Source of the DNA: Bolinopsis microptera
Taxonomy: Eukaryota > Ctenophora > Tentaculata > Lobata > Bolinopsidae
Length of the DNA: 64,000 nt
Assembly: GCF_026151205.1 (NCBI RefSeq)
Contig: NC_087080.1
Location: 14,517,337-14,581,336 of the forward strand
Direction of reading: 5' to 3'
The stretch's first letter is position 1; every line of letters starts with the position of its first letter. Made by a program: the position numbers and the translations under genes. Shown here one piece after another: positions 1 to 64,000 of the stretch. The notes beneath the pieces were generated by a model. That model did no database searches. It was not told the DNA's origin and worked only from the letters and a program-made list of their open reading frames with translations.

Positions 1-771
1 TTCAAAATCTGAGGAAATTTTTATCTTAGATAATTGTTCAAGCATTCTGAAAATCTACCGAAAAGTTTTTCTAGCTTGCTCCTTCATAAAGATATTCGTC
101 ATTGAAGTTTGTGCTTTTTTGAAGAATTATTTTATAAAAACGTCAATTTTGCGATTTAGTATTCTCTAGTGTTGGGCCATGCCTTGGGTTGTGGAGCTCA
201 GTTCTGCTTCCTATAGGTATAAATTGTGTATTAGGCTAGTTTTAAAGTTGAAAATCGAAAAGTTGCACACATTGGGACACGCCCAAATTGATAGAAAATC
301 GCTAAAATCACTGAAAATTGCTGTTTTCGTCATTTTCTGTCAACTTTAGAGTGCCGTTGTGATTACAGTTCTTCTTAAAATACTTTGAAACTTTGCATGC
401 TTATTAAGCTATATATAAAACAATTACATGCAAAATTTTACGGCGATTCAATATTGGATGCGCACGCAACGTCTGGTCAAAGTTTGCACGTGCGAAAGGT
501 GAGAATTTTGCTCATTCGTGATTTCCAACAAATTTTGCTTTGCCACGACAGTTGAATGTCATTATATATGAATTTAATGCCAACTTGAATGAGTATTAAG
601 TGGCATATTCAGTCAGTGATCGACCGATATGCTTCCCTAAACACAAGGAAATGTTTTTAAAGGATAGATTTCGAAATCGTTGAAACTTCCTCCTTATTAA
701 TGATATGAAAATATCAGTTTATATTTCGACTTTATAAAGTACCCTGACATTATAATAAAAAAGAGATGATA

Positions 772-1281
772 TTTTACCAAAACCCATAATCATGGGTAGA
801 GTGGACCGCTGTCAGTGTCTCTCTTTCCCAAACAAAAGGAAATGATATTACTTTGATTGACCGTTCTCAAATGCAAAATGATACCGAGAATGAAATCGGT
901 CGCTCGCTTTTCCCATTCATTTACAATTGTAATAGATTAAGAAAAACTACCCAAAGGCAGCTGTACTCGGCAATGAAGATTCAATAAACTTCAGCTAATT
1001 CAATAAGTAATACTAATAACTACCACCCTTACCCCGAAATACTAGGTATCGACCCGAACGCAACCCAAAGAGATTTTTACAGCATCTGATTGATGTAATC
1101 AATCGAAACTTATTACAATTCGTAAGCCGTGAATGAATGGGAAAAGCGAGCGACCGATTTCATTCTCGGTATCATTTTGCATTTGAGAACGGTCAATCAA
1201 AGTAATATCATTTCCTTTTGTTTGGGAAAGAGAGACACTGACAGCGGTCCACTCTACCCATGATTATGGGTTTTGGTAAAA
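772..1281. mobile_element. 510-bp DNA element with long terminal inverted repeats
   Basis: The segment starting TTTTACCAAAACCCATAATC is repeated in reverse complement ending at 1281. The arms run about 772-938 and 1112-1281 and are nearly identical, about 165 bp each. TA lies immediately outside each end (770-771 and 1282-1283), consistent with a TA target duplication. The 170-bp centre has no ORF of note, so this is a non-autonomous fold-back element. TA targets fit Tc1/mariner or PIF-like families, but I see no transposase to decide. Confidence 0.85.
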
Positions 1282-1908
1282 TACTAAATATCTATTTGTT
1301 TGAAGAAAATTGTGCTGGCCGAAATTAGCGCTAAAAAACCATCCTACAGTCGGCACGCGCGGCTCACTGTCAATGGCGCACTACCTACTAGGGACCCCAG
1401 ATACACCTTACTAGACGTATTTTTGACCGTAGAATCGATTAAAAGTGGTTTCAAGATGATTAGACTGAGTTAGCGCGGTTAAAATCGCAAAAAAACGATT
1501 TTTGGGCCAAAAATAGGCCAAAAAACCATGTTTTTTGATAATTTGAGCAAGTTAATTTTGTTGGCATACTGTGCAATATCAATATGTTGCCGAATCGAGA
1601 TTCGCGAAAATTAGTCAATTCACGAATTTCTCGTAACATATTGACGAATTTGCAAAATTCCGAAGATTTTACTCAATTTGGTCACTATACTAAAAAAATG
1701 ATCGGTAATCATCCTAATTAAATCATCCTAACTTCCGAATTGTTTTAAAAAACCCCGATACGCGGATTAGATTGTTTTAAATTGTATAACTTTATTTATC
1801 CACCCCACGACTTTAAGACGTTTTCTCTCTCGTTACGATCTCAATTATTTTCCAAATTAAGGTCCGGCTTGCCCACAGCATAACTGCATTTTTATTTGGC
1901 ACTTAGGT

Positions 1909-2046
1909 CTAAAGCCGTAGTACATACATATTACATTACAGTATTACACTGGAGCTTACACAGTGTAATTTCCTCCAGTCTGCGCCGCCTATATGTTTAT
2001 ATAGCTCGATTCAGTGTAATGTAATATGTATGTACTACGGCTTTAG
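1909..2046. mobile_element. Palindromic MITE, copy 1
   Basis: The ends are an inverted repeat of about 34 bp (CTAAAGCCGTAGTACATACA at the left, its complement at the right). Other copies are at 14638-14770 (intact) and from 14043 (rearranged). The related repeat at 6380-6600 lacks the element and reads GGTACAATTT across the site, so it acts as an empty site. The exact target duplication is ambiguous. Confidence 0.8.
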
Positions 2047-2569
2047 TACAATTTATATTTATAAATTGTCATCACACGTGACTGTGTGACATGGCAGAAT
2101 ACTGAATAGAAATGAAAAAACGATATAATATGACAAAAAGGATAAAACAATCACAACTGTATTGTAAGCGCAATATTTCGGATCACCTTGAGTAAAAAAA
2201 ATTTTATTGCCGAAAAAATCGTTAATCTAAAAATAAACGTTGGTTAGATGTTGGAACAATTTGTGAAACATTTAAAACACCGTTGCCCAGTTGCCTGTGT
2301 AAGTGTAACGAAAATTTTATGGGAAAATGAAAGAATTTCCCGAAATTGGTTTAAACTGATAGCACATTTGGCGGAAAAAAAGTGTTCAGATTGGTTATCT
2401 AAATCACAAATCCTTTTAATCCGCCAGAAAAATTTTACTGAGTAAAATAAAATTCTCCAGTAAGTTACTAATATAATTGTTAAAGGTAGCATGAAATATG
2501 CGGTCAGAAGAATAAAAACTGTACAGAAGTACCTTAGTCTGAAAATAAAAAGACAAACTAATACCCCAA

Positions 2570-2810
2570 ATTTTCTTTACGTTTAGAGCAACCTAATAAA
2601 TACATTTTCATATTAATGTTCTAATTGTTCAAATTTCTTTTTTAACCTCATGAAGTTCTTCTTTACTATTATCATCTCTCTTCACCTGATCCTGTTTCAC
2701 CTCCTGTTTCACCTCTTCAACTTGCTTTTCTTCTACCTTTTTATTCTCTGCCAACAGCTCGTCCTTCTCTTTCTCCAGTTTCTTGATCTGTTCTAACTTT
2801 TCCTGCATAA
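2570..2810 (-). pseudogene. Truncated 3' fragment of the SLC38A10-like gene
   Basis: Bases 2629-2809 match the last roughly 55 codons of the transporter gene at 15542-15710, including the stop and the Lys/Glu-rich coiled-coil end. Relative to the parent, this copy has a short extra piece near 2690-2705 (a local repeat of the CCTGTTTCACC stretch) and lacks the downstream poly(A) region. It has no membrane-domain exons, so it is a dead fragment carried by the segmental duplication. Confidence 0.85.
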
Positions 2811-3090
2811 CTTAACTGTTTTATAATGAATAAAAACTGCATATTTTGGGAGTTTGATTTGTATTTTGTACCTGCAACATGGAATCAATACTCAATTAAT
2901 ACAGAATCATTCTTAATTTAAACAGCAGTGAATCTGATCAATATATTTAAGATACTATATACCAGTATACGAGAAATAGATATTACATACGAGAAATAAA
3001 GCTGTTTTAATTTATATAAAAAATACTATAAAATATAGTCTGTTATTTAATAAGTGTGTTATTTTATAAGTGTGCACCTGGAATAAATAC
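2811..3090. other. AT-rich spacer
   Basis: No ORF or repeat of note. It is the 3' side of the NERD-helicase gene and contains short direct repeats of ATACGAGAAATA. Confidence 0.5.
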
Positions 3091-5328
3091 TCAATAATGT
3101 CTCGTAATATTAGCACATTGTTTGAGATCACTTGATAAGAATTGTTCCATCTTTTCTAACGTTGTCTTATGTTGATGTACTTGATATAGCAAAACTGAAC
3201 AGTAAACTCTAGCTCGAGACATGGCTAAGTACAGAGAGTTCAGGTAAAGTCCATCAAACTCAATTATAGCAATAACTGATGGCCATTCTCCTGAAGGAGC
3301 GTCATGGCAATATACCAATAATATGTTATCAGCACGCCTATATTTTGCTAGTTGTGTTTCTATCATTTCATGAAGTGGGTCCAATGTGATTTGTGTATAC
3401 ACATGATATACCACAGCTGTACTTAACTTTTTAAGGACATTTCCCCGCTTCAGCTTGTGTAATTCTTTATTTAGGTAAGTGCCTATCAAATCAAAGTCAC
3501 CGTTCTTAAAAGCATGTATGTTGATTTTCGGTCCCCGAATATAATGACCTGATGTTTGTTTAACGATGGTCTCTCTTCGTCTCATTATTTCGTCTTCTAT
3601 TTGGTACCTTATTACTGATAAACTGTTTGATATATCGTAGGTGTTTCTCAAATTCTTTGATAAAATAAATGTGTGAAAAGGGGAATTTGATGGTTGAATA
3701 GATGAAGGCCGTACCATGCACTCAAAACTCTGTGCCTTGTCGTGAGTTATCCAGATATAACGATTGCCATGATTAGCCTCCATCAAAGAATCTAACATTT
3801 TCATAATGGGATTCGTTCCCTCAATGTCCCCATCATTCGGAAGTAAAATAAATTGCACATCGTCTAGAAACACATCACAATCAAGATGTGAAGTTAGTAT
3901 TTCTGAAAACCGTCGGTTGATTTCGTAACTCGGTAAGAGGAAGCCCTCTGCCTTCCCACCGTGCAAGGTAAAAATCTCATGTATTGGACAATGAATTAAG
4001 ATAACTTGATTATCAAATAATTTGAAGGATATCATCTCAATAATCTGCAACGTGGTCATCCCGACTGTTTCAGTATTGGGTAGTGTGCAGTGGTGTACAC
4101 TTGTTTTTTCAAAAGCAGTTGTAACCCCTCTCGCAGCTACGTCGTTAGCAATGAAAAATATGATTTTTCTATTTGCATCCGACTTAGCAAGCTGTATTGC
4201 TTTAGCTATCAGTATGATACTTTTGCCCGTTCCTGCGGGCCCAATAAAAAGAACTGACCGTTCCTCTAAATTGTACGCTTCAAACTGCTTCTTAGTGACG
4301 TTGTTCACTCCTAAGTACTCTCTAATGACATCTGGGGCTGGAATTACGTTTGGATTTGTTTTTTTGAACGTAAAATTTCCACTGCGCAGTTTATCATCAA
4401 TATCTTGTATACACCATCCCAAACTGCACTTGAATTTATCACAGTGGCCCTTATTATCCGTGCACCAAATAGCAAGCAGCATGTTCCTGACTTTTTCATG
4501 TTTTGCTCGAAAGTCAGGTTTCAAAGCTTCTTCCATGTGAGGATCCGCAACGTTGCTTTTCCACCAAGATGCAAAATCTTCTGTATCTTCTTTGAATATA
4601 ATCCATGGTATCTGATCAGGTTTCAAGTTGAATTCTGCCCTGGATTTCCTCGTAAAGTTAGGATAAGCTGTAAAGTGAGAGATATTTGTGCTATTCTCAA
4701 TACTTCTGATCAATTTCACCATTCTTTTCCTCTGCAAGTCTGCTTTCTTGTAAGAACCCTGCAATCCTAATTTATGCTGTTGTTCATCTAATCCAGGATT
4801 CTGCTGTTTTGCTTCACTAAAACTTGTCATATTCTTCACTTCAATGATGACAAAATAGTTGTTTCCTATGATCAAAAAATCGCACTCTCCCTCGCGATTG
4901 TTAGGTGTTTTTCGGCAAGCCGTACACCCTTTTCTAACATGACTTTTATTACACAAACGATATTGATGATGTGTATATTCAAAACTGTGTAGAACTTTAA
5001 TATCTTCATCTATAAGCCCCTCCAGTGCTCTATAAACTACAACTTCGGTCTCATAATCTAGCTGACGTTTTTTATCATCTCTAAAACTGGGACCAGGCTC
5101 ATCTTCATCTGGGTATACGTCAATATACGTGTGTTGTGGAGCTTTAGGTAGCATGATCGGGCGTGTTTCTGTTGACGCACAATACGTATCGTAGATCTCT
5201 TTCCCGTTCTTGAGATATTCTTCCATTTTGAGGTGTCTGAAATAATTGTGCACCTTTATTTCTTTATTCAACTTCAAGTTTAGGGATTTTGACAATGTTG
5301 TAGGGATATATACAATTTTATGACACAA
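3091..5328 (-). CDS. NERD-domain and superfamily-1 helicase-like protein, single exon
   Basis: A 745-residue ORF with no intron in an intron-rich region. Residues about 90-170 look like a NERD (nuclease-related) domain: an early Glu in YETEVVVYRAL, then GECD (147-150) followed by a hydrophobic strand, then EVK (163-165), the usual restriction-endonuclease-like acidic and lysine positions. A Walker A loop GPAGTGKS lies near residue 362 and a Walker B-like strand VFLDDVQ near 483. Near 695-705, YLAMSRARVYC resembles helicase motif VI of UvrD/Rep-type enzymes. NERD plus helicase proteins are known in bacteria and occur sporadically in animals; their role is unclear and a nucleic-acid function is inferred. 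The Met at 5328 is the first in frame. The absence of introns suggests retrocopying or transfer. No neighbour suggests a pathway. Confidence 0.75.
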   Translation of the reverse strand: MCHKIVYIPTTLSKSLNLKLNKEIKVHNYFRHLKMEEYLKNGKEIYDTYCASTETRPIMLPKAPQHTYIDVYPDEDEPGPSFRDDKKRQLDYETEVVVYRALEGLIDEDIKVLHSFEYTHHQYRLCNKSHVRKGCTACRKTPNNREGECDFLIIGNNYFVIIEVKNMTSFSEAKQQNPGLDEQQHKLGLQGSYKKADLQRKRMVKLIRSIENSTNISHFTAYPNFTRKSRAEFNLKPDQIPWIIFKEDTEDFASWWKSNVADPHMEEALKPDFRAKHEKVRNMLLAIWCTDNKGHCDKFKCSLGWCIQDIDDKLRSGNFTFKKTNPNVIPAPDVIREYLGVNNVTKKQFEAYNLEERSVLFIGPAGTGKSIILIAKAIQLAKSDANRKIIFFIANDVAARGVTTAFEKTSVHHCTLPNTETVGMTTLQIIEMISFKLFDNQVILIHCPIHEIFTLHGGKAEGFLLPSYEINRRFSEILTSHLDCDVFLDDVQFILLPNDGDIEGTNPIMKMLDSLMEANHGNRYIWITHDKAQSFECMVRPSSIQPSNSPFHTFILSKNLRNTYDISNSLSVIRYQIEDEIMRRRETIVKQTSGHYIRGPKINIHAFKNGDFDLIGTYLNKELHKLKRGNVLKKLSTAVVYHVYTQITLDPLHEMIETQLAKYRRADNILLVYCHDAPSGEWPSVIAIIEFDGLYLNSLYLAMSRARVYCSVLLYQVHQHKTTLEKMEQFLSSDLKQCANITRHY

Positions 5329-5606
5329 AGTCGAAACGCATATAATAATAATATGATATGAAGAAGCTTGGGATTTAAAAATAAAACTTCTAGAATATGC
5401 AGGAGTTTGGGAGTTTCAGTCGGAGAGAGTCCTACACCATCCCACTACTGACTACAATAAGTGTAAAGTACCAAGCGATGGTTCACAGAGGAAGTATTCG
5501 ATAAACTGCTAGTATAGTGACTATGAGTGTTCAGCATATATGAGGACTGGGGACAATATACAAGGCTATTTGCAGTTTATTATCAGTGATATACCATGTA
5601 GTCGTA

Positions 5607-5729
5607 GATGTGGATTCTGGTGGGGCATGTTCTTTGACATGTGATCTGATTGATCAATAGTGGAATCCGATTGGTGAATTTCTGTCACGTGTTTAAAATA
5701 TGCTTCACCTCCCCACCAGAATCCACATC
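5607..5729. mobile_element. Small MITE
   Basis: Perfect 19-bp terminal inverted repeats GATGTGGATTCTGGTGGGG (5607-5625) and its complement (5711-5729) enclose about 85 bp without coding potential. Confidence 0.75.
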
Positions 5730-6195
5730 GATAAGTTATTAATAAATAAATTATTCTATTAGTTTTTAAACTAATATTTCATAAGTCACGTGTCAAAACA
5801 GTGGAAAGTGTTTTCATGATGACATGATATATTTACTGGTTTGCTATCGAAAAGATAATCAGAAAGCCACATAATGTCTGTAGCCCCTATTATACGATAA
5901 TGCCATTGGGAGACTTATATTAACTAAAATATATTCAAATTGACACAATAAAAGCGAGCAGGGAGTCGAAACCAATGTACATTAATCCGAGCTATTAACG
6001 ATAAATAATAAAGTTCGCAATAATCCTGAAATCTATGGTCTTCAAGACAAGGGAAAACTGATAAGGTCTAACAAGTCGCATTTTAAAACAGGTGCACTGC
6101 ACATTTAAATATCAGCTTTGGCATGATTTAATTTACCGATAAGACTTTCAAGCATATAATATTACATGACATAAATGACCTTAAATTTGCGTCAC
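5730..6195. other. Spacer without recognisable gene
   Basis: AT-rich sequence in which I see no gene, RNA or repeat. Confidence 0.4.
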
Positions 6196-6340
6196 TTAGG
6201 GGTCGTTCAAATATTATTATGTTATCACTTTTTCAGTTTTACACATAGCTAATAGCTATTGTGTCAAAATTACACTAGCGTAATCATTTGGAAATCCCCC
6301 TCCCCCTTGGCTGATTACGTAATATGTGAACGACCCCTAA
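6196..6340. mobile_element. MITE, TTAGGGGTCGTTC family, copy 1
   Basis: Ends TTAGGGGTCGTTCA and its complement TGAACGACCCCTAA. The interior (ACACATAGCTATTGTGTCAAAA, then ACACTAGCGTAATCATT and a C-rich run) is shared with the copy at 46490-46668, so this is a real family. Confidence 0.85.
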
Positions 6341-6379
6341 AGTGCACACTAACCTACTATGATGGAGACGAATTGCACA

Positions 6380-6600
6380 ATTAGGAATTTAACAAAAATC
6401 CCCGTTTTGATTCACTGTGATAAAATTCACCCACGACCTATTAAATTACGTTTTCTCTCGTTGCGATTTCAAGTTCAACTAATTAATCTTTTCCAAATAT
6501 TAAGGTCCTGCTTGTCACACATTGGATGTCTCATAACCGATAACTTCGACCCATAACTGCTTTTTGGCACTTATGGTACAATTTATATTTGTAAGAATCA
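6380..6600. repeat. Diverged fourth copy of the 1.75-kb / 13.8-kb / 14.5-kb repeat, without MITE
   Basis: Shares the order of blocks seen at 1795-2060, 13790-14050 and 14520-14770 (CACGACC... ACGTTTTCTCTCG, TTCCAAAT, AAGGTC, ACTGCTTTTTGGCACTTA, ACAATTTATATTT) but lacks the palindromic insertion. The ORF across it (6359-6556) is fortuitous. Confidence 0.7.
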
Positions 6601-6705
6601 TACGATTTATCTTTTAGTTTTAGTAACAGCTTAATCAAGTAAACGGTAAGCGGTTAAAAGTTATGGGGCTGTCTTTTTTGTTGGTATAAATATAATGGCG
6701 GGCTC

Positions 6706-7172
6706 TTACTAATTCGCTCGCCAAAAATTTCACGTGACTTTGGTTTTTATGGTTTTGCAGCCGTACAAAACGGTTTTACATAAACCTTACCTGGGCACCT
6801 CAGGCTATCATGTTCATAAACAAACCGAATAGAGATTACAGATTAGGCGGAATGACAGGCTGAGCGCGGCCCAGTAACATAAACCCTAATCCCAACCCTA
6901 ACCCTAACCATAACCCCGAAGCTATCCATAACCCTTACCACAACCCTAACCCTAACCCGAGCCCTAAACTATCGAATTCATGTTTTACTAGCCTGTCACG
7001 TGACCAAAACGGTTTTTTCCCATAACTCTCCAGGGAAGCATTTTTACCCTACGTCATGGGGGTGATTCGGAATCAGCGTCCAAAAATACACCGATTTAGA
7101 TCAATTTCATGCCCATAGGGCCTCTTCACAAGATCAAGAATTTTCTTAAAATTTGGGCGAGCGATTTAGTAA
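6706..7172. mobile_element. Dispersed repeat with inverted ends and telomere-like core
   Basis: The left end ACTAATTCGCTCGCCAAAAA and right end TTGGGCGAGCGATTTAGT are inverted relatives. Part of it (6994-7165) recurs inverted at 42935-43110, and 6818-6870 recurs inverted near 45110-45165. The core at 6882-6967 is rich in CCCTAA-like units. Several related fragments show this is a mobile repeat. Confidence 0.65.
6882..6967. repeat. Degenerate CCCTAA-type (telomere-like) stretch inside a dispersed repeat
   Basis: Irregular AACCCTAA/AACCCTAACC units. A complementary TTAGGG-rich stretch lies at 43137-43235 in the related repeat, so it belongs to the element rather than marking a chromosome end. 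Confidence 0.7.
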
Positions 7173-8936
7173 AACTAAAAGCGATAATATACTATATATA
7201 ATGGCAACATAACAAAACTATGACCAAGCCAAATGATTAAGGATTTCCAAATCGGCCGGTGGTAAGTGGTTTAATTGATCATTTTGTGACCCAAATGTGA
7301 TACTTATATTAGGTAATTTGGTTTTGGCAGGGGACCTTAAATTGGCTAGTTTTGGTTTTGGTTTTAGTTTTGGTTTAAAGAGCTTATACTTGCCACATAT
7401 GTCCAGGTGCATTATAATAATGCAGGACTTCTAGGCAATGAGCTTGGTTGTGGGACACACTCAACTAGGGAAGTTGAGAGGCCTCAATCAAGTCTCATTT
7501 AGATATCAACAGAGTGTGAACCACTGCCAGACTTACCTTTGATTAGAGTTTGCCAGGCTCTATAAGTGTGGCAGATAGTGTCTTCTTTGTCCTATCCTTT
7601 GTCCGTGATGCTGGTAACGTACTCTTGTTGCAGGTGATGGTGACATAAACTCATTTGCATGATTGGGTCTAGAGATGGGTCGATTGTGAAGTGTGCTATA
7701 TAAATAGGTAGTTGTGATAAATAGTACTGCTCAGTACCGTAATTATAAAACCATTATCTGAGAACTTGTCTCAACATAGAAGATCTAAATGACATGAGGT
7801 CTAAACTGGGTCGATTAAAAGTGAGCTACAGATTAGCGGCTGGGAAAAACAAAGAGATGGAGATTAGTGATTAATACAGGTAATCAGTACAGGTGCTGAG
7901 TGAACGTATGGCAGACCGTAAAATCGGAAGATTAACTGATAATGACTAAAACACCCTAGAATTAAGTGCCACAACCATGAGGTTATAAAGTCAAGAGGGT
8001 CTATTTAGACTACAAGAAGATAATAAGTGGGCTGAAGCTAATAACTGGTTAACAAGTCGCAATAGAGATTGAAACATATCACAACAAAGAGGGACAAAGT
8101 GTCGAGAAAAATTAAAGTAGCCGGTAATTATCACTATGCTGGGTAAACGGACCGTGAAAACAAGGAAATTGGCTAGCGATCAAGTATTACTGTAAAATAT
8201 ATATGAGGGGCACTCAGAATTAAATTGCAGTTTACAGATCGAGCGAGTTCATACTTTCGCACCGTTTTAAGTACGAAAATGTAATGTGTGTTTTGAATAT
8301 AATAGGCGGATTTATACTAATTTTGCATTTCAACTGCGATAGTGAAGTCCCGGCCGTATAGTAGGCGTAGGCACGGGAATTAGTGAATTACACTAGTCTC
8401 TTATAATAATTCAGTTCTGGGGAAATTTCTATTCAGAGCAAATAATTCGTTAAATTTTAATTATTGTTTTATTCCAACTCCTAATTGTAGGTTTATAACC
8501 TACCAAGACGAGCGCCGATTTTGGATTTGGACTTAAGTCGACAATTGTCGACGGACTTATTTGAACAAATATTTTACGAGTATCACCCGTTAATCCAACT
8601 CCAAGATCACAAAGGTGCGCACGTTTGACATATGATCAAACTCAGACTGAAAAATGAATTATAGGAATATCTTGTAACGTAACGCTAACAACCATATTAA
8701 TTTTATAAAATATTTAAGTATTGAAACTGCATCATCATCAACAATCAATATTCAAGACAAAGTGAAACAATGGAATACCGGGTCCCGAAATTCAAAATTG
8801 TAGTCAGTGTTTGGTACTGTTCTTTTCTTTTTTTTTCTTTTTTTTTGGAAGAATATGAACAATAACATGATTCATGAATAATGAATTTTAAAAAATCTCG
8901 TCACAACTATTTCTCCCAAAACCCTGCACACTGTGA
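7173..8936. other. Gene-poor spacer
   Basis: No convincing coding exon on either strand. The ORF at 7218-7412 (minus) is a low-complexity stretch. Bases 8481-8516 and 8565-8597 are short segments shared with 43331-43365 and 44672-44704, so the right part is old repeat. A T-rich run lies at 8821-8846. Confidence 0.5.
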
Positions 8937-10316
8937 ACAGTACCGTTTCCGGTACCGGTCACAGTACCGTTCACAGTACTGGTCACAGTACCGTTCACAG
9001 TACCGTTCACAGTACCGTTCACAGTACCGTTCACAGTACTGGTCACAGTACCGTTCACAGTACCGTTCACAATACTGGTCACAGTACCGTTCACAGTACT
9101 GGTCACAGTACTGTTCACAGTACCGTTCACAGTACCGTCACAGTACCGTTCACAGTACCGTTCACGGTAACGGTCACAGTACCGTTCACAGTACCGGTCA
9201 CAGTACCGTTCACAGTAACGGTCACAGTACCGTTCACAGTACGGTCACAGTACCGTTCACAGTACCGTTCACAGTACCGTTCACAGTACCGTTCACAGTA
9301 CCGTTCACAGTACCGGTCACAGTACCGTTCACAGTACCGTTCACAGTACCGGTCACAGTACCGTTCACAGTACCGGTCACAGTACCGTTCACAGTACCGT
9401 TCACAGTACCGTTCACAGTACCGGTCACAGTACCGTTCACGGTAACGGTCACAGTACCGTTCACAGTACCGGTCACAGTACCGTTCACAGTACCGGTCAC
9501 AGTACCGTTCACAGTACCGGTCACAGTACCGTTCACAGTACTGGTCACAGTACCGTTCACAGTACTGGTCACAGTACCGTTCACAGTACTGGTCACAGTA
9601 CCGTTCACAGTACCGTTCACAGTGCTGGTCACAGTACCGTTCATAGTACCGTTCACAGTACTGGTCACAGTACCGTTCACAGTACCGTTCGCAGTACCGT
9701 TCACAGTACCGTTCGCAGTACCGTTCACAGTACCGTTCACAGTACCGTTCACAGTACTGGTCACAGTATCGTTCACAGTACCGTTCACAGTACCGTTCAC
9801 AGTACCGTTCACAGTACCGTTCACAGTACCGTTCACAGTACCGTTCACAGTATCGTTCACAGTACCGTTCACAGTACTGGTCACAGTACCGTTCACAGTA
9901 CCGTTCACAGTACTGGTCACAGTACCGTTCACAGTACCGTTCACAGTACCGTTCACAATACTGGTCACAGTACCGTTCACAGTACCGTTCACAGTACCGT
10001 TCACAGTACCGTTCACAGTACCGTTCACAGTACTGGTCACAGTACCGTTCACAGTACCGTTCACAGTACTGGTCACAGTACCGTTCACAGTACCGTTCAC
10101 AGTACTGGTCACAGTACCGTTCAGAGTACCGTTCACAGTACCGTTCACAGTACTGGTCACAGTACCGTTCACAGTACCGTTCACAGTACTGGTCACAGTA
10201 CCGTTCACAGTACCGTTCACAGTACCGTTCACAGTACTGGTCACAGTACCGTTCACAGTACCGTTCACAGTACTGGTCACAGTACCGTTCACAGTACCGT
10301 TCACAGTACTGTTAAC
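8937..10316. repeat. 12-bp minisatellite, about 115 units
   Basis: Head-to-tail 12-mers AGTACCGTTCAC with the common variant AGTACTGGTCAC and rarer AGTACCGGTCAC. A few units are shortened, shifting the register near 9137 and 9240. Because 12 is divisible by three, both strands stay open for hundreds of codons, giving artificial TVPF and TVNG repeat ORFs. Variants follow higher-order patterns such as two standard units and one variant, indicating repeated block duplication. The array begins right after the last exon I can follow of the coiled-coil gene. Confidence 0.97.
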
Positions 10317-10321
10317 ATAGT

Positions 10322-12953
10322 ACAGAGCTCCGTGAGAAGTAAAGGAAGTTAAAATATAAAATAAAAAGCTCCTTCTTTGTTTTATTTGGGCGAGGGCACT
10401 CCACGTAGAAAATCTGTTCAATGTGCGCCACTTTTCTTCGCGTAGTAGGCTGCAAGAAATTTCGATCCTTGGGTCAGCATAGGTAACTCCCAATTTGATC
10501 TGCTGATTTTCAAACTGGATATGCACTGGAATGGTAGATGGTTGAGGTTGTGCTCATCCAGTCTTGAAGAATTGTCACTCCTGTGCCTTTTAGATTTGTT
10601 GTTGGCAGCCCTGCAGCTGATCCTTCTGTGAGAGTACCGAAATTAGTAATTCAAATTGTTATTACCTTAATTTCAAAATTGAATCAAAATAAAATCCAAC
10701 GGTACATTTTTCAATTAAGTGGCTGGCCCGATGGAAATCAGGGTTCATTCTCGTTTCACAATTTTGTCTCCAATTCCTGCATTCCTACCTGGAGGATGTA
10801 CTGCCGGTCGTACAAGTTGAAGCATCTTGGAATTCAGCTTGGACTTGGAGGGCACATTCCACATCTTTTACCTCCTTGTTTATAGATGACGCTTTCATCT
10901 CAAAATCCTGTAATAAGTTGAATCATTTAAGTTATTGTTAGTGTAAATTAACGTAAAAGGACATTATTTGAACGGACATTAAAATGAGATCCTTCAGCGT
11001 CCAATTGATCTCCGTTCAAATTAAGTCCGAGGAAGGTAAAAGTTAGGTAAGCATTTAAAATTGTCTGTTTTGAAGCCATTATACAGACCAACCATCCAAC
11101 CAATCATTCTTGCAGATTCCGAGATGAAAATTCAATCAACTTTTACATTATTTCAGCTCACCTGTTTGAGATTGTCAATTTCATCCTTGTAAGCTGCTAA
11201 ATCTTCTTTAGCCCTCGTCACAGCCAGGTTTAACTCCCGCGCTAAATCATCTGCTCTTTTAGTAGCGGCTGTTAAATCCTCTTGTCTATTCAGTCGTGAC
11301 TGTAGGATCAGTGATCTCGATGTTTCGAAGGATCGCTCCTCTTTAGCCAGCTGGCGTCTTAGACCAAAAATGATGTCTTTCTGGCTCCACTTTTCCTGAG
11401 GAATAAATTCGTTATTGCATTTGCAATGAAATTGTATTTATACAGGGTGGGCCAAAAGTCAGTACCCATACGTTGGCCTTAATAGCTCCGACGTGTTTTA
11501 TATTTGAGAGCTGTTGCTTATCAGATGGCATACTGTACTTGCTGGTTCGAGGATTCCGTCGTCAAAATTTGAAAATTCGAATATTTTAGACCACGCCCAT
11601 TCAATTTTAAAACACCTATATTGTTTTCTCTGAACATGCTGAACGCCTCATTTTTGTAGAGACGGTAGATTATCAAATGTTGCATATGATCTGAAAACAT
11701 GAGGCATAACGGATTAGAAATGACGAAGTTATCAAGCATTTTCTGTATCTCGTTAACAAAATTGACTGGGTGATTATGTGACACCGTGACACGACACCTT
11801 AATTGGGCACCCTTAACAATTCCCATAATGTTTAACAGGGTGGTTAACGGGGGTCACCTAATCACGTGATTAGGTAAACCAATCACCTGATCACACGTAA
11901 TGAATAAACTCGTTATGCTTCGTATCTCGGTCATCTGAGAAGCTACAGTTCTAATTCTTTCAGGACAAACGTAATTCGAATGGCCAAACACAATTCAATA
12001 ACATTTAGCTTGATCCGACTATACAGACTATCAAATAAATGTGAAAATGAACCTCCATTTGAAAAAAATGAACGCGAATATTTTTCGAGTTGACAAATTC
12101 CTCGAACCAGTGGTGGTACTAAGTCATACCAGAAAGAAGTATTTAAATTGGGCACTCAGTGACTGAGCTATAAAGGCCAACGTATGGGTACTGACTTTTG
12201 GCCCACCCTGTACTAATCATCGTATTTTCAGAAATAATAAGGTTCGACAGCAGATTGATTAACCTTTATGATTATCCTATGATTGTTTATACTTGAACAC
12301 TATAACAATTGTTGAGCAATATATTTAATATGGTGACTGGTGGTTTGATAATGATATAAAAATAACCCTTTCACCTTTTCGAGGAGCTCTACTTTCTCTC
12401 TGAGCAGGTCATTCTCGGATGTCAAAATTTCAATCTCGTCTTTTAGAACACCTTTTTCGTTCATTTCAAACCATATCTGGCATTTATAAGTGTCCTTTTC
12501 CTCGATCAGTTGCCCCAGTTGTTGAAGAGCTACTTCTCTTCTTTGCTCTGAGTAAGAATGTTGGTCAGATCTCACTAAGTCAGTATAAACATCAAATGCT
12601 AAACAAATAAGAATGTGTGCAGCATGACTGATGACTGATAAGAGACCAAAATCTTCAAGTCGAAAATTGTCAACACAGTTTGAATATAAGCACCTAAAGA
12701 GTTGAGCTCGGCTGGTCGTCTTGTTCGAGAACATTTCCGAATAGCAGTTTGGATTGCTCTTTGGAATCCCATTGAAAGTTGAAGATATTATATTTTCAGT
12801 ATAGTAAGATTGGTGGTAGATAACTGTCGTAGGTAATTTGATAGCATACAACGAATTAACAAAGGTGGAAGTAAATATGACCCGCGTGCATTTCAGGGAT
12901 TTCAGCACATTTGTCGCGCGCGATTTTGTTCGCCATGACAATGCAACCAACAC
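10322..12953 (-). CDS. Unrecognised coiled-coil protein gene (partial model)
   Basis: Phase-consistent exons on the minus strand: one ending at 12375 (its 5' limit is uncertain; the frame is open back to 12953), then 11395-11162, 10907-10789, 10625-10579, and one starting at 10525. The best parts are long heptad helices: exon 1 ends LREKVELLEK, and the 78-codon second exon is all charged helix (begins EKWSQKDIIF, ends EIDNLKQ). The final exon reads HIQFENQQIKLGVTYADP and stays open into the minisatellite, so the true C-terminus is unclear. A 768-bp transposon sits in the first intron. I do not recognise the family. Whether the residues upstream of the coiled coil (12600-12953) are coding is doubtful. 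Confidence 0.55.
11443..12210. mobile_element. Mariner/Tc1-like non-autonomous element in an intron
   Basis: TIRs start CAGGGTGGGCCAAAAGTCAG and extend about 40 bp; the right end is the complement, ending 12210. TA dinucleotides flank both ends (11441-11442, 12211-12212), the duplication typical of Tc1/mariner elements. Internal ORFs of 101 and 70 codons do not resemble a transposase. It lies wholly within an intron of the coiled-coil gene. Confidence 0.85.
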
Positions 12954-12959
12954 GTGCTA

Positions 12960-13224
12960 AGTGCTAACGCGAATAAAACAAATCAGATATTAAAGGCATT
13001 AAAGATGGTAATAGAATAGTATATTGATTCACGATGTCAATCCTTCGCAGCTCGGTGAGGCCCATGCAGTGCCAGTGGTGCATCTCGCTGATCTACCGAA
13101 GAGAAGAATTATTTGATGCGAGACGCGGCCCAGTTAAGTACTACTACAGTTAAGTACTACTACTACTACTAGACTAGTAGTGCATCGTACTACAAGTACA
13201 AATTACAATATGGTATCGTATAAT
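12960..13224. other. Spacer
   Basis: No gene seen. It contains a short ACTACTACT tandem run near 13140-13190. Confidence 0.4.
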
Positions 13225-13365
13225 AGTCAAGGGTGGCTCAGAAGTAACTGCCCACAACTAGCAACCCATTTCAGAAAATTTCAGAGATTATAGATATGCC
13301 ATATGGGTCAAACTCAAACTTAGATTTTTTGAAAGTTTCGTCAAATTTAATTAATCCCAGGAAAC
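13225..13365. mobile_element. Truncated, inverted copy of the 23.5-kb CAGGGTGG MITE
   Basis: GGGTGGCTCAGAAGTAACTG and the following TTTCAGAGATTATAGATATG block match the reverse complement of 23625-23760, but the other end is lost. Confidence 0.7.
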
Positions 13366-13902
13366 CTTATTCATTATTACTGATAGGGGCCTAAATTCAG
13401 AAGTAAAAGGAATAGAAAGTTTTGTAAGGATTACTGGGACCTAACGGCTAATTACACATTTTTACCAATCCCTCCAAGCCATAAATATAGAACAAAAAGT
13501 CCGCTAATTTAACCCTATAGTTGTCAGTTGTGCATTATGTTGCCAAATCGAGATTCGCTAATATTAGTCAATCCACGAATTTCTCGTAGCATATTGAATT
13601 TGACGAATTTGCAAAATTCCGAAGATTTTATTTTTACTCAATTAACAATTTGGTCACTATACTAAAAAAAATGATCGGTAATCATCTTAATTAAATCATC
13701 CTATTCCTAACTTCCGAATTGTTTAAAAAACCCCGATACGCGGATTGTTTTAAAATTTAAAACAATCCGCGTAAATTAAATAATTAAATATAACTTTATT
13801 TATCCACCCCACGACTTTAGGACGTTTTCTTTCTCGTTACGATCTCAATTATTTTCCAAATTAAGGTCCGGCTTGTCACACATCGCTTGTCTCATAACTG
13901 AT

Positions 13903-13990
13903 TGCTCTAACCAGAGCCCTCTCGCTTGCAGTAGCGCGCGACCGCCGAAACAAGCGCGTCGCGCAGTACGCGTAGGCACATGGCTATGTG
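13903..13990. repeat. GC-rich dispersed repeat fragment
   Basis: TGCTCTAACCAGAGCCCTCT through GGCTATGTGAA recurs at 43261-43335. It is unlike the AT-rich surroundings. Confidence 0.75.
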
Positions 13991-14042
13991 AACATAACTA
14001 ATAACGTCGACCCACAGCATAACTGCTTTTTGGCACTTAGGT

Positions 14043-14180
14043 CTAAAGCCGTAGTACATACATATTACATTACACTGGAGCTTACACAGTGTAATTTCCT
14101 CCAGTCTAGTCTGCGCCGCGTATGTTTATATAGGCGCGCGGCGCAGACTGGAAGTGGAGGAAATTTATACACTGTGTAAG
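14043..14180. mobile_element. Rearranged copy of the palindromic MITE
   Basis: The left arm is intact (CTAAAGCCGTAGTACATACA), but the right arm is replaced by an inverted copy of the interior: TTTCCTCCAGTCT is followed by AGACTGGAAGTGGAGGAAA. The result is a different hairpin from copies 1909-2046 and 14638-14770. Confidence 0.7.
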
Positions 14181-14194
14181 CTCGATCGATTGCT

Positions 14195-15300
14195 GGGACC
14201 TAGCTGCTAGTGCTAATTACACATTTTTACCAATCGGCCCTCCAAGCCATAAATATAAAACAAAAAGTCCGCTAATTTAACCCTATGATTGTCAGTTGTG
14301 GCTGTGCAATATCAATATGATTATGTTGCCGAATCGAGATTCGCGAAAATTAGTCAATTCACGAATTTCTCGTAACATATTGACGAATTTGCAAAATTCC
14401 GAAGATTTTACTCAATTTGGTCACTATACTAAAAAAATTATCGGTAATCATCCTAATTAAATCATCCTAACTTCCGAATTGTTTTAAAAAACCCCGATAC
14501 GCGGATTGTTTTAAATTGTATAACTTTATTTATCCACCCCACGACTTTAAGACGTTTTCTCTCTCGTTATGATCTCAATTATTTTCCAAATTAAGGTCCG
14601 GCTTGCCCATAGCATAACTGCTTTTTGGCACTTAGGTCTAAAGCCGTATTACATACATATTACATTACACTGGAGCTTACACAGTGTAATTTCCTCCAGT
14701 CTGCGCCGCCTATTATATGTTTATATAGCTCGATTCAGTGTAATGTAATATGTATGTACTACGGCTTTAGTACAATCTATATTTATAAATTGTCATCACA
14801 CGTGACTGTGTGACATGGCAGAATACTGAATAGAAATGAAAAAACGATATAATATGACAAAAAGGATAAAACAATCACAACTGTATTGTAAGCGCAATAT
14901 TTCGGATCACCTTGAGTAAAAAAAATTTTATTGCCAAAGAAAAAATCGTTAATCTAAAAATAAACGTTGGTTAAATGTTGAAACAATTTGTGAAACATTT
15001 AAAACACCGTTGCCTGTGTAAGTGTAACTGTAACGAAAAGTTTATGTGAAAATTAGACTTAGAGAATTTCCCGAAATTGGTTTAAACTGATAGCACATTT
15101 GGCGGAAAAAAAGTGTTCAGATTGGTTATCTAAATCACAAATCCTTTTAATCCGCCAGAAAAATTTTACTGAGTAAAATAAAATTCTCCAGTAAGTTTCT
15201 AATATAATTGTTAAAGGTAGCATGAAATATGCGGTCAGAAGAATAAAAACTGTACAGAAGTACCTTAGTCTGAAAATAAAAAGACAAACTAATACCCCAA
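14195..15300. repeat. Tandem duplicate right unit, also parent of the 1.6-2.6 kb copy
   Basis: Starts like 13436 and continues rightward into sequence shared with 1569-2563. It abuts the 3' flank of the SLC38-type gene, so the distant copy at 1569-2810 was made from here. Confidence 0.8.
14638..14770. mobile_element. Palindromic MITE, copy 3
   Basis: Same ends as 1909-2046 (CTAAAGCCGTA... TACGGCTTTAG), with one arm mismatch (GTATTACA instead of GTAGTACA). Confidence 0.8.
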
Positions 15301-15348
15301 AACAATAAAATGAGACCAGTTCATTAAAAACAATCACAAAAACGTTAA

Positions 15349-15354
15349 TTTATT
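15349..15354 (-). promoter_or_regulatory. Probable poly(A) signal of the SLC38A10-like gene
   Basis: AATAAA on the minus strand, about 190 nt past the stop. It falls in the stretch missing from the pseudogene fragment at 2570-2810. Confidence 0.5.
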
Positions 15355-15541
15355 CTGTTTTTAACCCTCACTATGAGTATTAAAATGAATACAATTGTGA
15401 AACTCTGAACACAAGTAAACATTTCCAAAACATAACTCCAAACATGTGCAACGTATTCTGCACTTGAGGAATTCCCACTCTCATTTTCTTTACGTTTAGA
15501 GCAACCTAATAAATAAATTTTCATATTACTGTTCTAATTGT

Positions 15542-18500
15542 TCAAATTTCCTTTTTAACCTCATGAAGTTCTTCTTTACTATTATCATCTCTCTTCACCT
15601 CCTGTTTCACCTCTTCAACTTGCTTTTCTTCTACCTTTTTATTCTCTGCCAACAGCTCGTCCTTCTCTTTCTCCAGTTTCTTGATCTGTTCTAACTTTTC
15701 CTGCATAACTTCTGCACTCTCCGCTGCTACAGGTGCAGGTTCTACAACAACCGGTTTGTCTTCTACAACCGGTTGATCTATAACTGTTTTCACAGGTTCA
15801 ACAGCTTTTTCTGGAGCTGGTTGGGGAACGGCCGCAACAGGCTGCTCCTGGACTTTGGGTTGAGCGGCAACTTCCGGCTTATTTTCTTCAGGAGCAGGTT
15901 TCACCTCCGGTTCAGGAGCTTTAACCACTGGCTCAGCTGGTATTACTGGTTCTGCAACTTTAGCTGGTTCCTCAAGTTTGACTGGTTCCGCTTTTTCCAC
16001 CGGAGCTGGTTCAGCTGCTTTGGCAGGTTCCACTTTAGCTTCAGGTTGAGCAGGAACTGGGGCAGCTTGTGCTGGTTTTTGCTCTTCTGCAGCGATTTTA
16101 GCTTCTTCAGCTTCTGGAGTTGGTTCTTCTTTTGGAACAGGGTCTGGCGCTTTCGGGGCCTCAACTTCCTGCGGCTGTTGTTCTACCGCCACAACTTTCT
16201 GTTCAGATTCCACAGCCAGGTTTTGAGCCTTTAACTGCTCCTTTAATTCATTTATCTCGTTTTCTATCCGTAGAGCCTTTTCTGCTCGAAGCTCCCGCTT
16301 CGTCTCGTCTAATTCAGCTTGGAGTTTTGCCAGCATGGCCACAATGTCACCATGTCCCAACTGTTCAGCTTTAGCAGGTTCAACCTGGTCCGGATTAGGA
16401 ACATCGAGTTGTATCCTCTGTCCGAGCTGCTGATCACCGTTTATAATGTGTTTAGGATTGAGAGAGTCACTGGAGATTTGAGGTGCTGCACCCTGAGGAA
16501 ACACAATGTTGAACACTCCTGCAACAGTCGTCAACATCCCCATAACGAGCACGAACTTAGCGAAACCCCTCCAGCTGTCCCCAGGATCAGATGCCTTCAA
16601 GTATATAAGAGCCGGTAAAATAAAGCCGATTAGGCAACCAGCAGTGGCCCCGGACAGAGCTAGGATGGTGTCGACTTTGGGGAACATGATGGACATGCCC
16701 AGACTGGAGAAGATGAGACCACCAGTGATCCCGTTAAACATGTTGCTCGTCATGTGGTTAGGATCTCCTTTGTCTCCCTGGGAGGTTACCGTGTTATAGT
16801 GATTTGTAACCGCGAAATGTAAACAGCGAGATCATATTCAGGTTAAGGTATAAATTCTTCGTGTTAAGGGCTTTAATTGTTTCCCATCCTTCTCAGACAA
16901 ATCAATGAAATGTACATTTTAAAATATTCTTTGTCACTTACCAAGTAAAGAGAATTGAGGGATATCCGGGAGGGGTAAATAACAAGCGGGAAACTTAGCG
17001 CAATACAGAGCAGAAAACCACACTTGAACAACACAATTATGGGAGATACTGGGAAGTTGTTCAGAACATTTCCGTCAATTTTTGTTCCGAACGCTAGAGC
17101 GCCACAGACTCCAATGGTAAGGTAGAGTCCTCCGACAAATGAAATAGCGTATACGCTTACCTGGGATAGCGAAGTTTATGTATGTACTTTTTAGGTGAAT
17201 ACTTTGATATTTGGGGAAAGTTAGTGGTTATGATTTAATGACAGTTGTACTGCACTGATCAGGCTTCAAAGTTCCTTATTTTATTATAGCATTAATTGTA
17301 GCGTAGTAAATTGTTGGGTGAAATTATTGATTACGATTCAAATGTGGTACAGGTATCTTGGATGTAATTAGTTACGACTAGCATTAATTGCAGCGTAGTA
17401 ATTTGCTGAATGAAATATAAATGATTACGATTTAAACATGGTATACAATATACATGTGATATACGTCATTCGTTTTCTACATTCTCCTGCACTGACACCT
17501 TGTTTGAAGATAAATATCTTAAATAGGTTATATCGTGTAAATCTCACGGTCCTTATTCCTTAAGTCTTGTATGAAAGGCTAGCTACTTGCCTATGGTTCT
17601 GCAAGGCGATGATAAGGCGCAACCGTTCACCTGCTGTGAATACATCTTAACATTCTAAACTGATTACAATCCACTCTTCCTACTGGAGGCTTGAACTTGT
17701 ATACAAGTTTTTGGTGCGACGGACGAGATAATTGTAGCTTGAAATTGATCCGAGATGAAAGCGATATAAGTCGTATTCATAAACACTAAACAGTTGGAAA
17801 ATTTTGGTATTCATGAATACCAAATCTTTCCACCTTTTTATAAATACGACTAATACCATGTCTAATTCCCCGTTTACCGTGAATTGTTATGTTTGTATTA
17901 GGCTTTATTTAACCAAGGTATGAGAAATTATGCCATTTTTTCGGTCGATTATCAAACAATGGTGTAGTGATGGTCGGTCTAACGTCTAAGTTGCAATTGT
18001 GAAAAGTCGGGTTTGATAGGCAATTCCGCTGTCTGAATTTTCCATTTGTTTAGCCGTTTCTTTTACGCTTCGTTAATCCTATAATTGGACGATTAAACAT
18101 ATTAGAAATATGTAATTGATAAATCGTTCTTACCCGGGAATCGGATGCAAAATTACATTTGCCATCAATGACAAATTGGACATGTTTTTAATGATAAAAT
18201 AAATTCTGAGGAATGACTAGGATAAATTCTTGGTCATCTTTCTTGTCAAATAGTTTATCTAGCTATTTTACTTACTACTTAAACTGTAAAACGTTTTATT
18301 TTCTTCTCGCGACTCGCCGGTGCCTCGTATCTATCCACAATAGTTAATGATTTAAAAAGGTAAGAGTGTGTTTTTATTAGAAATTCAAGTTCTTTACCTT
18401 AGACATTCTCTTGATAGTAGGATTGGGAAGCTCGTTATAGATTGGTAAGAGTGTAGTTTGGCAGTTAAACGCTAGAGCTATTATCGGGAAGGATTTCAGG

Positions 18501-21500
18501 AGTCCCCTCATGTTTACCATCTGAACCCCGCTACTTTCTGTCGCTAGCAGCCACTCTCCCACTCCTACATAAGACTTTAGTTTATATATTCGGGTTATTT
18601 GTTTTGAACTTTATTTGCCCCAGTCATATTCACCGGCCGGTGCTTCAAAAGACTAATTGACCACGGAAGCGCTTTATAACAATTTGACGCAAGTTTATCA
18701 GCTGAACAGTTGTCAACAGTGACTATAACCCCTGTAAGCTGCATGCGCTGTAAACTTACCATTGGAGAAGACGAACAGTGTGAAGGAGGAGTAGATGAAG
18801 AGAGAAACTGCAGAGAGCATGTTAAGAGACGATAGATTCCGGAGTAAAGAGAAAGGTATTTCTATTGTCAGCACTGCCAACAACTGTACTGTTAGTCTCC
18901 AGTTAGCTGTGTTCTGAGGTTTTGTTGTTAGTTTAGTTAATTATGTAATGACTTAATTGTAGTCGAATTCGTAGGAATTCAAGATATTTTAAATCCAAAA
19001 AGTTTCATTACACGTCTCGTTGTTTAATGTGTCAACTTTCAACGATCGCCCCGACAATTCATATTGCTTGATTTCATCTGGAAAAATTGTACCAGCTGCG
19101 AGTTAATTTTCCAAATGGCTGGCTCTAAATTTGATAACGATGACTTTGTTTGGATTTTGAACCTTAAAGTTGATCAATTAATTTAATTTCTTTACAGTGA
19201 GTACATTCTACCAATGTTATAAACATTTTATTGAAAGTATAACACTCATTCGCTGTCTGAGTCCGGGAAATATTGATTCTTGAATTCACATTTTAGTGGC
19301 ACTGTTAACACTTCATCAAAAAAGTGTATTAATGTACAAAAGTTGCGGCTACGATGCATGTTTATACTTTCTCATTATACTGAAACTTTACACTATATAA
19401 TTTAAAATGTTTAAAATGGATGTATCATAATTTCCACATCAACTAACAGATATGTTAAAACAGATACAAATAAAATGTCTCCGTTCATATCAATGTGATA
19501 AAATACAGTGTATATGACATGTAATAGATTATTAACCAGTATACAGACAAATCCTCTCAAAACTTTGTGGTATTTCAATATTGAATGAGAGGCTTGTTAT
19601 TGTGGACGATTTAAATTTGGTGGTTCAAAAGTACGCCCTCTTTTCAATTTGTACATAAACAACAAATATACGTATTTTAATCGCGAAAAAACAGGTAAAA
19701 ACTAAAATGGGCGATTACAACAACTGTCTTAAAATCAGTCCAGTACGACAAACTATTAAAAAATCAGATTGAACTAACCTCTATGCCGATTATCTCAGCT
19801 ATCATACCACTGGAGTCACCAATAACACCGTGAAATGCAACCAGCACCCCGTATAACATTCCGCTAATCCTGGAGATCGGGTTAACTTATTAGTTATTTA
19901 TATTAACTTATTTATATTAACTTATATATTAATTTATTAACTTTTTACATGTTGGAATTGTGTTATTAGCTACATAGAAGTTATGAAATATCATTAGTTA
20001 ATTCTTATGAAACTCTATTAATAAAGTTCGTCTACTAAGCTTTTTGTAATCATTAGATGTGTAACTATTATAGTTGTAATCTTTTCTTATTTACATAATC
20101 TGCAGTTAATTTTGAGAGGAGAGTTTTAATATTCAGCGTTACATTGCTAAGCTGTGTAGTAGTTCCGTAACTGTAGTTTAATTGTATTTCTTGATGTGAT
20201 GCATTTCTCAATCAGGACGGTATGTATTTTATTTCTCCATACTACATTGCAAATGGACAACTCGCATGAATTGAACGAAATTAGAGATATAGCTGCATGC
20301 AACAGATGTTGGGAAAATCTTTTTCAAGGGTACAGTTTACCGCATTAAGGTATTTTTAAGAATCATTTTTCGTCGGTAAGATTCTGTTTTATAATAATAA
20401 TACTACTAGAAACCCAAACATTTGCAGGGGCCAACTTCACTGAGCACTCTCCCAAAAAGCTGAGAGATATTTCAATCAAGTAAACAAAGCTGAAAGCTCC
20501 ACTATTTTCTGTATCTTCAAATACCTCACAGCTATTTATCCCTTGTTCAGATTTAGAACAATTTGAGCTGATCTGGCACTTTGCAACTAATGTCTGTAAG
20601 ATTGTTCACATTTTACGTTAGTGACATAAGGGGAGGTGGTTTCGAAATGCTTACCATACCCTAGTGTAATTTCTACACGAGTATCTTTGAGTAAGAGTTG
20701 TTACGGAAAGTGGACATTCAGGGGTCTAAAAAAAGTAAAAATGCTACAATCTGGTAACTTACCCTAGCTCGCACGCCATCTTCCCTCTCACTCCAAATGT
20801 CTTCATCGCTGGGAAAAATACGATCAGGAGGATAGAACCTTTAAAATTGTGTCAAATTGAATATTCTGTGCGACATGAAATGCACACATTTGTCAGCATT
20901 TAATAAATTATGACAACAAGCAGTATTAAGTTGCGGCGGTTACGGCAGGGTCGCATAATTTGCCTTATATTTCGTGTATATCTGGGTGTAATGTTGCAAT
21001 AAAAATCAGAAAAGTTGCAGGATCGCATAACTCATTATATTTTGATGTATGGTGCCTCTGTTTGCTATCTGATAATGGCACACCAAATAACTAAATAATA
21101 TTTTAAACGAAAACACGCTCCCAATGCCTTACACAGTTGTTCGTAGCTCCTAGCCTTCAGGTTGTAAGCTGCCAGCACAAGGAGGTAGGAAGTATTAATT
21201 GTGATGTAACCGCAGATGAGGAGTGTCGCTGTGCCCAGAAAATATCCCAACTGAAAATAAGGGGTAATTAGAGGCAATTTAAGGGTAATCAGAGGCATGA
21301 AAACAAGTAAGCTGCTATAAATTGGGGTTCACTTTAGAGTGCGTGTGTTGGCTAGGCTGGTAACTTGGACTAGTTTTACAATTGTTAGGCCTAACTATCA
21401 TATATCCTCATATTTCTTCCTTGAATTATTTGTTGTAGTGATGAAGTAGAATTTTACATGCTTTCACGATAGAGAATTGAAGGACTGCTTTGAAACATCC

Positions 21501-21815
21501 TTAAATGTAATAATATAAGCAGTTTCGTTTATTTTGTAATCGACTCCAAACTAACTTATAGGATCGTTTAACTTGTTGTAGCCAAATTCAGACTAACCCT
21601 GCTAACAGTTTTAAAAAGTACGATATAGGGATACGGAAAACTAATTTCTGAAAATATTTGACCCAGAATTTCGACAAGTAACCACACCTAAACTCTAAAG
21701 TCACTCAATAAACAAACAATGAACTTACCGATTTGATGCAGAGGGGTAGCGCTAATATACCAACACCAATGATGCTGTTCGCCATGTTTATAACTGAGGA
21801 CCAGTTTGTAGACAT
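15542..21815 (-). CDS. Sodium-coupled neutral amino acid transporter, SLC38A10-like
   Basis: Eight coding exons: 21815-21729, 21250-21133, 20808-20763, 19869-19779, 18913-18760, 18564-18398, 17160-16942, 16777-15542. They sum to 2118 nt (705 residues) with every phase matching. The N-terminus carries the amino-acid/auxin-permease start NMANSIIGVGILALPLCIKS (TM1). Later exons give the helices expected of the family, including NCQTTLLPIYNELP and the N-x-FP segment NVLNNFPVSP, and TM10-11 in the last exon (GATAGCLIGFILPALIYL). The last exon adds a tail of about 260 residues rich in Pro, Glu, Val and Ala, ending in a Lys/Glu coiled coil; long cytosolic tails mark SLC38A10, though this tail is shorter than the vertebrate one. 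It probably moves neutral amino acids across a membrane; substrate is inferred. The start Met at 21815 is followed within ten residues by TM1. A dead 3' copy lies at 2570-2810. Confidence 0.88.
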
Positions 21816-24800
21816 GGCTCTTTTAGGACTGGGATCAGAAATTACAAGAGGATTCACTTTTCAGTCTTCAGATGGATTCAAACCTCGTTCAACTCGTTCT
21901 TCTATTCATGTTACCTATACAAAGTAAGGCGGTTAAGCGGTAGTTTGTAAGTTTACTTAATACTTATAGGTTAAAACCGTGAAATATAAAGCTAGTAAGT
22001 AGTAGGGACTAGGGTGTAAAACTCCCGAATTGCATACGTGTAAAAAGTGCCGCAGCCTAATTTCTACAAATTGTAATAATATTCGTACGTTTCAGCGCAC
22101 GTGACGACACGTAAATAAAAATCGTCTTTTCGCGCGTTCCGTTGAAAACGTGCACATGGGATCTACAAATACAGTAATGTTCTATACAATAATAATTGTA
22201 AGTAAAAGGGAATGCCACACTTTTTCAAATGCAAAATAGAGCAAAAGTTAGTTCCTTTTGTTCAGTGATAAAACGTATATGATCACCGATAAATTATCTT
22301 GTTCGGAGACTTCATCATTGTAATGAAAACAAGTATATTTCTCCGATTGTATTAAAATAATGCAAACACGAATTTTTTCCCCCTGTGTTTTACAAAGTCA
22401 TCTGATTAAGTGGGGCATATAAAATTCTGCTAAAACACCTCCTCAAATCTACATCCCATATCATGCTTAAACTATACCATAACTATGTAATCATTAACAT
22501 TAAAATAGTGCGAATAAAATTTTACTCGTTTAACAAATCGTGGCGGTTGAAATGCTGCCAAAATGTAGATAATAATATGGAACAATGATTATCTTATTCA
22601 TATAAATTCAAGAGACTTTAAAGATTATAATGATTTAATTCAGGTGCAACTGCTTTATCAGTTATCACAATCCTTAGTATCTGCTTATCTGCGATAAAGA
22701 TGCGATCAATTTCACTCAGTTGTAACATATTTTGGTCTTATCCTATATAGCAAGATCAATTTATTTATCACTTATAATGAACTATGAACATTTCTGAAAG
22801 CGATGCGCATAAATGCGATCACGCACATGTTCAACTTTCATCACTGTCCCGGCAATTAACTAATAAATGACGGCAACTAAAAAAGTTAATTATTCCCTGA
22901 TTGTACTAATGAATCAGCTGTGGCTAGACTTAAATCATGCTCTAATATAAGGCATTCGTCCGACGTTCTGACTTTTTCGTCAGAATTCAAAAAAAGGGAA
23001 GGATTATGTATTTATCATGTCTTTTCTTTTGAATCTTTCAGTTTCTAGCAGTTTCTTTGTAGTCTGCCAATAAAGGTGATATTGAGGGAAGAGATATAAT
23101 GGAGTTAGCTACATTATGGAGGGTGAAAGTGACGCCCCAGAAGTAATTACCACACCGGTTCCTCTCAGCCTCTTCCTTTTACCCTACATCGTTTAGACAT
23201 TAAATAAGTTGTAAATATTTCGCTGTGCAATATTCTTCGTTACTGTGTACTATGCGTTCAACAAATTTGTTAGAATTTTCAACTTTTCAAGCCGTTTCTT
23301 TTAAAACCAACATTGTATTTTCAATGAGTAATTTAGGATTTCCTACGACACATTAGCACAAACACATTTGGTTAGATAATTCAAGTGAATTCCCAAAATT
23401 TCAAGTTGATTGAACACAATTTAGCCGAGTTATGTACCATTATGTTTGGCAACACGTGTACTATAATCACCCTCATTTAGTACCTAGTTTAATTTACGAC
23501 ACAATATCATACAGGGTGGCCCAGACGCAACCCTTTATTAATCTTTTATTAACTGAAAGCGTTCTCACTTTATGGTGACAATAGTGAAAAAGAGGGAGTG
23601 GCGTGCCACACCCACAGTGATTACTTAATTAAATTTGACGAAACTTTCAGGAAATCTAAGTTTGACCCATATCTATAATCTCTGAAATTTCGGTGCAATT
23701 CTATGAAGAATTACGTGATTTATTAAAGGGTTGCGTGTGGGCAGTTACTTCTGGGCCACCCTGTATATTAAAATATTTTGTAAGTTGTGTTAGTCGGCTA
23801 GACTGCAAACTTTGAAGTTTCTGCTCAACATTATTCGGCGGAGTGAACAGCCAGTTTTCTGAGCGCTGAGGCATTAAGTTAAAATTATCCATAATTAGAG
23901 ACCTTGTCATCCATTTTATTAACACAGTTGTTAATAACCTGAACGAGCGAGGCTTTTAAAGGGATGGGGTGGGGGGGGGGGTCTCACCTGAATTTTGTGA
24001 CACTTGTTTTCGAGATAATATTATAAAGTTGGTCCAAAAATATTGATATCTGTCAAATGGATGGGCCAAAAGCTGTCAAATATGGGCATATAGTTTTTGT
24101 TCAATGTGGATGAAAATTAAAATACGAATTCAGGAGAGCACCCAAAATCGGGGCATCTTGAGGTGACTTGGCATAATTGGGACAAAAAGGACCGAACATG
24201 GGCTTGGCTGCATCGTGGGCGCTAAGGGTCCGGGACACCCTTAAAAGTTCGATCACGAATTCTAGTTTGTTGGTCCTATCCCGGAAACGGATTTCACAAA
24301 AATACAGGCTGGACCCCCCTTGATCAAAAGCTCGAACAGGATAAAAGCTCCAAAGTACAGTATTCAATTTGTAAATGTTACTGACCAACTTGCCATTCGA
24401 ATTTGGTTACGATTTTTAATTTTATTTGCCCTTGATAGCAACTGAGTCGGACCTATAAATTTGTATACTACTTTGGAATTACAACTTTTTACATTTTGTT
24501 TCCTCCTAACATCATTACATTGATTGTTACCTTAGTTAAAAGTAGTTGAAAGTTTCTGAAATAAAGTGTGTTGAGAGCCACCCACAACCCAGACTCCCGA
24601 GTAAGCTCATAATAGTGTTACTGGTGTTACTACTACTAGTGTTACTGGTGTGACTACTACTAGTGTTACTACCCTGACCAAAAGTAATCAATTATTTTAG
24701 ACACAGGCCACAACTTGCCTACATGAAAGAAACATTGTTCCCATGCTATTTAAGATAAAGATAAATTTGTTCACATTTCAGCATTTTATTGAGTACAATA

Positions 24801-25777
24801 TTTGATAAAAGTTTCAAATTAGATCAAGTCACGTTGTTCTTAGATGTATAGATCCAATCCTTAACTTAAAAGTACATAATAGCTGAGAAAATCGTAAACT
24901 TACATATTTATCATGCCTTAACTCATTGTTCTTTTAACTCAACCTTTTCTATCCTAATCCAAGTCAGATTATCCGACTGCTCTCTATGGACCAATGCAAG
25001 GTGTGCACCTATAGTTGTAACAGTAACACATGATCATTTACATAACAAAGAACAAACGTTGCCATTTACAAGGATAGCTTAGGATCTTGTGCACATTGCA
25101 ATCTTAGTAGGCCATGTTATGCATCTTGGTTAACCCAGAGATTTGTATTCTATTAAAGGTGCAATAACTTTTACAGGCACTTGACATCTCAATACGTGTT
25201 GACCGTACTAATTCACTCCGCGTTAATTGTTTATAAACTTATTGTATAATGCAGATTCTGAGCATGAGTTTATAAACAATTAAATTGTCTGAGTTTTTTT
25301 GATACTTTCGTCAGACTGTTACATTAATGTACCACAGTTCTGTGTACTTATTTATCGATTGTTTGATAGAGTGAGAATCGATTTAGCCTTCGCTGTGTTA
25401 AATTGCTTTTTTAAGCAGTTAAAGGGGTTCCTCCCTTAACATAGATTTGTTACACTCTATTTTTAGATTTGTTACACTTTATTTGTGCCCGAAACAATTG
25501 ATTTTTTTTTCAAAAACAAAGACCCTCTCAAGTCTCAAGCAGCTAGCAAGTCCGAAGCTGTTGGAGATCAAATTTAGATGCTATGGGATTTAGGTACGCT
25601 CTGTCCTTTGGGCTATAAGCTTAAAGTGTGTTTTTATATCAAAAGGAAATAAAGCGTAGGGGCATTAGAGATGGAGTGTGTGAGAGACGAGAGTGAAGTT
25701 CGGGAGGATAAACGTTAGTCCACTCTAGCATTACCGCTTTTGGAGTAATAACCAAATTCAATTCAGTGATATCACCA
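21816..25777. other. Intergenic spacer between SLC38 and the K2P cluster
   Basis: No convincing exon on either strand. It holds a MITE (23512-23763), a poly-G run at about 23966-23980 and a 27-bp style duplication of GTGTTACT/ACTACTACTAG at 24615-24670. Promoters of the SLC38 gene (right to left) and K2P gene A (left to right) must lie here, but no core motif stands out. Confidence 0.5.
23512..23763. mobile_element. MITE with CAGGGTGG ends
   Basis: The ends CAGGGTGGCCCAGA and TCTGGGCCACCCTG lie between TA dinucleotides (23510-23511, 23764-23765). It shares the CAGGGTGG terminus with the element at 11443-12210 and has a truncated relative at 13225-13365. Confidence 0.85.
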
Positions 25778-28451
25778 ATGGTTAGCAAAACTGAAGGAAA
25801 TGGAGTAGAAAACGACGACACAGGAAATAATGATGAGAACACTTCGATAAAGGATGAAAGAACTTGTTGCTGGGGATTGGTAAAAAGGAGAACTCTTCTT
25901 GTGATTTGGGGAACAATAACTGTGACACTTACAAACTTTGGATATTTCACAGGAGGGTTCTATGCCTTTAACTACTACCAAACTGAATATTTCGGTTTGT
26001 AACTAAAGATTTTAGTGACTTTGTGCAGCTCAAACTTCTATGGTTAACCACAGCCCCTAACTGTATTTGTTGTAATGGTAATGAAGTCTGCAAAATATTC
26101 TACACAATTATTTAATACTTTAAAGTACTTTTGATAGTACAACATTTTACAGAGGAACAGAGAAATAACGGTATTATACTGCTAGCTGAGCGAGAACAGT
26201 TGTTTACCCAGTACCCGATTCTACAAAACTCCTCAAACCTGGTGACATACAACAGGGCAGCAGAACTTCTCTGTCAGATCACCAAATATCCCAGAAAAAG
26301 GTGGTCTTTCTGGGCTGCATTTGACTTCTGTGTCTCTATCATAACTACTGTAGGTAAGACCGGTTATCATTTTCAATAATGCACAAAAAACAAGAGTGCC
26401 AATTGAATATTGTGATATCGTCAGATAAAATGTACAAATATACCATTAGCATGGACAGTTGGCAAATTCTCGGATAAAAATAAAACTAGCAGTTATAGTA
26501 GCGGCTACTTATAGTTTATCTTCCCAGGTAGTTATCATAACTACTGAAGGTAAGACACTTTTCAATAATAGAACAACAGATGCAAAACAAGAGAGTAAAC
26601 TGTCAATGGTAGTGCTTCTGAATGATTATCAACAAATAAACCCTTGTTTAAGAGCAACTAGTGTAGTGTTACAAAGTTTAAAGAGAGCACTTTTGTGTTT
26701 CTGTTGTAATTACTGTGGTTAGGACACTATTCAATGAATGTACATAGCTGGAGAGTGTACTGTAACTACTGTTAATTGCAGTGTTGCTGGATGATGATCA
26801 ATTAATAAACACTTATTTGGGTGCAAACACCGCAACATTCAATAGGTAGATTAGTTTTTGTCTCTGTTGTAACTTCTGCTCATAGGCCACTAATCAATGA
26901 TGAGCCAATGGATGCAATGCTGGAGAGTGTTCTTTTATTTAGTTATAAAGCTAACAGTTTATCAATTAAACAGTTGTTTGTGTATGAAGTGGGGTTTAGT
27001 GCAACCAATGCGAAGGTACAGAATGCACAGTTAAAAACAGTTTGAAACATATCTATGCAATCGGATTTGCTCCCATCATTTATTTGAAATAAGTAACATG
27101 ATCTGAACTAACAATTAGATTTGTGTGCTCGAATACTGATCGATCTGACCTATAATTATACAGTAGTATCATACATTGCATTTAGATGCAGAACGAGCTA
27201 AGATAAAAAATTACTTCTCATTTTCTCAGGTTATGGAGTGTTACATCCTTCAACTTGGTACAGTAAGGTAGCTTGCTGCCTTTATGCAATGGCAGGACTT
27301 CCTCTTTACATTCTCATGCTAGGAGCATCAGGTTCATAAATGCTTAAATGATTTTAAATTTAGCACAAAACTTTAGAAATAAAAGCTTTCACTAAATGTC
27401 CATAAATCGAAATAATGATTTAAAGACTATCAAAAAATGACGAATATAATATTATGTAAAAAGTCGTTTCTTCAGGAAAATTCATTGTGAGCATGTTCGA
27501 GAAAATGAACGAAAAAAGCAGTTTTGTGAAAGTGGTTTGCAAACACAGATACACCGAACTTATAATCGCCTACATCAATATTGCAATCATCATGTCCCTC
27601 TTCTTATTGGGGTATTCTTGTAAGTTAAATCTTTGAAGCTTTGAGGATAGGCTAATAGTTACCTAAGTTAACAGTAAATTAAAAAACTGATTTTATAAAC
27701 AGCCATGTACAAAACGTAAACATGAAAGAATACTGTCATAATTGTTCTCCAAAAGGTTGATTCAACAGAAGCAACATTCTAAGATTTTATATTATAATGA
27801 ACATCAATTCCACTGTAACCAAAGATTTGTTTAAAAACTATCACAGATTTCGGATATTCCTCATCTCGTAAGGGCGAGATATTTCAAAATTCAAGTGTGA
27901 TATCGCTACCTGGTTATGGATATGCACTAACTAAGAATGAGATCACAGTGTACGGTCAAAACTGGACACTTTACCAGGGTATCTATTACTCTATGATATC
28001 TTTGACTACAGTTGGATTCGGAGATTATTATCTTGGACGACCAGATGATCCGCGGCAGGTGAGAGTCTAAAAATAGGTTTAAATTTAATAAACTTGATTG
28101 ATGCATACCAACTGTGGACAAAATGAAAAATACATATTTCAAATGCAAGACTTTATGTTTGGAAAATACAACTTTCAGGCTGCAATGTTGTTTTCATCAG
28201 TGACTTTTGGTTTTGCGCTCTTCTCCTACGCATTCCAAACATACGCTAAACTATCAGAGGAAACAATGAAATATTTGCACGAGAAAACTGAAGCTGCAAC
28301 AAAAGCGGCTGCTAATGCTGCAATGGGTGAACTGGGAAACTTCGCAGATAAGAATTCATTTACAGGAAGGCTGTCTAAGTTAGGTTCCACCGGTGGACTT
28401 TCCTCGCATAAGTCAGATACTGAAAGCACTCCAGAAGAATCTGGATTATAG
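25778..28451 (+). CDS. Two-pore-domain potassium channel, tandem copy A
   Basis: Six exons: 25778-25994, 26153-26353, 27230-27331, 27476-27619, 27847-28058, 28179-28451 (382 residues, phases consistent). Architecture is M1-P1-M2-M3-P2-M4: M1 in exon 1 (LLVIWGTITVTLTNFGYF), a cap region with NSS, then filter 1 TTVGYG at residues 137-142, interrupted by the exon 2/3 junction inside its first Gly codon. Exon 4 holds M3; exon 5 holds filter 2 TTVGFGD (275-281). After M4 comes a Lys/Ala/Glu helix (KLSEETMKYLHEKTEAATKA) and a short variable tail. K2P dimers carry background K+ current at the plasma membrane. ATG 25778 follows a TCACCA context; the alternative start upstream is only GTG. First of four tandem genes. 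Intron 2 is enlarged by decayed repeats of the exon 2 end. Confidence 0.93.
26528..26549 (+). other. Possible 22-nt cryptic or poison exon in K2P-A intron 2
   Basis: Up to the acceptor TTTATCTTCCCAG, intron 2 of copy A matches the whole of intron 2 of copy B. Here the acceptor is followed not by exon 3 but by 22 nt resembling the end of exon 2 (TTATCATAACTACTGAAG) and a GTAAGAC donor. Spliced in after exon 2, it would read into an in-frame TGA. Confidence 0.45.
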
Positions 28452-28920
28452 TTTTATTTTTTAGGTTAAGGCGTGTCCTTCTGAATTGATTGTGAAATTG
28501 TTATTAAAATATTTGAATTATTAAATTTGGTCAATACAAAGAGTTCTTCTCCAGTAAGCCCAAAACTGTTTGAATTTACATAAATGGAAGCTTGAGGTAC
28601 CATAGATATCTGGATGATAATTATTTCTGTCCTTTTGAGTTATGAATGCTGTATGTATATTGTGTAGTGAATGTATTTGATTTTATCTATTTATTTTTTT
28701 ACTCGTGAGCTTGATTTACGTTTTGTTGATCAGAATGATAAAATCGTAGGGTCACGAAAACCGATAGGGACATTAGAAATGGACAATAGCAAATCACAAA
28801 AAATGGAAAATTAGGAGTACCAAAAGAATGTTAAAATGAGTGCTTTTTAGCAAATTGTAGTCTATGGAAACATCATGCAATCGTCAAGAAATGATATAGT
28901 TTAATTCAGTGCTCTCAGCA

Positions 28921-31413
28921 ATGGTAGTTAAAAGTAAAGAAGATGCAGCAAACAACGATGAAACTGGAAACCCGGATGATAAAACCTGTTGCTGTGGATT
29001 GGTAAAAAGGAGAACTCTTCTTGTGATTTGGGGAACAATAACTGTGACACTTACAAACTTTGGATATTTCACAGGAGGGTTCTATGCTTTTAACTACTAC
29101 CAAACTCAATACTTTGGTTCGTATCCAAGGAATATAACGACTTCATACAACTTAGTAATTTTCAAATGGTAAATCCATAACCATACCAATCGTATTGCAA
29201 CAATCATCCGAAGATTGTTAATAGTCTGGTCATTTATCATTTGTTTACATTGACCTACATTTCATAGTGGAAGGCTGAAAATATTTTTGGGGACTACAGA
29301 ACCTCTTAACCAAAAATCCTGCATACGCGTTTGAATTACCGTAAAATTAGTTAGTTGCCAATAACTCAAAAAGTGAGCATTTTGGAGTAATTTTTCATTC
29401 ATAATTTGTACAATTATAAATACATGTTCATTTCAGTGAGTTTAAAAACATCCAGAAGTTTCTAACATGTTTATATTAAAAGTTGACAAGTTTGGCAAAA
29501 TTGGCCAAAATCAGTTTTGTGGCCATTGTGGATAATTTAAGCCTATCCAATTCTAATCCAAATGGGCATGGCCAAAATGGCGATCTTCGGTCTGAATCTT
29601 TGGGCTCGGAATTCATTTTGTTCTATAGACCTTTGTTTGAGAGGCCCCAAAAAATGTCAGCCCTCTACTATGAAATGCAGGTAAACATCTCTCGTGCATA
29701 CCTGACTAGACTATTGCGTTACATTAGATAATGCGATATTTCCCAGCTGAGCAGAGAAACAACACACTCACACTGCTAGCAGAGCGAGAACAGCTGTTTT
29801 TACTCCACCCAACCCTCCAAAACTCCTCCAACTTTAGAACATACACCCGGACAGCAGAACTTCTCTGTCACATCACCAAATATCCCAGAAAAAGGTGGTC
29901 TTTCTGGGCTGCGTTTGACTTCTGTGTCTCTATCATAACTACTGTAGGTAAGACAGGTTATCATTTTCAATAATGCACTAAAAACAAGAGTGCCAATTGA
30001 ATATTGTGATATCGTCAGATAAAACTATAAAATGTACAAATATACCATTACCATGGACAGTTGGAATATTATCGGATAAAAATATAACTGGTAGTTATAG
30101 TTCCGGCTACTTATAGTTTATCTTCCCAGGTTATGGAGTGTTACATCCTTCAACTTGGTACAGTAAGGTAGCTTGCTGCCTTTATGCCATGGTAGGACTT
30201 CCCCTTTACATTATCATGCTAGGAGCAGCAGGTTTTATAAATCATTTAAAGATTTAAGAAAATTAAATGTTTTACCAAAGAATTTACAATTTAAAACTGC
30301 AGAGTCACCAACTGTTTTAGAAACTTCAATTATAATCATAACAAACATGTCTTACTAGTAATTATTAATTAAGTTAATAAGGTAACACTGTTTCTGCAGG
30401 AAAGTACATAGTCAGCATGTTTGAGAAAATGAACGAAAAAAGCAGTTTTGTGAAAGTAGTTTGCCAACACAGATACACCGAACTTATAATCGCCTACATC
30501 AACATTGCAATCATCATGTCTCTCTTCTTATTGGGGTATTCTTGTAAGTTAATAAACAAAAACTGTAAAACCAATCAGTTGAAATATTACTCTATCAAAT
30601 TGACATTGGTAACAATCAAGTACACAAATTTACAAGTTTTCAATTTTCATGTCCTTCACTTCATCTCTTGAGATTCCTCCCTTACTATTTCTATCCAAAA
30701 ACAGTCATACACTTCAATTCTACCCAAAAGTGTATCAATAATTATCACAGATTTCGGAATTACCTCATCTCAGCAGAGCGAAATATTCACTAATTCAAGT
30801 GTGATATCGCTACCTGGTTATGGATATGAACTAACTAAGAATGAGATCTCAGTTTACGGTCAAAACTGGACACTTTATCAGAGTATCTATTACTCTACGA
30901 TATCTTTGTCAACGGTTGGATTTGGAGATTACTATCTTGGACGCCCAAATGATCCCAGGCAGGTAAGAGTCGAGATATTAATGATACCTTTATAAGCTGG
31001 AATGACGCAAAAAATAGTTTATAAATAGTTTTTTGGGATAATTCACAATATTATGTTAAATAAATTTTATATTTAATTCCTATCAACTCAAACCACAATG
31101 TGACTTTCAGGCTGCAATGTTGTTTTCATCAGTGACTTTTGGTTTTGCCCTCTTCTCCTACGCATTCCAAACATACTCGAAACTATCAGAGGAAACAATG
31201 AGATACTTGCAAGAGAAAACTGAAGCTGCAACAAAAGCGGCTGCTAACGCTGCAATGGGTGAAATGGGAGACTTGACTGATAAGCTTTCTGTTCCAGGAA
31301 CTATGGGAGACTTCACTGACAAGCTTTCCGTCCCAGGAATGATGTCAAAAATAGGTTCAATCGGTGGACATTCTTCAGACACAAAAACTGTTACAGAAGA
31401 AACTAGCATATAG
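28921..31413 (+). CDS. Two-pore-domain potassium channel, tandem copy B
   Basis: Six exons: 28921-29116, 29747-29947, 30130-30231, 30400-30543, 30751-30962, 31111-31413 (385 residues). Exons 2-5 have exactly the lengths of copy A (201, 102, 144, 212) and very similar sequence. Both filters are intact: TTVGYG across the exon 2/3 junction and STVGFGD in exon 5, where the first residue is Ser in place of Thr. The N-terminus is shorter than in A. The tail contains a duplicated GD(L/F)TDKLSVPG motif. An AATAAA lies at 31441-31446. Introns 2 of A and B are alignable for about 175 bp, so these two are recent duplicates or have exchanged sequence by conversion. Confidence 0.93.
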
Positions 31414-31499
31414 TTGTACATTCTCCGAAAATTCGTTTTGAATAAATTGAATTTTTAATAGAAATTTGTATACTTTTTATATTTTTTCAATAAAATAAA

Positions 31500-31670
31500 A
31501 TAGACTAGAATTGAGTTTCAAATTAAATTAAAGTAAATTAAATTAAATTAAATTGAATCGAATTGAAGTGAATTGAACTGAATTGAATTGAATCGAATTG
31601 AATTGAATTGAATTGAATGAAAATTAATTGAATGAAATTGAACTGAATTGAATCGAAATTACTTATTATT
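31500..31670. repeat. Pentanucleotide microsatellite
   Basis: Imperfect run of TTGAA/AATTG pentamers, just 3' of K2P-B. Confidence 0.9.
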
Positions 31671-31759
31671 TGTAAAATAAATAGAAAAGAATATAATAGT
31701 TCAAAGTAAAAGACTAAGGCTAGGTTCCTCACTCTTTCACTTTCATCTCTCTCGCACAC

Positions 31760-33284
31760 ACGTTTAATTTCTTGGATCAGGAATCAAGAACATTAACTAC
31801 AAAGCTGACACCGTTTCGGGCCTTTCAATTATGTTACGGTTTCCTTGTCAGCGGCCAGCAGTCCAACAAATGGACCACCATCTAACCCTAGATTTACTTG
31901 AGATACCTGTTAGAGCTTGCAATTTGCGACAAGATTTAACGTGAATGGCTCCTCTAGAGTCTATATATAATGCTCTGTAGAATCTCATAACCTTACTCCA
32001 ACTCCCACTCTAACTCTCTAACAAGTATATCCACCTAAAACAGTGGGCTGCTACCTTCCCACTCTCCCTCACCAGCTTCTTCAGTTCCCTTCCTCTAGAA
32101 CCAATATTCTCAGCAGCACAATTTGCGATCCATTTTCAGAGGGTCTTTCACTAGGAAACGTAAGCTGTATTCCAAGATCAGATGAAACCACAGAATCTCG
32201 AACTCCACTCAAGAGTCAGAACTTAGAATACCAAACCCACGACTATCCTTACTGCCTGATCAAGTTATCCAGTTATGTACATAACATGTAAAATGTTCTT
32301 CATTATCAAAAGCTCTTTTGTACAATTACATAACATGTAAAATGTTCTTCATTATCAAAAGCTCTTTTGTACAATTACATAACATGTAAACTGTTCTTCA
32401 TTATGAATTTAAGCTTTTTGTACAAGGTACAATTACATTGCAATAAATCTGACGAGGTTTGCATGTAGACCTTTTAAGTTTTTTGTATTGTCTTATTGCC
32501 TCATGGAGTTGCTTATCCTACCTTTTACGACATACACACTAACCTGATCAGCTAGGCTGAGATAGATGTTGTTAATAATTGTTCGTCCTTTTCTATTCGC
32601 TTCTTTGCTTTGGCAACCTTAATTGTTCCCATGATAAATCAAACGTCACTGATCGAGAGACGTGAGTCACCGCACTTTATGATTGGAACTTACGCTAACT
32701 TTACATATAATTTTGTGGACCTGAATGATATCATACTCCAGTTCACGACGCTTTAGAATTTTGGTATTCTAGCGAAAATTTCAGTTTCTCTGTTGAAATT
32801 ATTCGGAACATTTTTTGAAAAGAGCAATAAGTTATATTCTTATCGAGGTCCCCCTTACTCGGATATGTTTTACATGTCTACTCCGTCACTTCCTAAATAA
32901 ACACTTAGCCTGAACAACTCTCGTGACACCCACGTCAAAGTTACTATTCGATCACGCTATTTGGTCTTCGAGAAAATACACTCCTTCTGTGTACGTCGTG
33001 TAATAGCACTATTGATTGTAACAATAACGGAAATTGACGGAGAGAGAAAGACTGGTGTCGCCTGGTAAGACACACAGCAAGTATTTCAGCCGATGTAATG
33101 AATAACATTATTCGATTACTTCAGTAATTTACCCCGAGAGTATTTTAATCCTTACTTGCTTTTTGTGTCCAGCTTCCTCGAAAATATAGGGTTATAACTT
33201 TATAATATACATTTTTCGTTTCAATTTGTGTCCTCTAGTTCGTTAGAGATCGCATCTGTCCACCTTCAGTACGTGTCGAACTGT
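31760..33284. other. Spacer between K2P-B and transposon
   Basis: No gene seen. Contains the 54-bp tandem repeat at 32279-32440. Confidence 0.45.
32279..32440. repeat. Short tandem repeat, about 54-bp unit
   Basis: ATAACATGTAAAATGTTCTT through TTTTGTACAATTAC is repeated two to three times, the last unit diverged. Confidence 0.85.
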
Positions 33285-34990
33285 TAGTTAGGGCAAGAGT
33301 TGATTTTTCTGTGAACAAATTCGTAACAAAGGTTTGTCTACTGGAATGTGTTGTCCATAGTCCCAGGAACCACCAAAAAAAACCGTCCAGCTGAAACTTT
33401 TGGGCAAAAATTTTTATAGTCATTTTTCTCCAGGAACCCATACGCCCCACCCCTAATATTGGTTATTTGGCTCCCGAAGGTCTTGAGATCTCCATAGGGG
33501 GTGCAAAATGACCGCAATGGCCACATTATGGCAGGCGAATGATAGTTTCAGAACGATTGGGGCTTTATTTTTCGAAATAAATGGAATTTTTCGAAATTTT
33601 TCTCAATTTTATTGAAATTTCGAAAAAAATACACCAAATTATTTTTAACGCTTATTTCAAATCTTACTCGGGAAATAACTTCAATTAACAAATATCAAGG
33701 TTAACTAACAAACAACAGATTATTGACCAACCCCCAGACAGCTATTCGACGGTACATGCTACTCTGGTTGAATGTCTTAAGTTATCCTACAGTGAGCCGA
33801 TGATAATCACATTCGATTTGCCATTGTGGATTAAGGCCACCCGAATAGTACTGGAAACTGGGATGCCTATTGTGGTCAGGGTTGGGGGCTTCCACACTCT
33901 CACGAGTTTTCTTGGCTGCATAGGCTATATAATGGCAGACTCGGGTTTAGAGGAGCTCATCAAACTCGTGTATCCTGGAGACGTCACGCATATATCGGAT
34001 GGAGGATCTTACTATAAAGCGTTGAGAGCCCACTTTCTGATCGACGCCGCTCTTTGTTGTTTCATTATAGAGGAAGAAGTTTACGACGAGGAACTAGTAG
34101 ACTTGGAAGGTTACATCAACAAATGTGTGAACGAAAATATAGGTGTTAACTTTAAGACTAAATCTATTCAGGATCTATCAGAGAAAATAACTCTGCTTCT
34201 AAAGGGGGGGGGGGGAGGGGGGGTGGGGATCATGTTTTTTGTCCGTTTTTGTCCGTTTGGCAGCCATATTTTCAAAACGGACAAAAAATAAAACGGACAA
34301 AAACGGACAAAAACGGACAAAAAATAACAAAAATTGAAATAACATTTAGATGCTTCCTCCTCTTCCTCCTCCTCCTCCTCCTTTCAGATGTTCATGTAGG
34401 AAATATGGCTTCAATTGTTTGCCAGCTTGTGGACGATGCCATGGTATGAACTGCACAAACATTAGACATGATGAACCTGAAGAACAAGCGAATTTTGATT
34501 AATATTAACTGTGTATTAATAATTGTCATGGTACTTACTGAGAATACACATTTTAGATTAACTGTATTTGTTATTTGTAGATAAGTTTTTAAATAGATTT
34601 GAAATAAGCGTTAAAAATAATTTGGTGTTTTTTTTTCGAAATTTCAATAAAATTGAGAAAAAATTCGAAAAATTCCATTTATTTCGAAAAATAAAGCTCC
34701 AATCGTTCTGAAACTATCATTCGCCTGCCATAATGTGGCCATTGCGGTCATTTTGCACCTCCTATAAAGATCTCAAGACCTTCGGGAGCCGAATAACCAA
34801 TATTAGGGGTGGGGCGTATGGGTTCCTGGAGAAAAATGACTATAAAAATTTTTGCCCAAAAGTTTCAGCTGGACGGTTTTTTTTGGTGGTTCCTGGGACT
34901 ATGGACAACACATTCCTGTAGACAAACCTTTGTTACGAATTTGTTCACAGATTGACCCATAAACAGCAATTCTTGCCCTAACTATGTACT
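33285..34990. mobile_element. 1.7-kb TIR transposon with an internal gene
   Basis: Inverted arms of roughly 380-400 bp (about 33285-33665 and 34590-34990) share AGTTAGGGCAAGA, GTGAACAAATTCGTAACAAA and AATAAATGGAATTTTTCGAA on opposite strands, with small indels. Between them lies a plus-strand ORF from 33800. The exact ends and target duplication are unclear because the outer arm sequence has diverged. It separates K2P copies B and C. Confidence 0.8.
33800..34446 (+). CDS. Transposon-borne protein, probably degraded
   Basis: The ORF begins MIITFDLPLWIKATRIVLE and holds IVVRVGGFHTLTSFLGCIGY and KALRAHFLIDAAL. As far as I recall, very similar stretches occur in many cnidarian, mollusc and fish predicted proteins of transposon origin; I do not assign a superfamily. 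After about 130 codons the frame runs into a poly-G tract (34205-34230). A CT-rich stretch with TTTCAG (to 34387) then precedes DVHVGNMASIVCQLVDDAMV and a stop, so the 34200-34386 piece may be an intron or a decayed insertion. Its upstream start may be lost. Confidence 0.5.
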
Positions 34991-35627
34991 GTCTAGGCAT
35001 CACACGGAAATTCAACGCTATTTCCCCTTCATTTCCAACTCCTGACCCAACATCCCACGTCATGATCAGTTCACTTGGCATTGATGAGACGGACAAACCT
35101 TCGGGTTATTAATACAATACGTATACCTCATCAAATGACGCAAATCTCCGTTAAACTCTTGAATCTTGATACATTAAGACAGTCCGGAACTGTCCTGAAG
35201 GTCTGAATGTATCTGTTCAGTAAAAGTACACAAAGAGCCCTACACGCTCTTTTGACAAAGAGGGAGGGGCTTTTCAAATATAGGGGAAGGGTCTACCGAT
35301 TTTACTGCCTTTAATGTGACCCGCTTACTTTGCTTGCCATAGGGTTTTTGTCAAAATATTCTTTTGTACGGTCCTTCACCAACTCTGCTATATGTTTGCT
35401 CTAGTGGAGCTCGTTTCATTTTAGGTACGTATTAAGACTGGTATGATCTGTTTTTTTGAGATTTAGACTAAAGCTACGTTTTGAAATTGAATATCAAAAG
35501 ATCGGAGGGGCACCAAAAACAGTATTGTCATTGGTCATGGCCACTTTTTATGGGAAACGGCTGCAAATAGTATTAGTAGCTTAAAGCTTTAATTTCAGTA
35601 TCATCATTAAATTCGGTGTTATCAGTA

Positions 35628-37863
35628 ATGACTGGAGAAAGCAATATAGATTTAGAAGAAAACGACGACACAGGAAATAATGATGAGAACACTTCGATAA
35701 AGGATGAAAGAACCTGTTGCTGTGGATTAATAAAGAGGAGAACTCTTCTTGTGATTTGGGGAACAATAACTGTGACACTTACAAACTTTGGATATTTCAC
35801 AGGAGGGTTCTATGCTTTTAACTACTTCCAAACTCAATACTTTGGTTCGTATCTAAAGGATTTTCTCACTTTATCTAACCAAAAATGCAAGGTTGTCTTA
35901 ATGTCAAAATTTCGAGTATCTGTCAAAAATTATTGATATTAAGCGATGAAAATGTACCCATTTATGTCGTAATTCGTGAAGTGAAGATTGAAAATTTAAT
36001 TAAATTAAACTAAGCTATAGATGATGCAATATTTTCCAAGAGGAACAGCGAAACAACTCAATCATACTGCTAGCTGAGCGAGAACTGTTGTTTTCCAAAT
36101 ACCCGATTCTACAAAACTCCTCAAACCTAGTGACATACAACAGGGCAGCAGAACTTCTCTGTCACATCACCAAATATCCCAGAAAAAGGTGGTCTTTCTG
36201 GGCTGCGTTTGACTTCTGTGTTTCTGTCGTTACTACTGTGGGTAAGAAACTATTCGATCGTTAAATAATGATAAAAACGAAATAGATAGTTAGATAACCA
36301 TAGCATGATTAACTAGAAAAGTGATACAAATATTATTTACTACTCAAGTTCACCTCCTCGGATCAAAATATTGACTCTAGTAGTAGTAGGTAGTAGTAGT
36401 AGGTAAGTACTGAAGTTAGTCTCCTCAGGTTATGGAGTGTTACATCCTACAACTTGGTACAGTAAGGTAGCTTGCTGCCTTTATGCCATGGCAGGACTTC
36501 CTCTTTACATTCTCATGCTAGGAGCATCAGGTTCATGAATGATTTTAAATTTAGCACACAACTTTAGAAGAGAAGCTTTCACTAAATGTCCATAACTCGA
36601 AATTATGATTTAAAAGACTTTCAAAAATGACAATTCATAATATTATTTGAAAAGTAATGTCGTTTCTTCAGGAAAATTCATTGTGAGCATGTTTGAGAAA
36701 ATGAACGAAAAAAGCAGTTTTGTGAAAGTAGTTTGCCAACACAGATACACCGAACTTATAATCGCCTACATTAACATTGCAATCATCATGGCCCTTTTCC
36801 TTCTGGGTTATTCTTGTAAGTTACATACTTACAAACACCATTTTATGGATGGTTAAGAATCAGAAGATTTAATGACAAATCAAAATAAATGACCTTGTCA
36901 ACGACCATGCACACGAGATTTTATACGTCAGTTCAAGTTTATCCAAAAGTTTTTAAAACTATTACAGATTTCGGATTTTCCTCATCTCGTATGGGCGAAA
37001 TCTTTAGAAATACGAGTGCGATATCACTAGCTGGCCATGGATACGTTGACACACAGAATGAGATCTCAGTCTATGGTCAAAATTGGTCACTCTTCCAGAG
37101 TGTCTATTACTCTATGATATCTTTGACTACAGTTGGATTTGGAGATTATTATCTTGGACGACCAGATGATCCGCGACAGGTGACATTTTGTTGAAAATCA
37201 ATCGAATAAACTTGAATAATGCACCTGGAGGTAGGTGAGAAGGAAATGCCAGATGGCCTGAATAATGCATTTGATCGTATTATACAGGCAGTAAAGTGTG
37301 GAAAAAATGCAAAATAAGCTCTAAACTCTTAACTTGATAGACGTACTCAATATTTGATACTGTTATCCGGAAGTGATCCCGTCAAATGGACTGTAAGTAC
37401 TCTAAGTAGTACAAGCTGATCCCTTAATAGCCATTAGTGCAACTTTCAGGCTTCGATGCTGTTTTGGGAAATTGGGAGATTAGGTTTGGCAACGGGACGG
37501 CCTCTATATTCAATAAATTCCATAAAATTAAACCCTCATTAAACCTTTCAGGCAGCAATGCTGTTTGCATCAGTGACTTTTGGTTTCGCGCTCTTCTCCT
37601 ACGCATTCCAAACATATGCAAAACTATCGGAGGAAACAATGAAATATTTGCACGAGAAAACTGAAGCTGCAACAAAATTGGCTGCTAATGCTGCAATGGG
37701 TGAACTGGGAGACTTGACTGATAAACTTTCTGTCCCAGGAATAATGGGGGACTTGACTGATAAGCTTTCAGTTACGAAAATAATGCCGAAGAAAATTTCA
37801 ATCGCTGGATTTTACTCACCTAAGTCAACCGATGTGAGCACTGCAGTAGAAACTGAAATATAG
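35628..37863 (+). CDS. Two-pore-domain potassium channel, tandem copy C
   Basis: Six exons: 35628-35844, 36041-36241, 36429-36530, 36672-36815, 36968-37179, 37552-37863 (395 residues). Internal exon sizes are again 201, 102, 144 and 212. The filters TTVGYG and TTVGFGD are intact. The N-terminus shares DDTGNNDENTSIKDERTCC with copy A. The tail has two GDLTDKLSV repeats and ends in a different sequence from the others. Exon 2 uses a TTTTCCAAG acceptor where the other copies use CAG. Intron 5 carries an extra decayed copy of the exon 6 start near 37440. Codons 1-4 upstream of the conserved ATG are open only from a non-ATG codon, so 35628 is chosen. Confidence 0.92.
37438..37470 (+). pseudogene. 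Vestigial duplicate of K2P exon 6 start
   Basis: AACTTTCAGGCTTCGATGCT closely matches the intron 5/exon 6 junction of the other copies (ACTTTCAGGCTGCAATGTTG), but similarity stops after TGTTTTG. The functional junction is at 37552. Confidence 0.65.
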
Positions 37864-37949
37864 TTCATTATTCAAACGTTCTTTTTAATGTGAAGGCAGG
37901 ACCCCTAATTTTATAGAACTTTCTTCGTTTAATATTCTGATTACCTTAC

Positions 37950-38778
37950 TTATGCCCAAATTTAAAGACCCTTTTAAGCATGTTTAAATTATGTATTAGA
38001 CGGGATATGAAAAGTGAGAATACCCTGTTTCGTTTCATTTAATTGTAATTCGTTTTCTTTAATTGTGTAGTCGTGGTTCAATGATTGTGTAGTCGTGTTT
38101 TAACGATGGCTAATTCAAAGAAATTAATTTCCGTGCAATTACTATTAATACAAATCGACCTCTTGCAAGGCAGAGAAAATGAGCGAGATTGCTAAAGCCT
38201 TCCCACAATTTATGTATTTATTTATTTAATTGGCGCAAGTTCCAACACATTCATTTTACATGATTGTGATTAAATATTTCAATCATTCCATTGTCGTACT
38301 GATCAATCTATTACCATAATTTACCGCTCCATTGAATTTAAGTTTTATTTGTGAGAGTGGTCTCTGATAAGTCAGTTTTCTTAATTTTCTACGGTGGTTG
38401 GCTCTGAAAAACCGTAAGTTCATGATAACACCTGGTTTTTTTTTCTGTAGAAAGAGATGTGAAATTAGCATGTTTACCGATTATGTCAGTGCAATATCAA
38501 GAACAATCATTACTGCTTTCTCTTTGCCTATGTCGTTTACACAACTTCAATACTTGAATGACGTTCAGTAAGTTTAGTGCATTTGTTTGTAACATACACC
38601 ACGTGACTAGGGATTCTAAAAATGAGTTGCTGCATTCGTTGGAGTAATGTTTTTTGCCACATATTATTCATTATAATTTGAATGCATTTGTATGTTTTAT
38701 TGCCACACGTTTTTCATCGCATAATATCAATAATTGTTCGACACATACTGGACATTTTAAAATTAAAATGATAGACGT
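37950..38778. other. Spacer
   Basis: No gene seen. It has a small direct repeat of TTGTGTAGTCGTG near 38064-38098. Confidence 0.4.
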
Positions 38779-38966
38779 TTTCTTGTTTAGACAGTCTAAC
38801 TATAATAATACAGTAGAGGCTATATTTCTTGTTTAGACAGTCTGAATATAATAATACAGTAGAGGCTCTATTTCTTGTTTAGACAGTCTAACTATAATAA
38901 TACAGTAGAGGCTCTATTTCTTGTTTAGACAGTCGGACAATTAATACAGTAGAGGCTCTATCTATA
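38779..38966. repeat. Tandem repeat, about 46-bp unit, four copies
   Basis: Units begin TTCTTGTTTAGACAGTCT and end CAGTAGAGGCT; the last is shortened. Confidence 0.9.
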
Positions 38967-39009
38967 CTGCACTGCTTCTAGAGGCTGTATAAATAATTTT
39001 ACGTTTTTA

Positions 39010-39246
39010 GGGCAGGAACCGAGAGTGCCCTTTTCCCACGGTTTGTCGGATATTGTCGTTCCTGTCATTCCCTGTCATTCCCTGTCATTCCCTGTCATTC
39101 CCTGTCATTACATGTCATTACATGTCATTCCTTGTCATTCCCTGTCATTCCCTGTCATTCCTTGTCATTCCCTGTCATTCCCTGTAATTCCTTGTCACAT
39201 CTTGTCGTAAAATTGACATTACATTGGGCACTCTCGGTTCCTGCCC
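39010..39246. mobile_element. 237-bp MITE whose core is a 10-bp tandem repeat
   Basis: Perfect 21-bp TIRs (beginning GGGCAGGAACCGAGAGTGCC) at 39010-39030 and 39226-39246 are flanked by TTTTTA on both sides (39004-39009 and 39247-39252), a likely 6-bp target duplication. Between them lies an array of GTCATTCCCT units (39060-39200). The plus-strand ORF with SFPVIPCH repeats is an artefact of the array. Confidence 0.9.
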
Positions 39247-39252
39247 TTTTTA

Positions 39253-40116
39253 TAACTAATTATTACTTTGACTGGTTTAAGGTGCTTACTGTATACTTGT
39301 ATAATAATCGACGAACAGTCGATATTACGTTGCGAAGTCTACTCTCGGGAAACTAAAAATAATACAAATTTGTTAAATGTTTCTGCGCTTTAGTTACAAT
39401 TAGTGTGCCACAATGCTGTGTTTTACACCCCAAATAGACTAAAATGAAAATTATGTTAAGCCCATCGTTGGCATTATTGCATCGTTAATCATATTCAGAA
39501 CTACCATGAAAGTCATGTTGCAAAACCCATATTAACTAACTGACTAATTTAGATAAATTTGATGTGATCGAGTGATTAGATTATGTAAATGAATAGACAT
39601 ACCTATTACTGCATTAGAAGTTACAACGTTTTCCTGTTGAGAAATATCCCACGGCCAGTAAATGCGGCTTACATAACTTTTAACTAGTTTGGACTGTTCA
39701 ATCCTACCTTTTTTGTCGACATTTTTTTGCTTCAAAACTGAGAAGTTAAAATGAATATATTTTGTTACAGTATAGTTGGTCGCAGAGTTTATGATTTAAA
39801 CCTTGCTTCCACAATTTGCTTTGAGTTAATGCACCATACTTTATTAGTAAAATGCCTGTTATTTTAAGAATATTTCTAGCTGAGCTTCAGCAATATCATT
39901 ATTATTGCAAGTTGAACTAGGAAATCGCATTTAACAAAGCTAAGGTTAAGCTGGAGAGTCAACAGAGGGGAACTTAAATGAACAATTAACCCTCTTTGAT
40001 GTTAAAATTCCGTTTTTAAGATCAAAAGGACGAAACTGAAGGCTCATAAGAGGCACCGAAAAAATGAAATGTCAATGATTAAGAGTAATGAAGTCTTTTA
40101 TTCAGTGATATCACCG
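39253..40116. other. Spacer upstream of K2P-D
   Basis: No gene seen on either strand. It presumably contains the K2P-D promoter. Confidence 0.4.
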
Positions 40117-42395
40117 ATGATTAGCGAAGCTGAAGAAAACGACGACACAGGAAATAATGATGAGAACACTCCGATAAAGGATGAAAGAACCTGTTGCTGG
40201 GGATTGGTAAAAAGGAGAACTCTTCTTGTGATTTGGGGAACAATAACTGTGACACTTACAAACTTTGGATATTTCACAGGAGGGTTCTATGCTTTTAACT
40301 ACTTCCAAACTCAATACTTTGGTTCGTATCAAAGGAATTTTTTCACTTTATCTAACCAAAAATGCAAGGTTGTCTTAACGTTTGGTTTGTATGTAAAAAA
40401 ATATAAGCAGTGAGTTGATCAAATATTTTTAATTATAAGGCAAATAAGTTGCAGTATACCATGCTATCAAATAATTTCGTGCTTTTTTGCATAAGTAAAC
40501 CATGGTACCAGGTAAAATATGGATCTTCTTTTCAGAGGAGCAGAGAAACAACAGCATTATACTATTAGCAGAACGGGAACAGTTGTTTTCATTGTATCCG
40601 ATTCTACAAAACTCCTCAAACCTTGAAAAATACAGCAGGGCAGCAGACCTTCTCTGTCACATCACCAAATATCCCAGAAAAAGGTGGTCTTTCTGGGCTG
40701 CATTTGATTCCTGTGTCTCTGTTATAACTACTGTGGGTAAGTAAAACATAGATTTTAGTAAAACAAAGAAGGTAAGGAGTGTTATCTCTTTTTAATGGTG
40801 GGTGTGGAACATGGACTTTGTATTGCTGTGTTGATGAATCACAATTGACTAAATTATTTAACTATGAATGTAGAGGGAACCAACAGGATATCTTGTTCAG
40901 TCGAAAATCTGGCATATTTTCGCTCAAATCTCTGGCATTCTGGTCCAGTAACAAAGCTAATTTTTAAGTATTTCAGTAGTAGTACAGTGTACACTGATCA
41001 AAAGTATGATTTATATTGTCTATCTTCTCATACAATGAGTGCATTCCAGTATTCAATTTGAATAAATTTCTACAATTTGTTATTTTACATTTTGGATAGC
41101 AAATTAATGAGGTAACAAAAAACCACACAACCATTATTACATAGAAAATTTCTTAAGTGGTGAGCTCATCTTCCCAGGTTATGGAGTGTTACATCCTACA
41201 ACTTGGTACAGTAAGGTAGCTTGCTGCCTTTATGCCATGGCAGGACTTCCCCTATACTTTATCATGCTAGGAGCATCAGGTTTTGTTTATGATTTATGAA
41301 TCAGCACCAAACTTTAGAATCAAAATGTTGTTTCATAACAAATTTTATTAATCGTAATTGTAACAGAAGCCTTACAATTGAATAATAAATAAGTTTAATA
41401 AGTAATAAATCTAATCGTTTCTGCAGGAAAGTTTATCGTCAGCATGTTTGAGTATATGAACGAAAAAAGCAGTTTTGTAAAATTAATTTGCAAACACAGA
41501 TACACCGAACTTATAATCGCCTACATTAATATTGCAATCATCATGTCCCTCTTCTTATTGGGTTTGTCTTGTAAGTTAAAGAAGAAAAATATGAGTGCCC
41601 TCCAATGAGAGATTTAAATCGTTTCAACTGACTGATTTGTTTATGCAAATCATAAGAATCGGGAGATTGCTGACCAAAAAAGTGTATCATTATATTTAGT
41701 AAATTCTATTGCACTGGTCTTAGTAATCTTTTAATTTAATGTTTAAATCACAGATTTTGGGTACTTCTCATCTCGCGTGGGTGAAATCTACAGTAATGCA
41801 AGTGTGATATCCTTATCTGGTTATGGATACACACACACGCAGAATGAGATATCAGTGTATGGTAAAAATTGGACTCTTTATCAGGGTGTCTATTACTGCA
41901 TGATTTCTTTGACTACAGTGGGATTTGGAGATTATTATCTTGGACACCCAAATGATCCAAAGCAGGTAAGACTTTAAGTTAATAAACTTAATATATGACA
42001 TATTTCGTTTAAATTATATACTGGACAGTAATACATAAACTACATATTATATTATCAGCTTCAACCCTTAAATGACGAAATACGACTTTCAGGCTGCAAT
42101 GCTGTTTTCGTCAGTTACATTTGGTTTTGCTCTCTTCTCCTATGCATTCCAAACATACTCAAAACTATCAGAGGAAACAATGAAATATTTAAAAGAGAAA
42201 ACTGAAGCTGCATCAAAAGCAGCTAAAAATGCTGCAATGAGTGAAATGGGAGATTTCGCTGATAAGATGTCACTTACAGATATAATGATGCCTGGTAAAG
42301 GACCTTTTTCTAGTTTAACTGACCTAGTGCCAGAAGAAGCTTCAATCAATGGAATTTGCTTACATAAGTCAGATACTGAAAGCATAACAAAATAA
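40117..42395 (+). CDS. Two-pore-domain potassium channel, tandem copy D
   Basis: Six exons: 40117-40321, 40536-40736, 41178-41279, 41427-41570, 41754-41965, 42093-42395 (388 residues from this start). Internal exon lengths match the other copies. Filters are TTVGYG (split by intron 2) and TTVGFGD. Copy-specific changes include FDSCVSV instead of FDFCVSI before filter 1, FEYMNEKSS for FEKMNEKSS, LGLS for LGYS at the end of exon 4, and GHPNDPKQ after filter 2. The post-M4 helix also differs (KEKTEAASKAAKNAAM). An in-frame ATG at 40069 would add 16 residues; 40117 is preferred because it matches the other genes. An AATAAA is at 42500-42505. Confidence 0.92.
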
Positions 42396-42934
42396 ATGAC
42401 AAAAATGTTCAACACAGTATTATATTTTTACTTACTCCAAAAGTATCATTTAATGATCAATTTAACCTCATAAATACCATAATTGTTGATTACAAACTGA
42501 ATAAACTCACAGATATGATAAGTTAACTTAATGTTGCATGTATCAAGATATAGCATTCTGTGTGCAAATACATTTCACTGTTACTATTTCATTTGAACAC
42601 TTGAACAAAGACACATACTCTGCCCACTATAAGGGACCATAATTGTTTCAATTATGTAACTGTATAGAATTATTATAATTATCACTATTTCATTTATTTT
42701 TACTTCAGAACATCTACATTGTAATGTACTGTAAACAACACGATAAAACAAAAATTTAAGAAGACGTATACAAACAACAATATTGTATTTTTGTTTCGCT
42801 GGTACCGAGACGCAGCATTTTATCAAGAGCCTTTAAAATGACCCTTAAAATTGTAGGATGTAAAAAAGTCACATTTTCAAGTCAACATTCAACATTAAGT
42901 TGTTGAGGAAATAACAAATAATTGCGCTCCTACT

Positions 42935-43265
42935 GAATCGCTCGCCCAAATTTTAAGAAAATTCTTGTGAAAAGGGCCTGAGGGTATGAGAGTAGTTTAA
43001 CTCAGTGTATTTTTGGACGCTGATTCCGAATCACCCTCCATGACGTGAGGTAAAAATGTTTCCCTGGAGAATGATGGTCAAAAAACCGTTTTGGTCAAGT
43101 GACAGTCTATATAATTAAAACACGAATTCGATTGTTTAGGGCTTGGGTTATTAGTAAAATTGTGGTTAGGGAAATGGTTAGTTTCGGGGTTTTGTATTAT
43201 ACTTAGGGTTAGGGTTGTGATTCAATTATGGATTAGGGTTTATGACTTATGTTGTAGGTTTTGCT
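42935..43265. repeat. Dispersed repeat, inverted relative of 6706-7172
   Basis: TCGCTCGCCCAAATTTTAAG, GATTCCGAATCACCC, GTTTCCCTGGAGA and AAACCGTTTTGGTCA match 6994-7165 in reverse complement. A TTAGGG-rich stretch follows at 43137-43235. Confidence 0.75.
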
Positions 43266-43365
43266 CTAACCAGAGCCCTCTCGCTTGCAGTAGCGCGCGA
43301 CTGCAGTACGCGTATACACATGGCTATGTGAATTGTAGGTTTATAACCTACCAAGACGCGCGCGG
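43261..43365. repeat. GC-rich repeat fragments shared with 13903-13990 and 8481-8516
   Basis: Bases 43261-43335 match 13903-13990. The following AATTGTAGGTTTATAACCTA matches 8481-8500. The two pieces adjoin here but are separate elsewhere. Confidence 0.75.
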
Positions 43366-43618
43366 TAAACGTTAAATACTAGTGGAGCCGCGGCAAAGTA
43401 CTAAAATGCGCGGGCAATTCTAAAATTTATAATGTCGCCGCGCCTCACGTCTTGTATTATTAGACAACAACATCAAATTCACTGTCCATATTTTGTAACA
43501 AAATCTAAAATTTCATAATACATGGTGTTGTATATGTTTTAATATCACTACAACTAAAGCGGACAAGCTTTTTATTTTACAACAATATCACATCAGAACA
43601 CGATTCAGGTTTGATCTG

Positions 43619-43733
43619 CTACGAAGCACACTCATAGCACTCAGGGGAATCAGAGGAAGACAAAAAGCCCAGCACCTTGGACTGGATGACGTATCCTTCA
43701 ATCTCATCCCTCAGAAGACGAGCTTTGAGGTCT
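43619..43733 (-). CDS. Possible orphan terminal exon
   Basis: After an AG at 43734-43735, the minus strand reads DLKARLLRDEIEGYVIQSKV, then a short acidic, Cys-containing end and a stop at 43619. An AATAAA follows at 43571-43576. The composition looks coding, but no upstream partner exon is seen (the next 700 bp is minisatellite). It may be the last exon of an unseen gene or a relic. Confidence 0.35.
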
Positions 43734-43939
43734 CTTAAGTTTGTTTATGTAAATTTTATAGACAATTTATTGTAGCTATTAAAGGGGATGTACGGATAAA
43801 GTACCAAACCTTATTGTGTATATTTGGTTGCAATTCCGGTAAATGATGAAACATGTCTCTTCTGAGAGTGATACCGTGAGTTGCTTCCTCTGATTATAAA
43901 AAAAAACAATATCATTCGGTCTCCTTGTCACTGTAACAC

Positions 43940-44460
43940 TTTGAAAGAAACACGAAGATTGAACAGCGAGACAGAGAATGGACAGTGAGACAGAAATTGA
44001 ACAGTCAGACAGGGAATGAACACCGAGAAAGATTGATAGGTAAGACAGGGAATTGACTCTAAAATAGAGAATGAACACTGATGCAGAGATTGAATAATGA
44101 GACGGAGAATTAACGTCGAGACAGGAATGAACAGTGATTTAATAGTTAAACAAAGAATGATCACTGAGAAAGAGATTGAATAGTTAAACAAATAATGAAC
44201 GTCGAGACAGATTGAATAGTGAGACGGAGAATGAACGTCGAGACAGAGAATGAACATTGAGACAGATTGAATAGTGAGACGGAGAATGAACGTCGAGACA
44301 GAGAATGAACATTGAGACAGATTGAATAGTGAGACGGAGAATGAACGTCGAGACAGAGAATGAACATTGAGACAGATTAAATAGTCAGACGGAGAATAAA
44401 TGTCGAGACAGAGAATGAACGCCGAGACAAAGATTGAATAGTTAAACAAGAAAATGAACA
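43940..44460. repeat. Minisatellite, about 57-bp higher-order unit
   Basis: Repeats of GACAGAGAATGAACATTGAG and GACAGATTGAATAGTGAGAC, near-identical at 44200-44400 and more diverged to the left. Minus-strand ORFs such as FILCLDVHSPSHYS come from the repeat. Confidence 0.9.
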
Positions 44461-44632
44461 ATAAAATGTGACCTCCAGATCAGTAAAATTAGGGGTGCTG
44501 GGAGAGCTGCATAGAGTCCACTAGTATTTAATATTAGCCTGTACTGGCTCAATAAAATGTGACCTCCAGATCAGTAAAATTAGGGGCGCTGGGAGAGCTG
44601 CATAGAGTCCACTAGTATTTAATATTAGCCGA
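44460..44632. repeat. 91-bp tandem duplication
   Basis: AATAAAATGTGACCTCCAGA through TTTAATATTAGCC occurs at 44460 and again at 44551 with one substitution. Confidence 0.9.
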
Positions 44633-45898
44633 CGCGCGCCGAGTTGGAACGATCTAATTATCTAAATATCTAAAACAAATATTTTACGAGTATCACCTGT
44701 TAAGACATAATTAAATTAAGACATAATTAAATAGTGCATCGAGCTACATATTAAACTTGAAACTTAAACTGAAAATAATAATTTTTAATGTGTCATTAAT
44801 AATGCAATGTAAAGTTGAAATTAATGTGTAATATAATGTGTAAAATAATCATATACAATAAAATAATGAGCAAATGATTTAAAATTATTTTTAAATGAAT
44901 AATTTCACTGTTTTCAGTTGTAGCGCGATGCGTTACTGGGCTGCGCCGCGCACTCAATTATGCTTTTCGAAACCATGCCTCTTGTAACTATGCATCTCGT
45001 TAGATCGGCGAAATGTGCCATTGGGCCTCGCCGAGGCCCGAGCTGCGATGAATTGACATCGTCAAATTTAAATTAATGTATTCAGTATTTTGCCCTATAA
45101 ACCATTACTGGGCCGCGCTCAGCCTGTCATTCCGCCAAATCTTTGTTCGTTAATGAACATAATAGCCTTCGTTAATGAACATAATAGCCTGGGGTCCTCA
45201 GGTAATATAAACCAAAGCCCTGATCTCGTTTGCAATATTAACGCACGACCGCAAAATGTGTAGACACATTGCTGTGTGAATTCAGTATTTGGAATTAAAT
45301 ATTGGAATGATTATTATATTAATTAATTTTTATAATTTAGTTATTTTTGATCATTGTGCACGTAATTGCGGCGCGTGTACATTTTATTTTTGTATCACAA
45401 CACAACATTTACTGTCGAGGCTACGCGCGCGGTGTTGTTTTTTGTTTCACTTTTTTGAAGACTTATTAGAATCTAGCGTTATCAAAAGTAAACTGAAATC
45501 ACATCTGAGGATGGACAGATTGAAGCAGAAAGGTAAACTTAGACTAATTAAGTGAAAATATCTACAAAAGGTCCATTGAGATGTTATAGTGCGATGCCCT
45601 ACTCACAGGGGTAACTATAGTAGCTGCTGACTGCTGCTAACTGCTACTAACTGCTGCTGACTGCTGCTAACTGCTGTTAACTGCTGCAAATAGCGCGACA
45701 GCAGCAGTTAGCAGCCTAGCTGAGCTGCAAATGATTGACATCTTGTAGCGCGATGCACTACTGGGTCGCGCGCGCGCATCCAATAATGCTTCTCGCAACC
45801 ATCGTATGCAGATCGGCGAAATGCGAAGGATTGACATCGTGAATCAAATTGACATCGTGAATCAGATTGAAATTGTTTAAATCAAATCATAAATCAGT
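44633..45898. other. Repeat-derived spacer
   Basis: Contains 44672-44704 (shared with 8565-8597), GC-rich fragments with GCGCGATGC (44925, 45585, 45748), a piece related to 6818-6870 (45110-45165) and an imperfect ACTGCTGCTA run with a complementary GCAGCAGTTAGCAG (45619-45716) that could fold. No convincing exon; the ORF at 45289-45555 has no supporting features. Confidence 0.5.
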
Positions 45899-46210
45899 TT
45901 GTTCCAATATGGTCTCACCCTCTCCGGAAGAAAAGAACTGTGGACTTTCTTAATTTTACTGCTACTGTTTACTTTTGTTTACTTCTCTATTTCCATCCCC
46001 ATCAAATTTCTCGTTTCATTGATTCCGAATGAGGAAATTGATGTCTTAAAAATGGAATCTATTTCTCATTTCCCTGTGAGCAATTCCCTAAAGGGAAATA
46101 CAAATGTTTCTAATTATGAATTACGAACGAATCAACATGAAAGGTATTATGATGATGATGATGAAAATCTAAATATTATAGGCTACAATGAGCATTTTAG
46201 TAACAAATAG
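45899..46210 (+). CDS. Doubtful ORF with one hydrophobic segment
   Basis: An open frame with a hydrophobic stretch (TFLILLLLFTFVYFSISI) followed by an Asn-rich, acidic tail (YYDDDDENLN) and a stop. AATAAA follows about 25 nt after. There is no ATG before the hydrophobic part, so it would have to be a terminal exon. Part of it (46089-46140) is duplicated in inverted orientation at 46438-46495. I do not recognise it. Confidence 0.2.
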   Translation: MFQYGLTLSGRKELWTFLILLLLFTFVYFSISIPIKFLVSLIPNEEIDVLKMESISHFPVSNSLKGNTNVSNYELRTNQHERYYDDDDENLNIIGYNEHFSNK

Positions 46211-46489
46211 TATGAAAGATCTGTAATTTAAAAAATAAAAACCCTAAATATATTTACACCCCAAGTTAAAAATATAAATACTTTATTTTTAAAAACACTA
46301 TCAAATAAGGTGGTTGATCAGTCACTTGTGTCATTACGACGACGTCGTTATATCAAGTCAAAATATTCCCCAAAATAATTTAAAGACGATTCCCGATCAA
46401 AAACGGTCAGAAAGGTATTAAACTATTATATGTATACTTACCATTCCATGTTGATTTGTTCATGATTCATATTTGGAAACATCTGTATT

Positions 46490-46668
46490 TAGGGGTCGTT
46501 CACATATTACGTAATCGTTTTATGGAACATTTTTACCCCCCCCCCCCCCCCCCCCCCCATCCGTAATCAGTTTTACACATAGCTATTGTGTCAAAATAAC
46601 ACTAGCGTAATCATTCGGAAATCCCCCCCCCCCCCTCAGCTGATTACGTAACATGTGAACAACCCCTT
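46490..46668. mobile_element. MITE, TTAGGGGTCGTTC family, copy 2
   Basis: Same ends and interior as 6196-6340, with long poly-C tracts at about 46537-46558 and 46623-46635. The right end has drifted (GTTGTTCAC-type instead of GTCGTTCAC). Confidence 0.85.
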
Positions 46669-46884
46669 GAAATATATATCTAATTTATTCATGTTTGATT
46701 TAAATGTTATCCCTTGATTGACGATGTCAACCCTTCGAGTTTGTTGTACAAAGCTGCCATATAGCCTGACTGACAATTTTCTCGACTGACTGACAATGTT
46801 TCTTCTTTTTCCCCATTTAGAATACAAAGATTAGTACATTTTAGCTTATGATTAATATTATATTTTTACCTATAGTTTACTTAG

Positions 46885-46960
46885 ATTGAGTAACGTTCCG
46901 CGAGCGACGTTCCATGAGCAACTTTCCACGAGCAACATTCTGCGAGCAAAAATGATAGTT
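46885..46960. repeat. Imperfect short tandem repeat upstream of UBA5
   Basis: Four or five 15-17 bp units of the form ACGTTCCGCGAGCG / ACTTTCCACGAGCA, about 0.55 kb upstream of the UBA5 start codon. Regulatory relevance is unknown. Confidence 0.6.
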
Positions 46961-47471
46961 TGCGCTGCGTGTCGAAGCGGCAACGTCCTCTAATGTTATC
47001 ACAGACTACTCACAAAATTATCTTCTGATTGACTTACTCAGTAAATGCATCTTTGAAGTATTTTTAGGTCTCAATTGCTGTGAAAATTTTTTCAATTTCT
47101 TTAAAAAATTCAACCCTTGTCAACTAGAACTCCCCACTTGCGCTAAAACAATTCCATTTTCTGTGATGCTATATGCTGCTGGCTACTTGATATGTATAGT
47201 AGCAAGACTCCTGGAGTTCTCTCATATAATGAGGAAAGCAAATTTAACAACTGGTAATGGGTCGACTTATCACTTATCTCTATGTTCAAACATGATTCTT
47301 TAAATATGCAGATAAAAACCTCGAACCAAAACACATTTTAATGGTGGTATAAACTAGGAAATCAAGTACGGTAGGTGTATATGTATAATTCAATAATGAA
47401 TTTTCGTAGATAGAAAGTTGAAAATATTTACAATGGAAATTTGTTTATGAATATAACAGCTGTCAATAGGA

Positions 47472-50400
47472 ATGTCTCGCTGTGTTGAGGAAACATCCAC
47501 AACGCTCAACAACATTAAGCAACTGCAACAAAAGCTTGACCAACAACTCAATGACGATATCAATGAGAAAATATACTGGAAACGAAAATGTGAACAGCTT
47601 GGTAAGTTCGTGTGCTTCTAAATAAACTAAAAGGTTGGATGATATTTTGCCTTCACTATAAATATTATTAAGTCTAATTTTGCTCAGTATTTCCAATCTA
47701 TATCTGTGGTCCTTATATGCAACTTAAAAGTTAATTATCGAATTTGGAAAACTGTTATCATTCACAGTAATGCCGAATTTCAGAGCAGGAATTGAAAGAC
47801 CTTAAGTCTAAAAAAGTGGAGCCAGTCAGACAGAAGATTGCTACAATGAGTAGTGAGGTTTGTTATATCTTTATAAATTCACTGTACCTACTATTAGTAA
47901 TCTTGTGCAAATTGTTAAATTCCTCATGCCCTACCTGTTTTTAGGCGAAGGTAAAGCTTTGAATTTGGTAAAGGGTTAGGGTTGAAAAGGGGCCATAGTC
48001 AAGGCTCGACTGGAATCCTGTCTTAATTAAAATCAGCCTATTTTTTGAATCCTGGTCCTGCACTGATGAACCATTTTACGTTGTAACATTAATAATCAAT
48101 ATGCTAAGACTTCTAGTAACTAAGAGTCATCAAATAAAACTGGCTGGGTAATATTTCATTGCATTTAATATCGAATTATTGATATTAATAAATTAGGTAT
48201 GAGTAATAGGTTAAGTAGTCGTGACTGATAAACCACAAGATACTCAGGCTCTATCATATTATAATAGATCTACGGATAACCAATTAATGTACGATGATGA
48301 GTATTAGTGCTTTTCATTCAAACAAGTAAAAACAAATCTTTTATGTCATGTTTCCAGGGTTTGGACTGGAATTGCCCGCTTAAAGAACTTCCATCGCGTT
48401 ACATTACATAATTTTCTCAATAAATGTAATAGATTTGTAGTGTTGTAATTAGTTTAAATTAGTATGTTTTACACTAAAATCAAAATGTAGAATATTCTGG
48501 AAATTTGATACAGTTTCTGGAACAGCGCCTTCTTACTCTTCTGGAAAGGTCGCCCTTACAATCCTCACCAAATCATCTTGCTCCCCAGGAACGAGTTTCA
48601 CAGGATCATTAAATCCCTGACCATCATAATTGAGACTATACGTCATACCATTACTTGTCTTATCTTGTAACCAAAACATCAGCTCCTTTAGGAAGGACAG
48701 CATGCATTCTGGTCGCCAGTAGTTTGATGCAATTCTTTCTAGATCTTTCATTGTGAATTTCTGTATTGCCTTCAGATCTCCGTCTTCTGTTCTGAATCCA
48801 ACGTAGACTTTGTTTATGCCAAGAGGAGCACAGTGAGCCCAAAACTTCCTGGTTTGGAATCTTTCAAAATTTACATGCTGCCTATCTGTTTCAATTACTG
48901 GGGCTGTTTTTAACTCAACGTAGTTCTCCAGGACATCCTGGTGATCCCCGGGTAATCGACAGGGTATCCTAGAGTTGGTTAGTAGCTTCAGGTGTCCTAG
49001 TTGGACAAGTCGTGTCATCCTGATATCCACATCCTGACACGAATATCCGGCCGTTCTTCTCCCTCCCGTCCTCATCACGTCCTCGAACACAACACCCCAC
49101 TCCCCGTACTTCCTGTAATCATCTGGCCAAAACACGGGACCATCTAGTTGTGTGTCGTCACTCTCAAGGTACAGGGTGTTGTTGTATTTGTATAATTTGG
49201 CCTTCCACGGATCTTTTCTATTGTAGGGAATCTGACATAACTTTCTTATCAATCTCCTGCTAGCCACTATGTCAACATCACACATATTGTAATTCACAGC
49301 TTCAGCCCACCTCAAGATCTTATCTACTGATGAACAATCCAGACTCGGCTCAGCCGGTTCTTCAGTTCGCAAACTCATTGGCAGTTGAATGGGAGCTTCT
49401 AGTTGAGGAATTCTGCACAATTCGGGGGTATCATCGCCAGAATGCACTGACCACACCGTCATGGGCTCCTCTGGGTTCAGATCGTTGAATCTGCCAACTT
49501 CTTGAACACTGAGGTGTCTCGTGTTTGTACCACGATATTGCTTTGGTCTTCGGACCAGAAACTGCTCACTGGTCATATTTAATTTCCTGGTGTGAGATAA
49601 AATTAATTATTTTCTGATTTGAAATGTGCCATCAATCAGTTATCACCGGCAACTTAAATCATAGTAAAAACAAGAATTTCGCCGCGGTTACACCACGCAC
49701 GATTAATTTTCCCTGCTTAAAGTTAAACCGTTAATATTTGCAACGAAAAGTTAATTTTATCGATTGATAAAAATTAGATATTGGATTATTTTGTTGTTAA
49801 AAAGTTGCAATATTTTCATCGTAATTTGTCATTGCGCGCGTGCAGGATTGCATGTACTCGAATATTTAGTACGCCGCGCACAAATTTTGGGCTAATTTAA
49901 TTTGAACGGCATCGTTTGACAATTGAAATTCGCGTTGGATACTGCAATTAACTAACACATGCCGAGCGTCGCGCGCAGCATAACAGACGCTTCCTTTACG
50001 CATAATTATAGGGGAGTGGTCTATATTGCGAAGGAGCAGACTTTTGTCGTCACCGCAGGTCCATCGGGATAGCTCATATATCCAAACCCGATTACTTATT
50101 CCCTACGATCTTTTTGCCTTCGGCAAGAGCAGGGAAAAATATGATATAAAATATAGATGCGTGGGATTGTGAGTACAGGAGACCTTTCAAAAGATTTTAA
50201 TCGTATACGGCCACTTGTGGTATGAATAACTTGACTCCCGCGTATATAATAAGATTTATTTTGATGGAATCCCCTGCAGGAACATGATTTGCTGTAGGTG
50301 CAAGTTTTACAATTCGGCTACAACTTTTAAAACAATCCGGCGGTTGAAAAACAATGTTAGAATGGTAATCTCAGCAGAACATAATATTATCTCAATGCTT

Positions 50401-53400
50401 TGTTGTATTTTGACACCAAAACTTGATAAGATTATTTGTTAAAAAATAACCTGCTAAAAACATAAACTGACTAAAACATTACATTTAGTCACGTGAAACC
50501 CCCAATGTAATTATGTTTTTACACCGGGGTAATAGATCTCTAGTCTCTCCGGCTACAGCTTATTATACTGTTATCTCCCACAACGCTTTAGGTTGTTGTA
50601 CATGGTTCCGGCCATAGTTTTGGTTGAGAAATGGAATTAAAGAATTAAGGCCAAAATCTGTGGCATGACATCTTGATTCTTACTAATTTATGATATGTTA
50701 CATCTTGACTACCGGAATTTAGATGATGGGAGTTCAGCTCGTTTAAACTAAAACAATGCTCTGTGAAAAATTATTTCATAAATCAAAACTGAAAATATTT
50801 CATTTTCAGGTCGTTGACAGTAACCCATATTCAAGGCTTATGGCTCTTCAACGTATGGGAATAGTGGACAACTATCAGGAAATAAGGTACAAGTTATTTA
50901 ACACAAGATTTAACACACTTCTTGTTATTATGTTTTTATACAGATCACTAACAACCCATTTTAGCGGCTGTAACACCTCAGTCATGAGCTAAATAGTAAT
51001 ACACCAGGAACTACACAGTGGCAGTTGTAGGGGTCGGTGGGGTGGGAAGTGTTACTTCCGAGATGTTGACAAGGTGTGGAGTTGGCAAACTCATACTCTT
51101 CGACTACGATAAGGTCGAGCTGGCCAACATGAACCGGCTCTTCTTTACTCCCGACCAGTCTGGTTTGTTTTTCAGTCGTACCGGCTCTTCTTTACTCCCG
51201 ACCAGTCTGGTTTGTTTTTCAGTCGTAGAATTTCATATTTTTCAGACACTGTATGAAAGATTTTGAAAGAATTAAACTTTCTTAAATGGTAAAATTCCCA
51301 ACTCTGCTGTGACTTCATTTGTCATGTTTTGAAATGTCTCCTTAATTCATGACACATCCAAAGGTTTATCAAAAGTTGAAGCAGCACGTGATACACTTAC
51401 CAACATAAACCCGGACGTAGAAATACACACCCACAACTACAACATTACACACGTGGACCACTTTGACCACTTCATGACCACTATCAGTACTGGTGGTCTC
51501 CAGGGTAACCCTGTTGATCTCGTTCTCTCTTGTGTGGATAATTTCGAGGCCAGGATGGCCATCAACCAGGTTAGCTTTTCTTAGTTTTACGTTGGCCTGG
51601 GTGGTACATTAGAGTGGTTCATTTTACCAAAAGTTGTTCAAATAATTAGAAATCATATCTTATTAGTTGCTCTATAGGGTCAGGAACGACCAAAAATTTT
51701 TTTTTGACTCTAGTGTTCCGGATATGGTCCGCACATGCCACGCCCATTTTTATAGCGTTTCTTATACAGGTAAAATTGTCTAAATCGTCAATTTAGTCAT
51801 GAAGGAGTATGGAAGGAGTTCTGAATGTGTGCTCCTCTAATATAAACAGTAGAAAATGGTTAACTTTAGTCGAGGTCTCAGGTCTCTACAATGTCGGGAA
51901 GTTCCTGCAGGAGTTTGCGCATTGCGCTGAAGCGCGGGATTCACTGCGCCAAAAGTGAAGGTCGTAGAGACATGAGACCTTGACTAAAGTTAACCTTTTC
52001 ATACCATTACTATAGGAGTGTGACACTTTCAGAGTCCTGAACACATTCCTATATCACTTAATCGTCAATTATATGAATTTTACCTGTTAAAATATATCAT
52101 CTTTAACTGATATCAATTTAGTTTAACACTGTTAGCTTTTAAATAGGAAATAATTTACTTCACACCAAACTCACACTTAGCATAAAGAAATACAAAAAGA
52201 TTCCAAATTGAACTTTGATTATATCCTGGGACTGGTTATCATTTCTCGATTGTTCTCCATTCTCCAACGCAGTCAGAAAGTTCAGATTTAGGTAGACTTG
52301 GTTTTCGAATCTTCATATGTTCAGAATTGAAGTAGGCCAGAAGGGGTTTGGTTACCAGAGGAATTGAATATCTTCGTGGAACAAGGAAATTAATGAGGTC
52401 TTCGTTGATTTCTTCATAACTCGTCACTGACAGGATGAGTATTGACGAGATCCACTGATTACTTCATAGCTCGTCATTGATAGGATCAGTATTAATGAGA
52501 TCGAATGATTACTTGATAGCTCGTAACTAACTGGATCAGCATAACATGACTAACGACTAACGAGGTCCAGTGATATCTTGCTGATTCGTCAAGGTCAGTA
52601 AATAACTATAAATATCGAAAAAATTTGCTTACAAATTACAGAGTGCAAATGCCTTCTTCACAACTATCGGCTATGAACGGAACAGATGAATCTCTTCTTT
52701 GGCTTCATCTTTTAAAATGACTCAGTCCCTCTGAAACAAGATAATGCTTAGGACTAGGAGGAACTTAGTTAAGTTCTCGTAGGATTCGCTAAGAGGAAAA
52801 TTACTTAGTAAGCTAACATTCTTTTGTAGGATGTTACCACTCATCATATCTGTTATCCAGTATAATCCCACAACTAGACCCTCTCATTTTTGAGTCTCGA
52901 CAATGACTGCAGCAATGTGTACTATTTTGATGCTCGGTCCAGGTAGTCTCCAAGAAAGCCTCCTTTTTTTATACTCTCATATTGTGTGTAAGTTTGGTGT
53001 GAAGTAAATTATTTCCTATTTAAAAGCTAACAGTGTTAAACTAAATTGATATCAGTTAAAGATGATATATTTTAACAGGTAAAATTCATATAATTGACGA
53101 TTAAGTGATATAGGAATGTGTTCAGGACTCTGAAAGTGTCACACTCCTATAGTAATGGTATGAAAAGGTTAACTTTAGTCAAGGTCTCATGTCTCTACGA
53201 CCTTCACTTTTGGCGCAGTGAATCCCGCGCTTCAGCGCAATGCGCAAACTCCTGCAGGAACTTCCCGACATTGTAGAGACCTGATACCTCGACTAAAGTT
53301 AACCATTTTCTACTGTTTATATTAGAGGAGCACACATTCAGAACTCCTTCCATACTCCTTCATGACTAAATTGACGATTTAGACAATTTTACCTGTATAA

Positions 53401-55234
53401 GAAACGCTATAAAAATGGGCGTGGCATGTGCGGACCATATCCGGAACACTAGAGTCAAAAAAAAATTTTTGGTCGTTCCTGACCCTATAGAGCAACTAAT
53501 AAGATATGATTTCTAATTATTTGAACAACTTTTGGTAAAATGAACCACTCTATGGTACATCATTCAATTGATTAGTTTCACTTATCTTGAACGAGAGAAT
53601 ACTTCCGGAAAAATGTGAATAACAGAGTTATAATAAATATAGAGATATAAATTGAATTCCTGAAACTCTAAAAGCTGCTCCATTACACAGGCATGCAACG
53701 AATTAGGTCAAGTGTGGATAGAGAGTGGAGTAAGTGAGAACGCAGTATCTGGACACATCCAACTACTGGACCCTGGTAAATGTTTATCATTAAAATACAG
53801 GAAGAAGAACGTATCATATGTTATTTATGATACCTTCTATTTATTCTTTCATTTGTTAATGGCACTTTTGTGATACCCAGTATAAATTATTGTTTTGACA
53901 AATTATTTTCCCTGTAGGACGAACAGCCTGCTTTGCGTGTGCACCCCCACTTGTTGTTGCCAGTAAGATCGATGAGAAAACACTCAAAAGAGAAGGTATG
54001 CTCAAATACTCACAAACAGACTTTTCAAATCGCCATCTGGCTCCCGAGTTATCGCATGTTTATGAAAGTTAAGTTTGTGTGTTAGTTGGGAAAGGTGAAA
54101 AAAGTTATCTTATGTTTTTACTTCTTATCTTCAGGTGTTTGTGCCGCATCGTTGCCGACAACAATGGGTGTAGTCGCTGGATTGCTTGTCCAAAATACCC
54201 TCAAATACTTGCTCAAGGTAAGTCAACCCTGTAAGATATGATTAGTGCGACATGTGGCAATCCGTAAGATATGGAACACGCGAATATAAAAAGTGTGATT
54301 ACAAATGCGCTGGACACGTGAAATTGTCGCGCGCGCGCGTTTATTATTGCGTGACATTAGCTGATCGAGATCGGTTGCACAACTTCAGAAATGAGAAATC
54401 ACACATCAAATTTTAATTTGTATTTCCTCGTGTAGTTTGGTGAAGTAACAGAATACTTGGGCTACAATGCACTGAACGATTTCTTCCCGCAATTTAATCT
54501 CAAGCCGAACCCTACCTGTGACAGTAATGGTAAGTTGCAAAATAGTCACTTTACGGTTCAATTATTTTGTAAGTTCTGGAGAATTGAATTGGACATTCCT
54601 TAGTCATTATCTTATAGTTTGTAGGAATTTTTAAGTCGGCCTAATCTTATTTGTATTTTAAATCAGCGTGTTTGAAACGACAGAAGATATGGGCGGAAAC
54701 TGCGCCAGCTCCGATTAAGGAAGAAATAGTCGAGGAGGAAATAGTTCATGAAGAGGATTGGGGAATATCACTAGTGGACGTTAGTTAAAACACATCGCTT
54801 TGAGATGGCATCTTAGAAGTCTTAGTTTTATGATGGGCATAATTGCAAACATGGCTAATCAAATACACATTTAGGGATTAGTAACATCATTCTAACGCTA
54901 AGGTAAGCTAGCAACTAAGTTTAAGCTAAAACGACCAATAATAAAACCAGGAGGAAGGTGGGACCACATCAGAAGATTTGTCAGTGACAGATGGTCTCAG
55001 ACTCGCTTACACGATGGATAAAGTTAATAACGATACATTGCAAGGTAAAGGAATTATCAAGTTAAGAGAAGTTGGTGAAGTCTGTACGCATAATGTTATT
55101 TTCTGTGCCATTTTCAATTTTGTATGAGTTTTTGTAATAAAGTTCAAGTAAAATCCTCTTTTTCAGACAATCTCGTGTCGGTTGATGAAGGAACTAGTTT
55201 AGAAGACCTGATGAGACAGATGAATCAGCTTTAG
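47472..55234 (+). CDS. UBA5: Ubiquitin-like modifier-activating enzyme 5 (UFM1-activating E1)
   Basis: Twelve exons: 47472-47601, 47784-47857, 50810-50886, 51008-51162, 51364-51569, 53691-53775, 53918-53995, 54135-54217, 54436-54529, 54667-54779, 54951-55044, 55167-55234 (418 residues; phases all consistent; human UBA5 is 404). UBA5 adenylates UFM1 and hands it to UFC1 for ufmylation. Seen here: an N-terminal coiled coil, MSSE joined to [19 protein letters not shown], the nucleotide-binding loop [24 protein letters not shown], zinc ligands CFAC and CDSNAC, and the catalytic-Cys segment [13 protein letters not shown]. The UFM1-interacting stretch [11 protein letters not shown] and the C-terminal UFC1-binding end [12 protein letters not shown] are present. 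Intron 2 contains an antisense DXO-like gene; intron 5 is inflated by a 1.94-kb transposon. A 47-bp duplication covers the exon 4 donor; only the first donor keeps frame. Confidence 0.96.
48358..48424 (+). other. Candidate alternative terminal exon of UBA5
   Basis: After TTTCCAG, 54 nt in phase with exon 2 read [17 protein letters not shown] and stop at 48411, with AATAAA at 48419-48424. Use of it would give an 85-residue coiled-coil-only product and end the transcript before the nested antisense gene. It could equally be a chance match. Confidence 0.35.
48533..49576 (-). CDS. DXO/Rai1-family protein, intronless, nested in UBA5 intron 2
   Basis: 347 residues in one exon. Family features: SVQEVGRFN near the N-terminus, the [11 protein letters not shown] helix with Glu165 in the place of the first catalytic Glu, YVELKT (Glu221, Lys223), then [20 protein letters not shown], all in the DXO order. 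DXO/Rai1 enzymes remove defective 5' caps and degrade the RNA. However, the usual Gly-Glu-x-Asp metal motif between these is absent (the region reads [16 protein letters not shown]), and the Gln that follows in WWAQ-like sequences is His248. Activity may therefore be lost or altered. Lack of introns and its location antisense in an intron suggest a retrocopy with a retained ORF. The Met at 49576 is the first in frame. Confidence 0.85.
   Translation of the reverse strand: MTSEQFLVRRPKQYRGTNTRHLSVQEVGRFNDLNPEEPMTVWSVHSGDDTPELCRIPQLEAPIQLPMSLRTEEPAEPSLDCSSVDKILRWAEAVNYNMCDVDIVASRRLIRKLCQIPYNRKDPWKAKLYKYNNTLYLESDDTQLDGPVFWPDDYRKYGEWGVVFEDVMRTGGRRTAGYSCQDVDIRMTRLVQLGHLKLLTNSRIPCRLPGDHQDVLENYVELKTAPVIETDRQHVNFERFQTRKFWAHCAPLGINKVYVGFRTEDGDLKAIQKFTMKDLERIASNYWRPECMLSFLKELMFWLQDKTSNGMTYSLNYDGQGFNDPVKLVPGEQDDLVRIVRATFPEE
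51134..51227. repeat. Perfect 47-bp tandem duplication over the UBA5 exon 4 splice donor
   Basis: 51134-51180 and 51181-51227 are identical. Each holds the exon end (GACCAGTCTG), the GTTTGT donor and a downstream TTTTTCAG. Because 47 is not divisible by three, use of the second donor would shift the frame. Confidence 0.97.
51610..53552. mobile_element. 1.94-kb fold-back DNA transposon, hAT-like, in UBA5 intron 5
   Basis: Termini TAGAGTGGTTCATTTTACC and complement; arms of about 565 bp (51610-52175, 52986-53552), nearly identical. Perfect 8-bp target duplication TGGTACAT at 51602-51609 and 53553-53560. An 8-bp duplication and TAGAG ends fit hAT elements. Each arm contains a further imperfect palindrome (AACTTTAGTC near 51863, GACTAAAGTT near 51984). 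The 800-bp centre has no transposase ORF, so it is non-autonomous. Confidence 0.92.
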
Positions 55235-56309
55235 GTTCCCATCAGTTTGAAGATAAATAATATTGAATAATATTGATATAAGGATTTCAGTTCAGTTTCT
55301 TTTAAGTGGGATATTTATTTAATGATGAATGATTTTTTTCAATTAATCAGGGATTTTTTTCGACCACTCATCTTCAAGATAAATTATTGAAATCTGAAGT
55401 CTAATTAACCAGAAAATTACGAATAATTAAAAAAAAACGAAAATGTACGAATAACTAACCAGTATCTATCTTGATCTTGCTAATATTCCTATATGTGAAT
55501 TATGATACATAACATGTATTCATAAACATGTTATCTGAAAGCTGTTCTGGCTAATTGCTGTCAAAGAGTAAGAGATGTTTAAGCGCCTTCAGATTGGTCG
55601 CATGAGTGCATTGTACAATTTCATTCGTAGTTGTGCCTTTTTTGCTTGATACTTGCGAATTTGTGTCTCAAAAAAGTGATATTTAATTACGGCGTTTTTA
55701 ATTGAGTGACGGAATTGGAAAAAATCTTTTACGCAAGCTTTTGATTTAATAATGCAAATTTTATTTGTTTCTCAGGCTAGGTACAAACGTAAAATTCAAA
55801 TGGACAAAAGGATACAATCTTTATACTTTTCTCATCACCAAACTTAAACATTATCTTCGAATGTATCTTACATTATCAAACCTATTATATATGTACATTA
55901 TCAAACCTATGTACATACTATAACTACACATTATATCTGAACAAATCACAAGTTTTAGATTTGGTTGGTGGTTAAATAAGAACTCATCTGCAGGAATAGA
56001 GCTGTTGTTCTGATTGTCAAATATTAACCGCGAGGCAGAAGACTTTCAGCTATTTATCACTTTAAAAGCTGTTTATATACTTCAAGCCATGACAAATCTT
56101 TGGGTTAAAATCTATCTAAAGCATTAAAAAAAGTTAAATTACTGTTTATCAAATAACATCAAATTAATTTTATCCTGTCTCTCATCCTCTCATACATCCT
56201 CAACTGAACTCCATACTATCCAATTAACAGTTTACAAAAACGTAACAAAATCTCTGAAGAATCCAGCACGTGTTGGCCACATGCCAGCTTGTGAATAGCA
56301 CGTGATTTA
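55235..56309. other. Convergent 3' intergenic region, UBA5/XRRA1
   Basis: The stop codons of the two convergent genes are 1.07 kb apart. No exon seen. Short direct repeats of ACATTATCAAACCTAT... occur at 55870-55915. Confidence 0.5.
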
Positions 56310-59300
56310 TCACAGGGTATACTGGGAACTCTCCCTGGAAATGGAGTCTTCTGCATCCTCTTCCTCTCGGAATGTGTAGGGAGTGTTGCTAACTCTCTCT
56401 GAGTCGTACGTGCTTGCCTGGAGGGGAATTTGTATGTTGGCATTTGATAATATTGAAATTGTAGATTAGATGATATGCTTAATATTGCACGGTCTGTTGG
56501 CACAGAAATATGTGATCACCTACTCTCAATTTTCCCACTTAAGTTGTGTAAATTTTATCTACTAATGTAATCTGTATGCACAATCCACTACAGTAAACTG
56601 GATACATTGCATGCCAACAGTTGTAACACGTGTTTCATGCTTGTCAATGTCTCAGAGAGGATTGTTACTGAGTATACAGATGTACTTATTAATTAATGTG
56701 GCAAGCAATGGACGGCAAATAAGAATATCTTATGTAACGGAATAATGAATACCTATGCTTATATTATTAATACAATGATTTCTGTTGAATATTCTGGTGT
56801 GACCCGTGTACTGTCGGTGTACTGGTTTTGAGACTCATGGAATGATCATGTACCTGTGTACGGGGAGGAAGTATTGATAAACTGGGTACATTCTGTTCCA
56901 GAGTGAATGAGCTCTTCATACTTGGGTCAGTGCCCCTGATGTCTTCCAGAAGAGAGGATCTCTGTTGCAAACATTCACTTCTTACTTGATTGTATCTCTT
57001 TTGAATCTGAAATGAAAGTATCGGAGTTAAATTGTATCCGGCAAGTATTGTTTCCCTATTTGGGACAACATTACTAAAGTAAGGAAGCAGCTCTAAGACA
57101 TAGCATATCGTATAGCTAGGAGGGTTTGGAAAACATTACCTGATCCAACAGTCTTCGACCCTGCTTCTTCGTCCTAGTATTTTCACTGGCGATATAGTCG
57201 CCGAGACCGCCTTCTAGAGCGACGTTTTGATTCCTTATCATTCGCAATCCATCATTCAGGGGTTTATCCTTGTCTATTTTCTTGCCCTTTGGAACCAGAC
57301 GTTTTCCCTGACCGAATAAAGTGTTAAGAATTCTCGTTATTTTAAACTTGTTAGGAAAACCATGTGGATTGTTGCCATAGCAACTGAAATTTCAAATTGT
57401 TGAAAAGTTAGACTTTTCTTACTGCGAGAACAAAAATATCCGCGCGTTACAGATCGTCAACGCGCGGCGCATTGCCTCAAAGTCATGTTATACCTTGCAA
57501 GACTTGTAGATATGCTTCCTTGGAAGTACTTCTGAGTTACAAACAGGTTTATAGATGTCGGGTAGGATCATAGTCTTTTGTAGTGCTTTCCTGAGGGAAC
57601 TTACAGCACTCTGAAATAGAAAAAAAGTATCAACAATTATACATAAGTTTGAATTCACGGCAATCGTCAACAATTAGGACACTAAAAATATCATTCTCAA
57701 GTCCAAAACATAGATAAACCTGTATATGTTCTGGGATATAGTCGTTGGGGTCGTCATCAACGTCAACAAGATCTTCGAAACCCTGAGATATGTACGATTC
57801 ACTCCGAGGGTAAAATAAAATTACACGCATCAAACAAAAAGGTGCAAAATAAAATCATACACATGAAACAAAAACATGAACCTCTTCGAATGACACAAAT
57901 TTGTAAATGTGACCTGATATTAGTCTACCTTGTATCTATCAGGAATATGAACAGTGCTGGCGGTATAAGACAGTATATCAGGCTCACTTTCTTCTTCATC
58001 CTCCTCTTCTGCCTCCTGATCGTCCACTTGAGTCAAAAACACGCCCTCGTCAGGAGGCCCTGTTCAGGAGCCTCTTTCTGGGCTTCAGGAAGAGATACAG
58101 AGGGAGAAATGGGAGGCACTGAGGATCCTGAAGTTCATTTAGTTAGAAACATTTTGGGGTGGAACATTCTATGCATTCGTTTAATAGGGCAAGAGCGCTG
58201 AAATTAGATAATTATTAGATTTTGAATGATTAGTGAGTTAAAGGGAAAACCAGCAGTAGTAGGTGGAAGAGCAAGGGAAGGAGCAGACTCCAGGGTTAGC
58301 AACTCTGGGTGGGGCTGTCTGGGCAGAGGTCGAGGGGGTTCCTTGATGCGGCGGGTTCCTGCGCTTACTGTAACAGAGGGAGGCTTCTTCACTTTGGAGG
58401 GTGGGTTTCTGATGATGGTGATCCCGTTGCGGAGGGTGAGTTCGTGGGTGAGAAGAATAGGGAGACCTCGACATTGGGTTATTACTGGGTTATTGTGTAG
58501 GACTAGTTGGCAGAGTTTGGGCCACAGTGCACACGCTAACACTCCCTCTTCTTCTGAGATCTGGAATAGAGTTCTGGGTAAGTTGTAAGTTATCTTTCAA
58601 AGTAAAAGATACATGCTTTGGTTTGTAATGTGAGATCTGAGGATGAATTTTAGCCTTTGCTTAAGTAGCCTTGCACAGCTTTGGTGATGTGTGTTTTTGT
58701 TTTGTGTCGAGCAAATATGCTTCGTTCGCCTCCGTGAGATGTGGCGCTTACCAATTAACAATTAACATAAATACAAATCATAAATTTAGTTACAATTTTT
58801 GAACTTGTCAGCTTTAATGCTAAACGGTAGCCCGAATACTAGCAAAACTTGAAGTTTCTTACCACTTATTATATAATAACTTCATGTCAACCTGGAATAC
58901 TTTGTTAAGACGTTCAAATATAGGGTTATACTATCATAGCCAGCTTTTAAGTATTCAAATTGAATTTTGTTATGTTTAGTTTAATTAAGCTATTTATTTG
59001 TGCTAAATTAAAATTAACATTTATCTAAACTATTTATATTGATCAGTTAGATGTAATTAACTCCAATCGTTGGCGTTATTTCGCTAATATAATATCAGCT
59101 GGAGAAGCTGAACTAATGAGTACGCACCACGTTATCAGATAAGATAAGAGTACTCACCACGTTATCAGATAAGATAAGAGTACTCACCACGTTATCAGAT
59201 AAGATAAGAGTACTCACCACGTTATCAGATAAGATAAGAGTACTCACCACGTTATCAGATAAGATAAGAGTACTCACCACGTTATCAGATAAGATAAGAG

Positions 59301-62300
59301 TACTCACCACGTTATCAGATAAGATAAGAGTACTCACCACGTTATCAGATAAGATAAGAGTACTCACCACGTTATCAGATAAGATAAGAGTACTCACCAC
59401 GTTATCAGATAAGATAAGAGTACTCACCACGTTATCAGATAAGATAAGAGTACTCACCACGTTATCAGATAAGATAAGAGTACTCACCACGTTATCAGAT
59501 AAGATAAGAGTCTGCAGCTGAGGGAACGGTTGCTGAAGCGGCATGGGCGCAGTCTGGTACATTGTCTCTGCTGTTGACTTACCCTCGCTAATCTGGGGGA
59601 GCTGGTAATGTGAACGTTAGTACTGTGTAAAGGAGTTAGTACTGTGTAAAGGAGTTAGTACTGTGTAAAGGATTTTTAGGGCCGAGGGAAGATTCTGACT
59701 GTAAGGTTCCGGGCGGACTGCTGAGCTTTTTGTGGCTACGTTTATAAAGTTATAACGAGAGGCTCTTCGTGGATTATAATTATATAATGACAGACAGATA
59801 TATGCACAAAAGGTTGATGATATAATGATATACTTATTTCAAACAAGTGGAACACTTGATTATTTTAATATAACGAAGAATTAGGTCTAGAAGCTCATGA
59901 CAATTATTTTATTTATATAACCTTAATTTAAAACAAAAAGTTAATTAACAGACCAGATAGGCGTCGACATTGAGTTTGTTTTTTCTGATGGCATCAGGAC
60001 TATCGGACTTGTTCATGTCCCGTTCCATCATTCCACTCTTAACACTTCCTCCCGGAAATGCGCTGAATATTTAATTAGATCTTATTATTATTCGACATGA
60101 ATTGTTTTTGAACGAATATTTTGTGGTTGTGTTGATTTATTAATACAGCTGGTTGGTCCCGAAATGTTACGGAAGCCTGAGCATCAATATATGATCGAAC
60201 TCTGAATATCATAGTATCGGTTAATAATGGCCAACTCTCTGTAACTAAATATTCAATTATAAAATATTCAACAAAGATGTTTCCCCACCTGCTACTCCCC
60301 ACATGAACTATTTGTTCTCGACTCAGGGAGGCCGGGGAGTCTCCCCTGGACACCCCTGTCTCAATGTCCTCCTCTTCTGGACGTGAGATTGGTTTCTTAT
60401 CTCGGATTGTTGGGGTTTCGTCCTCAAGATCTGGGGTACTGATCTCTGATTCGGGGGTATCGTCTTCCAGCACATCAGGCGAGTCCTCCTGCAGAAAGAA
60501 ATAATTATAATAATAATTTAAAAGTTTAAACTGGCTTTAAATTTTATTGTCTCTTTTAATAGTTTTGATAATTTGTTTTCTTTTTCAAGAAACTTGGGAT
60601 AACGGTAAAATACTTATAATCGCACTTTTTTCGGCCAAGTTTTCAAATCAACAATTTTACTTACACTATTGTCGTCTTTTCCAGGTAAAACATCGATCAG
60701 CTTTTTGGGTGTCTTGGTTTGGATTGGAGTTATTTTGCTTTTCGTCAAACCAAACTCCGAGTTTGAAATTTCTTGCTTCATTTTCTGACGGGGTTACTAC
60801 ATCATCAAAAGATCAACTAATAGAAACAAAGGGCGTTTCAAAAGTCTTGAACAATTTATTTACTGAATAAATTTGTATCCATTTGTCCAAACTTGATTGT
60901 GTTATTAATTGGTATTTTTAAGGTTTAATGGCAACTTCTAAATTTTATTTAAGTATTACGATATGCAAATATCACCTGTTAATTAATCACCTGTTGATTA
61001 ATCACCTGTTAATTAATCACCTGTTAATTAATCACCTGTTAATTAATCACCTGTTGATTAATCACCTATTAATTAATCACCTGTTAATTAATCACCTGTT
61101 AATTAATTACCTGTTAATTAATCACCTGTTAATTAATCACCTGAGAGTTAGCGGAGGATCTCTGAGACTTGGTCCGAGTAGACTTTGCGGACTTGTTCTG
61201 TGCTTTAAAGTCCTCGACATGAGCTATTGCAGAACCCAACACCCGTAAATGAGGTATGTAGTAGATGTGATTCTTAGCAAGGTTCAAGTACTTCAACCTT
61301 AAAACGTGTATTTTAGGGCTCATGTCTCATTGATAAAGTGATAAGTATTTAATTGTACTACCAACCAATCTCTAGTATTTCTCATCATGTTTTCAGAGTT
61401 AAACTGATGTGATTCAATATTAATTCGTTCGGGATCTTAATGATACCCACTCGTCAATTTCAAGCTGAAGGTCGAAGAAATAAAGATAAAATGTCCAGGC
61501 TTACTTTTTGAGAGCCCCCAGAGTGGCGAAGGTAGAGAGGTCACAGAGATGATTGTTGTCTAAATACAATTCCTCCAGGTTGGCAAACCTCTGGTAAATC
61601 TGCTTCTCATTATCAACTGAAATAGAGGGAGAGGTTAATTTAGAGTTAAGGGGGGCTCACTATGATTTGTTTTCGAGATAGCACTTCGTGGACAATTTCG
61701 AGATTTTGAGATATGTTGTAGAGCTCAATCTAAATATTCGAATGCTTTTGTCCCCACCGAAAAAAAAGTTTCCCATCTGTAGATATCGCGCGTCAAATTT
61801 TGAGGTTTACCTATTGTAAACCTATTGTAAATGAAAACTTCAACTGCAATTTTGTTTAAAATCTATCTTCTTTTACAGTTTACGACATGGGATCTTGGCA
61901 ACAGTGTTTGTCAAGGTCTTTTCCAATAGTATAATGTGCCGATTTTTGATTTTTTGTGGGGTGGTGTGCGAGCGTCAGGTAGTACGTGGTCTGCCAACTG
62001 GCAAAAAATATTTTTTCGACCTCGGACCCCCCCCCCCCCCTGTGACCTTAACTGTGTGTTAACAGTGCGTTATGTGTCCGTCTACGTATAACCGAATTGC
62101 CCTAACTTAGCTAGGCTGTTATTGGAAAATATTGAGTGTCTTCTATTATTTACTCTTACCTAAAACATTCTCTCATTCGCAACAAATACTTTAGCACATA
62201 CCAAAGTTCCCAACCTTTGTAGTTGTACAACTCAAAGCATATTATAGACATCATTGCGAATTAACTCATCCAAGGAAACTATGAAAGCTGACAATCAACT

Positions 62301-64000
62301 GTAATGTCTTCCGAGTGTCAAATGTCTAGAGCTGTGAGCACTGATCAGACTGAGTCTGATACATTGTTCTTTTTGTTCTAAAACACAAAGATACAAATTT
62401 AATACTCGACTTAGTGACTCGGCTGATAATGAAGCAGTTGAGGTTGCTTGTGTTTGTCGTACGCTCTTTTCAGAATGGCCACTGTCAAGAACAAATGGGA
62501 CGACAAAACTTACAATCAGCCCAAATATAAATATAGGGTCTTCAATTTAATTATAACTCTAAAATTAAAATTAAATCAAAGTCTATAACAGAACATTAAA
62601 TACCTGCTGGGTATGCCATGTTTGACGGTAGAGTTTTAATCTCGTTAGCTGTTAATACCAGAACTCTCAGTCTCTCAATGAGCCCTATGTTCAGTATTCC
62701 ACTATGTGATATCTGAAGAGTTTAGTGAGGTTACTACCATTCAGACGTTTTGGTTATATTCACAAAACTGAATTGCACTGCTCACAAAAGTTGAGAGGAC
62801 ATTAGAGTTACAAGAGTTACAATAGTTACAAGAGTTACAAGAGTTACAAGAGTTACACATTAATAAGATTTAGTATTTATTGTAAACTCTCCCCCAATAA
62901 CCTGATTGTAAGACAGATCCAAAGTGTCGAGATGTAGGAAGTGGTTCGGTGACAGTTTAACTTTACTCAAACTGTTAAACTGGAACTGAATCTCCCGAAC
63001 CATGGGAAACGAGGAGAGACACTGAAAATAATGTTATTATCAGTAGTAATTTAGTAGAAGTTATCATAATATTTTTTTTTTTTTAATAAAAAAAAATCAT
63101 AATATTTCAATACGTACTATCATGACACTATTTGCCATCAATCAATTCGACGGTTCTGAAAAGATGACAAATGATAACCGGAAAATAAAAACTAAAAAGT
63201 CAGATCTTAATTGATTATTATTGTGAGTTATACCTCCAACTTCAAATTGTTTTCGGCTGCGTTGATGTGGAACAAGTTGATGAATAAGTCAAAATCATCT
63301 TCCTTAGCCGCATTCAAACCTGTAAGAAGAATGTTCAATGTTTTATAGGACTAGAAGTATTATATTTTTGTTCTTAAATTGCTTAGAATTGTATGCAGTG
63401 AAGCATGATATACAAGAAGTGAAACAGCGATGCAATATCAGATTCGGTAAACAACTAAAACCAATGAAGGTGCCAAGCTTGATTGTTACTTCCACAATAT
63501 CTGAGCTTCTAGACTCTTCCAAATCCATCGCTCATAATAATCAAACCGAACAGTACCTTGGTTGGAGATATCTATACTACAGATATCTTGTGGGTCGTCT
63601 AACTTAGCACAGTTCAGTAGGTAGTACCCGTCCAATATCTTCTCCCCTAACTGTTTCTCAGCCTCCTGTGACTCCTTGCATTATTTTATCAGTTCCCCGA
63701 TTAATAACAATAGTTTTGGTATTATTAAACACGGACGAGACATCAACAGAAACGTTCATATTCCGTAAAACTCGGAACAGTTTCAGTCCCTAAACATAAT
63801 AATTTCTCCGTGATGCACGAACAAGGTATTACCAACCTGTTGCCTATGCTGGATGTAGTCCTGGTCGTAGAGGAGGAAGCTGTGATACCTCCGGTGTTGG
63901 GCTTCCTGGTGCTCTACCAGCCATGCTCCACCTGGGATAGAGAGTTTCAACTAAACTATATGTTCTCTCTCAGTTACCTTCTTGACTACAGAGGTTATTT
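56310..64000 (-). CDS. XRRA1: X-ray radiation resistance-associated protein 1-like, leucine-rich repeat protein (5' partial)
   Basis: Nineteen exons, all phase-consistent: >64000-63978, 63931-63837, 63674-63557, 63319-63234, 63021-62902, 62712-62604, 61616-61505, 61297-61141, 60784-60665, 60488-60289, 60062-59954, 59601-59488, 58560-58251, 58059-57929, 57782-57720, 57610-57494, 57307-57140, 57006-56854, 56417-56310; about 804 codons here (human about 790). The order matches XRRA1: GAWLVEH; ILDGYYLLN...DDPQDI; FINLFHINAAENNLKLE; LRRs such as LDTLDLSYNQ, LRVLVLTANEIKTLP, LEELYLDNNHL, LKYLNLAKNHIYYIP; an acidic Ser/Thr linker; FPQLQTLILSDN; EEEGVLACALWPKL...LHNNP. The molecular role of XRRA1 is poorly known. 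Exons 8 and 12 end in tandem-repeated splice donors. The initiator exon lies beyond the window. Confidence 0.92.
59121..59510. repeat. 30-bp tandem array, 13 copies, spanning the XRRA1 exon 12 donor
   Basis: On the minus strand each unit encodes LILSDNVVST and contains GTG|GTGAGTAC, a strong 5' splice site. The copy nearest the exon body is the normal exon end. Units are essentially identical except the last (59121), whose donor is GTGCGT. The frame stays open through all copies and a little beyond. Confidence 0.97.
59616..59673. repeat. 19-bp tandem repeat (x3) upstream of the XRRA1 exon 12 acceptor
   Basis: Minus-strand unit TCCTTTACACAGTACTAAC contains an acceptor-like TTTACACAG and the branch-point-like TACTAAC. 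The array ends about 15 nt before the exon 12 acceptor. Confidence 0.9.
60971..61143. repeat. 15-bp tandem array, about 11 copies, at the XRRA1 exon 8 donor
   Basis: On the minus strand exon 8 ends TCTCAG|GTGATTAATTAA, and the unit CAGGTGATTAATTAA is then repeated through the start of intron 8 with a few G/A variants. Each unit repeats the CAG|GTGATT context but brings an in-frame stop. Confidence 0.95.
62803..62857. repeat. 9-bp tandem repeat in XRRA1 intron 5
   Basis: Six copies of AGAGTTACA with one variant. Confidence 0.9.

Follow-up and report, generated by a model that had tools for sequence, protein, structure and literature searches.

When the 5' splice site of an exon is repeated many times over, in frame and with hardly any change, which of the copies serves as the donor, and does the protein change with the choice? 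The question is raised by an LRR gene on the minus strand of a 64,000-nt stretch of the Bolinopsis microptera genome (GCF_026151205.1, NC_087080.1, positions 14,517,337-14,581,336; hereafter, the window), in which the end of exon 12 and its donor are present in 13 tandem copies. We analyzed this array, its reading frame and its gene context, and searched the 264.65-Mb genome for other arrays of splice donors.

The donor array of exon 12

The gene matches two LRR families of Pfam above the cut-off (LRR_4, E 3.5e-10; LRR_9, E 1.3e-8), and we take it to be presumably XRRA1, in agreement with the first-pass annotation of the window, the library matches themselves indicating LRR only. In the hand-built model, exons 2-13 are located in the window and exon 1 in the adjoining upstream stretch, L007 (Table 1); the phase is consistent at every junction used, and all donors and acceptors are GT and AG, respectively. 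Most of the measured introns are short (9 of 11, 162-361 nt), and those that flank exon 12 are 361 and 927 nt long. Exon 12 follows an acceptor that reads ...CCCCCAG and ends with ...LQTLILSDNV, and exon 13, which begins with ISEEEGVLACALWPKLCQLVLHNNPV..., is joined to it in phase 0. The TACTAAC motif that recurs in a short repeat of intron 11 is presumably branch-point-like.

Table 1 Features of the LRR gene and groups of donor arrays in the genome (window positions unless stated otherwise)
Feature	Position	Strand	Basis or remark
LRR gene, exon 1	~1361-1463 of L007, upstream		read by eye
LRR gene, exons 2 to 13 (part)	58366..63931	-	hand-built model, Pfam LRR
Exon 8	61141..61297	-	hand-built model
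Second donor array, end of exon 8, 15-bp unit GTGATTAATTAACAG	60971..61143	-	Tandem Repeats Finder
19-bp unit, three copies in intron 11, ahead of the acceptor of exon 12	59616..59672	-	each with TACTAAC and CACAG
Exon 12 spliced at the first donor	59488..59592	-	105 nt, phase 0 at both ends
30-bp array, 13 units	59122..59511	-	24 nt of exon end plus GTGAGT
First (exon-side) donor, GTGAGT	59482..59487	-	
Twelfth donor, the last GTGAGT	59152..59157	-	
Thirteenth site, weakened to GTGCGT	59122..59127	-	
Start of exon 13 (ISEEEG...)	58366..58560	-	58366 marks the limit of the reading
Arrays at coding-like exon donors	L032, L039, L044, L046, L050, L051, L059, L060, L064, L065		
Non-coding or unclear arrays	L036, L047, L048, L049, L052, L057, L058, L061, L062, L063, L066		
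Arrays examined short of their upstream edge	L009, L056, L067		

Tandem Repeats Finder delineates the array at 59118-59511, with a period of 30, 13.1 copies and 99% matches, that is, head-to-tail units within the range of roughly 10-100 bp by which minisatellites are recognized. When the units are cut in register, 12 of the 13 are identical letter for letter, and the last one, on the intron side, carries a single substitution that turns GTGAGT into GTGCGT. Because the unit holds the exon end together with the donor, every copy re-creates a donor, with the GT positions running from 59487 to 59127 in 30-nt steps, so that 12 GTGAGT sites and one GTGCGT site are laid out ahead of exon 13 as competing 5' splice sites. 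The first donor, with a calculated U1 pairing energy of -10.6 kcal/mol, is the second-best of the 12 donors examined in the gene; the pairing is equal by calculation for all 12 GTGAGT copies and drops to -6.2 kcal/mol for the thirteenth. When 60 bases of the array were used as a query against the genome, this locus was the sole match among the best candidates scored. These observations confirm the main claims of the first-pass annotation, namely, a 13-copy, in-frame 30-bp array in an LRR gene, a unit that combines the last coding bases of exon 12 with its donor, and 12 copies that retain a strong donor; we also accept its suggestion of a recent expansion, given the near-identity of the units. 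The interval it reported, 59121-59510, is the same array in a register shifted by one.

Identity of 12 of the 13 units in the single assembly examined would also be expected if the assembler had inflated or homogenized an array of which the true copy number was much smaller or even one. We regard such an artefact as very improbable because the copies are not all the same, modern long reads are long compared with 390 bp, and like arrays elsewhere in the genome show many unit variants.

Another potential explanation invokes RNA structure, whereby the self-complementary units would pair in a long hairpin, keeping the donors hidden and thereby controlling splicing. The RNA of exon 12 with the array indeed folds far better than its dinucleotide shuffles (z -8.8, 0 of 100 as good), and for the DNA hairpin of the array, the z value is -9.8, against plain shuffles only. 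However, when a shuffled unit was tiled 13 times, 15 of 300 dinucleotide-preserving (z -1.7) and 21 of 300 mononucleotide (z -1.6) controls folded as well, so that the strong fold is mostly a generic property of tandem arrays. In view of the tiled-unit control, we reject RNA structure as the function of the array and consider this explanation extremely unlikely.

An open frame across the array

Read-through of exon 12 into the array stays open for 155 codons, as far as the thirteenth GT, each unit adding the ten residues LILSDNVVST, and a stop (VVRTH-stop, read by eye) follows just past the thirteenth site. All 12 downstream sites are open and in frame, and the first-pass annotation was correct in describing an in-frame, ten-residue unit without a stop. 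This arrangement would allow the ladder of proteins proposed there: if many of the 12 strong donors, with their equal calculated U1 pairing, were used, the proteins of the gene would differ in their number of extra LILSDNVVST blocks, from 0 to 12.

The openness of such a ladder is, however, almost given once the period is a multiple of 3, because 24 of the 30 bases of the unit are exon sequence already in frame and the remaining GTGAGT, at phase 0, reads Val-Ser. We simulated duplications spanning the donors of exons 2-12 (11 donors), with periods of 12-50 and with offsets that re-create the donor. Open in-frame ladders made up 18% of the 11,154 simulated duplications, and 32% for exon 12 alone, where the array itself supplies the intron bases past +6; openness is thus expected by chance at these rates, which counts against the ladder. 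The resemblance of LILSDNVVST to a short LRR core, pointed out in the first-pass annotation, holds by eye, but none of the LRR models of Pfam matched the 155-aa extended frame with E up to 1, so that the added blocks are not supported as LRRs; this too counts against a ladder of LRR proteins.

Donor arrays elsewhere in the gene and the genome

A further donor array closes exon 8 of the same gene; its unit carries CAG/GT and reads VIN-stop in frame, so that it forms no open ladder, which counts against a ladder at exon 12. No more than 6-8 of the final 24 bases of exon 8 recur in the next copy, such that the unit is essentially intronic and starts at the donor.

Pattern searches of the genome for three close copies of each of four donor words yielded at least 25 arrays among the matches listed, a set that is not a random sample; of these, we inspected 24, leaving out the simple GTGA repeat L031. 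Ten of these are located at coding-like exon donors, 11 are non-coding or unclear, and in 3 the upstream edge was not reached. Seven of the coding-like arrays (L044, L046, L050, L051, L059, L064 and L065, the last being a near-copy of L064) share the anatomy of exon 12, with a unit of exon end plus donor and 21-24 of the last 24 exon bases recurring. L032 is intermediate (14 of 24 bases recur in the next copy), and in L039 and L060, with 6 to 8 recurring bases, the unit is essentially intronic and starts at the donor. Some arrays of this kind contain many unit variants.

In the examined stretches of the 11 other arrays, that is, exon 8 and the ten coding-like exons, only 1 of the 154 downstream sites, namely, site 2 of L060, would leave the exon open with its frame intact. 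The site counts vary with the matching rule and the stretch used (7 or 10 in L046, 11 or 12 in exon 8, 58 or 55 in L050), and the array of L059 extends past the stretch examined. It follows that most splicing should fall to the exon-side donor wherever the gene remains functional.

Library searches, against Pfam or PDB, support the coding nature of 3 of the 10 additional exons, strongly in the case of L051. This homeobox gene, at C10:4506851, carries 21 donors with a period of 35, and joining the exon at its first donor to the next one (VWFQNRRAK...) restores the Pfam Homeodomain from position 1 to position 57 of 57 (E 4.4e-23); the last donor is only 71 nt from the acceptor, yet a splice there would not give a complete homeodomain. 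The exon of the importin-7-like gene L044 (C4:3730100; 4 donors, period 41) has no library match by itself, but with the first donor linked to the following exon, the product aligns with Xenopus importin-7 across the junction (E 7.7e-9). Thus, the homology in these two genes favors the first donor over a ladder, and, provided that the genes work, this donor should be the one mostly used. The third exon is WD40-like (L046) and matches WDR62/MABP1 with E 8e-5, below the Pfam curated cut-off. L039 shows a weak similarity to F5/8 type C (E 0.12, below the cut-off), and no match to the exons of L050, L059, L032 and L064 was found in the library searches.

We also compared donor words with control words, to see whether donors are favored as sites of array formation. 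Triples of GTGAGT gave 11,684 rows versus 7,637 for the reversed word, where rows count overlaps inside long arrays; the triple rows, again including overlaps inside arrays, were 431 versus 0 for CAGGTAAGT, 432 versus 0 for AAGGTAAGT and 238 versus 7 for CAGGTGAGT. Counted as arrays in contigs C1-C10, CAGGTAAGT forms at least 9 among the matches listed and the scrambled word CAAGGTAGT forms 5, the complete list for the latter word comprising 7 arrays in 43 rows. Given that single copies of the two words number 2,462 and 1,393, respectively, their array rates are alike. For two reversed control words, which occur singly 1,212 and 2,134 times, the triple rows numbered 0 and 3, respectively. All three controls together are compatible with a twofold or somewhat larger excess of arrays at the donor word. 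Donor words may therefore be somewhat more common in arrays than control words, which pure chance capture would not predict.

Donor choice and the origin of the arrays

The reading that we favor as the probable one is that a recent, near-neutral minisatellite captured a donor, and that the spliceosome mostly takes the first donor, the others being decoys or minor sites. Splicing at the first donor joins exons 12 and 13 in phase 0 to give the shortest LRR product (the other donors keep the phase as well), which would be the normal protein, with the other 12 units removed as part of the intron. We infer the dominance of the exon-side donor from coding logic along with published two-donor minigenes, and on these grounds consider it probable. 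In the excerpts considered here, two identical CAG/guaagu donors with flanking introns of 365 nt led to exclusive use of the upstream donor in 5 of 5 transfected minigenes (PMC9225289), an outcome that also speaks against a ladder. When both donors were weakened, constructs with larger exons were preferentially skipped and those with smaller exons kept the upstream donor, and a preference for shorter exons is reported in the same excerpts (PMC9225289).

Other results in these excerpts count against first-donor use. Over 4,171 human events, the downstream donor was preferred in about 60%, with the upstream donor reaching 60% only after matching for strength, and short introns favor the intron-side donor (PMC9225289), a rule that bears on the LRR gene with its predominance of short introns. 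If it applied, the strong donor nearest to the 3' splice site, at 59157, which is in frame here, would be used, and the normal protein of the individual would contain 11 extra blocks. We consider this outcome improbable: in the homeobox and importin-7-like genes, such a rule would disrupt the protein, the introns flanking exon 12 itself are 361 and 927 nt long, and exon 12 would lengthen from 105 nt to 435 nt, against the shorter-exon preference noted in the excerpts (PMC9225289). Also to be weighed against first-donor use is that two alternative donors can both hold U1 although one is used, according to the part of the source considered (PMC5861446). Moreover, where downstream donors would ruin the protein, nonsense-mediated decay might let a gene tolerate much mis-splicing, which weakens the argument from coding logic.

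The protein ladder is allowed by the sequence but, judging from the arrays compared, is not the best reading of it; the comparison across the genome favors the first donor and near-neutral drift, and we consider extensive use of the 12 donors rather unlikely. Slightly less likely still is the broader notion of a VNTR read by splicing, in which a dozen equal donors would produce a graded ladder of LRR proteins with a length spectrum that varies between individuals with array length.

As for the origin of the array, exon 12 contains ACTC at positions -24 to -21, and the intron following the last copy begins with GTGCGTACTC, a four-base match 30 bp apart that could have started the array; the homeobox array gives a similar hint, as its exon contains CTAAGTCCCTC and its last copy carries GTAAGTCCCTC at the donor. 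We infer that exon 12 underwent a short tandem duplication across its 5' splice site, with the ACTC at -24 in the exon and that at +7 in the intron as the probable endpoints, and that the duplication then would have expanded to 13 units as an ordinary minisatellite, with each copy re-creating a donor and the first copy staying at the old exon end. Since the first donor would be taken and the normal protein made, the duplication would be nearly invisible to selection, so that arrays could persist even where their downstream donors would ruin the protein. In exon 12, the downstream donors would be harmless by chance, so that low levels of longer products could be tolerated.

Several known systems resemble these arrays in part. 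As in the study of competing 5' splice sites, several equal donors contest one 3' splice site, but the minigenes in the excerpts had two identical donors (PMC9225289), compared to 12 strong ones in the natural array of exon 12 and 58 sites in L050. Intron gain by tandem duplication likewise involves short tandem duplications with splice signals, as far as the excerpts go (PMC4974935, PMC2891723), and an example cited there comes from fission yeast, in genes where a 24-bp AGGT segment is repeated several times in tandem and four of the copies are covered by an intron (PMC4974935). The duplicated piece of exon 12, in contrast, spans an existing exon-intron border and needs no new intron, and the AG/GT that can serve as both acceptor and donor in such gains is absent from its unit, which reads GTG/GTGAGT. 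Like coding and intronic minisatellites (VNTRs), the exon 12 array consists of near-identical head-to-tail units, but it straddles a splice donor, so that the coding status of a unit depends on splicing. Repeats in the introns of earthworm metallothionein genes are mentioned in part of one source (PMC12783039). In a limited search of titles and abstract openings in the open-licence literature, which is no proof of absence, we found no description of a donor multiplied many times in an array.

The set of donor arrays as a whole, more than the exon 12 ladder, is the object of interest here. Donor choice among equal 5' splice sites is usually tested with pairs of donors. The B. microptera genome provides a natural test, with up to dozens of near-identical donors among which only one choice keeps the protein intact, and exon 12 of the LRR gene is the contrasting case, harmless at every donor choice. 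Splice donors might thus multiply without harm, which could be the first step by which an exon border moves.

Splice-site arrays in the LRR gene

A short distance upstream of the exon 12 acceptor of the minus-strand LRR gene lie three exact copies of a 19-bp unit, each containing both CACAG and TACTAAC; in this exon, multiplication affects the acceptor side as well as the donor side. The same gene has a second donor array, at exon 8, where most of the 15-bp units carry CAG/GTGATT and an in-frame TAA.

Donor arrays at other coding-like exons

In a homeobox gene, 21 near-identical GTAAGT donors with a period of 35 form the start of an intron within the homeodomain. Period-32 donor copies (55 or 58 by two counts that differ in matching rule and stretch covered) follow a short, Ig-like-looking exon, for which the library search returned no match. 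Two near-identical gene copies on contig C9 both contain a cysteine-rich exon ending in a 34-bp donor array.

Other tandem arrays

A 12-bp unit present in about 115 copies is open on both strands. Elsewhere in the genome, a very long array contains two donor-like words per 44-bp unit, CAG/GTGAGT and AAG/GTAAGT. In L048, a non-coding or unclear stretch, 37-bp units (GTAAGT...TTATTTCAG) are arranged head to tail, and each, judged by its sequence, reads like a complete mini-intron.

Locations of the arrays and open reading frames (window positions or contig:position)
Feature	Location	Strand	Detail
19-bp copies, exon 12	window 59616-59672
Exon 8 donor array	window 60971-61143
12-bp array	window 8881-10526		copies at 8937-10317
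ORF over 12-bp array	within window 8881-10526	+	479 codons, TVPF repeats
ORF over 12-bp array	within window 8881-10526	-	430 codons, VNGT repeats
Homeobox gene (L051, L053)	C10:4506200-4510000
Ig-like-looking exon (L050, L055)	C10:1534600-1538500
Cysteine-rich gene copy (L064)	C9:1817500
Cysteine-rich gene copy (L065)	C9:1884500
44-bp array (L067)	C12:11278204 to beyond 11285200		upstream edge lies beyond the stretch covered
37-bp array (L048)	C8:7267900-7269300
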